NCBI RefSeq assembly: GCF_024320785.1
Contig: NZ_JANDBC010000003.1
Span: 1 to 64,000, forward strand
Source of the DNA: Gracilimonas sediminicola
Lineage (GTDB): Bacteria > Bacteroidota > Rhodothermia > Balneolales > Balneolaceae
Direction of reading: 5' to 3'
Length of the DNA stretch: 64,000 nucleotides
This document shows, in pieces, positions 1-64,000 of the stretch. Each line of letters starts with the position of its first letter. Position 1 is the stretch's first letter. A program made the translations under genes and the position numbers. The notes under the pieces are model-generated. The model was not told the DNA's origin. It searched no databases and saw only the letters and a program-made list of their open reading frames with translations.

Positions 1-1
1 A

Positions 2-631
2 GCCGATCAGATATTAGTTGCCACCGGCAGGCAGGGAAATACAGAGAACCTGAATCTTAAATCTAATGGAATTGACACCAAAGGACGAAATTACATTCCC
101 GTTGATGAAACCATGCGAACCAAGACGTCCAACATCTTTGCCGCCGGCGATGTACTGGGCGAACGGCAGTTCGTTTATACGGCGGCCTATGAAGGTAAAA
201 TTGCGGCTGAAAATGCAATGAGAGATAGTCATGGAAAAGCCGATTTTTCAGTCTTACCGTGGGTTATTTTCACTGATCCACAGGTGGCCGGTGTGGGCAT
301 GGATGAACAGCAAGCGGAAGAAGCTGGACTTAACTATCAAGCAACGAAACTTACGCTGGACAATGTACCCCGATCCATTGCTGCGAGAGATACACGTGGT
401 TTTATCAAGTTGATCCGAAACAAAGATAATGACCACTTGATTGGAGCTCGTATTTTGGCACCGGAGGGCTCGGAACTTTTGATGGAACTGGCTCTGGCGA
501 TTCGTCACGGGATAACCATTCAGTCACTTAAGTCGGAATTTCATCCCTACCTGACTCTTTCCGAAGGGATTAAGCTTGCTGCACTCACTTTCGACAAAGA
601 CGTGAAGAAGTTGAGCTGCTGTGCAGTTTAG
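2..631 (+). CDS. merA: Mercuric reductase, C-terminal part (5' end outside window)
   Basis: Mercuric reductase reduces Hg(II) to Hg(0) with NADPH in the cytoplasm. Only the last 209 residues are present, in the frame that is open from base 2. Visible are the FAD-contacting segment 'IFAAGDVLGE' of pyridine nucleotide-disulfide oxidoreductases and the C-terminal dimerisation domain. The protein ends in 'DKDVKKLSCCAV'; the vicinal Cys pair three residues from the end is the Hg(II)-relay motif that separates MerA from dihydrolipoamide dehydrogenase and glutathione reductase. The redox-active Cys pair and any N-terminal metal-binding domain lie outside the window. It points towards the integron cassette; its stop is 41 bp from the attC site. 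Confidence 0.85.
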   Translation, partial: ADQILVATGRQGNTENLNLKSNGIDTKGRNYIPVDETMRTKTSNIFAAGDVLGERQFVYTAAYEGKIAAENAMRDSHGKADFSVLPWVIFTDPQVAGVGMDEQQAEEAGLNYQATKLTLDNVPRSIAARDTRGFIKLIRNKDNDHLIGARILAPEGSELLMELALAIRHGITIQSLKSEFHPYLTLSEGIKLAALTFDKDVKKLSCCAV

Positions 632-672
632 ATGTTTCCGGCTACTTCACGAATAGATGATTTTTGAAGGTT

Positions 673-794
673 CTATAACGACCCAGCGCATAACGGGCGC
701 GGAGATTATGAGTTAATTAACGATTAAAATTTATAAACAAGCAATTCTGATAACCAACAGCATGTCCGCGTCCCAGTTGATGCGCTTGTTATAC
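673..794 (-). other. attC recombination site of the integron cassette
   Basis: Read on the minus strand the site opens with GTATAAC (R'') and closes with GTTATAG (R'). Inside these, AGCGCA pairs with TGCGCT, and GGGACGCGGA pairs with TCCGCGCCC leaving one extra base. The result is an imperfect palindrome about 122 bp long with an A/T-rich central region of about 60 bases. Unequal spacers on the two sides (one base versus five between the R and L arms) give the extrahelical bases expected of a folded attC. The stop codon of the immunity-like gene lies within R'', as is common in cassettes. Assignment is from pattern only; no covariance model was run. Confidence 0.85.
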
Positions 795-1274
795 GTTTTC
801 TTCATTTTTTACAGGGTACTTTTTCAAAATCTCTTTGCAATCTAATATGATAGAGGACAGATATGATTGGTCAATATCGAAGGTGAACCAATGATCTTGA
901 TTCAAATGATCAGGAGTGATATATATTTTTAAAGTGCCACTTCCTTTATGCAATCTTATTTCAAATACTAAATTTGGTTCAAGGAATTTTAATTCTGCAA
1001 CTCCACTAAGCTTTTGATTCAAGTCTTGGCAAACTGTTAACCATTTTTCTATTTCAGTAAGATGTACTATTGCACCATCTGTGTAAACGCTTGCTCCACT
1101 TTCTCCACAATAGGCCGATATATTTAACCAATTTCCATCCCAAAAATCATCTGATTTAGGAAACTGTCTTCCATGAACCCATAACTTGAATCGATTCATT
1201 TTCAAGTCTGGCTCACCAAACTTATTTAAAATATCAACCTTGGACATATTTAGGATTTAATGTAAAACGTATAA
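679..1274 (-). mobile_element. Single integron gene cassette (about 596 bp)
   Basis: The unit is bounded on the intI side by a GTTATAC core (minus strand, 1275-1269) and on the other by the R' core GTTATAG of the attC (679-673). Cutting after the G of each GTT gives a circle of about 596 bp containing one gene followed by its attC. The gene points away from intI, as cassettes do. No second attC or further cassette gene was seen between this site and merA, so the array appears to have one cassette. Confidence 0.8.
789..1247 (-). CDS. WapI-like immunity protein, cassette-borne
   Basis: A 152-residue soluble protein without signal peptide or membrane segment. The order of motifs 'FWDGNWLNI' (about residues 35-43), a central 'LKFLEPNL' and the ending '..FDIDQSYL' resembles the WapI immunity family, whose B. 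subtilis founder protects against the toxic C-terminus of the wall-associated protein WapA. No WapA- or Rhs-type toxin gene is visible in the window, so if it is an immunity protein it is an orphan. It is the only gene in the integron cassette and its TAA stop overlaps the attC R'' box. No clear Shine-Dalgarno is seen. Family placement is from remembered motifs and should be treated as moderate. Confidence 0.6.
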   Translation of the reverse strand: MSKVDILNKFGEPDLKMNRFKLWVHGRQFPKSDDFWDGNWLNISAYCGESGASVYTDGAIVHLTEIEKWLTVCQDLNQKLSGVAELKFLEPNLVFEIRLHKGSGTLKIYITPDHLNQDHWFTFDIDQSYLSSIILDCKEILKKYPVKNEENV

Positions 1275-1275
1275 C
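1269..1275 (-). other. attI-side crossover core
   Basis: The minus strand reads GTTATAC, matching the G/TTRRRY core loosely and matching the cassette R'' box exactly as a reverse complement. It lies between the cassette gene start (1247) and the integrase gene (1475), where attI belongs. Accessory integrase-binding repeats could not be defined. Confidence 0.6.
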
Positions 1276-1367
1276 ATATAATTATTTGGAATGAGGGAAT
1301 GTGCAAAAATTCTTTATAAAATGACAAATGTGTTAATTATAAGTCCCTGATATCAATTGAAGTATGT

Positions 1368-1414
1368 TATCAGGAATTATATCCTCAAAAAATTCCGGAT
1401 AATATTTCCTGATA
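1368..1414. promoter_or_regulatory. Long imperfect inverted repeat upstream of intI
   Basis: The arms at 1368-1384 and 1397-1414 both begin with TATCAGGAA on their own strand and end with the TATCC/GGATA pairing; the loop is 12 bases. A third copy of CCTGATA lies at 1346-1352. The element sits in the attI/intI promoter space. It could be a regulator-binding site, part of attI, or a structured leader. Function is unknown. Confidence 0.55.
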
Positions 1415-1442
1415 AAATCTGTAAGGAATGGCTTTGAAACCG

Positions 1443-1468
1443 CTCTTACTTAAAAAGGCAAGTAAGAG
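1443..1468 (+). promoter_or_regulatory. intI: Hairpin immediately before the intI start codon
   Basis: A perfect 9-bp stem, CTCTTACTT with AAGTAAGAG, closes an 8-base loop and ends 6 bases before the ATG at 1475. The right arm holds the only purine-rich stretch that could act as a ribosome binding site (AAGTAAGAG). Folding of the leader would hide it, so translational control is possible. This is inferred from sequence only. Confidence 0.55.
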
Positions 1469-1474
1469 TATCTC

Positions 1475-2437
1475 ATGAAAAAACCAAAACTTTTAGAGCA
1501 AGTCCGTACCGAAATAAGACGCAGGAATTACAGCTACAAAACAGAAAACGCTTATACCAATTGGATCAGGAGGTTCGTAAAGTTTCATGATTTCAGGCAT
1601 CCGGGCAAATTGGCTAAATCCGAGATCGTGGATTATCTGAATTACCTGGCCAACGATATAAATGTAGCAGCCTCCACCCAAAACCAGGCCTTGTGCGCTC
1701 TTGTTTTTCTATACGAGCATATACTCGAACAACCTTTCGGAACACTGGATGATCTGAAAAGAGCAAAGAAACCAAAACGCCTTCCTGTGGTACTTTCAAA
1801 AAATGAAGTAGCAAGGGTACTGCAACACCTATCGGGAGTAAAAAAGTTAGTTGTGCAGTTACTCTACGGCTCCGGATTCAGGATTTCTGAGGCACTCAGG
1901 CTTAGAGTTCACGATCTTGATTTTGAGTATCAACAGATCAATGTCAGAAATAGTAAGGGACTTCGTGATCGGGTGACCATATTACCGGAAAGATTGCAGC
2001 CTTTACTGAAGACCCATATTCAGAAAGTGAGAAACTTACACGCCAAAGATCTAAATAAGGGATATGGAAGCGTGGTACTGCCAAAAGCATTAAGACGAAA
2101 ATACCCTAATGCAGAAACCGAATTGGGTTGGCAATATATATTTCCTTCTAAAACCAGGGCAAAAGATCCGCGGAGCGGTAAATGGCAGCGATACCATATT
2201 TCCGGCTCAACAATTCAGAAAGCAGTTAAAGAAGCATTCCATAAAGCCCAAATTAATAAGAAAGCGAGTTGTCATACATTTCGCCACTCCTTTGCAACGC
2301 ATCTCCTTCAAAACGGCTACGACATCCGCACCGTACAGGAACTGCTGGGCCACAAAAACCTGAAGACGACCATGGTTTACACCCATGTAATAAATAAAGG
2401 CGGCAGCTACATCAAAAGCCCTGTAGATCTTATATAA
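1475..2437 (+). CDS. intI: Integron integrase (IntI-type tyrosine recombinase)
   Basis: A 320-residue tyrosine recombinase that would recombine attC sites with attI. The N-terminal SAM-like domain runs to about residue 95 ('[20 protein letters not shown]' is typical of IntI). Catalytic residues visible are Arg136, Lys161, His267-x-x-Arg270, His293 and Tyr302. Residues about 196-222 ('[18 protein letters not shown]' then 'GWQYIFPS') are the extra segment that distinguishes integron integrases from XerC/XerD, so this is IntI and not a housekeeping Xer protein. The gene is divergent from the cassette gene, with a 227-bp attI/promoter space. It appears full length and intact. The last 17 codons are repeated twice downstream. 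Confidence 0.93.
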
Positions 2438-2978
2438 ATCGTCCATCGAAAATCGGTCACTCGATCATTCGCAATTCAAGATCCTGAAATAAATTCAGCA
2501 TGACGACTTTGAAATGAATTGCGTGAGGGGATGATGCCAAAGCCAGAGAAAAGTATTTAAAATCAGGTATGGGCAAAAGATATATCAGAAATAGGCTCAA
2601 GAGATATTTTGGAGCGGATTAATTTATAACGGGGCGCACGTGATCAATAAAGGTGGCAACTACATCAAAAGCCCTGTAGATCTTATATAAATCGCCCATC
2701 GAAAATCGGTCACTCGATCATTCGCAATTCAAGATCCTGAAATAAATTCAGCATGACGACTTTGAAATGAATTGTGTGAGGGGATGATGCCATAGCCAGA
2801 GAAAAATATTTAAAATCAGGAATGGGCAAGAGATATATCAGAAACAGGCTAAAAATATATTTTGGAGCGGATTAATTTCTAACGGGGCGCACGTCATCAA
2901 CAAAGGCGGCAACTACATCAAAAGCCCCGTGGATATTTTATAAATCGCCCATCGAAAATCGGTCGTTCGATCATTCGC
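2382..2978 (+). repeat. 253-bp tandem repeats carrying the intI 3' end
   Basis: Copy 1 begins at the His codon following catalytic Tyr302-Thr303 of intI and runs to 2634. Copy 2 is 2635-2887 and copy 3 is partial, 2888-2978. The spacing is exactly 253 bp twice. Copies 2 and 3 encode [17 protein letters not shown] and HVINKGGNYIKSPVDIL followed by TAA, but have no integrase body; TAACGGGGCGCAC precedes both. The roughly 200 bp after the stop codon is about 95% identical between copies 1 and 2 by eye. This accounts for most of the gene-free stretch between intI and menE. Confidence 0.92.
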
Positions 2979-2988
2979 TTATCAAATA

Positions 2989-3001
2989 CCCGGATTCCGG
3001 G
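2989..3001. repeat. Short palindrome in a GTCATTCC-type intergenic sequence
   Basis: CCCGGATTCCGGG is a near-palindrome and is followed by GCAGGAATGACAGGG and AGAAATGACGGGG. On the other strand this reads as repeated GTCATT phrases, a type of dispersed intergenic repeat seen in many genomes. It lies just past the third intI-tail copy and before the 3' end of menE. No gene was recognised in 2979-3059. Confidence 0.4.
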
Positions 3002-3059
3002 CTGCGCAGGAATGACAGGGTAGGGGCAGAAATGACGGGGAACGGAAAGAGTGAGGTCC

Positions 3060-4544
3060 TCACCCAAACTGCTTAACCAGCTCCCAGCGCTTCACTTTGC
3101 CGGTGCCGGTTTTAGGAAAGTCTTTAACGATCTTTAGCTCTTTGGGAATTTTGAAATCGGTAAGGTGAGATTTTAATTCTTCCCGGATTTCTTCCAGCTC
3201 GGGAGTTTTGCCGTTTTTCAGTGTAACTACAGCCGTTACTTTTTGGCCCCATTCTTCATCCGGCAGTCCGATCACCACGGCTTCATCAATGGTGGAGAGC
3301 TTACGCATGGCTTCTTCCACTTCGGCAGGGTTCACGTTTTCGCCGCCGGTAATAATCAGGTCGCTTCGGCGCGATTCAATGAACAGGTGCCCGAAGCCGT
3401 TCATGTGGCCATAGTCGCCGGTGTTAAACCAGCCGTCGTCATCAAAGCGGTTTTCGTTTTCGTTGCTGTCGTAATACCCGTCAAAAACCTGCGGGCCTTT
3501 CAGCCACAGGGCGCCCGACTGATTTTTACCGAGTACTTTTCCGTTGTCATCCCGGATCTGCATTTCATTTGGCGGGAAGGGCTTGCCTACGCTCTTGAGC
3601 GGCGTGTACATGCCTGAGGGAGCAAGCAGGGGATTGGCTATAATTTGGGCGCAGGTTTCCGTCATCCCGTAACTGGATACAATAGGAATGCCTCGCTCGG
3701 CCGATTTTTTCAGCAGGGTTTCTGAAATGGGTCCGCCACCCAACAAAATAGATTTAAATTCCCGGTGGGTTTTGAACAGCGGATCATCCAGCAGGCGCTT
3801 TAACATAGTGGGAACCAGGGAAGCGGCCTGAAAGCGTTTATTCTCGCCCAGGAATTCCTTCACCATTTCCTCATGAAATTCACCCAGGCGATAAATAGCT
3901 GTATCATAAATAACCGAACGAAGAATGATGGAAATGCCTCCAATGTGATTCAGGGGAAGACACAGCAGCCAAAAATGATTGGGGTCGGGTTTAAAATTTT
4001 GTGCAGAAGCTTCAGCAGCGCTTATAATCTGCCGGCGTTTAAGGGGAACTACCTTGGGCTTGCTGGTAGTACCTGAAGTAAAAAAGTAACCAAAGATCTG
4101 GGAGTCTTTAATGGAATCCGGTTCGGGAAGATCAATATTTCGGACATCATGCGTGAAAGCATTCAGGAAAAAATTCTCGTCCATCTTAACCACGTGGTCG
4201 TCTCCAAGTCGCCGCCGGTTTCCCGTATCGGTAAAAACGAGTACGGGTTTCAGCGCTTCGAGGTATTCCTTCAGTTCATCGTCTTTAACCTTGGGATTGA
4301 TGGGAATGAAGGGGATGCCCAGCTTCCAGCAGGCGGCAATTCCGAATATCAGCATATCGCTCGACTCAGATAGAAAAGCAACGGGCCATTTGAGCGAATC
4401 GGCTTTTTCTTCAACCAAATCTTTGAAGAAAGCGGTGAAGCGTTCTAAATCACTGTAGGTGTACATGCCATGCTGAGAAGACAGAAACACGTGCGGCGCT
4501 TCCTTTTTCTTAAACTCAAACATATGTAACCGTGACTTAAACAT
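3060..4544 (-). CDS. menE: o-Succinylbenzoate-CoA ligase MenE
   Basis: Adenylates o-succinylbenzoate and joins it to CoA in menaquinone synthesis, in the cytoplasm. The 494-residue product has the ANL-superfamily order: phosphate loop TSGTTSKPK (residues 156-164), 'SYGMTET' (about 298-304), 'GWFNTGD' and the C-terminal catalytic Lys in 'PKTGTGKVKR'. It is the last gene of menA-menC-menE; its start is 4 bp past the menC stop, so the genes are co-transcribed. Met8 is an alternative start. Other acyl-CoA ligases share these motifs, so the exact substrate rests on the men context. Confidence 0.9.
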   Translation of the reverse strand: MFKSRLHMFEFKKKEAPHVFLSSQHGMYTYSDLERFTAFFKDLVEEKADSLKWPVAFLSESSDMLIFGIAACWKLGIPFIPINPKVKDDELKEYLEALKPVLVFTDTGNRRRLGDDHVVKMDENFFLNAFTHDVRNIDLPEPDSIKDSQIFGYFFTSGTTSKPKVVPLKRRQIISAAEASAQNFKPDPNHFWLLCLPLNHIGGISIILRSVIYDTAIYRLGEFHEEMVKEFLGENKRFQAASLVPTMLKRLLDDPLFKTHREFKSILLGGGPISETLLKKSAERGIPIVSSYGMTETCAQIIANPLLAPSGMYTPLKSVGKPFPPNEMQIRDDNGKVLGKNQSGALWLKGPQVFDGYYDSNENENRFDDDGWFNTGDYGHMNGFGHLFIESRRSDLIITGGENVNPAEVEEAMRKLSTIDEAVVIGLPDEEWGQKVTAVVTLKNGKTPELEEIREELKSHLTDFKIPKELKIVKDFPKTGTGKVKRWELVKQFG

Positions 4545-4548
4545 ATAC

Positions 4549-5619
4549 TTAAAATAACTTTTTTAATCCTTCCATATCCAGTGAAATTCCCAGCCCGGCT
4601 TTTTCCGGGAACCGAATGACGGGATTGTTCATCCATTCATCCGAACTGATGTCATTGTCCAACAAACTTCCGGTCGCCAATCCATGTGCCCGTTTTTGAT
4701 TTCCCAAACCCGCTGCAAGGATGGATGTCATTGCTCTTCCCACTGCTGATTCGAGCATAGTTGTAACCACCACTTCTATATTATGAGTATCTGCCGTACG
4801 TTTTGTTACGAAAATAGTATCGAATGTACCCAATAGCATAGGTTTTACAATAAACAGGCGGCCGGCCTTAAGCTCTGATAGTTCAGTGGCATCCTTTTTG
4901 TTCCGTAAAGATTCGTCTGCAGCAACGGGAGTTTTTATAGCTTCCTGAACAGCCGCCATATCTGAAAATTTATCTTTGTGAACCGGTTGTTCACAATACT
5001 CAATATTCAACGAATCCAACGCCTTCAGATTCTGTATGGCTTCGTCTTTGGTCCAGCTTTGGTTGGCATCAATCCTGATTGCCAGGTCCGGAAATTGGTG
5101 TCGGAGATCCTGCAATAATTTAAGTTCAGCATTAAAGTTCTTACCTACTTTTACCTTCAAGGTGGTGAAACCCTGCTCTGTTAAATCCTTTGCTTTGCTG
5201 ATTACCTGTGCGGGTTCTTGTATGGAGAGGGTGGCATTTGCTTTTACAGACTCCGGAAAATCAGGAAAAAGAAAACGGCCCAACGGTTTATTGGCTTTCT
5301 TTGCTTCCAGGTCGTGCAAAAGAGCATCAATCCCAAAGCTGAGGGAAGGGAAGCGGTGAATTTGATCCAATACAGTCAGAGTTTGTTTACCTTCGCCTGT
5401 ACGGATGCTTTCCTGCAGATGTTCATGATTAATTTTAAGGACTTCCTTAATCTGCTCCAAAGATTCCTCTGAAAAGCCGGGGAGAGGAGCAATTTCACCG
5501 TAAGCTTCAATACCGTCTTCCTTATAAACCAGGATAATACCTTCCCGGTGCGAAAACTCAGACCCGGCTGTCCGGAATGGTTGCTTGAAGGGAAGGCGGT
5601 ATGTGTAGTACTTCAGCAT
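4549..5619 (-). CDS. menC: o-Succinylbenzoate synthase MenC
   Basis: Dehydrates SHCHC to o-succinylbenzoate. The 356-residue protein is an enolase-superfamily member: N-terminal capping domain to about residue 100, then a barrel with the Lys155-x-Lys157 catalytic pair ('LKVKVG'), metal ligands Asp184 ('IDANQSW'), Glu210 ('YCEQPV') and Asp235 ('ADESL'), and the opposing Lys259 ('IVKP'). Its ATG overlaps the menA stop by one base (TAATG), a sign of translational coupling. Dipeptide epimerases share the fold; the men neighbours decide for MenC. Confidence 0.93.
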   Translation of the reverse strand: MLKYYTYRLPFKQPFRTAGSEFSHREGIILVYKEDGIEAYGEIAPLPGFSEESLEQIKEVLKINHEHLQESIRTGEGKQTLTVLDQIHRFPSLSFGIDALLHDLEAKKANKPLGRFLFPDFPESVKANATLSIQEPAQVISKAKDLTEQGFTTLKVKVGKNFNAELKLLQDLRHQFPDLAIRIDANQSWTKDEAIQNLKALDSLNIEYCEQPVHKDKFSDMAAVQEAIKTPVAADESLRNKKDATELSELKAGRLFIVKPMLLGTFDTIFVTKRTADTHNIEVVVTTMLESAVGRAMTSILAAGLGNQKRAHGLATGSLLDNDISSDEWMNNPVIRFPEKAGLGISLDMEGLKKLF

Positions 5620-6506
5620 TAATTCATCAGTATGCCGATGGATAGCAAAACACCAAAAATAACCATGTATTGGGCCGTTCGTTCAAGCATGGGGTTTAGT
5701 TGGGTTTTGTCTTGTTCTGTCCAAATTCTGTAGGTGTAATATCCCGCTAACGGCAGGCTTAGGTAAGGCAACATAATCCACAAATTATAACCCAGTTGCA
5801 CATAAAAATGAGGTGGGATGGCAAAGGCCAGCGCAATCATCATCAGGTACTCAAATTTCAGGGTAATTTCCCCAAACAGAACACCGATGGTACGCTTCCC
5901 GGATTTCCGGTCTTGCTCAACATCCCTGAGATTGTTGACGACCAGGATGTTCACACAAAGTCCACCCACGGCAAGGGATGCCCAGAAAGAAGCTCCCGAC
6001 CATTCAAGGGCATTCACATAATAAGTAGTCATAACCGCTACAATCCCGAAAAAGATAAACACAAAAATATCCCCCAGCCCATTATAACCCAGAGGGAAAG
6101 GTCCACCCGTGTAAAGAATTCCAAAAATCAGGGATAGAACTCCGATCGCTAAGACCACCCACCCGGCAGCCCAAACCAGGTAGAGTCCGAGTACAAAAGC
6201 CAGTCCCATAGTGAGGATGGTAGCTTTTTTCATGGCATCAGCAGAAATCAGTCCGGCCGCCGTTGCCCGCCGGAAGCCTATGCGTTCGTCCGTGTCGGAG
6301 CCTTTCACAAAGTCGAAGTAGTCGTTGGCGAAATTGGTACCTATTTGTATAAGGAATGCACAGATCAGGGCGACCGATGTATTGACCCAGTTCAGGGAGT
6401 GAGACTGCCAGGCGAGGGAGGCTCCAACTAAAACGGGAACAAGCGCAGCAGCAAGGGTTTGTGGGCGGGCGGCTTCAACCCAAAGAGCAAATTTTGATTC
6501 TTTCAA
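5619..6506 (-). CDS. menA: 1,4-Dihydroxy-2-naphthoate polyprenyltransferase MenA
   Basis: An integral membrane UbiA-family enzyme of 295 residues that attaches the polyprenyl chain to DHNA, giving demethylmenaquinone. The two Asp-rich motifs for prenyl diphosphate binding are NDYFD (61-65) and NLRDVEQDR (192-200). About eight to nine hydrophobic segments can be traced. It is first in the menA-menC-menE group, and a 278-bp gap separates it from the divergent glutamine synthetase gene. No strong Shine-Dalgarno precedes the ATG, as for most genes in the window. Confidence 0.93.
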   Translation of the reverse strand: MKESKFALWVEAARPQTLAAALVPVLVGASLAWQSHSLNWVNTSVALICAFLIQIGTNFANDYFDFVKGSDTDERIGFRRATAAGLISADAMKKATILTMGLAFVLGLYLVWAAGWVVLAIGVLSLIFGILYTGGPFPLGYNGLGDIFVFIFFGIVAVMTTYYVNALEWSGASFWASLAVGGLCVNILVVNNLRDVEQDRKSGKRTIGVLFGEITLKFEYLMMIALAFAIPPHFYVQLGYNLWIMLPYLSLPLAGYYTYRIWTEQDKTQLNPMLERTAQYMVIFGVLLSIGILMN

Positions 6507-6704
6507 CGGGAAAAATTCGGTGATTTATTGTGGATAACTTATTCGATGAAGATACAACTTTTGACAGGGGCTTAAAAAGTGAAGTCAATTCATTTTCTGG
6601 AAAAATATATTAAGCCAAACTCCGGCTGGAAGCGCTTCTAAGTAAAATAATTAAGTTGAGAATAAAAAATAGTTACTTTTATTAATTGTTAAAAAAGAAA
6701 TGAC

Positions 6705-6726
6705 TTAATTATTTGCGTATAATTAA
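6705..6726. promoter_or_regulatory. Palindrome in the menA / glutamine synthetase divergent promoter region
   Basis: TTAATTAT and ATAATTAA form a perfect 8-bp inverted repeat with a 6-base spacer, within an A/T-rich stretch 59 bp before the glutamine synthetase start. It contains TATAAT (6718-6723), which could be a -10 element, but no convincing -35 lies at the usual distance. It could be an operator. No riboswitch or other known element was recognised in 6507-6784. Confidence 0.35.
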
Positions 6727-6784
6727 TAGGTAGCTTTATATTTGGTCGTCATTTTTACTTAATAACAAAATTATTTTAACAATC

Positions 6785-8959
6785 ATGACCAAAGTCGCAC
6801 AACGCTACGATAACTTAGCCGCCGCCCGGAACTTCAAGCCCGGGAAAGCCAAAAACTCAACGATGGATATCCCTGAAATTTTCGGGGAGAATACGCTGAC
6901 TCTCGACAAGCTGGAAGAACGCCTTCCCAAAGCAGCCTGGAAAGATCTTCAGAAAACAATTGATGAAGGGGAGTCTCTGAATATTGATGTTGCCGATGCC
7001 GTTGCTTTGGCCATGAAAGACTGGGCTACCGAAAAAGGCGCTACCCACTTTACCCACTGGTTTCAGCCGTTAACCGGATCAACTGCTGAAAAGCATGACA
7101 GTTTTATTACGCCTAACCAGGGTGGAGGCGCCATGGCAGTATTCTCCGGAAAGGATTTGATTCAGGGGGAGCCGGATGCCTCCAGCTTTCCGAGCGGTGG
7201 TTTACGCCCCACTTTCGAAGCACGCGGTTACACAGCCTGGGATCCAACATCTCCGGCTTTTTTAATAGAAAATCAAAATGGAACCTATTTGTGTATCCCA
7301 ACCGCCTTTGCTTCCTGGAAGGGAGAGGCGCTGGATCATAAGACCCCTCTGCTTCGCTCCAGTGATGCACTGAATAAAGCCGCAAAAGCAGCATTGAAGT
7401 TATTCGGCATCGAGTCCAAAAAGGTGAACTCTACTGTTGGATGTGAGCAGGAGTATTTTTTAATAGATCAGGAATTCGTGTACCGCCGCCCTGATATTTT
7501 GACTTCCGGCCGTACCCTGGTGGGCGCTAAACCGCCGCGCGGACAAGAATTGGATGATCATTACTTCGGCTCTATTCCCGAGCGTGTGCTTTCGTTTATG
7601 CTGGAGGCCGAGAAGGAATTATACAAGCTGGGCATTCCGGTTAAAACCCGTCATAACGAAGTAGCTCCGAGTCAATATGAGCTGGCCCCGATTTTTGAAA
7701 TGTCTAACGTTGCAGCCGATCACCAACAGCTCACCATGATGGTGCTCAAAAAAGTAGCCAAGAAATACGGGCTTGAGTGTCTGCTTCACGAAAAACCGTT
7801 TGACGGGCTGAACGGAAGCGGTAAGCACTTAAACTGGTCGCTTTCAACAGCAGAAGGGGATAACCTACTGGAGCCGGGAGAAAGTCCGCACGAAAACATG
7901 AAGTTCTTGTTCTTCTTCACGGCCGTGCTGCTGGGCGTATATCGTCACCAGGATCTGTTGCGAATTTCGGTTGCCCATGCCGGAAATGACCATAGGTTGG
8001 GTGCCAATGAGGCCCCGCCGGCAATCATTTCTTCCTTTATTGGCGACCAGCTGAATGATATTGTTGAGCAGCTGATCAGTGGTGGTGCCAAGAGCTCGAA
8101 GCAAGGCGGTTTGCTGGGACTTGGAAGTCCGGTTCTTCCACACCTGCCGAAGCATGCCGGCGATCGTAACCGAACTTCTCCTTTTGCTTTCACCGGAAAT
8201 AAATTTGAATTCCGTGCCTTGGGCTCCAATCAGTCACCTTCCTTCCCCATTGTGGTTTTAAATACCATTGTTGCCGAAGCCATAGAAGATATGACTGAAG
8301 ATCTGAATAAAGCCAAGAAAGGGGATTCTATTGAAAAAGCTCTTGCTAAGGTATTGAGCAACCGTCTGAAGGAATGCAAAGCTGTTATTTTCAATGGAGA
8401 CGGATATTCAGATGAATGGCAGGATGAAGCAAAAGAACGTGGTTTGCTTAATTTGAAAACCACACCGGATGCTTTGCCCTATCTCACGGAAAAAGAGAAC
8501 ATTTCTCTGTTCAAAAAATATAAAGTATTGAACAAGAAAGAGATGCTTTCCCGAAAAGAGATCTGGACGGAGCAGTACATCACCACCCGCACTATTGAGG
8601 TGGATACCATTGAATCCATAGCCAAAACGATGATTTATCCTGCTGTGGTTCGGTATATTGGGGAACTCAGCAAAGCTGTGGATCAAACAAAAGCGCTGGG
8701 ATTAGATCATTCAGGGTCTCTCAATATGCTTAATAAAGTGAATGACGGGCTGAACAGGCTGAACACTGCTCTTGAGAAGCTGGCTGAAGTTCAGGGCAAA
8801 CTGTCTTACAAAGATACTTCCGATCACGCCAGGAAAGTGGAAACGGATGTGCTTCCGATTATGAAAGATATTCGGGATGCCATCGACTTTTTAGAGCGAT
8901 ATGTGGCTGATGACTACTGGCCGCTTCCGGTGTACCGCGAGATGCTCTTTATTAAGTAA
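6785..8959 (+). CDS. glnN: Glutamine synthetase type III
   Basis: Makes glutamine from glutamate, ammonia and ATP in the cytoplasm. At 724 residues it has the length of GSIII rather than GSI (about 470) or GSII. Motifs seen in order are '[11 protein letters not shown]' (about 219-229, metal ligands), '[15 protein letters not shown]' (about 292-306), the ATP-site segment '[10 protein letters not shown]' (about 342-351), and '[20 protein letters not shown]' (about 461-480). The C-terminal extension characteristic of type III follows. It is a single-gene unit: a 278-bp promoter space lies upstream and a strong terminator is 25 bp downstream. Confidence 0.96.
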
Positions 8960-8984
8960 AGCTCTCCAATATTTAATTCTACTC

Positions 8985-9019
8985 AGCCCTGTTTCCGAAA
9001 GGAGGCAGGGCTTTTTTTC
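8985..9019 (+). terminator. Rho-independent terminator of glnN
   Basis: AGCCCTG pairs with CAGGGCT; the inner TTTCC/GGAGG pairs with two G-U pairs and closes a GAAA tetraloop. Seven T residues follow directly. Confidence 0.9.
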
Positions 9020-9101
9020 TAATTTTATATTTCCCTTTTTTCAATCATATTCGATTTATGACAGCTTAATGTCATATAACAACCAAATACAAGAGGGGTA
9101 T

Positions 9102-10358
9102 ATGTTTGACAGAACTATAAATACCATTGTAGCCGGTTTAGTCGTGCTTTTCCTGACTTCCGGCGTAGAACTACAGGCTCAATCATCGGTAGATGACGGC
9201 CGTAAATCAAAGAAATCTGCACTGCTATTCAAGCATTCAGATAAACCTTTATTACCATCAGATGTACTGAATGCGAGATTTAAAACTGATAATGATATCG
9301 GAAGGAGCACCATGCAATGGGCTTCAGAAGAAGGCTGGATGGATGCATACCGAATTACCTATTCGTACAGCACCGACCGGCTGACCATTACCCAAAACTG
9401 GCAGATTTACGACGGTGAAGGCTGGGTTGGTGATGGCGCTTATATATTTACATTTTCAGAAGAGGGATATCCGTTGAGTTATTCTTTTGAGTTCGGGGGA
9501 GATGTGTTTTCTGAAGTATTTCATTACTCAGCCGGAAGACTGGACTCGGCTACCTTCAGTGAAACTTATGAAGGGGCATCTTATTCAGAAAAAATCGAGC
9601 TCGAATACGTTACCGACGACTCGATCCAAATATACAGCACCGTCTTTAGTGAAGGAGGTCAGCCTGAACTAACCGGTTATTTCGTAAACCGGGAAGATGC
9701 CTTTGTTGAAGTGTACTATGAAACCGAGTACACCGACAGGTACATCTATTCAGGTATAGATTTTGATGAGTATTTAACCAATGTATTCAATGAGTTCTTT
9801 TTCGTGGAGATGTATAACGATGAATACTATGAGGGTGATGATGTTTGGATACCGTATTCAAGAACTACCCTGGCTTATGACGGGCAACTTGTTATCGAAG
9901 TAGAAGAAGAATACTTCTATGAAAGCGAAGGGGAGTGGATGGCTGAATACAGAAACACCTTTACCTACGAAAACGGGAAGATTGCAGAAGACCTGGCAAC
10001 CTATTCTTTTGACGGAATGAACTGGGATGACGAAAGCCGGACATTGTATGAGTACGGAATGGTTACTTCTATTGATGAGGTAAATGACGATATCTCCACC
10101 TTTAAACTTTCCCAAAACTACCCGAACCCGTTCAACCCCACTACACAAATAGCCTACGAGATATCGGCTCCCGGCAAAGTATTGCTGGAAGTGTACAATG
10201 TGTTGGGCGAACGTGTGGCTACATTGGTTAATGCCAATCAGGTAGCCGGTGAGTATGTAGCGGGCTTCAATGCATCCGGGTTTCCAAGTGGGATCTACTA
10301 CTACAAACTGGTATCAGGGCAACACCAACAGGTACGTTCGATGACGCTTATCAAGTAA
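9102..10358 (+). CDS. Secreted protein with C-terminal sorting domain
   Basis: A 418-residue protein of unknown function. The start at 9102 is chosen over upstream in-frame codons because it follows AAGAGGGG and opens a signal peptide ending near 'ELQAQ'. The middle consists of acidic, aromatic beta-rich units of the form 'W..RTxYxYxxG' (YD-repeat-like), for example near residues 230-330. From about residue 339 comes '[12 protein letters not shown]' and the rest of a type A sorting domain ending 'MTLIK', which marks type IX secretion and surface attachment. It has a terminator of its own and the next gene also encodes a sorting-domain protein. Confidence 0.85.
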   Translation: MFDRTINTIVAGLVVLFLTSGVELQAQSSVDDGRKSKKSALLFKHSDKPLLPSDVLNARFKTDNDIGRSTMQWASEEGWMDAYRITYSYSTDRLTITQNWQIYDGEGWVGDGAYIFTFSEEGYPLSYSFEFGGDVFSEVFHYSAGRLDSATFSETYEGASYSEKIELEYVTDDSIQIYSTVFSEGGQPELTGYFVNREDAFVEVYYETEYTDRYIYSGIDFDEYLTNVFNEFFFVEMYNDEYYEGDDVWIPYSRTTLAYDGQLVIEVEEEYFYESEGEWMAEYRNTFTYENGKIAEDLATYSFDGMNWDDESRTLYEYGMVTSIDEVNDDISTFKLSQNYPNPFNPTTQIAYEISAPGKVLLEVYNVLGERVATLVNANQVAGEYVAGFNASGFPSGIYYYKLVSGQHQQVRSMTLIK

Positions 10359-10387
10359 GCTTAGTTTTATACTGATGAAACCTTAAA

Positions 10388-10430
10388 AAAGCCCTACTTT
10401 CTGAAAGGAAAGAAGGGCTTTCTTTCTTTT
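10388..10430 (+). terminator. Terminator after the sorting-domain protein
   Basis: AAAGCCCT and AGGGCTTT form an 8-bp stem; the intervening CTTTC and GAAAG can extend it. A run of CTTTCTTTT follows. Confidence 0.8.
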
Positions 10431-10449
10431 ACCAACATAATGAGTTCCT

Positions 10450-12162
10450 ATGAAATCACTTTTACTGTTTATCGCCTTTCTGGTTCTTGCCAATCCATTT
10501 ATAAACGCCCAGGACAGAATGCCGGACGGCGGCGGCCTTTATCAACCGCCCACTGATCATATGACTGAAGAAATGCGGTCAAGTATGACCGAGCAGCTGC
10601 AACAGAATATAGACAGCCTCAAAGCTATGGGCAGAATTTCTACTGCCAAAACCATCGATATTAAATTGGGCTGGCCGCTGCGCGGGCAAGATCATTTATT
10701 TGATTTCGATTACCACGGGGTTTCCAATTTTGTGGATTTAAATAACTCCTTCCCCAATCAAATAACAGATTATACCTGTGGTTCACGGAGCTATGATCTG
10801 GAAAGCGGATACAATCATGCCGGTACCGATTTTTTTACCTGGCCTTTTGCGTGGAATAAAGTTCAGAATGATGATGTAGCCGTGGTTGCAGCCGCCCCCG
10901 GAGTGATTATTCAAAAGATTGATGGCAATCAGGATCAGAGTTGTTCTTTCAACAACACGCAGTGGAATGCGGTTTATGTTCGACATTCCGATGGTTCGGT
11001 GGCCTGGTACGGACACCTTAAAACAAACTCTACAACCGAAAAAAATGTAGGAGATAATGTTACAGAAGGGGAGTACCTCGGCATTGTAGGTAGTTCCGGG
11101 AACTCAACCGGTCCGCATCTTCACTTTGAACTTCATGATGAAAATGGCGCTATTGTAGATCCATTTGAAGGAGCTTGTAATTCTATAGATGAAAGCCTTT
11201 GGCATGATCAGCGGGACTATTATGATTCCGGCCTGAATGCCCTTAGGACTCATGGTTCGGCGCCTGTCTTTAATCAATGCCCTACGCCGGGTATCCCAAA
11301 TTTTAAAGATGCCTTTTTGAAAGGTGACCAAATTATTAATGCTATTTACTATCGGGATCAGCTGGAAGGGCAAACGGCTTTTTATTCCGTGAACCGTCCA
11401 TCGGGGCAAACGCTATGGAATTGGAGTCATGCCCTTTCTGAAATCCCTCATTACTCCGCCTCATATTGGTATTGGCAAAATGATTTACCCGTGATGGCCG
11501 AAGAAGGGGTTTGGGAATTCAGGGTTTCATTCCTGAATGAGGTCTATACTCATCAGTTTACGGTAAGTGATGGAAACACCAGGCCGATTCAGGTTCACCT
11601 TCAAAACCCGCAGAATGATACCGAGATAACCGGAAATGAAGTGATTTTGCGTTGGCTTCCGTTGGCCGATGCGGATGAATATGAGCTGGAGCTTGCCATG
11701 GACAATGAATTTTCGGAGATAGTGAATTCATACCAACCTACTGACAGAGAACTGCTGGTGGGGGATCTTTCGGAAGGGGAAAATTTTTACTGGAGAGTAC
11801 GAGCAAAAAATTCGGTAGGCACGGGAGACTGGTCTGAAACCGGAACATTCAACACCGGTGTTTCTACATCTGTTACAGAACCTTTTGCAGACTATCCGGA
11901 TCAGTATCACTTATATCAAAACTACCCGAACCCGTTTAATCCGACCACTCAAATTCAGTACATCTTGCCAAAAAGAAGTACAGTTAAGCTTGCCGTTTAC
12001 AGTGCTTTGGGTAAAGAAGTATCACTTTTGGTGAATGAAGTTCAGAACCGGGGAAGCTTCCATGTTACTTTTGATGCCTCACTCTTACCGAGCGGAATTT
12101 ATTATCTGAAATTACAAACCGAGTACTTTACCGAAGTCAAACCTATGACGCTGATCAAGTAG
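10450..12162 (+). CDS. Secreted M23-family peptidase with Fn3-like and sorting domains
   Basis: A 570-residue multidomain exported protein, probably a peptidoglycan endopeptidase or a bacteriocin-like lytic enzyme. A signal peptide ends near 'NPFINAQ'. The LytM domain spans about residues 115-240, with zinc ligands His123 and Asp127 ('NHAGTDF') and His225 with its partner His223 ('HLHFE'). A Fn3-like segment follows at about 385-470, then the sorting domain from '[12 protein letters not shown]' to 'MTLIK' at the end. csaA begins 2 bp after the stop, so the two are probably co-transcribed although functionally unrelated. Confidence 0.9.
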
Positions 12163-12164
12163 TT

Positions 12165-12503
12165 ATGAAAGAAATTAGCTGGGCAGACTTTGAAAAAGTA
12201 GAATTACGAACGGGTACTGTTGTCGAAGCTGAGGCATTCCCTGAAGCCCGAAAACCGGCTTATAAACTGACGGTAGATTTTGGAGAGGAGATCGGTATAC
12301 GTAGATCATCGGCCCAAATAACGAAGCAGTATGGCCTTAAAGAATTGAAGGGAAAACAGGTGATTGCGGTCGTAAACTTTCCACCAAAGCAGATTGGACC
12401 GTTTATGTCTGAATGCCTGGTAACCGGTTTCCCGGATGAAAATGGCGATGTGGTACTTGCCGTTCCGGACAAAAAAGTGCCCAACGGAATGAAACTATTT
12501 TAG
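12165..12503 (+). CDS. csaA: CsaA-type tRNA-binding / chaperone protein
   Basis: A 112-residue OB-fold protein matching the full length of CsaA. The typical opening '[18 protein letters not shown]', central 'IRRSSAQIT' and ending 'VPNGMKLF' are present. Family members bind tRNA and have been described as secretion-related chaperones; the role in the cell is not settled. It is tightly linked to the upstream peptidase gene (2-bp gap). Confidence 0.93.
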
Positions 12504-12568
12504 TTTATTTAGGTTTCATAAATTCATCACTCCCAATAATTTTCATCTACAAACCTGTTTTACCAACG

Positions 12569-13021
12569 ATGAAACACTTCCTGTTTCTTAGTGCTTTTTT
12601 ACTTACTTCATTCACGCTTTGGGCCCAGGAAATATCCTATCCGGAAGACGAGCGAAGAATGTCCACCTTTGAACTGAAAATTGAGGGTATCGATAGAGTT
12701 GAGGGGGAGATCAGGATTGCCCTTTTTGATTCGGAGAAGGAGTATAATAAGAAAGAAAATCCACTCTACGCCGTGGTGCTATCTGTTGATGATGAAACAA
12801 TTACCTGGTCGCAGGACAGCCTGTATTTTGGAGAATACGCCATTGCCGTATATCATGATAAAAACGAGAACGGTGAGCTCGACTCCAACTTACTCGGTAT
12901 CCCCAAAGAAGCTTACGGCTTTTCGAATAATGCCCGGGGACGTTTTGGTCCGGCTTCCTGGAAAGATGCTCACTTCAGCATCAATTCTGAAAGATCAACC
13001 ATGGCAATAGAGATTAAATAA
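12569..13021 (+). CDS. DUF2141 domain secreted protein
   Basis: A 150-residue protein with a signal peptide ending near 'TLWAQ'. The mature part shows the DUF2141 pattern: 'IEGIDRVEGEIRIALFDS', 'GEYAIAVYHDKNENGELD' (a Ca-site-like loop) and 'IPKEAYGFSNNARG'. DUF2141 proteins are small periplasmic or outer-membrane beta proteins of unknown role. It is separated by 65 bp from csaA and is apparently monocistronic. Confidence 0.88.
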   Translation: MKHFLFLSAFLLTSFTLWAQEISYPEDERRMSTFELKIEGIDRVEGEIRIALFDSEKEYNKKENPLYAVVLSVDDETITWSQDSLYFGEYAIAVYHDKNENGELDSNLLGIPKEAYGFSNNARGRFGPASWKDAHFSINSERSTMAIEIK

Positions 13022-13109
13022 TCAGGCTTAGCGGTTGATGCTCATCTACTTGTAAGAAACATCCGTTTTCTACATATTCCCCGACTACCATTAATTAACG
13101 GAGACTACT

Positions 13110-13373
13110 ATGGAAAATATCCAAGGGGAAACAGCACCGGTAATGAGTCTTAAAGACTGGGTTATTTCGGTTTTAATTTCATTCATTCCGGTTATCGGGT
13201 TTATTATGCTGTTAGTTTGGGCATTTAGTGACAGCACCAATCCAAATAAAAAGAATTGGGCTAAAGCAACACTGATCATATTTGCGACAGGATTTGTACT
13301 CTACCTGGTGTTCGCATTCATTTTCTTTGGGGCAATGATGTCGGCAGGTGCCGGAGGGTTTGATTCGATGTAA
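13110..13373 (+). CDS. Small two-helix membrane protein
   Basis: An 87-residue protein with two hydrophobic segments (about 17-35 and 50-75) joined by a polar loop 'SDSTNPNKKNWAKA'. It starts after the purine-rich ACGGAGACTACT leader, which holds a plausible ribosome binding site (GGAG). Similar short proteins of unknown function are common in Bacteroidota-related genomes. A good terminator follows, so it is a single-gene unit. Confidence 0.75.
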   Translation: MENIQGETAPVMSLKDWVISVLISFIPVIGFIMLLVWAFSDSTNPNKKNWAKATLIIFATGFVLYLVFAFIFFGAMMSAGAGGFDSM

Positions 13374-13400
13374 CCGGCAGCAAGACTCACTTATTAATTA

Positions 13401-13438
13401 AGCCCCGTGTACTATTGTGTGCGGGGCTTTTGTTTTTT
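13401..13438 (+). terminator. Terminator after the small membrane protein
   Basis: AGCCCCG pairs with CGGGGCT across a 14-base loop and is followed by TTTGTTTTTT. Confidence 0.88.
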
Positions 13439-13500
13439 ATGAAGGTGAAACAATGGAAGAATGCCGGCGTAAATCCATCTGAATCCACATCCCATACTTT

Positions 13501-14712
13501 ATGCAGCAGATTATAAAATCGGTTTCCATTGCCCTTCAGAATATCAAAGCCAATCCCTTACACACCTTTTTATCCACGCTTGGAATCATTATCGGGGTGG
13601 CTTCTTTAGTAGCCATACTTGCCCTTGGTGACGGATTGGAGCAAACGGGCCGGGAGCAAATCGAGACTACAACCTCAGTACAAATGATGTCGGTAACCCC
13701 CAGAACAGTAGATCTTGTAAATGATGTGAGGGTTCCCAGAGATACCGTTTATGAATTTGGAATTGCAGAGGCACGAGCGATTGAAGAAATAGTAAGTGAA
13801 TGGGGGTACACCGAACTGCTTGCTCAAAGCTCCCGCCTGGCTACGCTACAGGACTCTTCGTTGGCAATTTATATTCAGGCCACCTTAGATAACGTTCCTC
13901 ATTTCACTGAATCTGAAATCAATGGGAGATATTTCAATCGTGCTGAAGTAGAGAGTGCCGCCCGGAAAGCTGTACTTACCGCACCTTTGGCTCGAAAATG
14001 GTCACCGGATAGCGAACTTTTGATTGGAGAAACCATCACCTTTGAAGGAACAACCTTTGAAATCATTGGGATTTTGGAAGAAGAGTCACGAGGCGCTCAG
14101 GTGATGATTCCCATGAGTACATACCGGCCGGTAGTGAAAGGGAGTAATCCCGCCAACCTGGTATTCAAAAGCCGGAAAGTGGAAGATATTCCCCAAATGA
14201 GAGCGGAAGTTGAAGCCTGGCTGGATCAAAACTATACAGAAGGTACAGAGGCCTTTTCGGTATTTACGTATGAGGGAAGGGTGGAGCAGTTAAGTCAGGG
14301 CATACTGGTTTTTAAACTGGTGATGGGAGCGATTACCGGCATTTCCGTACTGGTTGGCGGGATTGGAATTATGAACGTACTGCTCATTTCTGTAACCGAA
14401 CGGACCAGGGAAATCGGAATCCGAAAAGCCACGGGGGCCCGAAAGAAAGATATCGTGATGCAGTTTATTTCGGAGTCAGTGACCATTTCCATCGTGGGGT
14501 GCATCATCGGATGGGTGGTAGGAGTTCTCGGAGTATTCGGGCTGGTCGAACTGATAAACCGATTTACCGACTTTGGATTTCAGGCGGCTCTTAGCGTAGA
14601 TACGGTAGGGGTAGTTTTAATCGTAGCTATTATTGTGGGGATGGTTTTTGGAACTTATCCTGCCTGGAAAGCAGCTAATTTGACCCCTGTGGATGCTATC
14701 CGGCATGAATGA
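13501..14712 (+). CDS. FtsX/MacB-type ABC transporter permease
   Basis: A 403-residue MacB-like permease. It opens with 'LQNIKANPLHTFLSTLGIIIGVAS', a first membrane helix at about 20-42, followed by a periplasmic MacB core domain (about 45-245) and three C-terminal helices containing 'GGIGIMNVLLISVTERTREI' and 'IGIRKATGARKKDI'. These motifs fit export or mechanotransmission systems. No ATPase or adaptor gene is adjacent, so its partners must be elsewhere. The start at 13501 lacks a strong ribosome binding site. Confidence 0.9.
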   Translation: MQQIIKSVSIALQNIKANPLHTFLSTLGIIIGVASLVAILALGDGLEQTGREQIETTTSVQMMSVTPRTVDLVNDVRVPRDTVYEFGIAEARAIEEIVSEWGYTELLAQSSRLATLQDSSLAIYIQATLDNVPHFTESEINGRYFNRAEVESAARKAVLTAPLARKWSPDSELLIGETITFEGTTFEIIGILEEESRGAQVMIPMSTYRPVVKGSNPANLVFKSRKVEDIPQMRAEVEAWLDQNYTEGTEAFSVFTYEGRVEQLSQGILVFKLVMGAITGISVLVGGIGIMNVLLISVTERTREIGIRKATGARKKDIVMQFISESVTISIVGCIIGWVVGVLGVFGLVELINRFTDFGFQAALSVDTVGVVLIVAIIVGMVFGTYPAWKAANLTPVDAIRHE

Positions 14713-14719
14713 AAATTGG

Positions 14720-14998
14720 TTAAGTCACATCCCTGATCTCAGGATTCTTGCTAAAAACAGAGCGTGCAAAAGGACACAGCGGTAATATCTTCAGGTTATT
14801 TTCCCGGGCAAATTCCACAGCTTGATAAACCAGTTTCTTTCCTAATCCTTCACCGCGCGCTTCATCGGCTACCTCGGTATGATCAATGATAATACGTTCA
14901 GGTCCGGCTTTGGAGTAGGTCATTTCGGCAACTCGTTTACCTTCTCGTTCTATGTAAAAGGAGCCTTTGGTTTCAGCGGTATCGTGTTTTATTTGCAT
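14720..14998 (-). CDS. GNAT-family N-acetyltransferase, short YjdJ-like type
   Basis: A 92-residue protein with the compact GNAT pattern of the Gcn5-related family PF14542: 'ERIIIDHTEVADEARGEGLG' is the acetyl-CoA loop and 'ILPLCPFARSVFSKNPE' the typical end. The start at 14998 (MQIKHD) is preferred, since the upstream extension to 15103 is not typical of the family. The substrate is unknown. It converges with the FtsX permease gene (7-bp gap). Confidence 0.85.
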   Translation of the reverse strand: MQIKHDTAETKGSFYIEREGKRVAEMTYSKAGPERIIIDHTEVADEARGEGLGKKLVYQAVEFARENNLKILPLCPFARSVFSKNPEIRDVT

Positions 14999-15120
14999 CG
15001 GGTATAATTTGAAGTTCCATACTTTTCTCTGGTGATGCAGAGAATCTAACATAATTAGTTGTAAATGAAAGCTAAGAAGACAACGAATATGGCAGCTTTG
15101 CAATAAAGGTGAATTTTATT

Positions 15121-15147
15121 AGTTTCATAATGAAACCAAAATGAAAC
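15121..15147. promoter_or_regulatory. Palindromic operator of the vapBC pair
   Basis: GTTTCATAATGAAAC (15122-15136) is a perfect inverted repeat, and a third half-site ATGAAAC follows at 15141-15147, ending 7 bp before the antitoxin start. This arrangement fits autoregulation by the ribbon-helix-helix antitoxin together with the toxin. Confidence 0.7.
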
Positions 15148-15154
15148 TACTGAA

Positions 15155-15397
15155 ATGCCTACAAATATTACCATTAAAGGGATTCCGGATGATGTGTACG
15201 AAAGCATCAGGAAGAAAGCGGAGTTAAATCATCGCAGCATTAACAGTGAAGTAATAGTAAACCTGAAAAAAGCAGTTCAAAGTACGCCGGTTGATTCCCG
15301 CCACATTATTGAACAGGCAAAAAAACTCAGAGAAAAAGCCAAAGGTTCATTGTCTTTGAAAGAGGTACAGCTTGCCATTGAAGAAGGCCGCCCGTGA
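15155..15397 (+). CDS. vapB: VapB/FitA-like antitoxin, ribbon-helix-helix
   Basis: An 80-residue protein. The N-terminal half ('NITIKGIPDDVYESIRKKAE' and then 'RSINSEVIV') is the ribbon-helix-helix DNA-binding fold of FitA/Arc-like antitoxins. The C-terminal half is helical and charged, as expected of the toxin-binding part. Its stop TGA overlaps the GTG of the toxin gene. It is expected to neutralise the PIN toxin and repress the shared promoter. Confidence 0.88.
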   Translation: MPTNITIKGIPDDVYESIRKKAELNHRSINSEVIVNLKKAVQSTPVDSRHIIEQAKKLREKAKGSLSLKEVQLAIEEGRP

Positions 15398-15792
15398 TAG
15401 TAGCTGATACCAATGTACTAGCCAGTTTGTGTTTGCCTAACGGGATGGAAGAAATAGCTGATCAGGTGATGGAAAAGGATCCGGAATGGATTGCACCCGT
15501 TCTGTGGAAACCGGAATTCCGGAATGTTCTGGCACTGTATTTCAGAAAAGAAATCTTTGATCTCCCAACCATTCTGCAAATCATGGAGCAGGCTGAAGCC
15601 TTAATGACATCGAATGAATTTCAGGTAAACTCAACACAGGTACTCAGTTTTGTAAAAGATTCCACCTGCTCAGCTTATGATTGTGAATTCATTGCACTGG
15701 CAGACGATGCAGGAGTGCCACTGCTAACATTTGACCAGAAGATTCTCACTGAATTCCCATCTTTAGCTATACACCCCAAAAGCTTTGTCTGA
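15394..15792 (+). CDS. vapC: VapC-type PIN-domain toxin
   Basis: A 132-residue PIN-domain endoribonuclease. The acidic active-site set is visible as Asp5 ('VADTN'), Glu41 ('WKPEFRN'), Asp96 ('AYDCEF') and Asp114 ('LTFDQK'). Translation starts with GTG at 15394 inside a GTGA overlap with the antitoxin gene, which implies coupling. Family toxins cut tRNA or rRNA; the target here is unknown. The pair sits between the two menaquinone gene blocks. Confidence 0.9.
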   Translation: MIVADTNVLASLCLPNGMEEIADQVMEKDPEWIAPVLWKPEFRNVLALYFRKEIFDLPTILQIMEQAEALMTSNEFQVNSTQVLSFVKDSTCSAYDCEFIALADDAGVPLLTFDQKILTEFPSLAIHPKSFV

Positions 15793-15874
15793 GTATTGAG
15801 AATATCAACAAGAGATTGCAAGCTGATATTGTTTCACTAAAATGCTTTGTGGTTTAGAGCTTTCGTGGCAACTC

Positions 15875-16711
15875 TTATGAAGGTGAACGGTCAAATTTGT
15901 CCCAGTTGGGCTTACGTTTCTCGAGGAAGGCATTGCGACCTTCTTCGGCTTCGTCGGTCATATAAGCAAGGCGAGTGGCTTCTCCGGCAAATACCTGCTG
16001 ACCCACCATGCCGTCATCAATCGCATTAAAGGCAAACTTGATCATCTTGATGGCTGTCGGACTTTTAGCCAGTATTTCCTGTGCCCATTCATAAGCTGTT
16101 TCTTCAAGTTCTTCATGAGGAACTACGCGATTCACCATTCCCATTTCAAAAGCTTCCTGAGCAGAATAGTTGGCACCAAGGAAGAAAATTTCCCGGGCAC
16201 GTTTTTGTCCTACCTGTCGGGCAAGCAGGGCAGAACCGAATCCGCCGTCAAAGCTGGCAACATCGGCATCCGTTTGTTTGAAGATAGCGTGTTCTTTACT
16301 AGCCAGGGTAAGGTCGCAAACTACATGCAGGCTGTGTCCGCCACCCACAGCCCAGCCGGGAACCACGGCAATCACTACTTTGGGCATGAACCGGATGAGT
16401 CGCTGCACTTCCAGTATATTGAGTCGTGCAATGCCATCATCGGCTTTATACCCGGTTTTGGAACGCACATTTTGATCTCCACCTGAGCAGAATGCCCATT
16501 TGCCGTCTTTGGGAGAAGGCCCTTCACCGCTCAACAGTACAACACCAATATCATTATCCTCTTTGGCATCACTTAAAGCCTCATACAGCTCAAACACCGT
16601 TTTAGGACGAAATGCATTCCGGATTTCCGGCCGGTTAAATGCGATTCTCGCCACGCCATTCAATTTCTTATAGGTGATGTCTTCGTATTCTTTGACGGTT
16701 TGCCAGTTCAT
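15875..16711 (-). CDS. menB: 1,4-Dihydroxy-2-naphthoyl-CoA synthase MenB
   Basis: A crotonase-family enzyme of 278 residues that closes the second ring of o-succinylbenzoyl-CoA. Motifs visible are 'FCSGGDQNVR' (oxyanion hole side), 'VPGWAVGGGHSLHVVCDLTL' and 'DVASFDGGFGSALLARQVGQ', which are specific for MenB among crotonases. It is the last gene of menF-menD-menH-menB, 2 bp downstream of menH, and converges with vapC. Confidence 0.96.
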   Translation of the reverse strand: MNWQTVKEYEDITYKKLNGVARIAFNRPEIRNAFRPKTVFELYEALSDAKEDNDIGVVLLSGEGPSPKDGKWAFCSGGDQNVRSKTGYKADDGIARLNILEVQRLIRFMPKVVIAVVPGWAVGGGHSLHVVCDLTLASKEHAIFKQTDADVASFDGGFGSALLARQVGQKRAREIFFLGANYSAQEAFEMGMVNRVVPHEELEETAYEWAQEILAKSPTAIKMIKFAFNAIDDGMVGQQVFAGEATRLAYMTDEAEEGRNAFLEKRKPNWDKFDRSPS

Positions 16712-16713
16712 GA

Positions 16714-17529
16714 CTAACGATGGTTTTGAATGAAATTTTTAAGTTGAGCTATCAGCTGTTCAGGCTGATCTAAATGTACGCGGTGGCCGGCGTCTTTCAC
16801 AACCGCTAATTCCGGTTCACGGAGCTCTTTCTCCATCTGCCGGTTGATGTGCAGAAATTTCGAATCCTTTTCACCGACCAGTAACTGTACGGGAATAGGA
16901 ATTTCACCCAGCCGGTTTCTAACACAAGGCATGGTGCCGGTTCCGAACCCCTGCAAACTGTTGGCCAGCCAAAACGGGTTTTGGTTTTGTTGAATCTCGT
17001 TCATCTTATCAATCAGTTCAGGAGCCGGATTTGCTGAATTAAACAGCGGCATCTTTGCCCAGTCTTCCAGGAACCCTTCAAAATTTCCGGTGATGGCATC
17101 CGAGCGGCGGGCATCCAGAGACTGCCGGGCTTGTTGCTCGGTTTCTCCCTCAATGCCAAAGGTGCTGCTTTCGAGAATCAACCCTTTATACAAATCGGGG
17201 CGGTGGAGGGCAAGCTGAATGGCTAATCGTCCACCCATGCTATACCCGTATAGAAAAAGGGGAATCTGTAACTGCTCACTGATTAGTTTGGTGAGATCGG
17301 CGACCTGTTCTTTGGTGGAAAAGCGGTAGTGGAGTTCAGCGCCTTCGGTTTTTCCGTGTCCCAGCAGGTCAATGGTAATGGGATTGCAGAATTTCTTGAG
17401 TTCAGGAATCAGGTGATCAAACTGCTTTCCGCTTCCCATAAAACCGTGAAGGAGTATAAGGTTGGGCAGTGTTGCAAGTTCCTGTTGAATATCAATGTGA
17501 TAAGAGATGCCTCTTACGCGAATATTCAT
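16714..17529 (-). CDS. menH: SHCHC synthase MenH (alpha/beta hydrolase)
   Basis: A 271-residue alpha/beta hydrolase that eliminates pyruvate from SEPHCHC. Visible are the 'LLHGFMGSG' oxyanion loop, the nucleophile elbow 'GYSMGGR', and the catalytic His in 'DAGHRVHLDQPE'. It overlaps menD by 4 bp and is followed by menB after 2 bp, which places it in the pathway; the fold alone would not. Confidence 0.92.
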   Translation of the reverse strand: MNIRVRGISYHIDIQQELATLPNLILLHGFMGSGKQFDHLIPELKKFCNPITIDLLGHGKTEGAELHYRFSTKEQVADLTKLISEQLQIPLFLYGYSMGGRLAIQLALHRPDLYKGLILESSTFGIEGETEQQARQSLDARRSDAITGNFEGFLEDWAKMPLFNSANPAPELIDKMNEIQQNQNPFWLANSLQGFGTGTMPCVRNRLGEIPIPVQLLVGEKDSKFLHINRQMEKELREPELAVVKDAGHRVHLDQPEQLIAQLKNFIQNHR

Positions 17530-19241
17530 GTGTCTTTTTTAATATCGAAATTCCAAAGTGCGTGTCGCTGTTCCATCGACTCATCGGCTCCGGTCATGCA
17601 TTCCATGACATGAACGCCATTTCGTTGAATCAGCCGCTCAAAGGTAGCAATAATTTGCTCCGGTCTCGAAACGAGGGTATGATCAATATTATGAGCCCGG
17701 CACAGCGCGGCAACTTTCGCGGTTTGAGGGGTTTCAAAATATGAGGTGTACTTACTCATAATCTGATGAACCGGAAGCATCCGGAAGATGGTACCCCCGC
17801 CGTTGTTCAATAAAACGATTACGAGCGGGTGTTTGATTTTTTTAGCCATCAATAAGCCATTGGTATCATGCAAAAAGGAAATATCACCTACAAACAGAAC
17901 GCCCGGTTTCTCAGATGCGATACTTATTCCTAATGCCGTGGAAGTAATGCCATCAATGCCGGCAGCGCCCCGGTTTACGTAAATATCCTTCCCGTCAAAT
18001 TCCCCAAATAAAGACATATCCCGGACCGGGAAAGAGTTGGAAAGCATAGTGAAAGCCTTTTTTGGGATATTTTCCATCACTTTAGAAAACACATAACCAT
18101 CCGTGATGGGGGCGGAAGGGTGGAGTTGCTGCTCCCGAAATGTTTTGAAATCCTTTTCAATTTTGCGCCACTTTTTCATCCATTCTTTATCTGCAGCACC
18201 GGTCACTTCCGGAATTTTCAACGGACCTTTGAGCGTAACCTGCTTGTCGGAGGATAAGCTTCCATCTACCCATCGGTTGGGCCCCATAAAGCAGATTTGC
18301 ATCGCTTCGGAGTGTTTGTCAAGGAACTCGTTGACCCCCTTACTGACGGGTTGAGCACCAAAACGAAGGATTAAATCGGCGTTTAACTCTTCCCGGTTGG
18401 TTTCATTTTTAAGGAATCCATCAAATCCCTGAATGGTATGCCTTGAAGTAGGCACCTGTGAACCGGGTTCTGCTAAAATGGGGGCATCCAGGGCGCGTGC
18501 AAGCGGAGTGATAAACTGTAACCGATCCGATTTATTGGTAGGACCAACCACAATCAGCGGGCGTTCGGCAGAGATAAGATCCGACCAAAAAGTTTCTCCC
18601 ATTTCGATTTCGCCATCTTCCCGGCTGTATTTAGGTGACGGCCTGCGCGATTGCTTTTCATTCTCAAATTCAACCTGCCGAAGGTATTTCTGGTCCGGCT
18701 CAAAAGGTTTTGTAAACGGGAAGTTTAAATGGGCAACCCCTTCTTTTTGCACTGATTGCTGAACGGCCTGTGATGCAGCCAGCTTCAGGCGGTTTAAACT
18801 TCTTTGATGAGTATCCGGTTCTCCAACCTCATGAAAAAAGACGGGGTAGTTGCCAAACAGCTTCAACTGATCTATGGTTTGTGAGGCTCCCAATCCGCGA
18901 TAATGAGGGGGGCGGTCGGCACTCAAAATAATCATAGGAATACCGGACTGAGCAGCTTCAATCACAGCCGGATAATAATTGGCGGCAGCTGTACCGGATG
19001 TACAAACTAAAAAGGCCGGATTCCCGGTGTATTTACCAATACCAAGGGCGGTAAAAGCGGCAGAACGCTCATCAATAGCTACATGCTTTTTGAATCCGGA
19101 ATGAGCGGCAAAAGCAAGGGTTAAAGCCGTGGAGCGGGAGCCCGGAGATATTACAACGTGTTCAATGCCTTCTTCAAACAGGGAGCGTACGAATGTAGTG
19201 CTCCAGTAGAAGGCAGCATTTTGCGGTTCATTTTCTTGCAT
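17526..19241 (-). CDS. menD: SEPHCHC synthase MenD (ThDP-dependent)
   Basis: Joins isochorismate and 2-oxoglutarate using thiamine diphosphate and Mg. The 571-residue protein has the usual three domains. 'VISPGSRSTALTLA' lies near the N-terminus, with a conserved Glu in 'AIDERSAAFTALG'. The ThDP-binding stretch 'VGDISFLHDTNGLL' and 'VIVLLNNGGGTIF' are in the C-terminal domain. It overlaps menF by 14 bp upstream and menH by 4 bp downstream. Confidence 0.96.
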   Translation of the reverse strand: MQENEPQNAAFYWSTTFVRSLFEEGIEHVVISPGSRSTALTLAFAAHSGFKKHVAIDERSAAFTALGIGKYTGNPAFLVCTSGTAAANYYPAVIEAAQSGIPMIILSADRPPHYRGLGASQTIDQLKLFGNYPVFFHEVGEPDTHQRSLNRLKLAASQAVQQSVQKEGVAHLNFPFTKPFEPDQKYLRQVEFENEKQSRRPSPKYSREDGEIEMGETFWSDLISAERPLIVVGPTNKSDRLQFITPLARALDAPILAEPGSQVPTSRHTIQGFDGFLKNETNREELNADLILRFGAQPVSKGVNEFLDKHSEAMQICFMGPNRWVDGSLSSDKQVTLKGPLKIPEVTGAADKEWMKKWRKIEKDFKTFREQQLHPSAPITDGYVFSKVMENIPKKAFTMLSNSFPVRDMSLFGEFDGKDIYVNRGAAGIDGITSTALGISIASEKPGVLFVGDISFLHDTNGLLMAKKIKHPLVIVLLNNGGGTIFRMLPVHQIMSKYTSYFETPQTAKVAALCRAHNIDHTLVSRPEQIIATFERLIQRNGVHVMECMTGADESMEQRHALWNFDIKKDT

Positions 19242-20691
19242 GTTCCAACGCAGTTAGCATGGGGATGAACTTGAGATTGGTTTCATCCCATTCTTTTTGA
19301 GGGTTTGAGTCCTCAACAATACCACATCCTGCAAAAAATCTCACCTCATTAGATTTAATTAATCCGCTGCGGATTGCCACCACAAACTCTCCCTCGCCGT
19401 TTGCATTAATCCAGCCAACCGGAGCAGCGTACCATCCACGGTCAAAATGTTCGAGCTTGCTGATGTAAGGCATCGCTGTTTCCCGCGGGTATCCGCCAAC
19501 AGCCGGGGTGGGATGGAGGCGGGATAGAACTTCCGTTCTTGAAACGCCTTCTTTAATGCGGGCATGAACCGGCGTGTAAAGGTGCTGTACATTGGAAAGC
19601 TTTTTCACTCCCGGAGTTATCGGGTGTTCGAAGACATCCGAAAAGCGCTGCAGGTTCTCTTCAATAGCGTCCAGTACAAATGCATGTTCGCTGAGATCTT
19701 TTTGGCTGTGCAGAAGTTCGTATTCAAGTACCGCATCTTCAGAAGCAGTTTTGCCCCGTGAGATACTACCGGCCAGTCCCTCGGTGAGTACTTCCCGGTC
19801 GTGAAAAGAGGCCAGCCGTTCCGGGGTGCTTCCTATAAAGCTGGACTCCCCATTCTGACTGATTAAAAAGGAGTAGCAGTCCGGATACTGGTTTCGCAGG
19901 TGATTGAGCAAGCGGGTGTCGGATACCGGTTCTCTTAGATTGACATTCAGCTCACGTGCGAGCACAATTTTCTTAAACTCCCCGGATTTAATCAGGTCGG
20001 TGGCGTTCTCAACAGAATCCACCCATTTGCGATAATCGTCTGAATCGGTATCAGGAGTGTTAATTTCAGAGGTAAAAGTTTTTTTCGACTCGATATGGTA
20101 GGTGCCGGCGTCACAAATTCGGTCAAGACGGTCAAAAGTATCGACAAACGAGTTATAGATATCGGTCTCCGAAGCGGTCGATTCAATTTTCTTGGTTACG
20201 GTTAATACAGTGAATTTTCCTTCACGTACCAACACCCATTCGGGTAAACTGAATGAACCCGCTCCAAATTCTCTCCATTGCTTCCCGATGTTGTGATCAA
20301 AAAATGAAAAACCACCCAACAGGTGAACAGAAGCCAAATGATGCTTAAGGTTGGTAATGTGATGAACGGTATTCAGCAGTTCTTTTCCCAAATCGGAAGC
20401 ATTCCTGAACCGCTGCTGACCGGTGGTTTGAATACGGGCCAAAGAACCGGCCGCGGCAATAGAAAACTCAGCCGAAGGCTTTTCCCAATAATATTGAAAA
20501 GTATCTTTATCAGGATATTGCTCCAAAACGGCGAGCGCATCTACGGAAGGAATCTGAATCGAAAAGGACAGATATTGATATTGCTTCCGGTTTTCAGAAA
20601 TAAAATCTATAGCCTCGAAGAGGTCAAGCTTTGACACCTGTTGCCTGAAGCATTCTTTCACATCTTGTAAGGCAGGATTCTGTGAATCCAT
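19228..20691 (-). CDS. menF: Isochorismate synthase MenF
   Basis: Converts chorismate to isochorismate, the entry into menaquinone synthesis. The 487-residue protein has a C-terminal chorismate-binding domain with 'KKIVLAREL', 'FIGSTPERLASF', 'HPTPAVGGYP' and 'AGCGIVEDSNPQKEW'. Anthranilate and salicylate synthases share the fold, but the overlap with menD settles the role. It is the first gene of the menFDHB operon; a small palindrome lies 20 bp upstream. Confidence 0.94.
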   Translation of the reverse strand: MDSQNPALQDVKECFRQQVSKLDLFEAIDFISENRKQYQYLSFSIQIPSVDALAVLEQYPDKDTFQYYWEKPSAEFSIAAAGSLARIQTTGQQRFRNASDLGKELLNTVHHITNLKHHLASVHLLGGFSFFDHNIGKQWREFGAGSFSLPEWVLVREGKFTVLTVTKKIESTASETDIYNSFVDTFDRLDRICDAGTYHIESKKTFTSEINTPDTDSDDYRKWVDSVENATDLIKSGEFKKIVLARELNVNLREPVSDTRLLNHLRNQYPDCYSFLISQNGESSFIGSTPERLASFHDREVLTEGLAGSISRGKTASEDAVLEYELLHSQKDLSEHAFVLDAIEENLQRFSDVFEHPITPGVKKLSNVQHLYTPVHARIKEGVSRTEVLSRLHPTPAVGGYPRETAMPYISKLEHFDRGWYAAPVGWINANGEGEFVVAIRSGLIKSNEVRFFAGCGIVEDSNPQKEWDETNLKFIPMLTALEHARK

Positions 20692-20710
20692 ATATAAGCT
20701 GTAGTTTAGT

Positions 20711-20728
20711 TTTCAATCTAAATTGAAA
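20711..20728. promoter_or_regulatory. Palindrome upstream of menF
   Basis: TTTCAAT and ATTGAAA form a perfect 7-bp inverted repeat around CTAA, 20 bp before the menF start. It could be an operator of the menFDHB operon or part of its leader. No assigned regulator. Confidence 0.4.
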
Positions 20729-20881
20729 GTACGGATTATTACAGCAATGTTAAACTAATTTTAGTTCCTGTTTTTTAGAACTTGTTGAGTCTTTCTTATA
20801 CAATGAAATAGGATGGATCAGAGACACAAAAAAGCAGGGTGAAGATAAGCCTGACAAAAAGAAATGTACGCTTTAATAAGT

Positions 20882-21157
20882 TTATTGCGCATCATCATCT
20901 TCGCCGGTAGCGTAGGGATTATAGATCCCGTGCTCGGTGGGCTCATACTCGGCAAGCTTAAAGAAATGATTCCAGGCGGCTTCGCTTTTTCCGTTATCAT
21001 CAACCCAGGTTGGGTGACTTTGCTTAATGAGCCCAACTACACGCTTGGCATAGGTAACGCGCTCTTCGGTGTCTTCTATTCGGGGAAGGGCAGCAATCAT
21101 TAAATCTAAATTGTAGCCGCAGTCAAAGTCTTTGGGTTTTTGTTGGTGTATAAACAT
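20882..21157 (-). CDS. DUF4290-like protein
   Basis: A 91-residue acidic soluble protein. The segment 'YNLDLMIAALPRIEDTEERV' and 'AAWNHFFKLAEYE' resembles DUF4290, a Bacteroidota-specific family of unknown function. It is shorter than the usual members of around 200 residues, lacking the C-terminal extension. It stands alone between menF and the divergent PLP enzyme gene. The family call is moderate. Confidence 0.6.
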   Translation of the reverse strand: MFIHQQKPKDFDCGYNLDLMIAALPRIEDTEERVTYAKRVVGLIKQSHPTWVDDNGKSEAAWNHFFKLAEYEPTEHGIYNPYATGEDDDAQ

Positions 21158-21333
21158 GAATTGGGATAGGTTGTAATAATTCTGCAGGAAAATAAGCCAT
21201 AATGGGGATAGATTAAAATTGAATATGCTGTATTTACGGTGGGATAAAATTTTCAGTCATATATCTCAGACTCTCGGTGAATTATTTCTTAGTTTTGAGA
21301 ATTAGATAAGAAAACATCAACACGAAGAAATTT

Positions 21334-22326
21334 ATGTATCACAATTCCATACTGGAAGCGGTTGGCAACACCCCGCTTATTAAGCTGAACCATGTAAACG
21401 GAAATTCAGAAGGCACGCTGTTAGCTAAAGTAGAATATTTCAATCCGGGACATAGCATTAAAGATCGTATTGCGATCAAAATGATTGATGATGCGGAAGA
21501 AAAAGGGCTGCTTAAACCCGGTGGGACCATTATTGAAGGCACTTCAGGAAATACCGGGATGGGACTGGCCCTGGTAGCCGTTACCCGGGGTTATAAGTGC
21601 ATATTTACCACCACCGACAAGCAAAGTAAATCGAAAGTGGATTTACTCAGGGCTTTGGGGGCTGAAGTGATTGTTTGTCCCACAAATGTGGAAGCCGATC
21701 ACCCCGACAGTTATTACTCTGTTGCTCAACGACTCAGTGAGGAGATCGAGAATTCATACTATCCCAACCAGTATGATAACAAGAGTAATTTTGCTGCTCA
21801 CTATGAAACAACCGGCCCGGAAATTTGGGAGCAGACGGAAGGCAAAATCACCCATTATGTAGCCGGGATGGGAACGGGCGGTACGATTTCAGGAACAGGG
21901 AAATTCCTGAAAGAGAAAAACTCGGATATCAAAGTGATTGGGATCGACAGTGTGGGATCCGTGTACAAGAAATACTTCGAAACCGGTGAATTCGATAAGA
22001 ATGAAATCAAGCCCTACATGACCGAGGGAATCGGGGAAGATATCATTCCCGGAACCATCGATTTTGAGTATGTGGATGATGTGCTTCAGGTTAATGACAA
22101 AGATTCTGCATTGGTAACCCGCCGTCTTGCCCGCGAAGAGGGACTTTTGATTGGCTGGTCGTGCGGAGCAGCCGTAAAAGGCGCACTGGACTATATTGAA
22201 GAACATCCATTGGGCAAGGATGATGTTATGGTCATCATTATGCCCGACAGCGGTACCCGTTATATTGGTAAGGTGTATAATGATGAGTGGATGAAAGAGC
22301 AGGGTTTCCTGAACGAAGACGAATAA
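21334..22326 (+). CDS. PLP-dependent cysteine / cystathionine beta-synthase-like enzyme
   Basis: A 330-residue fold-type II PLP enzyme. The PLP lysine is in 'NPGHSIKDRIA' (about residues 37-47), the substrate loop is 'EGTSGNTGMG' and the phosphate-binding loop 'GMGTGGTISGTG'. The stretch 'DLLRALGAEVIVCPTN' is closer to cystathionine beta-synthases than to CysK. There is no C-terminal CBS (Bateman) pair. It could act as cystathionine beta-synthase or O-acetylserine sulfhydrylase; the sequence does not decide. DUF3467 follows after 46 bp. Confidence 0.9.
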   Translation: MYHNSILEAVGNTPLIKLNHVNGNSEGTLLAKVEYFNPGHSIKDRIAIKMIDDAEEKGLLKPGGTIIEGTSGNTGMGLALVAVTRGYKCIFTTTDKQSKSKVDLLRALGAEVIVCPTNVEADHPDSYYSVAQRLSEEIENSYYPNQYDNKSNFAAHYETTGPEIWEQTEGKITHYVAGMGTGGTISGTGKFLKEKNSDIKVIGIDSVGSVYKKYFETGEFDKNEIKPYMTEGIGEDIIPGTIDFEYVDDVLQVNDKDSALVTRRLAREEGLLIGWSCGAAVKGALDYIEEHPLGKDDVMVIIMPDSGTRYIGKVYNDEWMKEQGFLNEDE

Positions 22327-22372
22327 TTTTTGTATCTACGGTTAACTAATACAAGTCAGAAAAAAGGAATGT

Positions 22373-22690
22373 ATGGCTAAGAAAGATCAGACGATGAATC
22401 CCGGAAAAATGGAAATTGAATTGAAGGAAGAGGAGGCCACGGGTACGTATTCGAACCTGGTGATGATTACGCATTCACCCTCCGAGTTTATTCTGGATTT
22501 TATCGCTGTGATGCCCGGAGTTCCCAAAGCCCGGGTTGTGAAGCGAATGATCCTGACTCCGGATCACGCCAAACGACTGGCCAATGCCCTTAACGATAAT
22601 GTAGCTCGCTACGAGCAGGAACATGGCGCCATCAGTTCCAACGAGAAGGTGGATATGCATATGTACCGGGGGCCGCAGCCGGAAGCGTAG
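22373..22690 (+). CDS. DUF3467 domain protein
   Basis: A 105-residue soluble protein with the DUF3467 pattern: 'YSNLVMITHSPSEFILDF' followed by 'RVVKRMILTPDHAKRLANAL'. The family is widespread and has no firm function. It is 46 bp downstream of the PLP enzyme and probably shares its transcript. Confidence 0.9.
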   Translation: MAKKDQTMNPGKMEIELKEEEATGTYSNLVMITHSPSEFILDFIAVMPGVPKARVVKRMILTPDHAKRLANALNDNVARYEQEHGAISSNEKVDMHMYRGPQPEA

Positions 22691-22695
22691 GAACT

Positions 22696-22730
22696 TTGAA
22701 CAAGGAACACCGAACATTGAACGATGAAGT
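22696..22730 (+). repeat. Heptad repeat (xxGAACA type)
   Basis: Five consecutive 7-bp units, TTGAACA, AGGAACA, CCGAACA, TTGAACG and ATGAAGT, follow the DUF3467 stop. The same phrase type recurs near 57010 and, on the other strand, near 57351. Confidence 0.8.
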
Positions 22731-22743
22731 GTTGCTTTTTTTA

Positions 22744-22815
22744 CTCGCTCTGGCGCTCCGCGTCGGAGCGATGATGTGGTTATTTGTTCTCGTTCTGACG
22801 CTCTGCGTCGGAACG
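22744..22815. repeat. Pair of covarying hairpin repeats
   Basis: Two 27-bp copies (22744-22770 and 22789-22815) each fold into an 11-bp stem with a 3-base loop. Outer arms are CGCTC/GAGCG in copy 1 and CGTTC/GAACG in copy 2; inner arms are GGCGC/GCGTC and GACGC/GCGTC. The substitutions keep pairing. The pair lies between the convergent DUF3467 and lptG genes and may act as a bidirectional transcript end or be a dispersed repeat. Confidence 0.75.
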
Positions 22816-22825
22816 AAATAGGATC

Positions 22826-23908
22826 TTATTTTTTGGCTTCTATCAATAAACCTATCCCTACCAGGAAGAAGAAAATGTGTGGGAGTGTGGCGGCTAATTC
22901 AGGGGAAAGTGTTCCATAATACCCGAAAGGCTCAATAATTTTCATGAAGGCCAGGTATAGAAAACTGATGGTGAGCCCGGCTGCTAAATAAGCTCCCTTT
23001 CCACCTCGCCGGCGAACACTGGCAAATGAAAAACCAACAATTATGACCACGATGATAGAAAAAGGGTAGGCCAGCCTTCCATAAAATTGTACTTGCGGGA
23101 TTTCAATGCCGCCTGCCCCGCTTCGTTCAATGGAAGCAATGTAATCCCGGGCTTCCTCATAGGTCAGCTGATAAACATCAGAAGTAGTGCGGGCCAGGTC
23201 GCGCGGGAACACATTCAGCACCGTATCTTTCTTGATGAAATCTTCTTCTTCATATCCTACATCCGTGAACACCCGTTCGGTTCCGCTTTCCAGCCTCCAG
23301 CTTTGGGTCGAATCCACCCATTCCATCCGGTTAGCACGTGTACTTTTTATGATTTGCTGATCTTTAAACTGGATGAGCCGGATGCGATAGGCAATTTGCT
23401 GGTTCTTATCGAAGTAATTTACCTGGAGTTTGGTATCGGGTGAAGGCTGCCGGTAAATATCACTGCGGTCAATTTTCTCGGATTTATCCTGCAGGTATTG
23501 TTCTTCAAAAGCAATCCGCTGAGCATTGGATTTAGGGATGACGTGTGCGTCCAACAGGCTAATCCCACCAGCACAAAGGGTTGCAAAAACAATGTAGGGT
23601 ACAATCAGGCGGTACAGGCTAACCCCGGCTGCTTTCAGTGCGGTTATCTCCAGTCGGTCCGACAACTGTCCGGTGAGAAAAAGGCAGGCCACGAAAACAG
23701 CTACTGGTAGAACCAGGCGGGTCATTTCGGGAACATAATTCAGGTAGTAATTCCTGAATATTTCTGCCATCTGAGCTCCCTGATCTGCAAAGTCATCGCT
23801 GTTCTCGGAAAAGTCGATCATTATGAAAATAAAGATCAGCATGAGCAGCACAAAAGCCGTGATGGCAAACAGACGCAGAAATATATATTTATCAAAATGT
23901 TTAATCAC
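22826..23908 (-). CDS. lptG: LptG-type lipopolysaccharide export permease
   Basis: A 360-residue YjgP/YjgQ family inner-membrane protein. Helices are at about 10-30, 60-80, 100-120 and three near the C-terminus (280-355), with a periplasmic beta-jellyroll domain between. 'LVLPVAVFVACLFLTGQLSD' and 'EITALKAAGVSLYRL' are family hallmarks (coupling to the LptB ATPase). It overlaps lptF by 8 bp. LptF and LptG form the pore with LptB2; lptB is not in the window. Confidence 0.9.
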   Translation of the reverse strand: MIKHFDKYIFLRLFAITAFVLLMLIFIFIMIDFSENSDDFADQGAQMAEIFRNYYLNYVPEMTRLVLPVAVFVACLFLTGQLSDRLEITALKAAGVSLYRLIVPYIVFATLCAGGISLLDAHVIPKSNAQRIAFEEQYLQDKSEKIDRSDIYRQPSPDTKLQVNYFDKNQQIAYRIRLIQFKDQQIIKSTRANRMEWVDSTQSWRLESGTERVFTDVGYEEEDFIKKDTVLNVFPRDLARTTSDVYQLTYEEARDYIASIERSGAGGIEIPQVQFYGRLAYPFSIIVVIIVGFSFASVRRRGGKGAYLAAGLTISFLYLAFMKIIEPFGYYGTLSPELAATLPHIFFFLVGIGLLIEAKK

Positions 23909-25328
23909 GGTTTCGGAACAGCTTGGTAATTCGAATGTCGGTTGTCAGGTGAATGATAAGGTACGCTCCTACTAAGGAAAGAACCACGTTAAACGTCCAC
24001 ATGCCTACTAAGGGGGTGATAAAAAGCCGATCGGCCAGTTTTTCTCCCTGTATCAAAGAAACCCAGTAAAAAGTCAGAACCACGGTACTGATGAGGGCAG
24101 CAAAACCAAAATTTCCACGTTTGGTCATAATACCAACCGGTGCGCCAAAAAGGATGAACACTACACAGGCAAACGGAATGGATAATTTTTTGTGAATCTC
24201 CACCAGGTAGCGGGCTATTCTCTTCTTACGCCACTCGACATTAGCGTTTATTGATTCCACTTTATTCCGGTATTCCTTCATCTGACGAATGGATTCTTCC
24301 ACGAAGGTGCGCTGTATTTCTGCTTTAGGAAATATGTTAGTAGCCAAATAGGGGCTTTCAATGGAGGTGATGTAATCCAGGGTGTCTGGCAGTACTTTGT
24401 TGGGGTTGAAGTAGGAGGTTCTTCCGGTGTATTTATCCTCGGGGTAAACCATGGTGTTTTCACTCATGTTAGCCCTCTGCTCCTCAATCTCTGTAAATAG
24501 TGAATCAACTACGGCGATCATAGCCCTGGAACTCATGGTACGGTCGCTTCGGTTGCGGTCTTCAGGATCAGAGCGCATGAATGATAGGTCGGAAAGGTCC
24601 AGCGTCATGATGTGTTTATCAAACCGATTGCGTTCTATCATGGTCTCATTTCGGCGGTCGGTAGCAAGAAACTTCAGACTGGTTCCATGTATCAGATGAA
24701 GGGTAAGGGCTTGTTTTCCTTTGCTTACAAGGAGTCCCTTATCGGCAACGATGTAGGCGCGGTCGCGATTGTTTTCAGGCTTTTGGAATAAGGTAATATC
24801 ATAGAGACTGTCGGTTTCGCTGTCAATCCGTTCAACAAGAAAGGTATATCCTTCGATGCCATCATAAAACGTGTTGGGTTTGAGATCGAAACCGGGCTTT
24901 TTGAGGCGAATGTCTATAAACAACGAGCGCGCTTTTTGATTCGCTTCCGGTAACACATTATTTGAAAACCAGGCCAGCCCGATAAACAGAAGGACAGAGG
25001 CAATTAACACCGGGCGTATAATTTTCATGGGGTTGATGCCCGAGGCCCGCAGCGCGGTGAGCTCGTTCAACTCTGAAAACTTGCCGAAAGCCATCAGCGT
25101 GGCTACAAGAACAGCCATAGGAGCAGCCAGCACAACCATATAGGCCAGGTTCGTAATAATAAGCTCAATAATGATGAGCAAGGGAATATCCTTACCAATC
25201 AGCTTGTCGATATGCAGAATCAGGAACTGCATCAACAGCAAAAACAAGAGGGTGAAAAAACAGAACAGAAAAGGGCTCAGGTGCCTTTTAAGCAGGTCTA
25301 TCTGAAGTTTGTTGATGAATTTATTCAA
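23901..25328 (-). CDS. lptF: LptF-type lipopolysaccharide export permease
   Basis: A 475-residue partner of LptG. It shares 'MVVLAAPMAVLVATLMAFGK' and 'ELTALRASGINPMKI', six membrane helices and a periplasmic domain. The periplasmic part is about 110 residues longer than in proteobacterial LptF, including 'RMKEYRNKVESINANVEWRK'-like charged helices; longer forms are usual in the Bacteroidota group. It is the first gene of the lptF-lptG unit and divergent from sprA. Confidence 0.9.
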   Translation of the reverse strand: MNKFINKLQIDLLKRHLSPFLFCFFTLLFLLLMQFLILHIDKLIGKDIPLLIIIELIITNLAYMVVLAAPMAVLVATLMAFGKFSELNELTALRASGINPMKIIRPVLIASVLLFIGLAWFSNNVLPEANQKARSLFIDIRLKKPGFDLKPNTFYDGIEGYTFLVERIDSETDSLYDITLFQKPENNRDRAYIVADKGLLVSKGKQALTLHLIHGTSLKFLATDRRNETMIERNRFDKHIMTLDLSDLSFMRSDPEDRNRSDRTMSSRAMIAVVDSLFTEIEEQRANMSENTMVYPEDKYTGRTSYFNPNKVLPDTLDYITSIESPYLATNIFPKAEIQRTFVEESIRQMKEYRNKVESINANVEWRKKRIARYLVEIHKKLSIPFACVVFILFGAPVGIMTKRGNFGFAALISTVVLTFYWVSLIQGEKLADRLFITPLVGMWTFNVVLSLVGAYLIIHLTTDIRITKLFRNRD

Positions 25329-25558
25329 AGCTTGCTGTTGCTCGGGTACTTTTTAATTTTCACAGACGTAAATAATAGACAATTTCCGCTTATAAATTAA
25401 AGGATGGATTATCGTATTATACTTTCAACATATTCAAATATATAGTATTATCGACCGCACCCATTCATCTACAAACTAATTTAGAATAAAAAAAACAGAT
25501 CCGCCTATCGCCTAACGCTACAGACAATAAGTAATAACCGAGTCAGTAATTAAAGCCG

Positions 25559-28500
25559 GTGCATTCTTTTTTTAAGTTAGTTTATTACCTGCCATTCGTA
25601 TGTTTGATGAATGGATTGCTGTTGGTTGGTGTATCTGCACAAGATACCAGCGATACTACAAAAACAGTCAGCGAGGCGGATAGTACCCTTGAAGGGGTGA
25701 AATTTATCTACCGCCCACCTCAGGGTCCGGTGAGCGATAAAAGAGTGGTCAACCCCGGGAATCTTTATTACATCAAGCTTTCCAAAGAGCAGTATCAGGC
25801 TACCTGGGATTCTGCCGATACCTACCGCATCATCCACAAGATTGATGGTTTTGAAGTATCATCCCCTCAAATTTTCAATTTTGAGCAATACGTAGCTGAA
25901 AAGCGTAAACAGCAGGAAAAAGAGATACGGTTTAACCTGATTGAGGAAGGTAAGAGAGAAAGCCAGCAACAACGCGGCCTGCTTGATTTCAGCCTGCAAA
26001 TTCCGGGCGGACAATCATCGGTATTCACAACCATTTTTGGGAAGCCTGAAGTAAACCTGCGCGTTAACGGTTCAGCAAATATGAACGTTGGGGTTTCTAT
26101 CCAGAATATTGAAAACCCCACCATTGAACCGGATTTACAACGCCGGGTTGATCCTACCTTCAACCAAAACCTGCAGCTGAATATTCAGGGAACCATCGGG
26201 GACAAGCTTACCATTGCCACCGACTGGGATACGGAACGGGCATTCGACTTCCAAAACCGCCTGAGCATTGTGTATGAAGGATATGAGGATGAAATCATCA
26301 AGCGGATTGAAATGGGGAACGTGTCGATGGAGACCGGGAACTCGCTTATTCGTGGTGGGGCATCCCTTTTTGGAATTAAATCGATTGCTGAACTCGGGCC
26401 GCTGAGACTGACATCCGTCGTTTCTCAACAAAAAGGGGAGAGTGACACCCAAACCATTACGGGAGGTTCGCAAGAAACACAATTCTCCATCAGGCCGATT
26501 GAATATCAGAACAACCGCCACTTCTTCCTGGATTTCTACAACCGGCAGGAGTTTGAGTCCAACGTTTCAAATCCTCAACAAAAGACACAAGCTTACCAGA
26601 TTTCAGATATCCGGGTGTGGATATCCGAACCTCAGATTAATACTACTGATCCCGAGGCGGTACGAGCTGCATCGTTCGTTGATTTGGGTGTGAATGACCG
26701 GGGTGATGGCACCTTTGGCCTTCCCACTGAGGCAGCTGATGTGATTGATGACAACACCCTGGAAAACAACAGGAGTAATCTTAGCGCTGCTGCTGATGAT
26801 TTTGGAGTTGCGGGCAATGACTTTTACAATGGATATTTCAGGCCGCTAACAGAAGGTGCCGACTACACCATTGACAAAGCCCTGGGATTTATCAGCCTGA
26901 ACCGGTCGCTCAGTTCGGGAGCCTACCTTGCCGTTTCCTTTATCAGGCAACCCGTTGGAGGTGAGAACTCTCCGGCTGAAATCGGTGATATTTCTCCCCG
27001 TTCATCTAATGAATTGACCTATTTAAAACTTCTGCGAACGGATAATCCAACCCCGGATTTAAAGTCCTGGCCTCTTACCATGCGTAACTTCTACTCGCTG
27101 GGTGTTTCCAATCTGACGGCAGATGGGCTGGAGCTTGATCTTAAGTTTACTCAGGGTAACGTTGACGATACTAACCTCCCCAACCTGAACACCCCGCTGT
27201 TACAGGTGCTGGGCCTGGACAGGGTGAATACGCAAGGTGCCGCACAGCCTGATAACCTTATTGACTTTTCCGGCTATGTACTGGATCCCCGAAACGGAAG
27301 CATCATGTTTCCTTACCTGGAGCCTTTCGGAAGCAGGATTACCGAGCTCCTGGAGTCAACCTCTTCCTCTGACTCTTTGGTACAGGCTCTTTCGTACACC
27401 GAATTATATAATGAAAAACAGACCACGGCTGATGAAAGTCCCAAGAATAACTATTATCGCATTGAGGGGACTTCAAAAGGCGGTGTGTCGGGAAATTTCT
27501 CGCTTGGGTTTAGCCTGGTTGAAGGTTCGGTAAAAGTATTTGCGAATGGAACCCAGCTAACCGAAGGTGTGGATTATGAGGTGGATTATTCTTTTGGCCT
27601 GATCACTATTTTGAGTGAGCAGTATCTGGCTTCCGGTCAGGATATCCGGATTGAGTATGAGAACAACCAACTGAATGTAATCGGGCAGAAGAACTTTACC
27701 GGACTCCGGGCCGAGTACCAGGTAAGTGAGGATATCAGTATTGGGGGAACGTACTTTAAACTGAAGGAACAGCCCCTTTCCGATAAAATCAGAATTGGGA
27801 ATGAGTCGATTAATAACACCATTCTTGGGATGGATGCAGATGCGGAGTTCGACACCCCATGGCTTACCCGCTTCATCGATAAAATCCCGCTGCTGCAGAC
27901 CAAGGCCGAATCTAACATCAGCGTAAGCGGAGAATTTGCCCAACTCCGTCCGGATGTGGCTCAAACCAATGCCGTGCGTGATGCTATTGATAACAATGAG
28001 CTTTTTAAAGATGAAGTGAACGGCTTGTCTTTTATAGATGACTTTGAGGGCTCGGAAATCAGCATCACCTTTACAAGCCCAACCCGTTGGGAGCTGGCTG
28101 CAGCTCCGGCAGCTATTCCAGGTTACGGCCCCGACCAAGCCTTTTTTGATAATCCCGATGCCACGCTGAACAACTCGCTGGAGTCCAAGATTGCCCGCTC
28201 CGATCTGAGAAGTCAGTTTTCCTGGTACACCATCCCCAGAAACATATCGAGTATATTAGGGAATGCTCGAGGGACGCCGGAATCAGAGACTACACCAACC
28301 GAAGAGGTTTTCCCCGGAAAGGAAACGAATAACGCCCAGGATGAAGTCATTAATACTCTGGATGTGTATTACAATCCCACCGAGCGGGGCCCATATAATT
28401 ACAATACTGATTTAAGGAGTAAGCTGGAGAACGAACCGGAAAACCAGTGGGGTGGAATGACGGCGGCACTCCCATCGGGGCAGGAAGATCTCACGCAGAA

Positions 28501-31500
28501 TAATATTGAGTTTATTGAATTTTGGGTACAGCCTATTTTGCCGGGTGGAAGAGAACCCACTGCCGAAGACCTTGAAGATTACGACGGTAAGTTATACATC
28601 GAGATTGGGACTATCTCCGAAGATGTGGTTCCCAACTTTGACCTGAATTCGGAGGATGGTCTGGCTAATAACCTGGAAAACCTGGAACTGGATACCTTTC
28701 AGGAAAATCCCCGTTCGTATGTCCCGGCCAACCCAACGGCACCGCAAGGGCAGTTTTCGAACGATAACAGGGAGCTCGAGGACGTGGGCTTTGATGGAAT
28801 TCCCAGCAGTAACGGCTTTGATGATGAAAAAGTAGAGACGGCCCTCTTCAGTCCCTTTATCGATTCTATGCGGATAGCTTATGGTGAGCAAAGCGATGAA
28901 TTTCAGTCCATTTTAGCCGACCCATCCAACGACGATTATATTTTTTACGGGGAATCTCAGGTTCAGGACCTGCCGCTTCAGGAGCGTTTTTACCGGGTGA
29001 TGGGCTACCATGAAGGGAACACACCGGCGGCTGGTGGAGATAAACGAGCCATTACTTCCCGTCCGGATACGGAGGGACTGGTAAGCCGCGCCAACATCGA
29101 AACTAACAACAATTATTATCAATATGAGATTGCATTGAACCCGGCAGATTTCAGCAGTCTCGAAATTGAAACGAATCCTGATCCCGATAACCGTACTTTT
29201 ATTGTGGATAAGGTGAATGCTCCACGACAGGCAGACCGGTGGCATCTGGTTCGCATTCCTTTGACCGAATTCAAGCGTAAAGTGGGTGATATTGAAGGGT
29301 TTCAGAACATCAGTCACATTCGCATGTGGATGTCGGGTTATGAGAAGCCGTTCACCATGCGTTTTGCCACTTTTGAGTTTATAGGAAGCCAGTGGCGAAA
29401 AGTGGAAAATATTGACGAAGGGCAGAATTTCAACGGGGATTTCAGGATTGCGACCATCAATATCGAAGAAAATGCCAGCCGGGAGCCGGTTCCGTACCGC
29501 CAGCCGGATGGATCAATCCGAGCCATAAACCGGGGAGTGCAGGTGCAGTCTTTGGCCAATGAGCAGTCTTTGGTGTTAGGGGTTGAGAATCTGGGTTCAG
29601 GACAAATTCAGATGGTAAAACGAATTTATCCCGGTGGGTTGAATCTGTTGAACTACTCTAACATGCGGATGTTTGTGCACGGGGAAGGATATGGGGATGG
29701 CCCGGAAGAAAGAGACCATGCCGAGCTGGTGGTGAGGATGGGAACTGACTTAAATGCCAACTACTACGAATATCGACAGCCGGTAACTCCTTCAGATCCC
29801 GATTACCCGTATTCTCCCTACAGCGCTGATGGCGGCGGGGAACTCGAAATTGATGCTGAACAAGTATGGCTGTATGATGAAAATAGCATGAACATTGTTT
29901 TGGCTGCTTTCAACGAACTTAAGCAGCTCAGAGATCAGCAGGGGGTAACCGACTTTACCCAGAAATTTGAGCAAGAGCTTTCTCCCGAAGAAGATGATGC
30001 TGTTGAAGGAGCGGTGGTAGCTATAAAGGGGAATCCTTCTCTCGGACGTGTGTCAGAAGTTGGGATGGGGATTTTGAACCCTCACGACCCTGCTGATGTA
30101 AGCTCGCCGGGTACGCCAAGCCTGAATGCTGAGTTTTGGCTGAATGAACTTCGCGTTTCCGGTTTTGATAACGAGAAAGGCTGGAAAGCAAACGCCAATG
30201 CCAGTTTCAAACTTGCTGATTTTGCAACCTTCAATACCAACTTCAGCCGAACAACCACCGGTTTTGGTGGGTTGGAATCGCGATTAGGGAATCGAAGCGT
30301 GGCGGATGAAATCGGGTACGACCTGAGCTCAACTGTGAACCTGCACAAGTTAATCCCTGACCGCTATGGCTGGAATTTCCCGGTTACTGTTTCAAGCCGT
30401 AAGAATATTTCAACGCCAAAGTACTTGCCTAATCAGGGTGATATTCGCCTGGATGATTTCATCAACGCCACCAACAGCAATGATGAACTTACCGAATCTG
30501 AAAAAGAAACCATTATTGACGAGCGCATTGATGCGGTTGAAACCGTTCGGGATAATTTCTCGGTTAATGTTTCCAATATCTCGAAGCAGAACTCCAAGAG
30601 TAAACTGGCTCAGTACACCATCGACAAAACCAAGTTGAGCTACGTGTACAACGAAGGAAGTTCAAAGAACCCGGAGATTCAGTTTCAGGATGACTGGAAC
30701 TATAATACATCCATTAATTACAGCTTGTCGTTTAATAATGTGAAGTTGTGGCAGCCGTTTGGGTTTACCGAAGATGTACCTGTAGTAGGGGCACTTTCCG
30801 GGATCAGGCTGGGATATATGCCTTCGTCCATTAATGCTTCTGCGAACCTGAATCGGTCTTACACCGAGAAGAGAAGACGACCGGAGTTTGATGATGAAGG
30901 GATGGAAGTGGTTCAATCCTTACAGCAAAGCCATACATTCAACCAGCGTTCGGGGTTTGGGTTTAACTATAATTTCACGCCCAGTATCCCCATTTCATTC
31001 CGCACTACTACAAACTATGACCTGTCGAGTGCCGGCCGTGAGAACATCAACAAAACAGGCTTGCCGGCCGACAGTAACTCCTATCAGTTGACGCCCACCT
31101 TCGAGGTGCTTAACAATCTGCTTACCGATACGCTTTCGGCGAGAAGGTCGAATTATGAAGAAACGTACACGGCCAGCTGGCGTCCTCAGTTCAATAAGAT
31201 AGAGGCGTTGAAGTGGCTCACCTATTCCGCTTCCTATGCGGGTGGCTACGGATGGACGAACAGCCCGAGCGGTTCTGGTTTGGGAGCGGGTGTTTCCAAT
31301 CGTTTCCGGCTGGATCACACGGTTAAATTTGGTGTGGGCAGTCTTATTGACAAGATTGGGTTTTTCCAGCAACTGGAGGATGCAGATAAGAAAGAAACCA
31401 CCGCCCGGAATAAAGCGAAGAACAGCGATGCAGAAAGTGAAGATTCGGCATCTCCGGATTTGATGAAAGACCTTCAGTACCTGGGCCGGAAAGCGCTATT

Positions 31501-32863
31501 GGCTATCTTCAGCATGGAAAATATTGACATCACCTATAATAAGAACAAGACTTCAAATCAGGCCGGGTACAGGGGAGATTCCCAAATTTTCTATGCATTG
31601 GCAGGCGAAGCAGATGATAATTTTTCTCCGCCCTTTGGCTACCGACTGGGTATTGATGAGGAACTGCCACGGTCGCAGTTAATTCAGCAAAGTCCTTCAG
31701 GCAATTCCATAAACCTACCCAAAAACAATACCTATACCGATAAAATTACGATGGGTACCAAGCTGAACCTGTTCAAAAACTTTACAGTGGATTTAAACTG
31801 GTCAACGAATTGGGATGAACGAGAGACGAATACGATTACCCTGACTCCGGCCGGTGATTTCTCCTCAACCGTTTCGTCCAGCGGAAATATCAGCTCTTCG
31901 GCATGGGCATTTGGTGGTGGATATCGTGACCTTTACGAGCGACAGCTTAAAACTGCTTTTGCAGACGCCAACAGGGAAGAGGGTATTATTTCTGATGATG
32001 TTAGCGAAGGAGGAAACGGAGATGGCCGGATTGTATTAAACCGGAATACCCTTGAAGAGGATTTCAGAAAAGCATATCTGGGAGGGGGAACCGGTGCGGT
32101 AGGCGAGAAAGGATACACGCCAATCCCCAAACCAAACTGGAGGGTTACCTGGTCTGGAGTTCAGAGTTTTATACCCATTATTGGGGATAATATGCGAGCT
32201 GCGACACTGACCCACGGCTATACCGGAACGTACAGACTGGGATGGAGCCTGAATACGCTTACGGGGATTCAGGACCCACAGGGGCTGGGTAGTTTCAGCG
32301 TTATTGATCGAAAGGAACTGTATGAACCGAATTCAATTAACGTAGAACAGCGCTTTTCACCACTTATTCAGCTAAATGTAACCTGGGAATCAGATCTGAG
32401 GACTCAGGTCAGCTTTGACCAAAGCAAAACAAGTAGCCTGGCACTTTCAAGTCGTACGGTTACGGAGCGAACTTCGAAGGGATTAAGCACCTCAATCAAT
32501 TATACGTTTAAGAATTTGACGATACCGTTCTTCCCGAAGATCAAGAATAACGTCACGCTTACCATTAATGGGGGCTTTGCGGATGACACCGAGAGTAAGT
32601 ACACACTCAGTTCCGATATTGATGAGGTATTAAGTGATGTGAATTTTGTGCCTGATGTAAGCCAGTATGATTACACCGATCCATTTGTTACAGGCCAGCA
32701 GCGAATAAACGGTTCGGTTGTTATCGGGTATCGCTTCTCCCAAACGGTGACCTCCAACTTTGAATACACCTACACCAAAGTGAACCCGAAGTCATCGGCT
32801 TACTTCCCGAGAACCAATCATGAAATCCGGTTCAACTTCAAGATTTCCATTCAGTCCAGGTAG
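25559..32863 (+). CDS. sprA: SprA, type IX secretion outer-membrane translocon
   Basis: A 2434-residue outer-membrane protein that forms the giant beta-barrel pore of the type IX secretion system. GTG at 25559 is taken as start because the next Met (residue 17) would leave a signal peptide too short to work; cleavage is near 'GVSAQ'. Recognisable are 'QIPGGQSSVFTTIFGKPEV', 'LTIATDWDTERAFDFQN' and 'IRRIEMGNVS'-like repeats of early barrel strands, and a long C-terminal run of alternating strands ending 'RFNFKISIQSR'. It converges with lnt with one base between stop codons. Its substrates probably include the two sorting-domain proteins at 9102 and 10450. Confidence 0.95.
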   Translation: MHSFFKLVYYLPFVCLMNGLLLVGVSAQDTSDTTKTVSEADSTLEGVKFIYRPPQGPVSDKRVVNPGNLYYIKLSKEQYQATWDSADTYRIIHKIDGFEVSSPQIFNFEQYVAEKRKQQEKEIRFNLIEEGKRESQQQRGLLDFSLQIPGGQSSVFTTIFGKPEVNLRVNGSANMNVGVSIQNIENPTIEPDLQRRVDPTFNQNLQLNIQGTIGDKLTIATDWDTERAFDFQNRLSIVYEGYEDEIIKRIEMGNVSMETGNSLIRGGASLFGIKSIAELGPLRLTSVVSQQKGESDTQTITGGSQETQFSIRPIEYQNNRHFFLDFYNRQEFESNVSNPQQKTQAYQISDIRVWISEPQINTTDPEAVRAASFVDLGVNDRGDGTFGLPTEAADVIDDNTLENNRSNLSAAADDFGVAGNDFYNGYFRPLTEGADYTIDKALGFISLNRSLSSGAYLAVSFIRQPVGGENSPAEIGDISPRSSNELTYLKLLRTDNPTPDLKSWPLTMRNFYSLGVSNLTADGLELDLKFTQGNVDDTNLPNLNTPLLQVLGLDRVNTQGAAQPDNLIDFSGYVLDPRNGSIMFPYLEPFGSRITELLESTSSSDSLVQALSYTELYNEKQTTADESPKNNYYRIEGTSKGGVSGNFSLGFSLVEGSVKVFANGTQLTEGVDYEVDYSFGLITILSEQYLASGQDIRIEYENNQLNVIGQKNFTGLRAEYQVSEDISIGGTYFKLKEQPLSDKIRIGNESINNTILGMDADAEFDTPWLTRFIDKIPLLQTKAESNISVSGEFAQLRPDVAQTNAVRDAIDNNELFKDEVNGLSFIDDFEGSEISITFTSPTRWELAAAPAAIPGYGPDQAFFDNPDATLNNSLESKIARSDLRSQFSWYTIPRNISSILGNARGTPESETTPTEEVFPGKETNNAQDEVINTLDVYYNPTERGPYNYNTDLRSKLENEPENQWGGMTAALPSGQEDLTQNNIEFIEFWVQPILPGGREPTAEDLEDYDGKLYIEIGTISEDVVPNFDLNSEDGLANNLENLELDTFQENPRSYVPANPTAPQGQFSNDNRELEDVGFDGIPSSNGFDDEKVETALFSPFIDSMRIAYGEQSDEFQSILADPSNDDYIFYGESQVQDLPLQERFYRVMGYHEGNTPAAGGDKRAITSRPDTEGLVSRANIETNNNYYQYEIALNPADFSSLEIETNPDPDNRTFIVDKVNAPRQADRWHLVRIPLTEFKRKVGDIEGFQNISHIRMWMSGYEKPFTMRFATFEFIGSQWRKVENIDEGQNFNGDFRIATINIEENASREPVPYRQPDGSIRAINRGVQVQSLANEQSLVLGVENLGSGQIQMVKRIYPGGLNLLNYSNMRMFVHGEGYGDGPEERDHAELVVRMGTDLNANYYEYRQPVTPSDPDYPYSPYSADGGGELEIDAEQVWLYDENSMNIVLAAFNELKQLRDQQGVTDFTQKFEQELSPEEDDAVEGAVVAIKGNPSLGRVSEVGMGILNPHDPADVSSPGTPSLNAEFWLNELRVSGFDNEKGWKANANASFKLADFATFNTNFSRTTTGFGGLESRLGNRSVADEIGYDLSSTVNLHKLIPDRYGWNFPVTVSSRKNISTPKYLPNQGDIRLDDFINATNSNDELTESEKETIIDERIDAVETVRDNFSVNVSNISKQNSKSKLAQYTIDKTKLSYVYNEGSSKNPEIQFQDDWNYNTSINYSLSFNNVKLWQPFGFTEDVPVVGALSGIRLGYMPSSINASANLNRSYTEKRRRPEFDDEGMEVVQSLQQSHTFNQRSGFGFNYNFTPSIPISFRTTTNYDLSSAGRENINKTGLPADSNSYQLTPTFEVLNNLLTDTLSARRSNYEETYTASWRPQFNKIEALKWLTYSASYAGGYGWTNSPSGSGLGAGVSNRFRLDHTVKFGVGSLIDKIGFFQQLEDADKKETTARNKAKNSDAESEDSASPDLMKDLQYLGRKALLAIFSMENIDITYNKNKTSNQAGYRGDSQIFYALAGEADDNFSPPFGYRLGIDEELPRSQLIQQSPSGNSINLPKNNTYTDKITMGTKLNLFKNFTVDLNWSTNWDERETNTITLTPAGDFSSTVSSSGNISSSAWAFGGGYRDLYERQLKTAFADANREEGIISDDVSEGGNGDGRIVLNRNTLEEDFRKAYLGGGTGAVGEKGYTPIPKPNWRVTWSGVQSFIPIIGDNMRAATLTHGYTGTYRLGWSLNTLTGIQDPQGLGSFSVIDRKELYEPNSINVEQRFSPLIQLNVTWESDLRTQVSFDQSKTSSLALSSRTVTERTSKGLSTSINYTFKNLTIPFFPKIKNNVTLTINGGFADDTESKYTLSSDIDEVLSDVNFVPDVSQYDYTDPFVTGQQRINGSVVIGYRFSQTVTSNFEYTYTKVNPKSSAYFPRTNHEIRFNFKISIQSR

Positions 32864-32864
32864 G

Positions 32865-34418
32865 CTACTCTTTTTTCCGGGAAGTGAATGTGAAGTAACC
32901 CCAACCGAAAAAGGTAGCCATCAGGCAGAGAACAGAAAGCCAGTTTCCAAATCTGGTGAAGAAGGTTTGGGTCGTTAAATTTTCTACGGTTCCTGTAAAC
33001 CCGGTACGTACCCAATAGTCTGTTTTTTGGATAATAGCTCCATTGGGAGCAATAATACCTGAAATCCCGTTATTGGCACTTCGCGCAATCCAGCGGTCAA
33101 ACTCGATAGCTCTGAGCCGCGCATAAGCAAAATGTTGATGATGTCCGCTGGTATCGCCCCACCATCCATCGTTGGTGATGATGGTGAGAAAAGAGGCATT
33201 TTTCTGTACAAAAAGCCGAATCCAGGATGGATATACCGAATCATAACAGACCAGTCCGGGTGAGCTGAAACTTTCCGTTTCAATCATATCCGGCCGGGTG
33301 CCTTTCCCGAAGCCGGCTATTTCACCCCAGTTAACCCAGCCGAAGACATCCAGTGCACTCAGGGTTTCAACAAAAGGAATTCGTTCTACAATGGGTACTA
33401 AGTTGCCCTTCTCATAGTCAGAGATGACACCCTTTGCATCTACAAAAAGAGCGGCATTGAAAACATTGTAGGGCTCGCCGGTTCGCAGCGTTCCCCGGTG
33501 CAAAACTTCTGTGTCTTCCGGGTAAGTTTTATAAAGCCCGGTTCCAACTATGAAATTTTTGTTCCAGGCTCTGGCAGAGTCGGCAATGCGTAAGGCTGTG
33601 CGAGAGTCGGAAAAGATAAATCCGTCGATGGCATTTTCGGGCCAGATTATGAGCTCCGTATGGGGAGTTATGGTCCGCTCGGTGAGGGTGAACAGGCTGT
33701 CAACTACCTCTCTTAATCCACTCATTCCCCCATAGCTTTGATAAGAATCATGATTGGGCTGGATGATAGCTACATGCGTTTGATCAGAATCAACGGATTT
33801 GGCTTCACTTTCAAACAGTAGAAACGACCATACAGGGAAAATCAGGAAAATCCCGATTGCTACATACGCTAACTTCTTCTGCTTTCTCTTGAATACCTGA
33901 TAAGCCAGGGCTGAACTCAAAACCACCCAAAAGGTAATGCCCAGATGTCCGGTGAGGGAAATATATTGAATTACCCCAATAAAGTTGGACCACGCATTTC
34001 CGATAGAAAGCCAGGTCCAGGATAAATCCCACTGGTGATGCAGAAACTCATAACTGACCCAGGCCGCTGCCTGTAGAAAAGCGATCAGTATGGGGGATTC
34101 AGATTTTTGAGTGAAGAACTTAGCCAGGCAAAGTGGGATCGTCATAAGCACACTGTTGGCTAAGATGGCGGCAATACCGGCGCCGAGGCTGGCCATCATC
34201 AGCCAATAGGTGCCAATCAGGTTCCAGACCACAAAGCCGGCATAGCTGTAATAAGCCAGCTGCTTGTAGGAATCGCATTTATCGGACAAATAAAACAGCA
34301 GGATAAATGCCGGGAAGCTTAAAAAGGAGAGATTAATGGGAGGGAAGCTGACCCCCAATAAGATTCCTGCGATTACCGAAAGCACCCACTTATTTTCCAG
34401 CCACTGTTTCACATTCAT
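32865..34418 (-). CDS. lnt: Apolipoprotein N-acyltransferase Lnt
   Basis: Adds the third acyl chain to lipoproteins in the inner membrane. The 517-residue protein has an N-terminal set of about six helices and a periplasmic nitrilase domain with the Glu-Lys-Cys triad in 'LIIWPENAIDG', 'YEKGNLVPIVERIPF' and 'GLVCYDSVYPS'. 'NDGWWGDTSGHHQH' and 'ARSANNGISGII' are also typical. It overlaps rsmI by 4 bp. Confidence 0.94.
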   Translation of the reverse strand: MNVKQWLENKWVLSVIAGILLGVSFPPINLSFLSFPAFILLFYLSDKCDSYKQLAYYSYAGFVVWNLIGTYWLMMASLGAGIAAILANSVLMTIPLCLAKFFTQKSESPILIAFLQAAAWVSYEFLHHQWDLSWTWLSIGNAWSNFIGVIQYISLTGHLGITFWVVLSSALAYQVFKRKQKKLAYVAIGIFLIFPVWSFLLFESEAKSVDSDQTHVAIIQPNHDSYQSYGGMSGLREVVDSLFTLTERTITPHTELIIWPENAIDGFIFSDSRTALRIADSARAWNKNFIVGTGLYKTYPEDTEVLHRGTLRTGEPYNVFNAALFVDAKGVISDYEKGNLVPIVERIPFVETLSALDVFGWVNWGEIAGFGKGTRPDMIETESFSSPGLVCYDSVYPSWIRLFVQKNASFLTIITNDGWWGDTSGHHQHFAYARLRAIEFDRWIARSANNGISGIIAPNGAIIQKTDYWVRTGFTGTVENLTTQTFFTRFGNWLSVLCLMATFFGWGYFTFTSRKKE

Positions 34419-35098
34419 TCCGAATATCCTTTACCTGATACAATTACTACGATTTCACCTTTAATCGAATCACGACTTTCAAACTCTGTTTTGAGCTCAC
34501 TTATTGTGCCCCGCACCACTTCTTCAAATTTTTTGGTGAGTTCGCGGGCTACCGCAGCCAGTCGGTCGGGTTCAAAGTGTTCTTCCAGTTCACCCAGCAG
34601 CTTGAGCAGGCGGTTAGGGCTTTCATAAATGATAATGGTGAGTTCTTCCTCTGCCAGTTGTCCCAATCGTTTCTGCCGGCCTTTTTTATGGGGAAGAAAT
34701 CCCTCGAAGATATATCGGTCGCAGGGCAACCCGCTGGCTACAACGGCTGTGGTAGCTGCATCCGGACCCGGAATCACACTTACGGTGTGATTACCATTTT
34801 GAGCCGCTCTCACAGCCAGAAAACCCGGATCCGATATTCCCGGCATGCCGGCATCGCTGATTAAGGCTACATCCTGTTGTGCATCCAGGATGTTCATCAG
34901 GTGACCGACTTTACGGTGTTCATTATGCTGATGGAATGAAAACGTGGGCTTGTCGATCTGGAACCGCTGTAACAGGTGACCGGAAGTACGGGTGTCTTCA
35001 CAGGCGATGTAATCAACCGACTGCAGTACCTCAACCGCCCGCGGTGAAAAATCCTGCAAGTTTCCAATTGGTGTAGCTACGATGTAGAGTGTGGACAC
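34415..35098 (-). CDS. rsmI: 16S rRNA (cytidine-2'-O)-methyltransferase RsmI
   Basis: Methylates the ribose of C1402 in 16S rRNA. The 227-residue protein has the tetrapyrrole-methylase fold with 'YIVATPIGNLQDFSPRA', 'CEDTRTSGHLL', 'LISDAGMPGISDPG' and 'VIPGPDAATTAVVASGLP'. The C-terminal small domain is shorter than in E. coli RsmI. It is first of a two-gene unit with lnt. Confidence 0.95.
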   Translation of the reverse strand: MSTLYIVATPIGNLQDFSPRAVEVLQSVDYIACEDTRTSGHLLQRFQIDKPTFSFHQHNEHRKVGHLMNILDAQQDVALISDAGMPGISDPGFLAVRAAQNGNHTVSVIPGPDAATTAVVASGLPCDRYIFEGFLPHKKGRQKRLGQLAEEELTIIIYESPNRLLKLLGELEEHFEPDRLAAVARELTKKFEEVVRGTISELKTEFESRDSIKGEIVVIVSGKGYSE

Positions 35099-35153
35099 GG
35101 TTTACCTCATTGATTAAAGTGCACAAATATCAAACTACCTCACTCCAAAAACA

Positions 35154-35269
35154 ACTGTGATGGGGGTGATTAATGGGATGAACTGTGATGGTTTAGTTTT
35201 ATATAGAAACTAAAGAGCGTTTAAAAAGATCTTATCCCATCAATATCACAAACATCAACCCATCACAGT
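35154..35269. repeat. 116-bp element with 11-bp terminal inverted repeats
   Basis: ACTGTGATGGG at 35154-35164 is matched by its exact reverse complement at 35259-35269. Weaker complementarity continues inward, with repeated TGTGAT/ATCACA and GGGAT/ATCCC phrases. The core holds a second palindrome, TTTAGTTT...AAACTAAA (35193-35214). It is gene-free and lies between the divergent rsmI and VOC genes. It could be a MITE-like element or a cruciform regulatory region. Confidence 0.55.
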
Positions 35270-35346
35270 CCGCTTTGGAATTTAAAAAGAGGGTTGTATG
35301 TTTGTGGCGTTATAATTGAATGTAAACACTTATCATAAATACGAAT

Positions 35347-35733
35347 ATGAATTTTCAACCATCCGGATTAAACCACATCACTATAAGAGTAAACAGAATT
35401 GATGCCTCCAAAGAATTTTATGGTGACATTCTGGGCCTTGAACTCGTGAAAACCATGGGGCAGAGCATGGCCGTGTATAGAATCGGAAAAGAAGACACGC
35501 TGGTGATTGTGGAAGCGGAAACAAGTTATGACCCGACCTCACGGGACTTTCGGGTAGATCACTTCGGCTTTTATGTGGATGAACCTGAGCAGGTGGATGA
35601 ACTTGCCAAATACTTTCGCGAACAAGAGGTTACTATCATGAGTGGCCCGGCAAATCGTAAAAAAGGCCGGTTTCTATTTGTGGCCGATCCCGATGGGAAT
35701 ATGATCGAATACTTTTATGAAGAGAAAGAATGA
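35347..35733 (+). CDS. VOC (glyoxalase/bleomycin resistance fold) protein
   Basis: A 128-residue vicinal-oxygen-chelate protein with two beta-alpha-beta-beta-beta units: 'LNHITIRVNRIDASKEFYGD' supplies the first metal His, 'VDHFGFYVDE' the second and 'FVADPDGNMIEYF' the Glu ligand. This is enough for a metal-dependent lyase or dioxygenase-like activity; the substrate is not evident. The next gene starts inside its last codons. Confidence 0.88.
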   Translation: MNFQPSGLNHITIRVNRIDASKEFYGDILGLELVKTMGQSMAVYRIGKEDTLVIVEAETSYDPTSRDFRVDHFGFYVDEPEQVDELAKYFREQEVTIMSGPANRKKGRFLFVADPDGNMIEYFYEEKE

Positions 35734-36079
35734 AATAGAGCAGGAGCTGGACCAGAAAGAGTTTGAAAATGATATTGGGAAAGACTTAGCCCAGCAATAC
35801 CGCAAGCTGAACATTGAAGAAAAGCTGCGTGAGGATGCCAATAAGTACGTGGTGGGTGTTCTTTACTTTACTTCAACCTTGGTATTTTTTGAAGTTCTCT
35901 GGTGGTTACTTTCCTCAATATTAGGACCCATTACATTAGGCATACTGGAAGCATTCTTTGAGACCATGACACCCTTCATGCATGTTGTATTCCTGATTAT
36001 GGCTATCAGCTCGGCCATTACCTGGAAATCACCGATCACTTATATCCTGAAGTTAACGCCCAATGGCTGGTACGACTAA
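35717..36079 (+). CDS. Membrane protein of unknown function
   Basis: A 120-residue protein with an acidic, helical N-terminal part (1-43) and two hydrophobic segments (about 46-75 and 83-104). It overlaps the VOC gene by 17 bp; no later Met would preserve the first half, so the start is kept. No family recognised. It converges with the DUF2490 gene with 4 bp between stops. Confidence 0.65.
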   Translation: MKRKNEIEQELDQKEFENDIGKDLAQQYRKLNIEEKLREDANKYVVGVLYFTSTLVFFEVLWWLLSSILGPITLGILEAFFETMTPFMHVVFLIMAISSAITWKSPITYILKLTPNGWYD

Positions 36080-36083
36080 AACC

Positions 36084-36767
36084 CTACCGATTCAGGTAAT
36101 AGGATGTACTTACAAGGAAAAGGTGGCTGATTCCGCCATCACTGAAAACATCCTGCGTGCGATACTGAAGACCCACTTCAAATTTTTGTTTTGAATTGAA
36201 GTACCATCCCAAACCAACGGAAGCACGGTTTTCGGCATCGGCTTCATCTTTATTGAAGGCAGTCATCATTTCATCTTTCACAATCAGGTACTTTTCGCCG
36301 GGATCCAGCTTTTCACCCTCCAGCGGGAAGTCATAACTCAACCGATAACGCAGCCTGTTTTGGTAGGAGCTGGACCGAACGCGCTGTTCCAGTCGCAATC
36401 GGTGAGCAAGTCGCCGATCTCCTAAATAAGAAATAAAACCTACCTGCTGCAGAAACCGGTGCTCGTATTGGTAGCCATCAACCATAGGAGTGGAGAGCCG
36501 GTAATAGTAACCACCGCCGATTTTAGTGCCGGCTGAAAGTCCGTAGGAAAAAGTAAACTGAGGCTCGATATATCGGATGGCGGCTTCGTTGTCGAAATCC
36601 CTGATGGAGTTGAAGACCGAAAGCTTGGTGTTGAAGCCCAGCCGGTCAGAAGACTTCCAGGAATAAGATAGTTCCGGGTTCCAGATGAGGTCCGCTTGCT
36701 GCGAAAAGGCACACACAGGGTAGAGGATAGCAACTGCCAGCAGCGCCTTACATTTCATAAAGTCCAT
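36084..36767 (-). CDS. DUF2490 outer-membrane beta-barrel protein
   Basis: A 227-residue protein with a signal peptide ending near 'CAFSQ'. The mature part is a series of amphipathic strands of the DUF2490 type ('LIWNPELSYSWKSSDR', 'QRVRSSSYQNRLRYRLSYDF'), ending in an aromatic-rich last strand 'HLFLVSTSYYLNR'. A small outer-membrane barrel of unknown role is the most likely reading. The gene upstream (36771) is 3 bp away and also encodes an exported protein, so the two form an operon. Confidence 0.85.
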   Translation of the reverse strand: MDFMKCKALLAVAILYPVCAFSQQADLIWNPELSYSWKSSDRLGFNTKLSVFNSIRDFDNEAAIRYIEPQFTFSYGLSAGTKIGGGYYYRLSTPMVDGYQYEHRFLQQVGFISYLGDRRLAHRLRLEQRVRSSSYQNRLRYRLSYDFPLEGEKLDPGEKYLIVKDEMMTAFNKDEADAENRASVGLGWYFNSKQKFEVGLQYRTQDVFSDGGISHLFLVSTSYYLNR

Positions 36768-36770
36768 GTA

Positions 36771-37367
36771 TTACCAAATGTTATCCAGCGAACGTCTCAC
36801 AATTTTACGTTTCTGAATGAGATTACCGTTTTCATCAAACAGCATTTCAAATGAACCGAGTTCTGTCTTGTTATGTCCGTCAATCTCAATTTCGTAACGA
36901 ATCAACAGGTCTTCGAAATCCTCTTCGAGAATTTTTTTCAACACCTCATCATCGTCGTTTTCGAAAGCAGAAAATTGACGCTGAACACGGGTTAATCTGA
37001 ATGTTGTGTACTGATTGTTTATTTCTTCTGTGATGGTGTTCCGTAAAGCGTGGGGAAGCTCTTCGAATTCGATAAGCTGCTCAACGTCAATGAGCGAACC
37101 TGAAGCATCAAATTCGATACTGTACGGGTGATCTTCCCAATTCAGCTTTACTTCATAGCTGATCATTTCACCGTCCGATTGGCGGTAAAAATCTGCTTTT
37201 TTTGGCTCTTTCCAAAATTGATTTATCAGTGATAAAGCCCTGGCAGGCATGGCATCACGATCAATCGATTTTTCAACCTCATTTTTTGTGTGCTGAGCTG
37301 CACCAAAGCGGGTTGAGGAGAGGATCAGAACCGGCAGAAGTAATAATATTTGGTAATACGTTTTCAT
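36771..37367 (-). CDS. Exported PepSY-like protein, function unknown
   Basis: A 198-residue protein with a signal peptide ending near 'FGAAQ'. Two similar units, each with a strand-turn-strand such as 'YEVKLNWEDHPYSIEFDASG' and 'RYEIEIDGHNKTELGSFEML', resemble tandem PepSY-like modules. Co-transcribed with the DUF2490 barrel (3-bp gap). No specific function can be assigned. Confidence 0.6.
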   Translation of the reverse strand: MKTYYQILLLLPVLILSSTRFGAAQHTKNEVEKSIDRDAMPARALSLINQFWKEPKKADFYRQSDGEMISYEVKLNWEDHPYSIEFDASGSLIDVEQLIEFEELPHALRNTITEEINNQYTTFRLTRVQRQFSAFENDDDEVLKKILEEDFEDLLIRYEIEIDGHNKTELGSFEMLFDENGNLIQKRKIVRRSLDNIW

Positions 37368-37434
37368 ACCGGAATATGGAAAACAGGTATTACCAAATCT
37401 TTAATAGAGGGTTAAGCGTGGATAAAGGGTTGGT

Positions 37435-38235
37435 ATGTTAAGGCAGATCACAAAAAGTCTTTATAAAAAAATGCATCCCCAAAACAGATGGGTTAAATTA
37501 AGTCGACATCTCATCAAAAAACGAACCCATTATATGCGTAATGTTTTTATTTCCGAAAAAGCCTCATTTAACCTCGACGTTCCCTACAAGCTGATTGAAA
37601 CGGGAGATAGTGGAAAGAAACCGCTCATAGTATATTTGCACGGCTACAATCAAAACATAGAATATTTTGAAAAGAAAACTGCCCCGTTGTTAGAACTTGA
37701 AGCTTTTCATTTATTTATTCAGGCTCCATATCCTATTTATGACACCTCCCGAAAGCTTAAAGTATCGCAATGGGGAAGAGCGTGGTATTTGTATGACGGT
37801 TCCCAGCAGCAGTTCTTACAATCGATGGAAAATGCCTCTCGTTTCATTCTGGAAATTATTGAGGATGTGAAAGAAAAGATTGAAATCAGCCGTATATGTC
37901 TGTTCGGCTACTCGATGGGTGGTTACCTGGGTGGATATTTTGCACTGTCGCGCTGGAAGCATGTAAACGATTTAATTGTGATTGGCGGACGCATTAAAAC
38001 GGAAGCCTTTGATGGGAAAAGGGAACAGGCCCGTCACATACGGATATTAGCACTGCACGGAAAAGACGATGACAGTGTATATCCGGAACCACAGCAGGAG
38101 TGCGTGGAACTGTTGAAAAGTGAAGGGTTTAACGCTGAGTTTAAATTAGTGGAAGCAGGACATAAACTGGAGCCAATTTTTATAGTAGAATCGAAAGACT
38201 GGCTGAAGGAATCAGGTTACGTTGAATCAAGTTGA
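37435..38235 (+). CDS. Alpha/beta hydrolase, phospholipase/carboxylesterase-like
   Basis: A 266-residue cytoplasmic hydrolase. 'LIVYLHGYNQN' is the oxyanion loop, 'LFGYSMGGYLGG' the nucleophile Ser elbow, 'ALHGKDDDSVYP' carries the acid and 'VEAGHKLEP' the His. AAAGGG 5 bases ahead of the ATG supports the 37435 start, though the N-terminal 40 residues are basic and poorly conserved in appearance. The family contains lysophospholipases and thioesterases; the substrate is unknown. Confidence 0.85.
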   Translation: MLRQITKSLYKKMHPQNRWVKLSRHLIKKRTHYMRNVFISEKASFNLDVPYKLIETGDSGKKPLIVYLHGYNQNIEYFEKKTAPLLELEAFHLFIQAPYPIYDTSRKLKVSQWGRAWYLYDGSQQQFLQSMENASRFILEIIEDVKEKIEISRICLFGYSMGGYLGGYFALSRWKHVNDLIVIGGRIKTEAFDGKREQARHIRILALHGKDDDSVYPEPQQECVELLKSEGFNAEFKLVEAGHKLEPIFIVESKDWLKESGYVESS

Positions 38236-38353
38236 ATTTTGTTATACTTTAGGCTCTAATGTTTGTTAAGTTATTTTAATTAAACTATTGCAAAGCAGTT
38301 CATAAATCATTACGATATCCCTGAAACCGCTACAAAAAACCCCGCGAACATAA

Positions 38354-39025
38354 ATGAATATATTAGTAATCGAAGATGATCCATCTGTCCGAACGCTTGT
38401 AAAGGCTGTTCTGGAGCACAACGGAAACTCCGTATCCACCGCTGATAATGCGACTGATGGTGAAGCCAATGCTGTAGGTAATGATTTTGATATGATCATA
38501 CTCGATTTGGGTTTACCGGATGGGGATGGCTACGAGGTATGTAAAAATATTCGCGACAAGAATGTCACCACACCCGTTCTGATCCTCTCCGGCGAGCAGG
38601 AAACAGATGTAAAGGTGAAGTGTTTAAAGGTGGGGGCAGATGACTACCTGACCAAACCCTTTAACACCGAAGAATTGATAGCCCGAATGGATGCCATTAA
38701 ACGGCGTACAGAATCGGGAGGGGAGCAGCAGCTTACCTGTGGCGAACTTAAGGTGGATTTACTTAAGCGGGAGTTCTCCATTAAAAGTGAAAAAGTGCAG
38801 CTCACTAATAATGAATTTAATCTGCTGGTTTACTTCCTTAAAAACCGAAATCGCATTATTACACAGGAAGAACTGGCGGAAAAAGTATGGGATATTCACT
38901 TTGATACACAGACCAACTATATCAATGTGTACATCAGTTACCTGAGAAAGAAAATCCGCGAACATTCTGAGGTGGACTATATTGAAACCATTCGCAAAAA
39001 AGGATTTGTATTCCGTTGCGAATAA
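38354..39025 (+). CDS. OmpR-family response regulator (orphan)
   Basis: A 223-residue DNA-binding regulator. The receiver domain (1-118) has the acidic pair Asp8-Asp9, phospho-acceptor Asp51 ('ILDLGLPDGDG'), Ser79 and Lys101 ('DDYLTKPF'). The winged-helix domain runs from about 128 to the end, with 'TNNEFNLLVYFLKN' and 'NYINVYISYLRKKI'. No histidine kinase gene is adjacent. A strong terminator follows, so trmH is probably transcribed separately. Confidence 0.93.
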   Translation: MNILVIEDDPSVRTLVKAVLEHNGNSVSTADNATDGEANAVGNDFDMIILDLGLPDGDGYEVCKNIRDKNVTTPVLILSGEQETDVKVKCLKVGADDYLTKPFNTEELIARMDAIKRRTESGGEQQLTCGELKVDLLKREFSIKSEKVQLTNNEFNLLVYFLKNRNRIITQEELAEKVWDIHFDTQTNYINVYISYLRKKIREHSEVDYIETIRKKGFVFRCE

Positions 39026-39044
39026 CATTTTAAATGAATTTATC

Positions 39045-39086
39045 AGCCTCGTATGCTATAGCCGTGTACGAGGCTTTTTTATTTTT
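39045..39086 (+). terminator. Terminator after the response regulator gene
   Basis: AGCCTCGTA pairs with TACGAGGCT (39045-39053 and 39067-39075) across a 13-base loop, followed by TTTTTATTTTT. Confidence 0.9.
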
Positions 39087-39091
39087 AGCTT

Positions 39092-39784
39092 ATGGATGCA
39101 TCTACAAGGCAGGCAATCACCGAACACCTGAAGGAATTTGCCACTGAGGCACGGTGGCAAAAGATTCAAGAAGTTGTACAGCAACGCACCCGGCATATTT
39201 GTGTGGTGGTTGAAGATATTTACCAGCCTCATAATGCCAGTGCGGTATTGCGGAGCTGTGACGGATTTGGCATTCAGGATGTGCATATCATTGAACACTC
39301 CAACACTTTCGATGCTTCCACGCAGGTTACCATAGGCGCCGATCAGTGGCTGACTTTGCACCGGTACAGGGAAAAGCGAAAGGATAACACCGAGCTTTGT
39401 TTTAACAGGCTAAAGGAGCAGGGGTTTAAAGTGATAGCAACCTCGCCGCATGAAAATGATACCAACCTGAACGATTTACCTCTTGATCAGAAAACAGCGC
39501 TCGTTTTTGGAACCGAACTTGACGGAATTAGTGAGCGGGCTAAAGAAATGGCAGATGGTTTTGTCAAAATTCCCATGACCGGCTTCAGCGAAAGCTTTAA
39601 TATTTCTGTGAGCGCAGCGGTTTGCCTGTATAACGTAACCCGGCGACTCAGAGCCTCAGAAATAAACTGGAAGCTCTCCGATAACGAACTTGAAGAGTTA
39701 AAATATCAGTGGCTAAAAAAATCCATTAAAGCCGGCGAACAAATCGAAAAAGCTTTCCTGCAAGAAAAAGGGCTGTCTCTTTAA
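39092..39784 (+). CDS. trmH: tRNA (guanosine-2'-O)-methyltransferase TrmH
   Basis: A 230-residue SpoU/TrmH methyltransferase with a C-terminal knot: 'NASAVLRSCDGFGIQDVHII' (motif 1), 'ALVFGTELDGIS' (motif 2) and 'IPMTGFSESFNISVSAAVCL' (motif 3). The TrmH-type N-terminus ('RQAITEHLKEF', 'RHICVVVEDIYQPHN') and the helical C-terminal extension fit the enzyme that forms Gm18 in tRNA. It converges with the M28 peptidase gene. Confidence 0.92.
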   Translation: MDASTRQAITEHLKEFATEARWQKIQEVVQQRTRHICVVVEDIYQPHNASAVLRSCDGFGIQDVHIIEHSNTFDASTQVTIGADQWLTLHRYREKRKDNTELCFNRLKEQGFKVIATSPHENDTNLNDLPLDQKTALVFGTELDGISERAKEMADGFVKIPMTGFSESFNISVSAAVCLYNVTRRLRASEINWKLSDNELEELKYQWLKKSIKAGEQIEKAFLQEKGLSL

Positions 39785-39787
39785 GGA

Positions 39788-41182
39788 TTACCGGGGCAGC
39801 CTTTCTTCAATATCTGCCACGGCATAGGCAAATACAGCCATGGTAGCCACGCACTCATTGAAGTCTTCCTTGTTCAGCTTGTCCATGGTATCGGCGCCTG
39901 TGTGGTGGTACCAGAAGTAGCGGGAGCCATCCACAACCAAACCCATTCCGGGTACACCATCTCGCATCAACGGACCAATATCTGCTCCGCCTCCGCCTTT
40001 GGTAACCTGTCCTGATTCGATAGGCTGCAGGGTAGTGCCGATTTCAGACAGAATATCATAAGCGCGTTCACTTCCAGAAAACCCAAACCCGATGGGGTCA
40101 AAAACCCCGGCATCAGATTCAATAGCCAGTACATGGTTTTCCAGAGATTTCTCTTCCTCTTTTACCCAACGGTGATACTCTTCCGCACCGCGCAGTCCGT
40201 TCTCCTCATTGGTCCATAGTACTACCCGAATGGTTCGTTTGGGTTTGATGCCCAATTCATTCATTAATCGAACGGCTTCCCATGCAGCAATACAACCTCC
40301 GCCATCGTCCATCACGCCCTGACCCACATCCCAGGAATCAATATGTCCTCCCATCACTATAATTTCTTCCGGGAATTCGGTTCCTTTTATCTCGGCGATC
40401 ACATTTCGGGATTCAGTATCCGGCAGTGTCCGGGCCTGAATGTTCAGGTTGATCTCAATCTTCTCGCCCCGGTCATATAATCGTTGTATCAACATGGCAT
40501 CTTCTATGGTGATGGCTGCATGGGGAATCTTCTTCACTTCATCGTCATAATACATGGTTCCGGTATGCGGAGTTTGCATAGAATAAGGGCCGACCGATCG
40601 AATGATACTTGCCACTGCGCCATGCCTTGCTGCCTCGATGGCACCGTTTACCCGATATTGTACGGTACGGCCGTAGGACGTAAATTCAGCGTTATACAGA
40701 ACAATCTTTCCTTCTACCTGATCTTTAACCTTCTCCAGTTCGTCAAAACTTTTAACCACAATTACTTCGGCTGATATTCCGCCCTCCGGAGTGGCGACAC
40801 TGCCCCCAAGGCTGAGCATAGGTAAATCCTTTTTTCGGGGTGAGAGCAAGGTGGCCGACTCCTCGCCGCGTACCCAATGAGGAACCATCACCGGCTGGGT
40901 CCACACTTTATCAAAGCCGTCTTCTTCCATGGTTTCCACAATCCAGTCGATAGAATTTTCCAGATTTTCAGAACCACTGAATCGAGGTCCAAAAGTATCG
41001 GCCATGTAGGTGAGGCGTTCCCAGGCTACATCACTGCCCATCGCTTTTTGAATAAGCTGTTGAGCATGTTCTTTGTGCTGATTGGTGAGCACCGATTGTG
41101 CCTTCATAAAGTCTGGAGAAAGGAGGAATACAGAGAGGAGAATGGGTAGGATGTATTTCATGGCATTGTATGATTGATTCAT
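39788..41182 (-). CDS. Secreted M28-family metallopeptidase
   Basis: A 464-residue exopeptidase resembling carboxypeptidase Q / glutamate carboxypeptidase-like M28 enzymes. A signal peptide starts at Met8 (alternative start 41161) and ends near 'DFMKAQ'. A PA domain is inserted at about 120-240. Zinc ligands are visible in 'MGGHIDSWD', 'VMDDGGGC', 'WTNEENGLRGAE', 'IESDAG' and 'YHHTGADT'. It is monocistronic and convergent with trmH. Confidence 0.92.
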   Translation of the reverse strand: MNQSYNAMKYILPILLSVFLLSPDFMKAQSVLTNQHKEHAQQLIQKAMGSDVAWERLTYMADTFGPRFSGSENLENSIDWIVETMEEDGFDKVWTQPVMVPHWVRGEESATLLSPRKKDLPMLSLGGSVATPEGGISAEVIVVKSFDELEKVKDQVEGKIVLYNAEFTSYGRTVQYRVNGAIEAARHGAVASIIRSVGPYSMQTPHTGTMYYDDEVKKIPHAAITIEDAMLIQRLYDRGEKIEINLNIQARTLPDTESRNVIAEIKGTEFPEEIIVMGGHIDSWDVGQGVMDDGGGCIAAWEAVRLMNELGIKPKRTIRVVLWTNEENGLRGAEEYHRWVKEEEKSLENHVLAIESDAGVFDPIGFGFSGSERAYDILSEIGTTLQPIESGQVTKGGGGADIGPLMRDGVPGMGLVVDGSRYFWYHHTGADTMDKLNKEDFNECVATMAVFAYAVADIEERLPR

Positions 41183-41227
41183 TTTTGGGAACGAATCAAA
41201 GAAAGGGAAAAGCGATGTTCAATGCCA

Positions 41228-41261
41228 CAAAAAACCCCGGATATAAATTATAAGCGGGGCT
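41228..41261 (-). terminator. Terminator of the M23 peptidase gene
   Basis: On the minus strand AGCCCCG pairs with CGGGGTT (one G-U pair) across a 15-base loop and is followed by a run of T residues. It begins 12 bp after the stop at 41273. Confidence 0.85.
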
Positions 41262-41272
41262 GGGTAAGTCGG

Positions 41273-42247
41273 TTAGTCGAGAGAGTTTTTATTCGTCTCT
41301 GATATCTCTTTAAACATCGCATATTCTTCCGGGGAAGTATCAGCGAAGAGATAGTAGATCGGATCTACCGGCTCGCCTTTGAAATGAACTTCGTAATGAA
41401 GGTGAGGTCCTTCAGAAAGTCCGGAATCTCCGGCCATGCCGATTTGCTCGCCACGCTCTACTTCACTTCCGTTCTTAATGCCTTTAGCCAAGCCGGAAAG
41501 GTGTGCGTATAACGTTTCGAAGCCAAAGCCATGATCTACAATTACTACAAGGCCAAGGGTTCCTTTACGTCCTGCAAATCGGATTTTACCGTTTCCGGTT
41601 GTAAATACGGGATCTCCGATATCTGCCCGGAAGTCCAATCCATTGTGCCGGCGGTTGTATTTCAGGATCGGGTGGTAGCGAACGCCATAACCACTCAATA
41701 GAATACCAGAGGTGGGTTTGATAGCCGGGATATGGCTCATCTTCTCTTTATTCACGTTGTACTGGCTTTTAATTTCTTCAAAGCTCAATTTCTGAATGCC
41801 AATACGCCGCTCGAGGTTATCTACTTTGGAGGCTGTCCATTTCAATAATTCCGAAGTGGATTCATTATATACGTCAAATTCGTTATAAGGATCAGAACCA
41901 CCTACACCGGCCTGTCGTTCTTCGTAGGAAATTTGATCCATCCCCAGTACAGAGCGGTACATCTCATTATCCTTTTCAGCTATAGCCGTGATTTGTTCAT
42001 CCAAATCCACAAGCGCATCTTTGGTGCTTTCCAGCTGTTCGTAGAGGGCTTCATTTTCGGCTTTAAGTGCGAGTTCAGCCGGGGTTCCGATATAGGTAGA
42101 GAGGAGGATAATACCGATGCCGGTTAACACCACACCGGACAAGATCCAAATAGAAAGGTTATAAACAACCTGTTCGAGGCGATTGTACTCAATAGGCACA
42201 AATTCGCAATTCGTTTCGTCGTAGTAATAGTGATTTTTTATTGACAT
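41273..42247 (-). CDS. Membrane-anchored M23 (LytM) endopeptidase
   Basis: A 324-residue bitopic protein, probably a murein endopeptidase or an amidase activator. A cytoplasmic N-terminus is followed by a membrane helix (about 28-52) and a coiled coil (60-100). The LytM domain (about 180-305) has His201 and Asp205 ('RHNGLDFR'), His249 ('YAHL') and His282/His284 ('GPHLHYE'). All zinc and catalytic residues are present, so it is likely active. It follows hprK with an 83-bp gap on the same strand. Confidence 0.92.
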   Translation of the reverse strand: MSIKNHYYYDETNCEFVPIEYNRLEQVVYNLSIWILSGVVLTGIGIILLSTYIGTPAELALKAENEALYEQLESTKDALVDLDEQITAIAEKDNEMYRSVLGMDQISYEERQAGVGGSDPYNEFDVYNESTSELLKWTASKVDNLERRIGIQKLSFEEIKSQYNVNKEKMSHIPAIKPTSGILLSGYGVRYHPILKYNRRHNGLDFRADIGDPVFTTGNGKIRFAGRKGTLGLVVIVDHGFGFETLYAHLSGLAKGIKNGSEVERGEQIGMAGDSGLSEGPHLHYEVHFKGEPVDPIYYLFADTSPEEYAMFKEISETNKNSLD

Positions 42248-42330
42248 ATACTAACCTTGTTCCAAAACTTGCCTAAGATAGTAACCTTCGTATCACATTC
42301 AAAGAGTAAGCCGGAACTCTAATGTTACAG

Positions 42331-43362
42331 TTATTCAATATCTCCTTCAAAGTATTCGATAGCTCTTTTAGGAGTCATGTCCCGTCCTTTTGTTTTTTCG
42401 CCAATGCTCGACTTAATCCTTTCCTGGAATGCTTTTGCGGGATCGTACCCATAATGTTTCAATAAATAATTCATAGCAATTACTTCTGCTATCACCGTAA
42501 TGTTTTTACCCGGTGTGATAGGGAGATGGATGAGGGGAATTTCCAATCCTAATACATTTACTGAATCGTGATTTAAACCGGTTCGTTCTACCTCGCGGGT
42601 TTCATCCCAAAGGGTCAGTTCCAAAACCACCTCTAATCGTTTTTGGTATCGGATAGCGCGAATCCCAAACATCGACATTACATCCACGATACCGAGCCCT
42701 CTGATTTCCATAAAGTGTTTACTCATTTCCGTAGCCGACGACATCAACACGTTGTTCTTTTTGGTAAGCATCACAACGTCATCAGCTACCAGGCGGTGTC
42801 CGCGTTCAACCAGGTCGAGAGCAACCTCACTTTTACCGATACCGGACTTTCCCGCTACCAAAATCCCGATTCCATATACATCCATCATTGAACCGTGAAC
42901 CATAGTTTGAATGGCGAACTGATCTTCCAGGAAATCCCGCAGAATGTACATAAAACGGGTGGTTTCAAGGGGGGTGGAGAAGATGGGAATGTTGGCTTCC
43001 TTGGCAATCTGGAATAAATTCTCGGGCAGCTTATTGCTATCGGTGAGAAAGATAACCGGGATATCAAACTGCGTGATATTCCGGAACGACTCTTCCTGCT
43101 TGTCTTTACCCATGTGCTCCAGAAACTGGGTTTCGGTATTCCCGATAATTTGAATTCGTTGGTAGGTAAAAAGCTTTTTATACCCGGCAAGCGCCAATCC
43201 CGGCCGGTGTAAATCGGCTTCCACCACATAATGGTCTTCAGCACAATTTTCAGATACGCACGCTTCTAAATTAATATTTACGCGCTCTCGCAGTTTTTTA
43301 ACAAGGTAAGCCACGCTAATCTTGTCTTTGCGCGGAATTGGTGCTTGGGGCGAAAATGGCAT
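42331..43362 (-). CDS. hprK: HPr kinase/phosphorylase HprK
   Basis: A 343-residue bifunctional enzyme that in Firmicutes phosphorylates HPr on Ser46. The N-terminal regulatory domain covers about 1-135. The P-loop is GKSGIGKS (171-178), the catalytic His lies in 'MVHGSMMDVYG', and the family signature 'MEIRGLGIVDV' is at 218-228. No HPr or PTS enzyme is in the window; outside Firmicutes such HprK proteins often lack a sugar PTS. hpf lies 18 bp upstream, and the order xerC-hpf-hprK suggests one transcript. Confidence 0.95.
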   Translation of the reverse strand: MPFSPQAPIPRKDKISVAYLVKKLRERVNINLEACVSENCAEDHYVVEADLHRPGLALAGYKKLFTYQRIQIIGNTETQFLEHMGKDKQEESFRNITQFDIPVIFLTDSNKLPENLFQIAKEANIPIFSTPLETTRFMYILRDFLEDQFAIQTMVHGSMMDVYGIGILVAGKSGIGKSEVALDLVERGHRLVADDVVMLTKKNNVLMSSATEMSKHFMEIRGLGIVDVMSMFGIRAIRYQKRLEVVLELTLWDETREVERTGLNHDSVNVLGLEIPLIHLPITPGKNITVIAEVIAMNYLLKHYGYDPAKAFQERIKSSIGEKTKGRDMTPKRAIEYFEGDIE

Positions 43363-43380
43363 AGATTTTAAATTATATGT

Positions 43381-43680
43381 TTAGTTGACAGCGTGCATTT
43401 TTTCCTTGTACTTCTTCAGCTGTCGGCTTACGGTTTCTACCGCATTATGCACAGCCTGTTCGTAGGAGCCGGCCGATTCTTTCGCCGTTAAAACTTTACG
43501 GGGCACTTTTACAATAATTTCAGCCTGCTGTGGATTTTCATCGGAGGGAGTAGGTTGCAAAATAATATCGCACATTACAATCCGGTCATAAAACTGTTCC
43601 AGTTTCTCCACACTGTCTCTGCAATATTGTTGAAGGTCAGCGCTGGCTTCAAAATGGCGTGCTGTGAATGTAGTTTTCAT
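43381..43680 (-). CDS. hpf: Ribosome hibernation-promoting factor, short form
   Basis: A 99-residue HPF/RaiA protein: beta-alpha-beta-beta-beta-alpha fold with 'TARHFEASADLQQYCRDSVE' and 'YEQAVHNAVETVSRQLKKYK'. There is no long-form dimerisation tail. It binds 30S subunits and promotes inactive dimers in stationary phase. It sits between xerC (32-bp gap) and hprK (18-bp gap). Confidence 0.93.
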   Translation of the reverse strand: MKTTFTARHFEASADLQQYCRDSVEKLEQFYDRIVMCDIILQPTPSDENPQQAEIIVKVPRKVLTAKESAGSYEQAVHNAVETVSRQLKKYKEKMHAVN

Positions 43681-43712
43681 ATTCTACTCCTTAATTTATA
43701 GTTGTGTAATTA

Positions 43713-44630
43713 TTACGTTTTTGCTCTTGGGTGGGCCTGCTCATACACATTCTTAAGCCTTTCCATGCTTGTGTGCGTGTAAACCTGCGTTGCCGCTAAG
43801 TTGGCATGCCCTAAAAACTCTTTGATGATTCTTATATCCGCTCCGTTGTCGAGCATGTGGGTTGCAAAACTGTGCCTTAAAACGTGTGGACTTTTCTGGG
43901 TGACCTCACTGGTCTGTTTTAAATAATTTTCTACCATCGACTGAACGGCCCGGTCATAAATCCGCTGACCGCTTGCTGCAAGGAACAGTGCTTTTTTTGC
44001 GTCGCTATCGGTTCGTTCTCCGTATAATTCCGGTCTTCTTTCAATGAATTGCTTTAAGATGGAAGCCACTGTATTACCCAATGGAATAATCCGTTGTTTA
44101 TTGCCCTTACCGTGTACGGTAACTTGCCGTTGTTTTAAGTCAATGTCCGTAACATTCAGTCCGGTCAACTCACTCAGCCGCATTCCGGTTCCATAAAAAA
44201 GCTCGAGGATCGCTCTGTCCTGCAGTCCGCTTATGGTGTCGGTATCCACACTGTCCATCATGCGGGAAATGTCTTCCACAGTAGCTGTTTTGGGTAGTGT
44301 CTGTTCTTTTTTGGGTACAACCAGCAGGTGGGCGGGGTTTTTGTCAATGTGTCCCCGCTTAAAGCAGTATTTAAAAAAAGATCGGAGTGCGGCAACCTTG
44401 CGGGCAATGGATGTTTTTGCCAATCCCTTTTCGGAAAGATCTCCCAGCCATAAACGGATGTTTAAGCGGGTGATCGATGAAATATCAACCTGTTCATCTG
44501 TCTGTTCATTTACTTCTGCTGTGAATTCGAGAAAAGAACTCAGGTCATTTTGATAAGAGGTAATGGTATGTTCCGAAGCATTTCGTTCTACACTCAGGTA
44601 TTTCAGATATTTCTCGATCAATGCTTTCAT
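43713..44630 (-). CDS. xerC: Chromosomal tyrosine recombinase XerC/XerD
   Basis: A 305-residue recombinase that would resolve chromosome dimers at dif. Active-site residues are Arg151 ('GTGMRLSEL'), Lys175 ('HGKGNKQR'), His249-x-x-Arg252 ('HVLRHSFATH'), His275 ('LGHAN') and Tyr284 ('QVYTH'). It lacks the extra segment of the integron integrase at 1475. XerC and XerD cannot be told apart with certainty here; the linkage to hpf and hprK favours the housekeeping role. Confidence 0.9.
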   Translation of the reverse strand: MKALIEKYLKYLSVERNASEHTITSYQNDLSSFLEFTAEVNEQTDEQVDISSITRLNIRLWLGDLSEKGLAKTSIARKVAALRSFFKYCFKRGHIDKNPAHLLVVPKKEQTLPKTATVEDISRMMDSVDTDTISGLQDRAILELFYGTGMRLSELTGLNVTDIDLKQRQVTVHGKGNKQRIIPLGNTVASILKQFIERRPELYGERTDSDAKKALFLAASGQRIYDRAVQSMVENYLKQTSEVTQKSPHVLRHSFATHMLDNGADIRIIKEFLGHANLAATQVYTHTSMERLKNVYEQAHPRAKT

Positions 44631-44696
44631 ACATCTTAAATATGTCTATGTATCTGCAAAAAAGAAAACACTTATTAGTGAAGAACAGATAAATTT

Positions 44697-45848
44697 TTAA
44701 CCGACTTCGCGGCCTTTCCAGCGGGCTCTTTTTCCGGTAAAGTAGTCCCATAAGCACCGAATGCCAAGCACTTCATACCAAAGTATGGTTACAGGCTGCA
44801 AAAGGCTCACAATTGGATTCCAGCCAAACCTGAAATCAAGAAGCCATCGCTGAATGATAAAAATTCCAATCAGGATGGCTGCGAGTTGTTGAGAGCCGGG
44901 ATCTCCGGAGAACAAAGCCAAAAACGGGACTACAAATACGATGAACTGCATTGAAGCCATGAAGAGGAAGAGGGGGACGTTTCTGCCAAAACCCACAAAG
45001 AAATTCTTGCGGAGTCCTTCAAATATTTCTTTATGAGAGCGATACATCCGGCAATTCACCGTTCCAACCCCGTCAAACATAGTGATAGAGAAGCCGTGGC
45101 GCTTTATGGTTTTTGCCAGCTCCACATCCTCCACAATTTCTTGTTTTACGGATGAATGTCCGCCAATCGCCGAGTAGGCTTTTTTATTGAAGGCGATAAA
45201 CTGTCCACAGGCGGCTGCAAATTGAGGGGCCATTTTCTGGCGAAGATTCCTGGGAAGCCATCGGGGATTTTGTTCTACATACTTTGCAGGCAACAGGGTA
45301 TAGAGTCCGTAGTAAATCATCGGGATAATCAGCTTTTCCCAGAAGCTGACCACTTGCTGTTTGGGCCAAACGGTGATTACATCGGATGTTTGAAGGGCCT
45401 GAACAGCTTTTGAGACCGCATCTTCTTCCAGCCACGCATCGGCATCGATAAAGAGCAGGTAAGAACCCTTTGCGTGCTCGCTCAACTGATGACAAGCCCA
45501 GGGTTTCCCCAGCCAGTCATCAGGTTTTGACAGGCCTTTCAGGTGGTGCAGGTTGTTAATGATTCCGCTTAGCTTGTCCAGTATCTCCGTGGTTTGGTCG
45601 GTGGAGTTGTCGTCAAGCACCAGCACCTCAAAGTTTGGATAATCCTGTTTCAGGGCCGAAGTGACACAATGTTCTATAACCGTCTCTTCGTTGCGTGCGG
45701 GAATGCAAATGCTTACCAACGGTGCATCACCTGCTTTAAATGTTGAGGGAGACTGTTTTGAAAGGGAGCGGAATTCAAACCAGTTTCGTACAAAAACAAA
45801 AACCGTAAAACCGATATAAGTAGCTGCGATGTAAAGAAGTATGTCCAT
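44697..45848 (-). CDS. Membrane-associated family 2 glycosyltransferase, CruC/CrtQ-like
   Basis: A 383-residue GT2 enzyme. The ATG at 45848 is preferred over an upstream TTG because it starts the first membrane helix (3-22). The GT-A domain shows 'SICIPARNEETVIEHC', 'LVLDDNSTDQT' and the DxD-type 'FIDADAW', then 'EIVEDVELAKTIKRHG'; three C-terminal helices follow. The architecture matches glycosyltransferases of carotenoid or hopanoid pathways. It is divergent from a CrtC-type hydratase gene 59 bp away, which suggests carotenoid glycosylation; the substrate is inferred from context only. Confidence 0.8.
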   Translation of the reverse strand: MDILLYIAATYIGFTVFVFVRNWFEFRSLSKQSPSTFKAGDAPLVSICIPARNEETVIEHCVTSALKQDYPNFEVLVLDDNSTDQTTEILDKLSGIINNLHHLKGLSKPDDWLGKPWACHQLSEHAKGSYLLFIDADAWLEEDAVSKAVQALQTSDVITVWPKQQVVSFWEKLIIPMIYYGLYTLLPAKYVEQNPRWLPRNLRQKMAPQFAAACGQFIAFNKKAYSAIGGHSSVKQEIVEDVELAKTIKRHGFSITMFDGVGTVNCRMYRSHKEIFEGLRKNFFVGFGRNVPLFLFMASMQFIVFVVPFLALFSGDPGSQQLAAILIGIFIIQRWLLDFRFGWNPIVSLLQPVTILWYEVLGIRCLWDYFTGKRARWKGREVG

Positions 45849-45907
45849 TGAACGAAAGTTAGCAAACAGAGCGTTGCCGTTCACCAATACGATTATTTTA
45901 TTTGACC

Positions 45908-46975
45908 ATGAATATATCTACAGACTTCAGGCATATAACTCCAGATTTTAACAAGTCGTTCGGCGGGTACGAGTGGTGGTATTTCGATGGTTTAAGTGAG
46001 GACGGGCAGCAAGGTTTCGTCATCATTCTATATCAAACCAATCCTTTTTCCATCCAATATATCCGCGATTTAGAAGAAAACCGGGTTCGTGAGGTTTTCT
46101 ATCCGGCCATTAGTGTTTCACTGTATAAGGATGGTGAGACGGTGTACTACAGCTTCCTCGAATTTGGAAGCGATGAGTTTAGCTGGGATGAAGACAAGAA
46201 AAAGCTTTCGGTTAAAAATGATACTGTTAGCTACCGACTTGATCAGAAAGAATCCGGCTTTGAAATCACTTTGAATCAGGAGCTGCCATCGGGGCATAAG
46301 GTTGAAGGAACGGTTACCGGGAAAGCACCGGTAGCGGATAAAAGTCTGATACAATCAACAAGTGAAGACCGCCACAGTTGGAATTTGTTGTTCCCTCAAG
46401 TATCAGTTGAGACAAAGCTGAACATCATTGGCAAGAATGGGGAAGAGGAGCTGAACTTTTCGGGTGCAGGATATCATGATCACAATACAGGACACGAACC
46501 GATGAAGGAGAGCTTCCGGGATTGGTACTGGGGAAGGTACCACTTCAAAGATTTCACTCTTGTTTATTACCTGATGCAAAAAAGGAACACCGAGCAGTTT
46601 GAAGCCTGGCTAATCGACCGGGAAAGTCAGCAGGTGCTGGAGAAATTTAGCGATGCAGAAATGAGCTATTTCACCCGAAATTGGTTTGGATTGAAATCAG
46701 CCCGAAAAATTGAGTTAAAAGCAGGTGAAACTACTGTAAATATTCAATGTAGCACTAAAATTGATGACGGACCTTTTTATCAAAGATTTAAAGGTGAATC
46801 AGTTTTAAGGTATAACGATCAAGTCTATGCAGCGCATGGTATTTCAGAGTATATATATCCCTTAAATATATACAATAAGGTATTCTGGCCATTAGTGAAA
46901 ATGAGGCTGAATGATAATCAACAGAATCCACACTGGGTGCAAAAATCCCGGCGCATGTATCCGTGGACATGGTAA
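45908..46975 (+). CDS. crtC: Carotenoid 1,2-hydratase, CrtC family
   Basis: A 355-residue enzyme that would add water to the 1,2 double bond of an acyclic carotenoid end, giving the hydroxyl needed for glycosylation. Family marks are 'GGYEWWYFDGLSEDG' near the N-terminus, 'FSGAGYHDHNTGHEP' and 'WYWGRYHFKDF'. ATG at 45908 is preferred over the TTG two codons earlier. It is flanked by a glycosyltransferase and an acyltransferase gene. Family members exist with other roles (AttH-like), so the substrate is inferred. Confidence 0.82.
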   Translation: MNISTDFRHITPDFNKSFGGYEWWYFDGLSEDGQQGFVIILYQTNPFSIQYIRDLEENRVREVFYPAISVSLYKDGETVYYSFLEFGSDEFSWDEDKKKLSVKNDTVSYRLDQKESGFEITLNQELPSGHKVEGTVTGKAPVADKSLIQSTSEDRHSWNLLFPQVSVETKLNIIGKNGEEELNFSGAGYHDHNTGHEPMKESFRDWYWGRYHFKDFTLVYYLMQKRNTEQFEAWLIDRESQQVLEKFSDAEMSYFTRNWFGLKSARKIELKAGETTVNIQCSTKIDDGPFYQRFKGESVLRYNDQVYAAHGISEYIYPLNIYNKVFWPLVKMRLNDNQQNPHWVQKSRRMYPWTW

Positions 46976-46990
46976 CCTAAATTATTTAGG

Positions 46991-47656
46991 CTAAAATTGC
47001 GGTTCGAAGCCTTCGTCTGAAAATCCGGCAACAAGCCTGGTTCGCTCATTTAAACGCTGAATATCTGCTTCAAAAAGAGATGTTAATTCATTTCTGCTCA
47101 TTGACTTATCATGATCAACTGATTCTCCTATTGATAAATAAAGCTCCGGTTTGCTGCTTCGGAGAAAATGAGCGTAAATATGGATGGGAACGTAGTCAAT
47201 ATTCTCCGTTTTAGTGTACAGCCAGGCCAGGCCACCTTTGAAATCAGGAGCTGAATCTGAAGCCGGAGTAATGGTTCCTTCCGGGTAAATAAACAGGCAG
47301 GAATTTTCTCGTTCCAGAGACTTTACGGCATAGCGCAGCGATTGAATTGATGCCTTCGGGTTTTCCAGGTTAATCGAGAAAGCCCCGATCTTGCTAAAAA
47401 ACGTGTACTGCTGCATCTGCTTGTCTTCCATCAGGGCCCGCGCTTGTTGATGAAAGAGACTCTCGTTTAGGTAAAGAGGGATCAGTCCGTCCCACCAGAG
47501 GTTGTGGTTCAAGAAATAAACAGTGCGGGAGTCGGGTTCAGGATGGTATTCCTGCTTAATCCAGAGTTGTTTGAACCTTCGTTTAAGAGACCAGCGGGTG
47601 TAACGGTCAAAAAACCAGATGAAAAAGCGGGATTCGTCAGCGGGGATGAAATTCAA
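46991..47656 (-). CDS. PlsC-type acyltransferase (CruD-like candidate)
   Basis: A 221-residue acyltransferase with the HX4D motif 'NHNLWWDG' and the acceptor motif 'FIYPEGTITP'. It is peripheral to the membrane, with few hydrophobic segments. PlsC-family enzymes acylate lysophosphatidate, but some acylate the sugar of carotenoid glycosides. Its place next to crtC and a GT2 gene fits that role; the sequence alone does not prove it. It converges with crtC (15-bp gap). Confidence 0.8.
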   Translation of the reverse strand: MNFIPADESRFFIWFFDRYTRWSLKRRFKQLWIKQEYHPEPDSRTVYFLNHNLWWDGLIPLYLNESLFHQQARALMEDKQMQQYTFFSKIGAFSINLENPKASIQSLRYAVKSLERENSCLFIYPEGTITPASDSAPDFKGGLAWLYTKTENIDYVPIHIYAHFLRSSKPELYLSIGESVDHDKSMSRNELTSLFEADIQRLNERTRLVAGFSDEGFEPQF

Positions 47657-47705
47657 TGCGTTCTTTTTTTGGTGATAATAGGGGGTTGTGCCTTATCTTT
47701 CAATT

Positions 47706-48365
47706 ATGAAGAAGCACAGAGATAAATCGATCGTTCAAATTACAGACGCAAAGATAGAAGAATATGCACGTGCAATGACCACACCGGAGTCAGAAGACGT
47801 TAAAGCTCTTGTAGAGTCTTCTGATGCAGAGTTGGAATATATCGACATGCTGAGCGGAAATTTGGTGGGTCAAATGTTGCGGATGCTGATTCAGGTAAGC
47901 GGAGCAAAGCGGATTCTGGAGATCGGAACCTTTACGGGTTATTCCGCTATCGTGATGGCAGAAGCTCTGCCTGATGACGGAGAAATCATTACGATGGAAA
48001 TGAACATCCGCTATCAGGAGCTTGCGTCAAAGCACTTCCGGCAGTTTGATCATCAGAACAAGATAAAGCTGCTGGAAGGAAATGCCCGGGAATTGGTTTC
48101 GGGGCTAAGTGGGGATTTCGATCTGATATTCATTGATGCAGATAAATTGAGTTATGAAGATTACTTTAGTCAAACACTACCGCTGTTAAAGCAGGGTGGA
48201 CTCATGGTAGTAGATAATGTGCTCTGGGACGGAACGGTTTTAGATCCTGAAGATCATAAAGCACAAGCGCTGCATGAATTTAATAAGATAGTCTCACAAG
48301 ATAATCGGGTAGAGCAATTGCTACTTCCTGTTCGGGATGGGGTTACTATTATCAGGAAGAAATGA
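47706..48365 (+). CDS. Class I SAM O-methyltransferase, CCoAMT-like
   Basis: A 219-residue catechol/caffeoyl-CoA O-methyltransferase-type protein. The SAM loop is 'LEIGTFTGYSAIVMAEAL'; metal-site residues lie in 'FIDADKLSYEDYF' and 'VVDNVLWDGTV'. The ATG at 47706 is used; upstream codons are not AUG. The substrate is unknown. A 9-bp stem terminator follows the stop. Confidence 0.9.
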   Translation: MKKHRDKSIVQITDAKIEEYARAMTTPESEDVKALVESSDAELEYIDMLSGNLVGQMLRMLIQVSGAKRILEIGTFTGYSAIVMAEALPDDGEIITMEMNIRYQELASKHFRQFDHQNKIKLLEGNARELVSGLSGDFDLIFIDADKLSYEDYFSQTLPLLKQGGLMVVDNVLWDGTVLDPEDHKAQALHEFNKIVSQDNRVEQLLLPVRDGVTIIRKK

Positions 48366-48382
48366 TTCCCGCACATAGAAAA

Positions 48383-48417
48383 GCCGGGAAACAATCGCTT
48401 AATTTCCCGGCCTTTTT
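48383..48417. terminator. Bidirectional terminator between the O-methyltransferase and 48436 genes
   Basis: GCCGGGAAA (48383-48391) pairs perfectly with TTTCCCGGC (48403-48411) across an 11-base loop. CTTTTT follows on the plus strand and an A-rich stretch on the other side serves the minus strand. Confidence 0.88.
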
Positions 48418-48435
48418 AAAAATTAACTAAGGGCT

Positions 48436-49308
48436 TTAAAGAGCTCTATACCACTGCAGGAATGGAAAGGGGAATGGTAATAACTCGCCTTCTGCTGCTA
48501 CACCGGCGAAGCCAAGCTGGAATGCTTTCTGTGGTCCAGAATGTAATCTAACCGCGGGAATAATTAACGCAGCTGCTTCATTATTTTCCATGACTACGAA
48601 GGAATCGAAAACCAAGCTCACTCGATCGCTAATTCGGTTCATTCCAGCTAAGGAAAAAAGGGCTGAGCCGCCTGAACTTCCCGGGCCAAATACAGCTCCA
48701 TAACCGACAGAAAGGGATATATTTTTATCCATTTCTCCTAAGGTAACTGAGCCAAATGGAAGAGCAATACCATATTCAGGTGACGCCCAAGAGCCGGTTC
48801 CTAAAAGGGTTCCTAAAGCAACTCCGGCATTGTTCTTTTTCAAAAGGCTGTATTTTGCAGATCCAACAATGGGAGACCCGAACCAGGTTGTCATCAGGCC
48901 AACTCCAAAGTCGTCACTGATGCCAAATTGAATATCCGGCCCATACAGGTTCCATATAATATAATTTTCACCTTTCGAAATGGGATTCGCGTTTGTGGAA
49001 ATGTAATAACGGGTGGCAAAGGTATTTTCCCTTCTAAGGCGACCATCGTCAGTTATTTCCTCGCTGGTCAGCTCTCTCATTTCTTTTATTTCATGCTTTG
49101 GAATAGCAATTTCTCCCAGCTCTTTCGTTAATAAGATCACTTCCCGGGCATCCTGAGAAATGATTTGCCCGACATATCTTGACCCGTCATTTTTTATGAT
49201 GAGGTAGGTTTTTGTGGTCTCAGTCTCTGTTTGAGCCTGAATTTGAGTTGCTAATCCTGCAAACAGAAAAAGTGAGAGAAAAGCGACCCACAGTTTAGAT
49301 GATTTCAT
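48436..49308 (-). CDS. Exported beta-rich protein of unknown function
   Basis: A 290-residue protein with a signal peptide ending near 'QIQAQ'. Residues 33-75 ('YLIIKNDGSRYVGQIISQD' then 'VILLTKELGEIAIP') form a small beta-barrel-like module with an Sm-type look. From about 95 on come glycine-rich amphipathic strands consistent with an outer-membrane barrel. No family name recognised. Monocistronic. Confidence 0.7.
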   Translation of the reverse strand: MKSSKLWVAFLSLFLFAGLATQIQAQTETETTKTYLIIKNDGSRYVGQIISQDAREVILLTKELGEIAIPKHEIKEMRELTSEEITDDGRLRRENTFATRYYISTNANPISKGENYIIWNLYGPDIQFGISDDFGVGLMTTWFGSPIVGSAKYSLLKKNNAGVALGTLLGTGSWASPEYGIALPFGSVTLGEMDKNISLSVGYGAVFGPGSSGGSALFSLAGMNRISDRVSLVFDSFVVMENNEAAALIIPAVRLHSGPQKAFQLGFAGVAAEGELLPFPFPFLQWYRAL

Positions 49309-49444
49309 AATGTTCCCTGATTATTTTATTTGTACCTACTCAACCGACATTTTTGTACCGCTCGAGTTATTGTCAGTAACTTAAACGACCAGTAAATGTC
49401 ATAAATTATGCAATGAATAAAAATAGCCGGACAAATTATATTTT

Positions 49445-50695
49445 ATGAACACCAGCTCTCTCAAGGTATTGATAATTGGTAAAGTATGGCCGGAGCCGGC
49501 TTCCTCGGCAGCAGGCTCGCGGATGATGGAACTGATCGAGGTGTTTCAGTCTGAGGATTGGCAAGTGACCTTTGCTTCAGCAGCTTCTGAAAGTCAATTT
49601 GCTGTAGATCTGAAATCGTGTGGGGTAGAATGTGCATCTGTAAGCATAAACAGCTCTTCCTTTGATCACTTTGCAGGTGAGTTAAATCCGGATATTGTGG
49701 TTTTTGATCGGTTTATGACTGAAGAGCAATTTGGGTGGCGGGTGGCGGAACAATGCCCGGGTGCCCTTCGAATCCTTGATACCGAGGATCTTCATTTTTT
49801 ACGGGAAGGCAGGTATCAGGCATGTAAGAAGGGTAAAGAGTTTGAGACTTCAGATCTGTTTAATGACAAGGCGAAACGAGAGATCGCCAGTATCCTTCGG
49901 TGCGACCTTTCCCTGATCATTTCTGAGTTTGAAACGAATCTGCTTGAGGAAACTTTCCGGATTGATAAACAATTGCTTCTGTATTTACCTTTCCTGCTCG
50001 AACAGATTTCTGAGAATAGCGTAAACAATTGGAAGTCATTCGATAACAGGGAAGACTTTATATCTATTGGGAACTTTCTGCATGAGCCGAACTGGAATGC
50101 GGTGTTGTATCTTAAAGAAGAAATATGGCCGTTAATCAGGGCTGAATTACCAAAGGCAGAGCTTCATATTTATGGAGCGTATTCTTCTCAAAAAGTGCAG
50201 CAGCTTCATAATGAGTCAGAAGGCTTTCTGATTAAAGGAAGGGCAGAAAGTGCAACGGATGTTGTAGGTGCCTCAAGGATGTTGCTGGCGCCGCTACGTT
50301 TTGGGGCCGGACTAAAAGGAAAGCTGGTTGAAGCCATGCAATGCGGCACGCCCAGCGTGACCACTACCATTGGCGCTGAAGGAATGAACGGAAATCTGCC
50401 GTGGCCGGGATTTATTTCCGATGATCCGCGGGAATTTGCAGACCGTGCTATTCAGCTTTATAAGAACGAGGAGCTTTGGAAGAACAAGCAGGAAAAGGGC
50501 CTGGAGGTTATCCATAGGAGATTTGATAAAGAGACTCATTCAGTCCGTTTGATCGAAAGGATAAAAGAAGTTCGAGAAAACCTGGAAGCTCATCGTCACC
50601 ATAATTTTATGGGATCTATGTTACAGCATCATACGTTAGCCAGCACCAAATTTATGGGTAAGTGGATAGAGGCGAAAAACAGGATCACAGATTGA
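49445..50695 (+). CDS. GT4-like glycosyltransferase
   Basis: A 416-residue GT-B fold protein. The C-terminal domain has 'FISIGNFLHEPNWNAVLYLK' (start of the nucleotide-sugar domain), 'ELHIYGAYSS', 'LLAPLRFGAGLKGKLVEAMQ' and 'GTPSVTTTIGAEGM', the typical GT4 acidic-loop region. The acceptor is unknown. It lies alone, without other capsule or LPS genes around it. Confidence 0.85.
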   Translation: MNTSSLKVLIIGKVWPEPASSAAGSRMMELIEVFQSEDWQVTFASAASESQFAVDLKSCGVECASVSINSSSFDHFAGELNPDIVVFDRFMTEEQFGWRVAEQCPGALRILDTEDLHFLREGRYQACKKGKEFETSDLFNDKAKREIASILRCDLSLIISEFETNLLEETFRIDKQLLLYLPFLLEQISENSVNNWKSFDNREDFISIGNFLHEPNWNAVLYLKEEIWPLIRAELPKAELHIYGAYSSQKVQQLHNESEGFLIKGRAESATDVVGASRMLLAPLRFGAGLKGKLVEAMQCGTPSVTTTIGAEGMNGNLPWPGFISDDPREFADRAIQLYKNEELWKNKQEKGLEVIHRRFDKETHSVRLIERIKEVRENLEAHRHHNFMGSMLQHHTLASTKFMGKWIEAKNRITD

Positions 50696-50795
50696 AGGAT
50701 TGTTGGATTTCGCTGATTATTACCGAGACAGAAAATATCCTTCAAACTTTTATTTCATGAACAGATACTTCAAGCTTAGGTAGTTCAATCTCAAT

Positions 50796-50820
50796 GGTCC
50801 AATCGTCCGCTTGGACCTTT
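50796..50820 (+). terminator. Possible terminator after the GT4-like gene
   Basis: GGTCCAA pairs with TTGGACC across 8 bases, followed by only three T residues. It lies between convergent genes, 100 bp after the stop at 50695, so termination is plausible but weak. Confidence 0.35.
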
Positions 50821-50864
50821 GGTTGTATCTAAAGCAGAGTACCAATCTCGACTACAGAATCAAA

Positions 50865-52010
50865 TCAGTAAAGTTCATATTCCAGCAGCCGGGCATCGAT
50901 GGTAGAGTTATAGAACTCAATACGCTGGTTGGTTCTCAGCCCGATGTGTTTGGCCAGGTCAAAGTTTCCGGTAAAAACATATCCCCACCAACCGGTTGCT
51001 TCCTGCTTAAAATAATCGCCGATACCGGCATAAACCGGCTCTAATTCTTTCTCATTTCCAATGCGATCACCGTAAGGAGGGTTTAGCATAATCACTCCCG
51101 GGTCGCCCCCCGGAATTTCTGTTTCGCTGAAGTCACATTTTTTAACCTCAATCAAATGATCCAGTCCGGCCGTGCGAGCATTCTTGCGGGTGGCATTCAC
51201 CGCTCGTACATCGTGATCGGTGGCTATAATTCTGCCTTCAAAGTCTTTGTTCGACTTATTCTTTAAATCTGAGCGCAAATCATTCCAGCGGTCTTCATCA
51301 AAGCCGAGAATGTGTTTGATGCCGTAATTGGGCCTGAGCAGACCCGGAGCTTTATTCAGGGCTTGCAGAGCCGCTTCAATGGCAATGGTTCCGCTTCCGC
51401 ACATGGGATTGATAAAGTGATTACCGGGTTTCCACTTACTGGCCAGAATCAGCGAAGCAGCCAGCGTTTCCTGCATGGGAGCAGTACTGGTTTCGGTACG
51501 ATAGCCACGCCGTGATACGGATTCCCCGGAAGTATCCAGGTAGATCTGTGCCCGGTCGTTTTTCCAGAATACAAATACAACGCTTTTGTTCAGGTTAGGA
51601 CCTGAATCGGGTCGGGTACCCGTTTTTTCCCGAATGCGATCCACGATGGCATCCTTCACCTTCATATTGGCAAACTGCGTGTTCGTCACCGTCTTGTTTT
51701 TGATAAAGGAGGTAACACTCACATAGCCGTGCTTGTCGATATAATCTTCCCAGGGAATTTTTACCAACTCCCGGTATAGTTGATCTGCATTCTGTGGCCG
51801 GCAGTCTTTAAGCCGATAGTGTACCCGATGTGCGGTTCTTAGCGAGAGGTTCAACATCATGCAGTCGTTCAGCGAACCCTCTGTTTCAATGCCTGCATGC
51901 CGGACTTTATGAATGGGGAATCCCAGATCTTCCAGCTCTTTTTTAAGATAAGGGGTGATACGCTTGGGGCAGGTGATGGAGATGGTGCTTTTTTGGGAAA
52001 AATCGGCCAT
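50865..52010 (-). CDS. THUMP-domain RNA (guanine-N2)-methyltransferase, RlmL N-terminal/Trm14-like
   Basis: A 381-residue SAM-dependent RNA methyltransferase. The N-terminal 160 residues form a ferredoxin-like plus THUMP RNA-binding part ('YLKKELEDLGFPI', 'QFANMKVKDAIVDRIR'). The C-terminal Rossmann domain has 'INPMCGSGTIAIEAAL' and the N2-methyltransferase motif 'MLNPPYGDRIG'. Family members act on G2445 of 23S rRNA or on tRNA. It is upstream of nothing on its strand except the slyD gene 86 bp away. Confidence 0.9.
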   Translation of the reverse strand: MADFSQKSTISITCPKRITPYLKKELEDLGFPIHKVRHAGIETEGSLNDCMMLNLSLRTAHRVHYRLKDCRPQNADQLYRELVKIPWEDYIDKHGYVSVTSFIKNKTVTNTQFANMKVKDAIVDRIREKTGTRPDSGPNLNKSVVFVFWKNDRAQIYLDTSGESVSRRGYRTETSTAPMQETLAASLILASKWKPGNHFINPMCGSGTIAIEAALQALNKAPGLLRPNYGIKHILGFDEDRWNDLRSDLKNKSNKDFEGRIIATDHDVRAVNATRKNARTAGLDHLIEVKKCDFSETEIPGGDPGVIMLNPPYGDRIGNEKELEPVYAGIGDYFKQEATGWWGYVFTGNFDLAKHIGLRTNQRIEFYNSTIDARLLEYELY

Positions 52011-52096
52011 AGTAATGTTTGGTGATTAAGAGCAGATATAAAAAATGGAGTCCTTCTCTCGAAGAACTCCATCAATTACGTTTCAAAGAAGCGAAA

Positions 52097-52528
52097 TCAG
52101 TTTATGATTTCAACCAATTCGATATCAAAAGTCAGGTCTTTACCTGCAAGAGGGTGGTTTGCATCAATAATGATGTTTTCCTCTTCTACTTTAGTAATCT
52201 GTACAGGTACAGGCTGTCCGTTTGGTTGGTTCAGTTGAAGCTGCATTCCAACTTCAGGCTCAATATCTTCAGGAAGTTGTTCACGCTCAATAGTTACTTC
52301 CAGGTCTTCTCTGCGCTCTCCATATGCATCGGCAGATTCAATATTAGCTGTGGTCTTATCTCCAACTTCTAAACCAACAACAGCTTTCTCAAAACCTGGA
52401 ATCAATTTTCCTTCACCCAATGTTACTTCTAATGGGTCTCTTGATACAGAAGAATCAAAAACAGATCCGTCTTCTAATTTTCCAGTGTAGTGGACTTTTA
52501 CGGTGTCACCGTCTTTTACTTTAGACAA
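52097..52528 (-). CDS. slyD: SlyD-type FKBP peptidyl-prolyl isomerase
   Basis: A 143-residue chaperone/isomerase. The FKBP part 'VKVHYTGKLEDGSVFDSS' and 'LIPGFEKAVVGLEVGDK' frames an inserted-in-flap chaperone domain at about 70-120, and 'DANHPLAGKDLTFDIELV' closes it. The metal-binding C-terminal tail of E. coli SlyD is absent. Single gene, divergent from the CoA-binding protein gene. Confidence 0.93.
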   Translation of the reverse strand: MSKVKDGDTVKVHYTGKLEDGSVFDSSVSRDPLEVTLGEGKLIPGFEKAVVGLEVGDKTTANIESADAYGERREDLEVTIEREQLPEDIEPEVGMQLQLNQPNGQPVPVQITKVEEENIIIDANHPLAGKDLTFDIELVEIIN

Positions 52529-52617
52529 AATAAATCGTTTTGTTTTAGTTTATAGTGATTAGGTGATATAAGATAAGGATATTTGAATACAATTGACGGC
52601 TATCGAGACAGGTTTTA

Positions 52618-53043
52618 ATGATTGAAACAATTAGTAATATCAATGAGGTGCTTTCAGAGGCTGAAACTATTGCCATTATTGGCTGCTCTGAGAACGTGTA
52701 TCGCACCAGCAACTACGCAGCTCGGTTTCTGCAGGAGAGAGGATATCGGGTGATACCGGTTAATCCGGGACCGGAAGAAATCTACGGAGAAAAATGCTAC
52801 GATTCCCTCACCGATATCCCCAAAGACATCCAAATTGACATCGTGAATGTATTCCGCAATTCAGAATATGCTGCTGATGCAGCCCGTGATGTCGCCGAAT
52901 GGAAAAAGCAAACCGGACAAAATCCTGTTGTATGGACGCAGCTTGATGTCTCATCCCCGGAAGCCAAGAAAGTTGCTGAAGAACAAGAGCTCCCTTACAT
53001 ACGCAACAAATGCATTATGGTAGAGTGGGATCGGTATTTTTAA
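52618..53043 (+). CDS. CoA-binding domain protein, YccU-like
   Basis: A 141-residue single Rossmann domain of the CoA_binding family: 'IAIIGCSENVYRTSNYAARF' (nucleotide loop), 'GYRVIPVNPG' and 'NKCIMVEWDR' at the end. It resembles the N-terminal CoA-binding part of succinyl-CoA synthetases but is stand-alone. Function unknown. The 3' end is followed by a 26-bp inverted repeat shared with yajQ. Confidence 0.9.
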   Translation: MIETISNINEVLSEAETIAIIGCSENVYRTSNYAARFLQERGYRVIPVNPGPEEIYGEKCYDSLTDIPKDIQIDIVNVFRNSEYAADAARDVAEWKKQTGQNPVVWTQLDVSSPEAKKVAEEQELPYIRNKCIMVEWDRYF

Positions 53044-53048
53044 GTTTG

Positions 53049-53118
53049 AAAGTGTTTAGGTGTTAAAGTGTGAACGTGTTTGGTTTTAGTCATTAACACT
53101 TAAACACCTAAACACTTT
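53049..53118. repeat. Octad-phased inverted repeat (GTGTnnnn type)
   Basis: The arms 53049-53074 and 53093-53118 are 26 bp with two mismatches by eye. Each arm is a series of 8-bp units beginning GTGT (TTAG, TAAA, GAAC, TTGG) or the complement. The right arm runs into TATCACTCAATCACTTCA, still in 8-bp phase, which forms the end of yajQ. It lies between convergent genes and may end both transcripts. Confidence 0.75.
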
Positions 53119-53127
53119 ATCACTCAA

Positions 53128-53616
53128 TCACTTCATATTCACAAACTGGAGGGGGACGCCGAAGTCTTTGGCTTTCAGGTTTTTGATAACGGCCTGTAAG
53201 TCGTCAATTTTCTTGCCAACCACACGAACCTGGTCTTCCTGAATCTGAGGCTGGACTTTAATTCCCATTCCTTTAATCCCTTTGGTGATTTTCTTCGCCG
53301 TTTCACGGTCAATTCCCTCTTTCAGTATCACATCCATTTTCAGATGTCCTTGTGAAGTTCCTTCCGGCTCTCCGTATTCCAACACTTTAGAACTGATTCC
53401 CCGCTTAATGAAGTTTTTGGCCAGCATATCTTTAACGGCTTCAAGCTTCATGTTTTCAGCTGCTACCAGGTGAATCCGGTTTTCCTTTTTATGAAATTCC
53501 ACTTCGGTGTGGAGGCCACGGAAATCATAACGGCTGTTAATCTCTTTCAGGGTATTATTGATGGCATTATCAACTTCCTGTGTATTTACTTTATTAACAA
53601 TATCAAAAGAGGCCAT
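53128..53616 (-). CDS. yajQ: YajQ-family nucleotide-binding protein
   Basis: A 162-residue two-domain protein. 'MASFDIVNKVNTQEVDNAIN' and 'SRYDFRG' at the start and 'KDFGVPLQFVN' at the end are hallmarks. Family members bind nucleotides, and some have been reported to bind cyclic di-GMP. The stop codon lies in the octad repeat tract. Confidence 0.95.
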   Translation of the reverse strand: MASFDIVNKVNTQEVDNAINNTLKEINSRYDFRGLHTEVEFHKKENRIHLVAAENMKLEAVKDMLAKNFIKRGISSKVLEYGEPEGTSQGHLKMDVILKEGIDRETAKKITKGIKGMGIKVQPQIQEDQVRVVGKKIDDLQAVIKNLKAKDFGVPLQFVNMK

Positions 53617-53649
53617 AGGTATTCAGTTTATTAATTTTAAAAGGGTCAT

Positions 53650-53713
53650 GAAGTGATAGAGTGATTAAGTGATGAGTAGTTTATTTTAACTCACTTTATC
53701 ACTTTATCACTCC
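53650..53713. repeat. Octad-phased inverted repeat (AGTGATnn type)
   Basis: The left arm (53650-53676) consists of AGTGATAG, AGTGATTA, AGTGATGA units; the right arm (53690-53713) is the complement with TCACTTTA units. The right arm contains the TGA stop of the 53707 membrane protein gene. Same architecture, different word, as the repeat at 53049. Confidence 0.75.
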
Positions 53714-54411
53714 AACTCTTCGTATTCATCAAATTCGTCTTTCTCCAGCTTTTCGGCAATCTTTTCAGACAGAATTTTTTCTACAAACAGGTGGTCTTCA
53801 TTGGGAATCATGGTTTTAAAGCTGCGGATTTTCTCATCCCGCTTATACTCTATTTCAATCACACCCTCAGAAAACCAGGAATAGGTGAAAAACTGTTCCC
53901 AGCTTATTTTACGATCCAGCAGAATTAACCCATTTTTTCTCAACTCCGGAACCAGCCGGATGGTAAAGCTGTAAGCCCCAATGGCGATGATGGATAAACC
54001 TGAAGTCACTCTAATGGGAGTGAAGGGAAGATCTGAAAACAACGAAGTTCTTTGTATCCCAAAAAGGATAATACCTATAGTTACCATACTCGGGAAAATA
54101 TCCGTCCAGAAAGACCGGTTCACATATACAATTTCACCGCAATTGGTTTTTTGCTGAAATTGCTGAACGGCCGCTCCCATAAAAAATCCAAATAGGGAAG
54201 AATACACATTGGCCATTACGGCTCCGGCAATGGCTTCCGGGAAATACCCGATTTGGTGCAGCCATTGAAGCATCAGGAAAAGGGTGAGTACCCCAATCAG
54301 GGTGTAGGATATATTTCTGGCCGTGAGTTGATCGAGATAAATAAGCCTTTTATAACCCAGCCAGGTACTGATGGCGGCTGTCGCAATTGCTGATACAACT
54401 ATCCAGATCAT
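53707..54411 (-). CDS. Five-helix membrane protein of unknown function
   Basis: A 234-residue protein with hydrophobic segments at about 1-18, 33-53, 58-80, 100-118 and 130-150, followed by a soluble C-terminal domain ending in acidic 'EFDEYEELE'. No family recognised. Its last codons lie in an octad-phased repeat, so the acidic tail may have been shaped by repeat insertion. Divergent from the DUF971 gene. Confidence 0.7.
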   Translation of the reverse strand: MIWIVVSAIATAAISTWLGYKRLIYLDQLTARNISYTLIGVLTLFLMLQWLHQIGYFPEAIAGAVMANVYSSLFGFFMGAAVQQFQQKTNCGEIVYVNRSFWTDIFPSMVTIGIILFGIQRTSLFSDLPFTPIRVTSGLSIIAIGAYSFTIRLVPELRKNGLILLDRKISWEQFFTYSWFSEGVIEIEYKRDEKIRSFKTMIPNEDHLFVEKILSEKIAEKLEKDEFDEYEELE

Positions 54412-54454
54412 TGGTTAATTTTGGTTAGATATTTAAACAGAAAATACAGATTTG

Positions 54455-54799
54455 ATGGACGCATCCACAACGCCAACGGGCATTGAAGTTAGTAATAAAG
54501 ATCAGGTTCTGGAAATTTCCTGGGAAGATGGACATACCACTGTTTTTCCACTATATGGACTCCGAAAAAACTGCCCCTGCGTGATGTGCCGGGGTGGACA
54601 TGGAAGCATGGGAGACTTTGAGCCGGAAGCTTTTTTTGAAGAAAACCCTTCCCGCATCGAAATCCGGAACTTAGAACAGGTTGGGAATCATGCCATACAG
54701 ATTACCTGGGGAGACGGTCATAATTCCGGGATGTATCAATGGAAAACATTAAGATGGCTGGATCCCGAAAATCACCGGCCGGGTGACAACGAAGAGTAG
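54455..54799 (+). CDS. DUF971 (GBBH-like N-terminal) protein
   Basis: A 114-residue protein of the DUF971 family. 'WEDGHTTVFPLYGLRKNCPC' continues into 'VMCRGGHG', a Cys-rich zinc-site-like motif, and 'AIQITWGDGHNSGMYQW' follows. This domain also occurs at the N-terminus of gamma-butyrobetaine dioxygenases and near Fe-S assembly proteins; function is unknown. It converges with the Rieske oxygenase gene, whose unread extension ends 16 bp away. ATG at 54455 is used rather than the TTG before it. Confidence 0.88.
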   Translation: MDASTTPTGIEVSNKDQVLEISWEDGHTTVFPLYGLRKNCPCVMCRGGHGSMGDFEPEAFFEENPSRIEIRNLEQVGNHAIQITWGDGHNSGMYQWKTLRWLDPENHRPGDNEE

Positions 54800-54814
54800 A
54801 AGAAACTACAATTT

Positions 54815-54913
54815 CTAAACCGCTTTCCTGAACTCTTTTTTGAGAAGGCTCTGAAAGTGATAAACTCCCTGTTCCCGTTTCACTGAAAATCGACCCTGAT
54901 CATAAGCGCTGGA
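54815..54913 (-). other. In-frame continuation of the Rieske oxygenase after a premature stop
   Basis: After TAA at 54914-54916 the same minus-strand frame stays open for 32 codons to a TAG at 54815-54817. It reads 'SSAYDQGRFSVKREQGVYHF' then 'QSLLKKEFRKAV'. This is the C-terminus expected of the ring-hydroxylating oxygenase family. The TAA therefore replaces a sense codon. Confidence 0.8.
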
Positions 54914-55912
54914 TTAAAGTCCGCGCTGCACGGCTTCGCAAATCTCAACATCCTCAAGCTGAATATCGTGGCTGTATGCAATGTCTTCATCGATAAGTCC
55001 CGATTCTTGCTTTGCCTGTACATTATCATAAAAATAGCTGAAGATGACTTTGCATTTTTTCGGTGATACCGGCACCACCTTGTTTATTTGTAACCGGCCG
55101 GGTAAAATGTTCAGCATCATATTGGGGAAGATGAAGTAGTAAAAAGCTTCACCGCCATCCTGAGAATACACACTTTCTTTGGCTTTAAAGGGACTGTGTT
55201 GCAGAGAATGCCACGTTTCCGTTTCCGTGACGTACGCTCGGTAGTCGAGCAGATTGGCGAGTTCAGGGTGCACAATCGGGATGTGATAACCTTCCAGGTA
55301 ATTATCTACATACACTTTCCAGTTGCATTCTACATCATAAATGTGCTCCGAATGAAATTGCAATGCTCCCAGGTTAATAGGGGCAATTCGTTCTTCAATC
55401 CCTGATAAAAGAGAAGAAAGCTTCGGTGTTTGGGGGTTTATTCTTGCAAATATAAGTCCCTGCCAGATTTTGATTTCTACAGCTTCAAGCCCGAAATCCT
55501 TTTTATCGAACAGTTCAACCAGGTTCCAGTCAGGAATTCCACGGAGTGAACCGTCATCCAGGTAGGTCCAGCCATGATATTGACACTGCAGTACGGTTTT
55601 GGTCCCTTTCTTTACGGCAAGCGGTCCGCCACGATGCTTGCACACATTGAAGAAAGCCTTGACCTCATGATCAGCGGTTCGCAAAACAATAACAGGGTTT
55701 TGGGCAATGTCGGTGGTATAGGAATCTCCGGGTTCCTGAATCCGGGCCTCGTGGCAAATAAATTGCCAGTGATTAGTAAAGAGATGATCCTGTTCAAAGT
55801 TGAAGAACTCTGGTTCATAGTACCATCGTGAGGGAATAGTCTTGGCTCTCTCAATGGATTCAATGTCCAGGTTTTCTTCACCAAATAGATTTTTACTGTT
55901 TTTTGCCATCAT
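54914..55912 (-). CDS. Rieske aromatic-ring-hydroxylating-type oxygenase alpha subunit, prematurely stopped
   Basis: A 332-residue Rieske non-haem iron oxygenase. The Rieske cluster ligands are Cys91-x-His93 ('NVCKHRGG') and Cys110-x-x-His113 ('QCQYHGW'); the mononuclear iron site has His210 and His215 ('EGYHIPIVH'), with the Asp probably in the 'DIQLEDVEI' helix. Homologues include choline monooxygenase and hydroxylating dioxygenases; the substrate is unknown. The stop TAA cuts the conserved C-terminus ('VQRGL' is normally followed by about 30 residues). The product may be less stable, may be read through, or the gene may be decaying. Divergent from the iron-binding protein gene. Confidence 0.85.
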   Translation of the reverse strand: MMAKNSKNLFGEENLDIESIERAKTIPSRWYYEPEFFNFEQDHLFTNHWQFICHEARIQEPGDSYTTDIAQNPVIVLRTADHEVKAFFNVCKHRGGPLAVKKGTKTVLQCQYHGWTYLDDGSLRGIPDWNLVELFDKKDFGLEAVEIKIWQGLIFARINPQTPKLSSLLSGIEERIAPINLGALQFHSEHIYDVECNWKVYVDNYLEGYHIPIVHPELANLLDYRAYVTETETWHSLQHSPFKAKESVYSQDGGEAFYYFIFPNMMLNILPGRLQINKVVPVSPKKCKVIFSYFYDNVQAKQESGLIDEDIAYSHDIQLEDVEICEAVQRGL

Positions 55913-55988
55913 CTGTTTAGAATAAATCTAAATAAAGGTTAATTTAGGGCTCATCAAATATATAACTACCAACAATAAAACCAATCTT

Positions 55989-57008
55989 ATGAAATCCACC
56001 ATTTTTTCTCTCGTTGCACTGGCAATGATTTTTGCTTCCTGTACGGGACAGGAAGAAGTAAATGTGTATTCAGCACGTCACTATGATACAGATCAGGCGT
56101 TGTATGAAGAATTTACAGAGCAAACCGGAATTGAAGTTAACCTGATTGAAGGTGGCTCAGACGAGCTTATTGAACGTGTGAAAAGTGAAGGAATTAACTC
56201 CCCTGCAGATATTCTCATCACCGTTGATGCCGGCCGACTTTGGAGAGCTGAAGAAGCAGATATTCTTCAACCGTTTGAATCTGAAACTCTGGAAGAGCGC
56301 ATTCCATCTTCTTTCCGTCATCCTGATGGACTTTGGGTAGGTCTTTCCAAGCGCGTGCGTGGACTCGTGGTTAATCCCGATGCCGTGGAAAACCATGAAG
56401 AACTGACCTACGAAGATTTAGCCGATCCAAGATTTGAAGGCCGTGTATGTATTCGATCTTCCAATAACATCTACAATCAGTCGCTGGTTGCTTCTATGAT
56501 CGAAACCATGGGTGCAGAAGCTACTGAAGAATGGGCCGAAGGACTGGTATCTAATTTTGCGCGGGATCCCCAGGGTGGAGACAGAGATCAAATCAGAGGA
56601 GTTGCTGCCGGTGTATGTGATGTAGCGGTTGCTAATCACTATTACCTTGCCGTAATGATTACCGGCGATGACGAAGCAGACCTCGAAGCGGCTTCCAAGG
56701 TTGAATTTGTATTTCCTAACCAAGGAGAAGATGGGCGTGGAGCTCACGTGAATATCAGCGGTGCCGGTATCCTGAAAAATGCACCAAACAAAGATAATGC
56801 GATTAAATTTCTGGAATACCTGACCACAACGGAAGCTCAGAAATATTATATCGGCGGAAACAACGAATATCCCATCAACGAGAATGCAGAGATTGCTGAC
56901 GTTCTTAAGGAATTCGGGGAATTTAAAAGCGATGCGGTAAATGTATCCGCTTTAGGAAGAAACAACCCGGAAGCCATCCAAATTATGGACCGGGCCGGCT
57001 GGAAATAG
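55989..57008 (+). CDS. Iron(III)-type ABC transporter substrate-binding lipoprotein
   Basis: A 339-residue periplasmic binding protein of the FbpA/FutA class. A lipoprotein signal peptide ends in 'FASC' (lipidated Cys). 'VNVYSARHYDTDQALYEEFT' opens the mature domain, and 'NHYYLAVM' supplies the Tyr pair that binds Fe(III) in this class. 'GRGAHVNISGAGI' and 'EYPIN' are also typical. The permease gene lies downstream on the opposite strand; no ATPase gene is seen. Confidence 0.92.
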   Translation: MKSTIFSLVALAMIFASCTGQEEVNVYSARHYDTDQALYEEFTEQTGIEVNLIEGGSDELIERVKSEGINSPADILITVDAGRLWRAEEADILQPFESETLEERIPSSFRHPDGLWVGLSKRVRGLVVNPDAVENHEELTYEDLADPRFEGRVCIRSSNNIYNQSLVASMIETMGAEATEEWAEGLVSNFARDPQGGDRDQIRGVAAGVCDVAVANHYYLAVMITGDDEADLEAASKVEFVFPNQGEDGRGAHVNISGAGILKNAPNKDNAIKFLEYLTTTEAQKYYIGGNNEYPINENAEIADVLKEFGEFKSDAVNVSALGRNNPEAIQIMDRAGWK

Positions 57009-57009
57009 A

Positions 57010-57088
57010 TTGAACATCGAACAAGGAACATCGAAGGACGAACGTTAAAGGTTCCTTGTTCGTCATTCGGTGTTCGATGTTAATGTTC
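57010..57088. repeat. Heptad-phased inverted repeat
   Basis: TTGAACA, TCGAACA, AGGAACA, TCGAAGG, ACGAACG (57010-57044) are followed by a right arm (57050-57088) of TTGTTCG, TCATTCG, GTGTTCG-type units. Arms are complementary in their ends (AACATCGAAC with GTTCGATGTT). It begins right after the binding-protein stop. Confidence 0.78.
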
Positions 57089-57132
57089 AGCTCGGTAATT
57101 TCTACAACCTCAGCCGTGAACGGCATTCTTGT

Positions 57133-57195
57133 GTACCTGAATGCATGGTAATTACTGCCAAATGGGCTGCCACAATTCATGATCTATTCAGGTAC
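57133..57195. repeat. 10-bp inverted repeat in the 57009-57377 gap
   Basis: GTACCTGAAT (57133-57142) and ATTCAGGTAC (57186-57195) are perfect complements 43 bp apart. Short open frames cross this gap on both strands but none has family features, so I see no gene in 57009-57377. Confidence 0.5.
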
Positions 57196-57335
57196 GCAAT
57201 CATGGGGTTCAGCCCTGCGCTGCTGAGCAGAGGCAAGATCTTAGATATACCCTATCCATCATTCCGTTTCCCAAAATCAGGCATGTATGAAAGATAGGAC
57301 AGAAACGGGGTGATGGATGTTTTGATTGGAGGCCG

Positions 57336-57378
57336 GAACGTTAAACGTTCTTTGTTCGCCATTCGGTGTTCGCTGTTC
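57336..57378. repeat. Heptad repeat, GTTC orientation
   Basis: GAACGTTAAACGTTC (57336-57350) is followed by TTTGTTC, GCCATTC, GGTGTTC, GCTGTTC (7-bp units). The last unit abuts the stop codon of the permease gene. It is the same word family as the repeat at 57010. Confidence 0.75.
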
Positions 57379-59072
57379 TATTGCGTTTCAGACTTCCGGG
57401 ATTTAGCAATGGTACGGCTTATGATAATCACCGGAATAATCCCTACCAACACAATCATCAAAGCGGCTCCGGCTGATTCTGCCAATCGCTCATCGGAGGC
57501 ATAGCGGTACACCTGTACAGCCAGGGTGTCAAAATTGAAAGGGCGGACGATCAGGGTAGCCGGCAGTTCTTTCATCACATCTACAAAAACCAGTAACCCG
57601 GCTGTAAGCAGTCCTCCCGACATCATGGGGATGTGAATCTTCCGCAGAACTTTAGTGAACGTATAACCCATTCCACGGGCGGCTTCATCCATGTTTGGGG
57701 TGATTTTTTCCATGCTCGCTTCAACCCCTCCAAACGAAACAGATAGAAACCGAACGAGATAGGCAAACACCATCGCAAAGATTGTCCCACTGAGTAACAG
57801 TCCGGTTGAAAAGCCGAGGTTTTCCCTGAAGAAAGCATCAACCGAATTATCAAATAGCCCGAAGGGGATAAGGACCCCAACTGCAATCACAGACCCGGGG
57901 ATGGCATAGCCCAGCGAACTGATCCGGTTAAACAGTTTGACAGGTTTTGTAGGGTTAAGTCGTGCCGAATAAGCCATGATAAGGGCAATGCCTACGGCAA
58001 GAAACCCGGTTATCGCTGAAACGGTAAAGGAGTTAAAAGCCAGCTCGATAAATTCAAAATCAAGATGATTCAGGTTTGAAAAGAACATATCCAGCAGCAG
58101 AATTACCGGAAGTATGAATCCCGCTAAAACCGGCAGAAAACAAACCGTGAATGCAGCCCAGGATTTGAAACCTTTCAGTTTAAATCGGTTTAGTCTTTTA
58201 AAACGACTGGAATTGGCTTTTTCATTACTGATCTTATTTCGTGACCATCGCTCCAGAATGAGCAGAACGACAATAAAGCCCATCAAGAATGCTGCGAGCT
58301 GTGCTGCAGCCGGCCGTTCACCCAGCCCAAACCAGGTTCGATAGATGCCGGTAGTAAAGGTTTGAACACCAAAATACTGTACGGTTCCAAAGTCATTCAG
58401 GGTTTCCATCAGGGCAAGGGCGAGTCCTGCCGCAATACCGGGTCGCGCGACAGGCAGAGCTACCTTAAAAAAGCTTTGCCAGGTAGAATACCCCATAATC
58501 CTGCTCGCTTCCAGCAGAGAGGTCGATTGTTCTAAAAAGGATGAACGCGCCAGCATGTAAACATAGGGATAGAAGGCCAGCGACATAATCAAAACAGCTC
58601 CTTCAATAGAGCGGATGTTTGGAAACCAGTAGGCATCAATCCCCAAACCAAAGAGGTTACGAATGGTGGTTTGCAACGGACCGGCAATATCCAGAAAGTC
58701 GGTATAGATATAGGCCATCAGGTAGGCGGGAATAGCAAAAGGAAGGATGGAAGCCCACTCGAAGATTTTACGTCCCGGAAACTCACACATGGTAATCAGC
58801 CAGGCTGATGATACCCCAATCACAATCACCCCAAACGAAACGCCGAAAATAAGTAAGAGGGAGTTTTGGATGTAGTCGCCCAAAACGGTTTCTGCCAGGT
58901 GACTCCAGATCTCTCCTGAAGGAGTAAAAATGGAGAATACCACCGTGAGTATAGGTACGGAAATCAACAAAGCAATGACCATGCTGAAGATGGTCCACTT
59001 TGGGGATTTCTGCCTGATTTTGGAGGAATCAGGCCGCAAATTTTGAATAGTCGTATGTAGCGCTTTAAGCAT
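57378..59072 (-). CDS. Iron(III)-type ABC transporter permease, fused two-domain
   Basis: A 564-residue inner-membrane protein with about twelve helices in two similar halves, as in FbpB/FutB. Each half has an ATPase-coupling EAA motif: 'EASRIMGYSTWQSFFKVALP' (first) and 'EAARGMGYTFTKVLRKIHIP' (second). It probably works with the binding protein at 55989, although the two genes converge rather than form an operon. The ATPase must be encoded elsewhere. The FAD-protein gene lies 19 bp upstream on the same strand. Confidence 0.93.
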   Translation of the reverse strand: MLKALHTTIQNLRPDSSKIRQKSPKWTIFSMVIALLISVPILTVVFSIFTPSGEIWSHLAETVLGDYIQNSLLLIFGVSFGVIVIGVSSAWLITMCEFPGRKIFEWASILPFAIPAYLMAYIYTDFLDIAGPLQTTIRNLFGLGIDAYWFPNIRSIEGAVLIMSLAFYPYVYMLARSSFLEQSTSLLEASRIMGYSTWQSFFKVALPVARPGIAAGLALALMETLNDFGTVQYFGVQTFTTGIYRTWFGLGERPAAAQLAAFLMGFIVVLLILERWSRNKISNEKANSSRFKRLNRFKLKGFKSWAAFTVCFLPVLAGFILPVILLLDMFFSNLNHLDFEFIELAFNSFTVSAITGFLAVGIALIMAYSARLNPTKPVKLFNRISSLGYAIPGSVIAVGVLIPFGLFDNSVDAFFRENLGFSTGLLLSGTIFAMVFAYLVRFLSVSFGGVEASMEKITPNMDEAARGMGYTFTKVLRKIHIPMMSGGLLTAGLLVFVDVMKELPATLIVRPFNFDTLAVQVYRYASDERLAESAGAALMIVLVGIIPVIIISRTIAKSRKSETQ

Positions 59073-59091
59073 GCCTTAAGATACGCTTATC

Positions 59092-60543
59092 TTAGCTTTT
59101 ATCAGATGAGATTCCGAATTCATTTTTGAGAACAGACTGAGCTGCATTATAACCACACATCCCGTGAACACCACCACCAGGAGGAGTAGAAGAGGAGCAA
59201 ATATACATGCCATCGGCAGGAATTTTATAGGGGTTCCACTTCAAAACCGGGCGGCCAAAAAGTTGTTTGAAAAACTGTGCTCCTCCATTAATATCTCCAC
59301 CCACATAATTGGGATTGTACTGTTCAAATCCCTGAGCCGTCATGGTGTGTTTACTAATGATCGTATCTTTAAAGCCCGGTGCAAACCGCTCAATCTGGCT
59401 TTCAATTTCTTGTGTCATATCTTTGGTGGAACCATTCGGTACATGGCAATAAGCCCAGAGCGTGTGTTTGCCCTCAGGTGTTCTTGTACCATCAAATAGA
59501 CTGGGTTGCGATAACAGCACATACGGTTTATCATGGTGTTTTCCTTCCCAAACAGCCTTTTCTCCTTCAGCTATTTCATCAAAGGTCCCGCCAAGGTGAA
59601 GTGTTCCGGCTTTCCTGCATTCCTCATTAAGCCAGGGAACCGGTTCTGACAATGCCCAATCCATTTTGAAAGCACCCGGCCCGTATTGGTATCGCCGCAG
59701 TTTATTGCGGTAGGTTTTTGGGAGATGATCGCCAGCAATGTCAACAATTTGATGCGGAGTTAAATCAAAGACAATGGTTTTAGAAGAAGGGATATCAGAA
59801 AGTGATTTCACTTCCGTATCGGTCTGAATTTCTCCTCCTTGTTTTTTGAAAAGGTTAGCAAGAGCGGTTGTCACAGAAGCCGATCCGCCTTTGGCGACAG
59901 GCCAGCCGACCGAGTGAGCCGAACTCCCAAGAACCAATCCGAAAGAAGCACTGAATGCTTTTTCAAGAGGAATGATGCTGTGGGCCGCACAACCTGCAAA
60001 CAGGGCTTTGGCTTTCCGTGTTTTGAAAAGGGAGTTGCTCAAATGCCTGGCCGAGAACTGCCCGTACCAACCGAACCGAGCCATTAACAGCGGATGTTTG
60101 GGGATTCTGAGCGTTCCAAAAATATCCTCAGAAAGGTAATCCCAGTGATCGGCAAACTCGCTGAAAAGACGGGAGTAGTTTTTCTGATCAGCTCCCAAAG
60201 ACTCTGCTGTTTTTTCTAACGACCGATAACAAACGGCCGCATCTCCTTTAGCCAAAGGATGTGCGTAGGGAATTTCGGGATGAATGAATTCGAGCCCGTA
60301 TTCCTTCAGGTTCAACGTGTTCAGGCAAGGGGAGCCGGCCGTTGTTGGTAAAACGGCCGCACAAATATCATGCAAAAAGCCCGGCTCGGTGATTTCCTGT
60401 GTTCGGGTTCCGCCACCAATGGTCGGTTTGGCTTCTAAAACCAACACCTTCAATCCTTCCTGCGAAAGCCGAACGGCGGCGCTCAGTCCGTTTGGACCTG
60501 AACCGACAATGACGGCATCGTATTCTGGATTGGGCGTATTCAA
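59092..60543 (-). CDS. Phytoene-dehydrogenase-like FAD oxidoreductase
   Basis: A 483-residue FAD protein of the CrtI/PYROXD2-like family. The dinucleotide fold is 'VIVGSGPNGLSAAV' with 'VLEAKPTIGGGTRT' following; the C-terminal FAD contact is 'STPPGGGVHGMCGYNAA'. Family members desaturate or isomerise polyenes, but this branch is often not carotenoid-specific, so no substrate is given. It lies 3 bp from the subtilase gene upstream and 19 bp from the permease gene downstream, suggesting a mixed operon. Confidence 0.88.
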   Translation of the reverse strand: MNTPNPEYDAVIVGSGPNGLSAAVRLSQEGLKVLVLEAKPTIGGGTRTQEITEPGFLHDICAAVLPTTAGSPCLNTLNLKEYGLEFIHPEIPYAHPLAKGDAAVCYRSLEKTAESLGADQKNYSRLFSEFADHWDYLSEDIFGTLRIPKHPLLMARFGWYGQFSARHLSNSLFKTRKAKALFAGCAAHSIIPLEKAFSASFGLVLGSSAHSVGWPVAKGGSASVTTALANLFKKQGGEIQTDTEVKSLSDIPSSKTIVFDLTPHQIVDIAGDHLPKTYRNKLRRYQYGPGAFKMDWALSEPVPWLNEECRKAGTLHLGGTFDEIAEGEKAVWEGKHHDKPYVLLSQPSLFDGTRTPEGKHTLWAYCHVPNGSTKDMTQEIESQIERFAPGFKDTIISKHTMTAQGFEQYNPNYVGGDINGGAQFFKQLFGRPVLKWNPYKIPADGMYICSSSTPPGGGVHGMCGYNAAQSVLKNEFGISSDKS

Positions 60544-60546
60544 CGG

Positions 60547-62217
60547 TTATGGGTTTACTCTTTCCTCAGCCATTTTAAGAGCATCGTAGGCATTGATAAT
60601 ACCACCTGTTGCTGAAAGTTCAGAGAAGTGAATGGGTTCATCGGTTCCGGGCTTGTAAACCACCTGATCTACTTTGGTGACGGTTTTAAGCATAATCTCT
60701 TTAACCTCAGTAGCCGTTAATTCCGGATAATACGACATGATTAAAGCCGCAACTCCCGCTACCACCGGAGAAGCCATACTGGTTCCGCTTTCCATTTTAT
60801 ATTCATCATCCGGGTAGGTTGAATATACATCAACACCGGGTGCAAAAAGGTCAACGGTTTCCTTACCATAGTTGCTGAAGCTGGCGACCAGCGTTGAATC
60901 AGATTCCCAGGATGTAGCTCCCACACTCAGGTAGTTTTTGGCAAAACCGCCGTTCTCGTAAAATCGGGTGGGATAGGAGTCGGTGCTGTCCACATTGTCA
61001 CTGCCATTACCGGAGCCTGAAATCATCAAAACTCCCATGCTGTCGGCAAATTGCATGGCATCATCTACGTAAAACTTTTGAGGGGAATACCCTTTTCCAA
61101 AGCTCATATTAATGACATCTGCTCCATTCTCTGCTGCATACCGGATGGCGTTGGCAACATCTTTATCACGCTCGTCTCCATCAGGTACGGTTCGCAATAT
61201 CATTAATTCAATATCCGCAATTCCCATTGCACCCAGGTTGTTATTCCGAATGGCGCCTACGATACCGGCTACATGGGTGCCGTGTTCGCTGCTTGGCCCG
61301 GTAACGTCATTATTGCCATAAAAGCGGTTGCTGAGGTCATCATAATCATCACCTACAATATCCCGGGGGTTGAAATCGGGATTCAATCCATAATTTGCTA
61401 ATCCCTGCACGTGCTCATAATAATCTTCAAGGTCTTGTATATCAGATTCGGTTGCGCCATTGCTTTTCAGGTAGTTCATAATCTGCTTGGCTTGCTGAAC
61501 CTGCTGGGTATCGCCTGATTTGATTTCCAGGTCTTCCGCGCTTAACGAATCGATGTTGGACACCCCAAGCGCCTGCTTGGCAAACATGATAGCTTGTCTG
61601 GATTGACCAACCTGAGTAAGTTCACGATCGTTTTGTTCTTTACGACGCTCAAAGGCGGCTTTAATCTCTTTGTAATAGTCAAATTCATCCTGATTTTCTT
61701 CAGCTACGGAGTCTTCACTCATACCGGCATATTTCTCACTCAGCTTGGCATAAAGCCGGGTAACTTCGTAAGTATCTTTATCAACATGGGTGCTGTCGGG
61801 GCCGCCGATGAAATTCCAGCCGTAAATATCATCCACATATCCATTTCCGTCATCATCGGCGTTATTGCCGGGAATTTCGTCCTCATTCACCCATACATTT
61901 TCCTGCAAATCCTCATGATCGATATCGGTGCCCGAATCAATAATGGCAACGATTACCTTTTGCTTAGGTGATTTCGCGGCCAGAAAATCTGCGTAGGCGC
62001 GTTCCACTCCGGTACCGTAATAAGGAGTAGCGTCGGAGGGAGTGAGATGCCAGGTTTCAGTGGCGGTGATTTTCTCTGCTTCTGATTCAGAAACCATTTC
62101 TGTATCGGTTTCTTTCTCTGATGAAGAAGTAGTTTCCGTGGTTGATTTGGTTCCGGCACAACTCACAGTAAAGAGTGTGACAAAAAGAAGGGTGAAGAGC
62201 TTGGATGTAAGGTTCAT
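60547..62217 (-). CDS. Subtilase (S8) lipoprotein with a large insertion
   Basis: A 556-residue exported serine protease. The lipobox is 'FTVSCAG' (Cys20), followed by a Ser/Thr/Glu-rich linker. The catalytic triad is Asp94 ('AIIDSGTD'), His312 ('EHGTHVAG') and Ser480 ('SGTSMASPV'), with oxyanion Asn404 ('GSGNGSD'). Asp and His are 218 residues apart, far more than in subtilisin; residues about 140-275 form a charged helical insertion. A Ca-site-like 'NADDDGNGYVDD' follows the Asp motif. It is probably periplasmic or on the outer-membrane surface. Confidence 0.93.
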   Translation of the reverse strand: MNLTSKLFTLLFVTLFTVSCAGTKSTTETTSSSEKETDTEMVSESEAEKITATETWHLTPSDATPYYGTGVERAYADFLAAKSPKQKVIVAIIDSGTDIDHEDLQENVWVNEDEIPGNNADDDGNGYVDDIYGWNFIGGPDSTHVDKDTYEVTRLYAKLSEKYAGMSEDSVAEENQDEFDYYKEIKAAFERRKEQNDRELTQVGQSRQAIMFAKQALGVSNIDSLSAEDLEIKSGDTQQVQQAKQIMNYLKSNGATESDIQDLEDYYEHVQGLANYGLNPDFNPRDIVGDDYDDLSNRFYGNNDVTGPSSEHGTHVAGIVGAIRNNNLGAMGIADIELMILRTVPDGDERDKDVANAIRYAAENGADVINMSFGKGYSPQKFYVDDAMQFADSMGVLMISGSGNGSDNVDSTDSYPTRFYENGGFAKNYLSVGATSWESDSTLVASFSNYGKETVDLFAPGVDVYSTYPDDEYKMESGTSMASPVVAGVAALIMSYYPELTATEVKEIMLKTVTKVDQVVYKPGTDEPIHFSELSATGGIINAYDALKMAEERVNP

Positions 62218-62260
62218 AAAAAATTGCTGTAGATAAAATTGAATTTAGAATTAATAACGA

Positions 62261-63400
62261 TCAGGAAGACTTTTTCATTCTCAGGATCAGAGAATCTGCA
62301 ACCACCGTTGACCCGATAATAAACGTCAATACCATGATACTCGCAACAGGTTCCCAAATAATGAAACCACCGAATGTACCTAACACAGCTCCCAGATACT
62401 GAATGTACTGGAGCTGGTCGTTACTGGCGTTCTTAATCAGTTGCTCGAGTTTCTTTTCATCATACTGGCGCAGATTGTCTTCAACCAGGGCATGCACGTC
62501 AAGCTGATTAATGAGCTTATACAACAGATTGGTAACCATTTCCTCAATCACCGAACCGTGTTCGTCCAGCTTATCGGGAAGGTCGTCCAGGAATACATCC
62601 ATTTTATTAAGCCCGTTCTCGATACCGGTAGGAAGCTTAACCAGCGCACTTTCAACGAGGTCCTGCATTTCCCGTCCTTTCAAAAAGCTATAGGCTTTGA
62701 TGGCTACTTTCTCGAAGGAATTCTCATCAATGGCATCATCAATTTGTTGAATCAGTTTTTTAGCGATGGATGATCGCACTTCGGGGTCGGCAATCATTTC
62801 ATCCACATAGCTGACAACCAGTGCCTTCAGGTTTTCACGAAATTCGGGGTCGTCAATAATATTACGGACGTAAATGGTGGCTTTTTCACGGTACTTGGCA
62901 ATAGCCTGAGACTCGTGAATTTTTCGCTTGATGATTTCCGGGTTAATCAGATCTTCGGACACAGCCCGGGCCAGCCGATAGGCAATGCGGTCTTTTTGTG
63001 CGGGGATAAGTCCCTGCCCAAGAATAGGTCGCTTGTGAGTGGGCCTGAATAACATGGTGATAGCCAGCCAGTTGGTCAAAAAACCAATGAGCCCGCTAAT
63101 GCTGATAATTCGCAGCAATCCTTCAAAGGAAAAAGTATGTCCGAATAGTTCTGCCGATATTCCGTTGAAATCCCAGAAAAAAGAGGTGATAAATACCGCT
63201 AAAAGCAGGTAAGGAACAGCGAAAAGCAGGTTCATTAACCACCGGTGTTCGGTCACTTTTTTAGGAGGGATGGCAAGTTCGCCCTTTTTCTCGGGCAGGG
63301 TAGAGTGTTTATCCACCTGCGTGCGGATGAGCTCCCAAAGCCGGGAACCGTATTGCTTGCTCCGCTCTTTTATAATGTCTGTATTGTCCTGTTTATTCAT
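62261..63400 (-). CDS. DUF445 family membrane protein
   Basis: A 379-residue protein with an N-terminal membrane segment (about 52-75), a second (about 97-115), a long helical charged region and a C-terminal hydrophobic hairpin (about 335-370). 'GFLTNWLAITMLFRP' and 'GLIPAQKDRIAYRLARAVSE' are the DUF445 signature. Function is unknown. It lies 33 bp downstream of ybeY on the same strand. Confidence 0.9.
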   Translation of the reverse strand: MNKQDNTDIIKERSKQYGSRLWELIRTQVDKHSTLPEKKGELAIPPKKVTEHRWLMNLLFAVPYLLLAVFITSFFWDFNGISAELFGHTFSFEGLLRIISISGLIGFLTNWLAITMLFRPTHKRPILGQGLIPAQKDRIAYRLARAVSEDLINPEIIKRKIHESQAIAKYREKATIYVRNIIDDPEFRENLKALVVSYVDEMIADPEVRSSIAKKLIQQIDDAIDENSFEKVAIKAYSFLKGREMQDLVESALVKLPTGIENGLNKMDVFLDDLPDKLDEHGSVIEEMVTNLLYKLINQLDVHALVEDNLRQYDEKKLEQLIKNASNDQLQYIQYLGAVLGTFGGFIIWEPVASIMVLTFIIGSTVVADSLILRMKKSS

Positions 63401-63433
63401 CCGTAGTTTTGGACTGATGTACGCAGAAGTTCC

Positions 63434-63892
63434 CTATTTGTTGGCTTCGGCAAGGGCTAAATATTTATTCTCAAGCTCGGTCATGGCCTCTTTTTCTTTA
63501 TCTGAGGAATCTTCATATCCAATCAGGTGAAGGAGCCCGTGAATAAAAATTCGCTGAAATTCTCTTTCCACCGGTTCTTTGAATTCAGCTGATTGTTCAA
63601 TAATTCTCGGAGCACAACAGAAAAGGGTGCCTTCAATTTCGTCATTACCTTTCGATCCGGGTTCATCATCGTACCGAAAAGAAATAATATCGGTGACATA
63701 ATATCGGTTCAGATGCTCTTTGTTGATCCGGACAATTTCCTGCTCACTCACAAAAACAAGTTCAACCAGGGAGAAAGAGACACCTTCCTTATCTGAAATT
63801 ATCTTCAGGATGGATTCCGCTTTCGAGCGGCTTAACGGAACCTTCTCATCGCTTTCATTAAAAAGTTGAAGGATGGAAGAATCTGTTTTCAA
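63434..63892 (-). CDS. ybeY: Endoribonuclease YbeY (16S rRNA maturation)
   Basis: A zinc-dependent RNase for 16S rRNA 3' end processing and ribosome quality control. 'VTDIISFRYDD' and 'RIFIHGLLHLIGYEDSSDKE' are its signature; the third metal ligand is not the usual His of 'GYDH', as in other Bacteroidota-type YbeY. No ATG exists in the 5' part; TTG at 63892 gives 152 residues, the family length, and begins just after the stop of the preceding gene. A GTG at 63955 would add 21 unlikely residues. Confidence 0.88.
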   Translation of the reverse strand: MKTDSSILQLFNESDEKVPLSRSKAESILKIISDKEGVSFSLVELVFVSEQEIVRINKEHLNRYYVTDIISFRYDDEPGSKGNDEIEGTLFCCAPRIIEQSAEFKEPVEREFQRIFIHGLLHLIGYEDSSDKEKEAMTELENKYLALAEANK

Positions 63893-63902
63893 GAGGGTAG
63901 TT

Positions 63903-64000
63903 TTAGAAGGTGAAATCGTCGTCCATCGACTCGGTGAGGGAGAGGGCAATGCCACACATCATCAAATCTTCGGGAAGCTGGGTGAAGTCTCCGCTCAGGA
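63903..64000 (-). CDS. 3' end of an unidentified gene (continues outside window)
   Basis: The minus-strand frame open from the window edge reads about 31 codons to a TAA at 63903-63905. The tail 'LSGDFTQLPEDLMMCGIALS' followed by 'LTESMDDDFTF' is acidic and looks like a genuine protein end. It is 10 bp upstream of the ybeY start, so the genes are co-transcribed. Too little is present to name the family. Confidence 0.6.
   Translation of the reverse strand, partial: LSGDFTQLPEDLMMCGIALSLTESMDDDFTF

Follow-up and report, generated by a model that had tools for sequence, protein, structure and literature searches.

Gracilimonas sediminicola, a member of the Balneolaceae, carries a gene for the alpha subunit of a Rieske non-haem iron oxygenase, to which the carnitine monooxygenase CntA is the closest relative of solved structure. 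The reading frame of this gene is interrupted by a TAA at codon 333. The gene is probably a recent nonsense allele of this CntA-like oxygenase and a very young pseudogene, with the exact ancestral codon presumed from the nearest relatives and the loss of activity from the loss of a conserved tail. In outline, a single base change in this lineage would have converted codon 333, which is CAA or AAA in the nearest relatives, to TAA. Ribosomes would stop there and release a 332-residue protein without the conserved C-terminal loop and terminal helix. The truncated product would be unstable or inactive, and the gene would not yet have decayed any further. The following features are found in the window, which is the whole stretch of 64,000 nucleotides that was analysed:

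54815..54817, minus strand: TAG closing the read-through frame, codon 366 (CAG in the sister genome G007, TAG in the related genome G005)
54818..54913, minus strand: 32 orphaned sense codons for the family C-terminal loop and terminal helix, from the alignment and the model
54914..54916, minus strand: in-frame TAA, codon 333 (AAA in G007, CAA in G005)
54917..55912, minus strand: Rieske oxygenase alpha-subunit ORF, 332 aa, from the ORF list, Pfam and the alignment
55913..55988, no strand: intergenic region between the oxygenase gene and a divergent gene; the upstream 80 bp are identical to G007

The oxygenase frame opens with an ATG at 55912 on the minus strand and runs through 332 sense codons to the TAA, the ORF with its stop extending from 55912 to 54914. 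The stop is a late one, within the final tenth of the gene. The 32 in-frame sense codons beyond it encode SSAYDQGRFSVKREQGVYHFQSLLKKEFRKAV, of which the peptide EQGVYHFQSLLK forms a part. A preliminary description of this DNA had reported the TAA at 54914-54916 and the 32-codon continuation, and the ORF calls confirm both with all coordinates exact. At the far end of the read-through frame, G007 has CAG in place of the TAG and its protein is three residues longer. As G005 has TAG at the same index, it may be G007 that lost its terminal stop. The 3′ end of the oxygenase gene is faced by a gene for a GBBH-like_N (PF06155) protein on the plus strand (54452-54799), and its upstream region is shared with a divergent gene for an extracellular solute-binding protein (SBP_bac_6), also on the plus strand (55989-57008). 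A non-systematic look at the adjoining genes identified no oxygenase-reductase partner beside the oxygenase gene.

Both domains expected of a Rieske non-haem iron oxygenase alpha subunit are present. The Rieske domain (PF00355) covers residues 48-129 and scores 65.9 bits in Pfam against a cut-off of 20.3, while the ring-hydroxylating catalytic domain (PF00848) covers residues 183-332 of the ORF as it stands, with 97.1 bits against a cut-off of 24.9. The Rieske ligands C91, H93, C110 and H113 (Cys-X-His ... Cys-X2-His) are invariant in the alignment, as are the residues of the 2-His-1-carboxylate iron site, H210, H215 and D321, the last of which aligns to the Asp in CntA's “PEDLNLVESVQRGL” segment. 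The family also has a complete C-terminal part of the catalytic domain. Here the ORF stops at residue 332 and the remainder sits behind the TAA, and for this reason the gene is filed as a disrupted rather than an intact family member. If the frame is continued past the TAA, PF00848 scores 119.9 bits instead of 97.1, and the end of the match moves from residue 332 to residue 355.

Relatives were gathered by searching 58 genomes and scanning genome contigs, and the closest named ones are Balneolaceae. The homologous gene was extracted from 49 loci; at least two pairs among these (L011/L032 and L013/L055) seem to be a single gene represented twice. Codon 333 is a sense codon in all 49 (CAA, CAG, AAA, GAA, GAG, CGC, GCC and others), and a homologous tail follows it in every case, in relatives that range from the sister (96% protein identity) to below 30%. 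Together with the gain in PF00848 score, this bears out the earlier claim that the extension has the character of the family C-terminus. Homologues that end naturally at “VQRGL”, named in the preliminary description as the counter-evidence to look for, were sought among the 49 relatives and none was found. The tail is not a product of chance, since the sister genome shares it, with identity at all 31 residues compared. An alignment of 43 proteins contains 31 invariant columns, and five of these (S334, Y337, G340, R341 and E347) lie behind the stop.

The sister genome G007 shares approximately 95% nucleotide identity over the region and carries an intact gene with AAA at codon 333. In G005 this codon is CAA, and CAA or CAG is found in many relatives. 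A single substitution from CAA, GAA or a similar codon had been proposed for the origin of the stop, and both CAA → TAA (a transition) and AAA → TAA are indeed changes of one base. There is thus an intact sister orthologue with a sense codon one substitution away. Recent nonsense mutation, one of four explanations put forward at the outset, is supported by the CAA, AAA and CAG codons of the relatives and by the sense codon in all of them.

The age of the stop can be judged from the pattern of substitution. Over the body of the gene, i.e., the 332 codons before the stop, comparison with G007 gives a dN of 0.0206 and a dS of 0.178, a dN/dS of approximately 0.12. Over the 31 tail codons compared there are three synonymous and no nonsynonymous differences (dN 0, dS 0.172). 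When the body changes are assigned to branches with G005 as the outgroup, six nonsynonymous and 12 synonymous changes fall on this genome's branch and eight and 15, respectively, on that of G007; no excess of nonsynonymous change is seen on this genome's branch. Purifying selection acted on the gene into the recent past, and secondary decay is absent. The stop looks recent because the dN/dS of the body is low, the tail changes are synonymous only and the upstream 80 bp are identical. A conserved tail and a low dN/dS fit a recent mutation, and they fit a base-call error or readthrough equally well. The family is patchily distributed in the genus, with five of ten genomes carrying the oxygenase at one locus each, and no second oxygenase copy that might compensate was found in this genome. 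The gene is apparently dispensable.

The part removed by the stop was placed in a structural model, predicted by AlphaFold2 from the alignment, the TAA being treated as a residue. The model has a mean pLDDT of 89.2 and a pTM of 0.88, and the blocks covering the tail have a pLDDT of 91-97. A long helix, residues 306-333 in the model, carries D321, and the TAA occupies its last position. What the stop removes is a 14-residue loop (334-347) and the terminal helix (348-364), and the model is highly confident in both. All ligands of the Rieske centre and of the His-His-Asp iron site lie upstream and are kept in the 332-residue product. Foldseek and VIA-align superpose the model on CntA (6y9c) with a Z of 39.6 and an rmsd of 2.0 Å over 348 aligned residues at 26% identity. 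This alignment spans model residues 8-362, and since it reaches residue 362, solved enzymes possess the C-terminal part. In the CntA trimer, electrons cross between neighbouring subunits, and mutation of the bridging glutamate abolishes activity (PMC7948474). A correctly formed subunit interface is therefore needed for activity. The C-terminus is not mentioned in that paper (PMC7948474), according to a text search. Judged by the conserved elements that it lacks, the 332-residue protein probably folds poorly or is inactive.

Two explanations would leave the gene functional under an ordinary reading of the code. An error of sequencing or assembly, with a sense codon really present at 54914-54916, is unlikely, though it would look like what is seen here, a one-base difference in an otherwise intact and constrained gene. 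The assembly is of good quality, with a genome of 3.57 Mb in six contigs and 97.4% completeness, and substitution errors are less usual than insertions and deletions in polished assemblies. Across the 251 shared genes there are only five frameshift-like differences, most of them at 5′ ends that had been set mechanically; widespread sequencing damage was rejected on this count. It is somewhat less likely again that the allele is shortened and functional, the 332-residue protein still working. The position of the Rieske Cys and His ligands and of H210, H215 and D321 ahead of the stop would allow for this, as would the absence of relaxed selection on this genome's branch. However, not one of the 49 relatives ends at this point, and the protein would have to work without five invariant columns and without the terminal helix, which the model shows with confidence and the solved enzymes have.

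The remaining explanations require the TAA to be decoded. Programmed or leaky readthrough would make some full-length enzyme and keep the tail under selection, and this is very unlikely. In its favour, the chance that three tail differences from the sister would all be synonymous is approximately 0.01 under random substitution, although a stop that postdates those changes would be expected to leave just this pattern. A case has also been made that prokaryotes often read through in-frame stops (PMC7918605). Against it, none of the 49 relatives shares the stop, which is thus not conserved across species, and no stimulatory RNA structure is apparent, the folding downstream of the TAA being not above that of shuffled sequences (z = +0.53). 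Programmed readthrough, which had been listed among the options, consequently gains no specific support. TAA followed by U is, moreover, regarded as a strong terminator in bacteria. A related proposal, that the TAA is tolerated with a useful full-length oxygenase made by readthrough and the stop acting as a short-lived down-regulation switch, is slightly more doubtful still; in-frame stops have been proposed as such switches in general terms (PMC7918605). Reassignment of TAA to an amino acid in this organism has a negligible probability, with nothing beyond the open frame itself to suggest it. TAA is the commonest stop, ending 194 of the 340 ORFs called mechanically in 400 kb of the genome, and two class I release-factor genes are present. 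An ARAGORN reading of 39 tRNA genes revealed none with a stop-codon anticodon, and a suppressor tRNA was rejected on this basis; the taa, tag and tga anticodons that were seen are those of normal Leu(TTA), Leu(CTA) and Ser(TCA) tRNAs. In the first look at tRNAs, 150 of 242 candidates were scored, and a degenerate tRNA could escape such a screen. A comparison of 400 kb with the sister genome gave no general excess of TAA-interrupted genes. Stop usage, release factors and tRNAs all contradict the suggestion that the stop is recoded, and the checks proposed for it turned up no stop-decoding tRNA among the 39 and no general excess of TAA-interrupted genes in the 400 kb. For recoding, this genome gives a clean negative.

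A recent nonsense mutation can also be set against the rate at which such differences arise in the two sister genomes. The screen covered 400 kb from this genome and as much from G007, with approximately 250 shared ORFs, and left out early stops within the first 22 codons (positions 5-22), which are artefacts of choosing the most upstream start. Late-interrupted ORFs in this genome number about two to three per approximately 250 shared, the Rieske oxygenase gene included; another is a 231-codon ORF with TAG at codon 224. Outside the window, at approximately 291937 of G000 contig C3 (L132), there is, as the third case, a TGA at codon 888 of 976 where G007 has TTA, and the conserved frame of that gene continues behind its TGA. 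G007 has two late or internal stops of its own, at codon 45 of 178 and at codon 637 of 674. The latter is a TAA at 206085 of the 400-kb stretch of contig C1, and this genome has the corresponding gene intact. As both genomes carry such stops, that of the Rieske gene is one of several ordinary nonsense differences. Taken alone, the case is of small importance, a new nonsense allele in an oxygenase gene that is patchily distributed and apparently dispensable. It nonetheless cautions that an automated annotation could record the gene as an intact 332-aa Rieske oxygenase despite the missing conserved end.

Among known systems, CntA (PDB 6y9c, 6y9d and 6zgp) resembles this protein in its fold and metal-site motifs, and the same “ED...E.VQRGL.S” run surrounds the stop position in both. 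CntA has the C-terminal part, whereas this copy ends at residue 332, and identity between the two is approximately 26%. The best NCBIfam match is to glycine betaine monooxygenase GbcA (NF058607, E 4e-39). The score of 134 bits, or 149 when read through, is far under the cut-off of 670, so the protein is not called GbcA and is assigned to neither the CntA nor the GbcA equivalog. As regards the mutation, a survey has found in-frame stops to be widespread among bacterial genes and, for the most part, short-lived (PMC7918605). The present gene is like the young bacterial pseudogenes described there (Belinky et al. 2021, PMC7918605) in its single-base stop, its constrained sequence, the intact copy in its sister and the few mismatches around the stop. 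The survey concentrated on stops common to at least two species, whereas the stop described here comes from one genome of the species.
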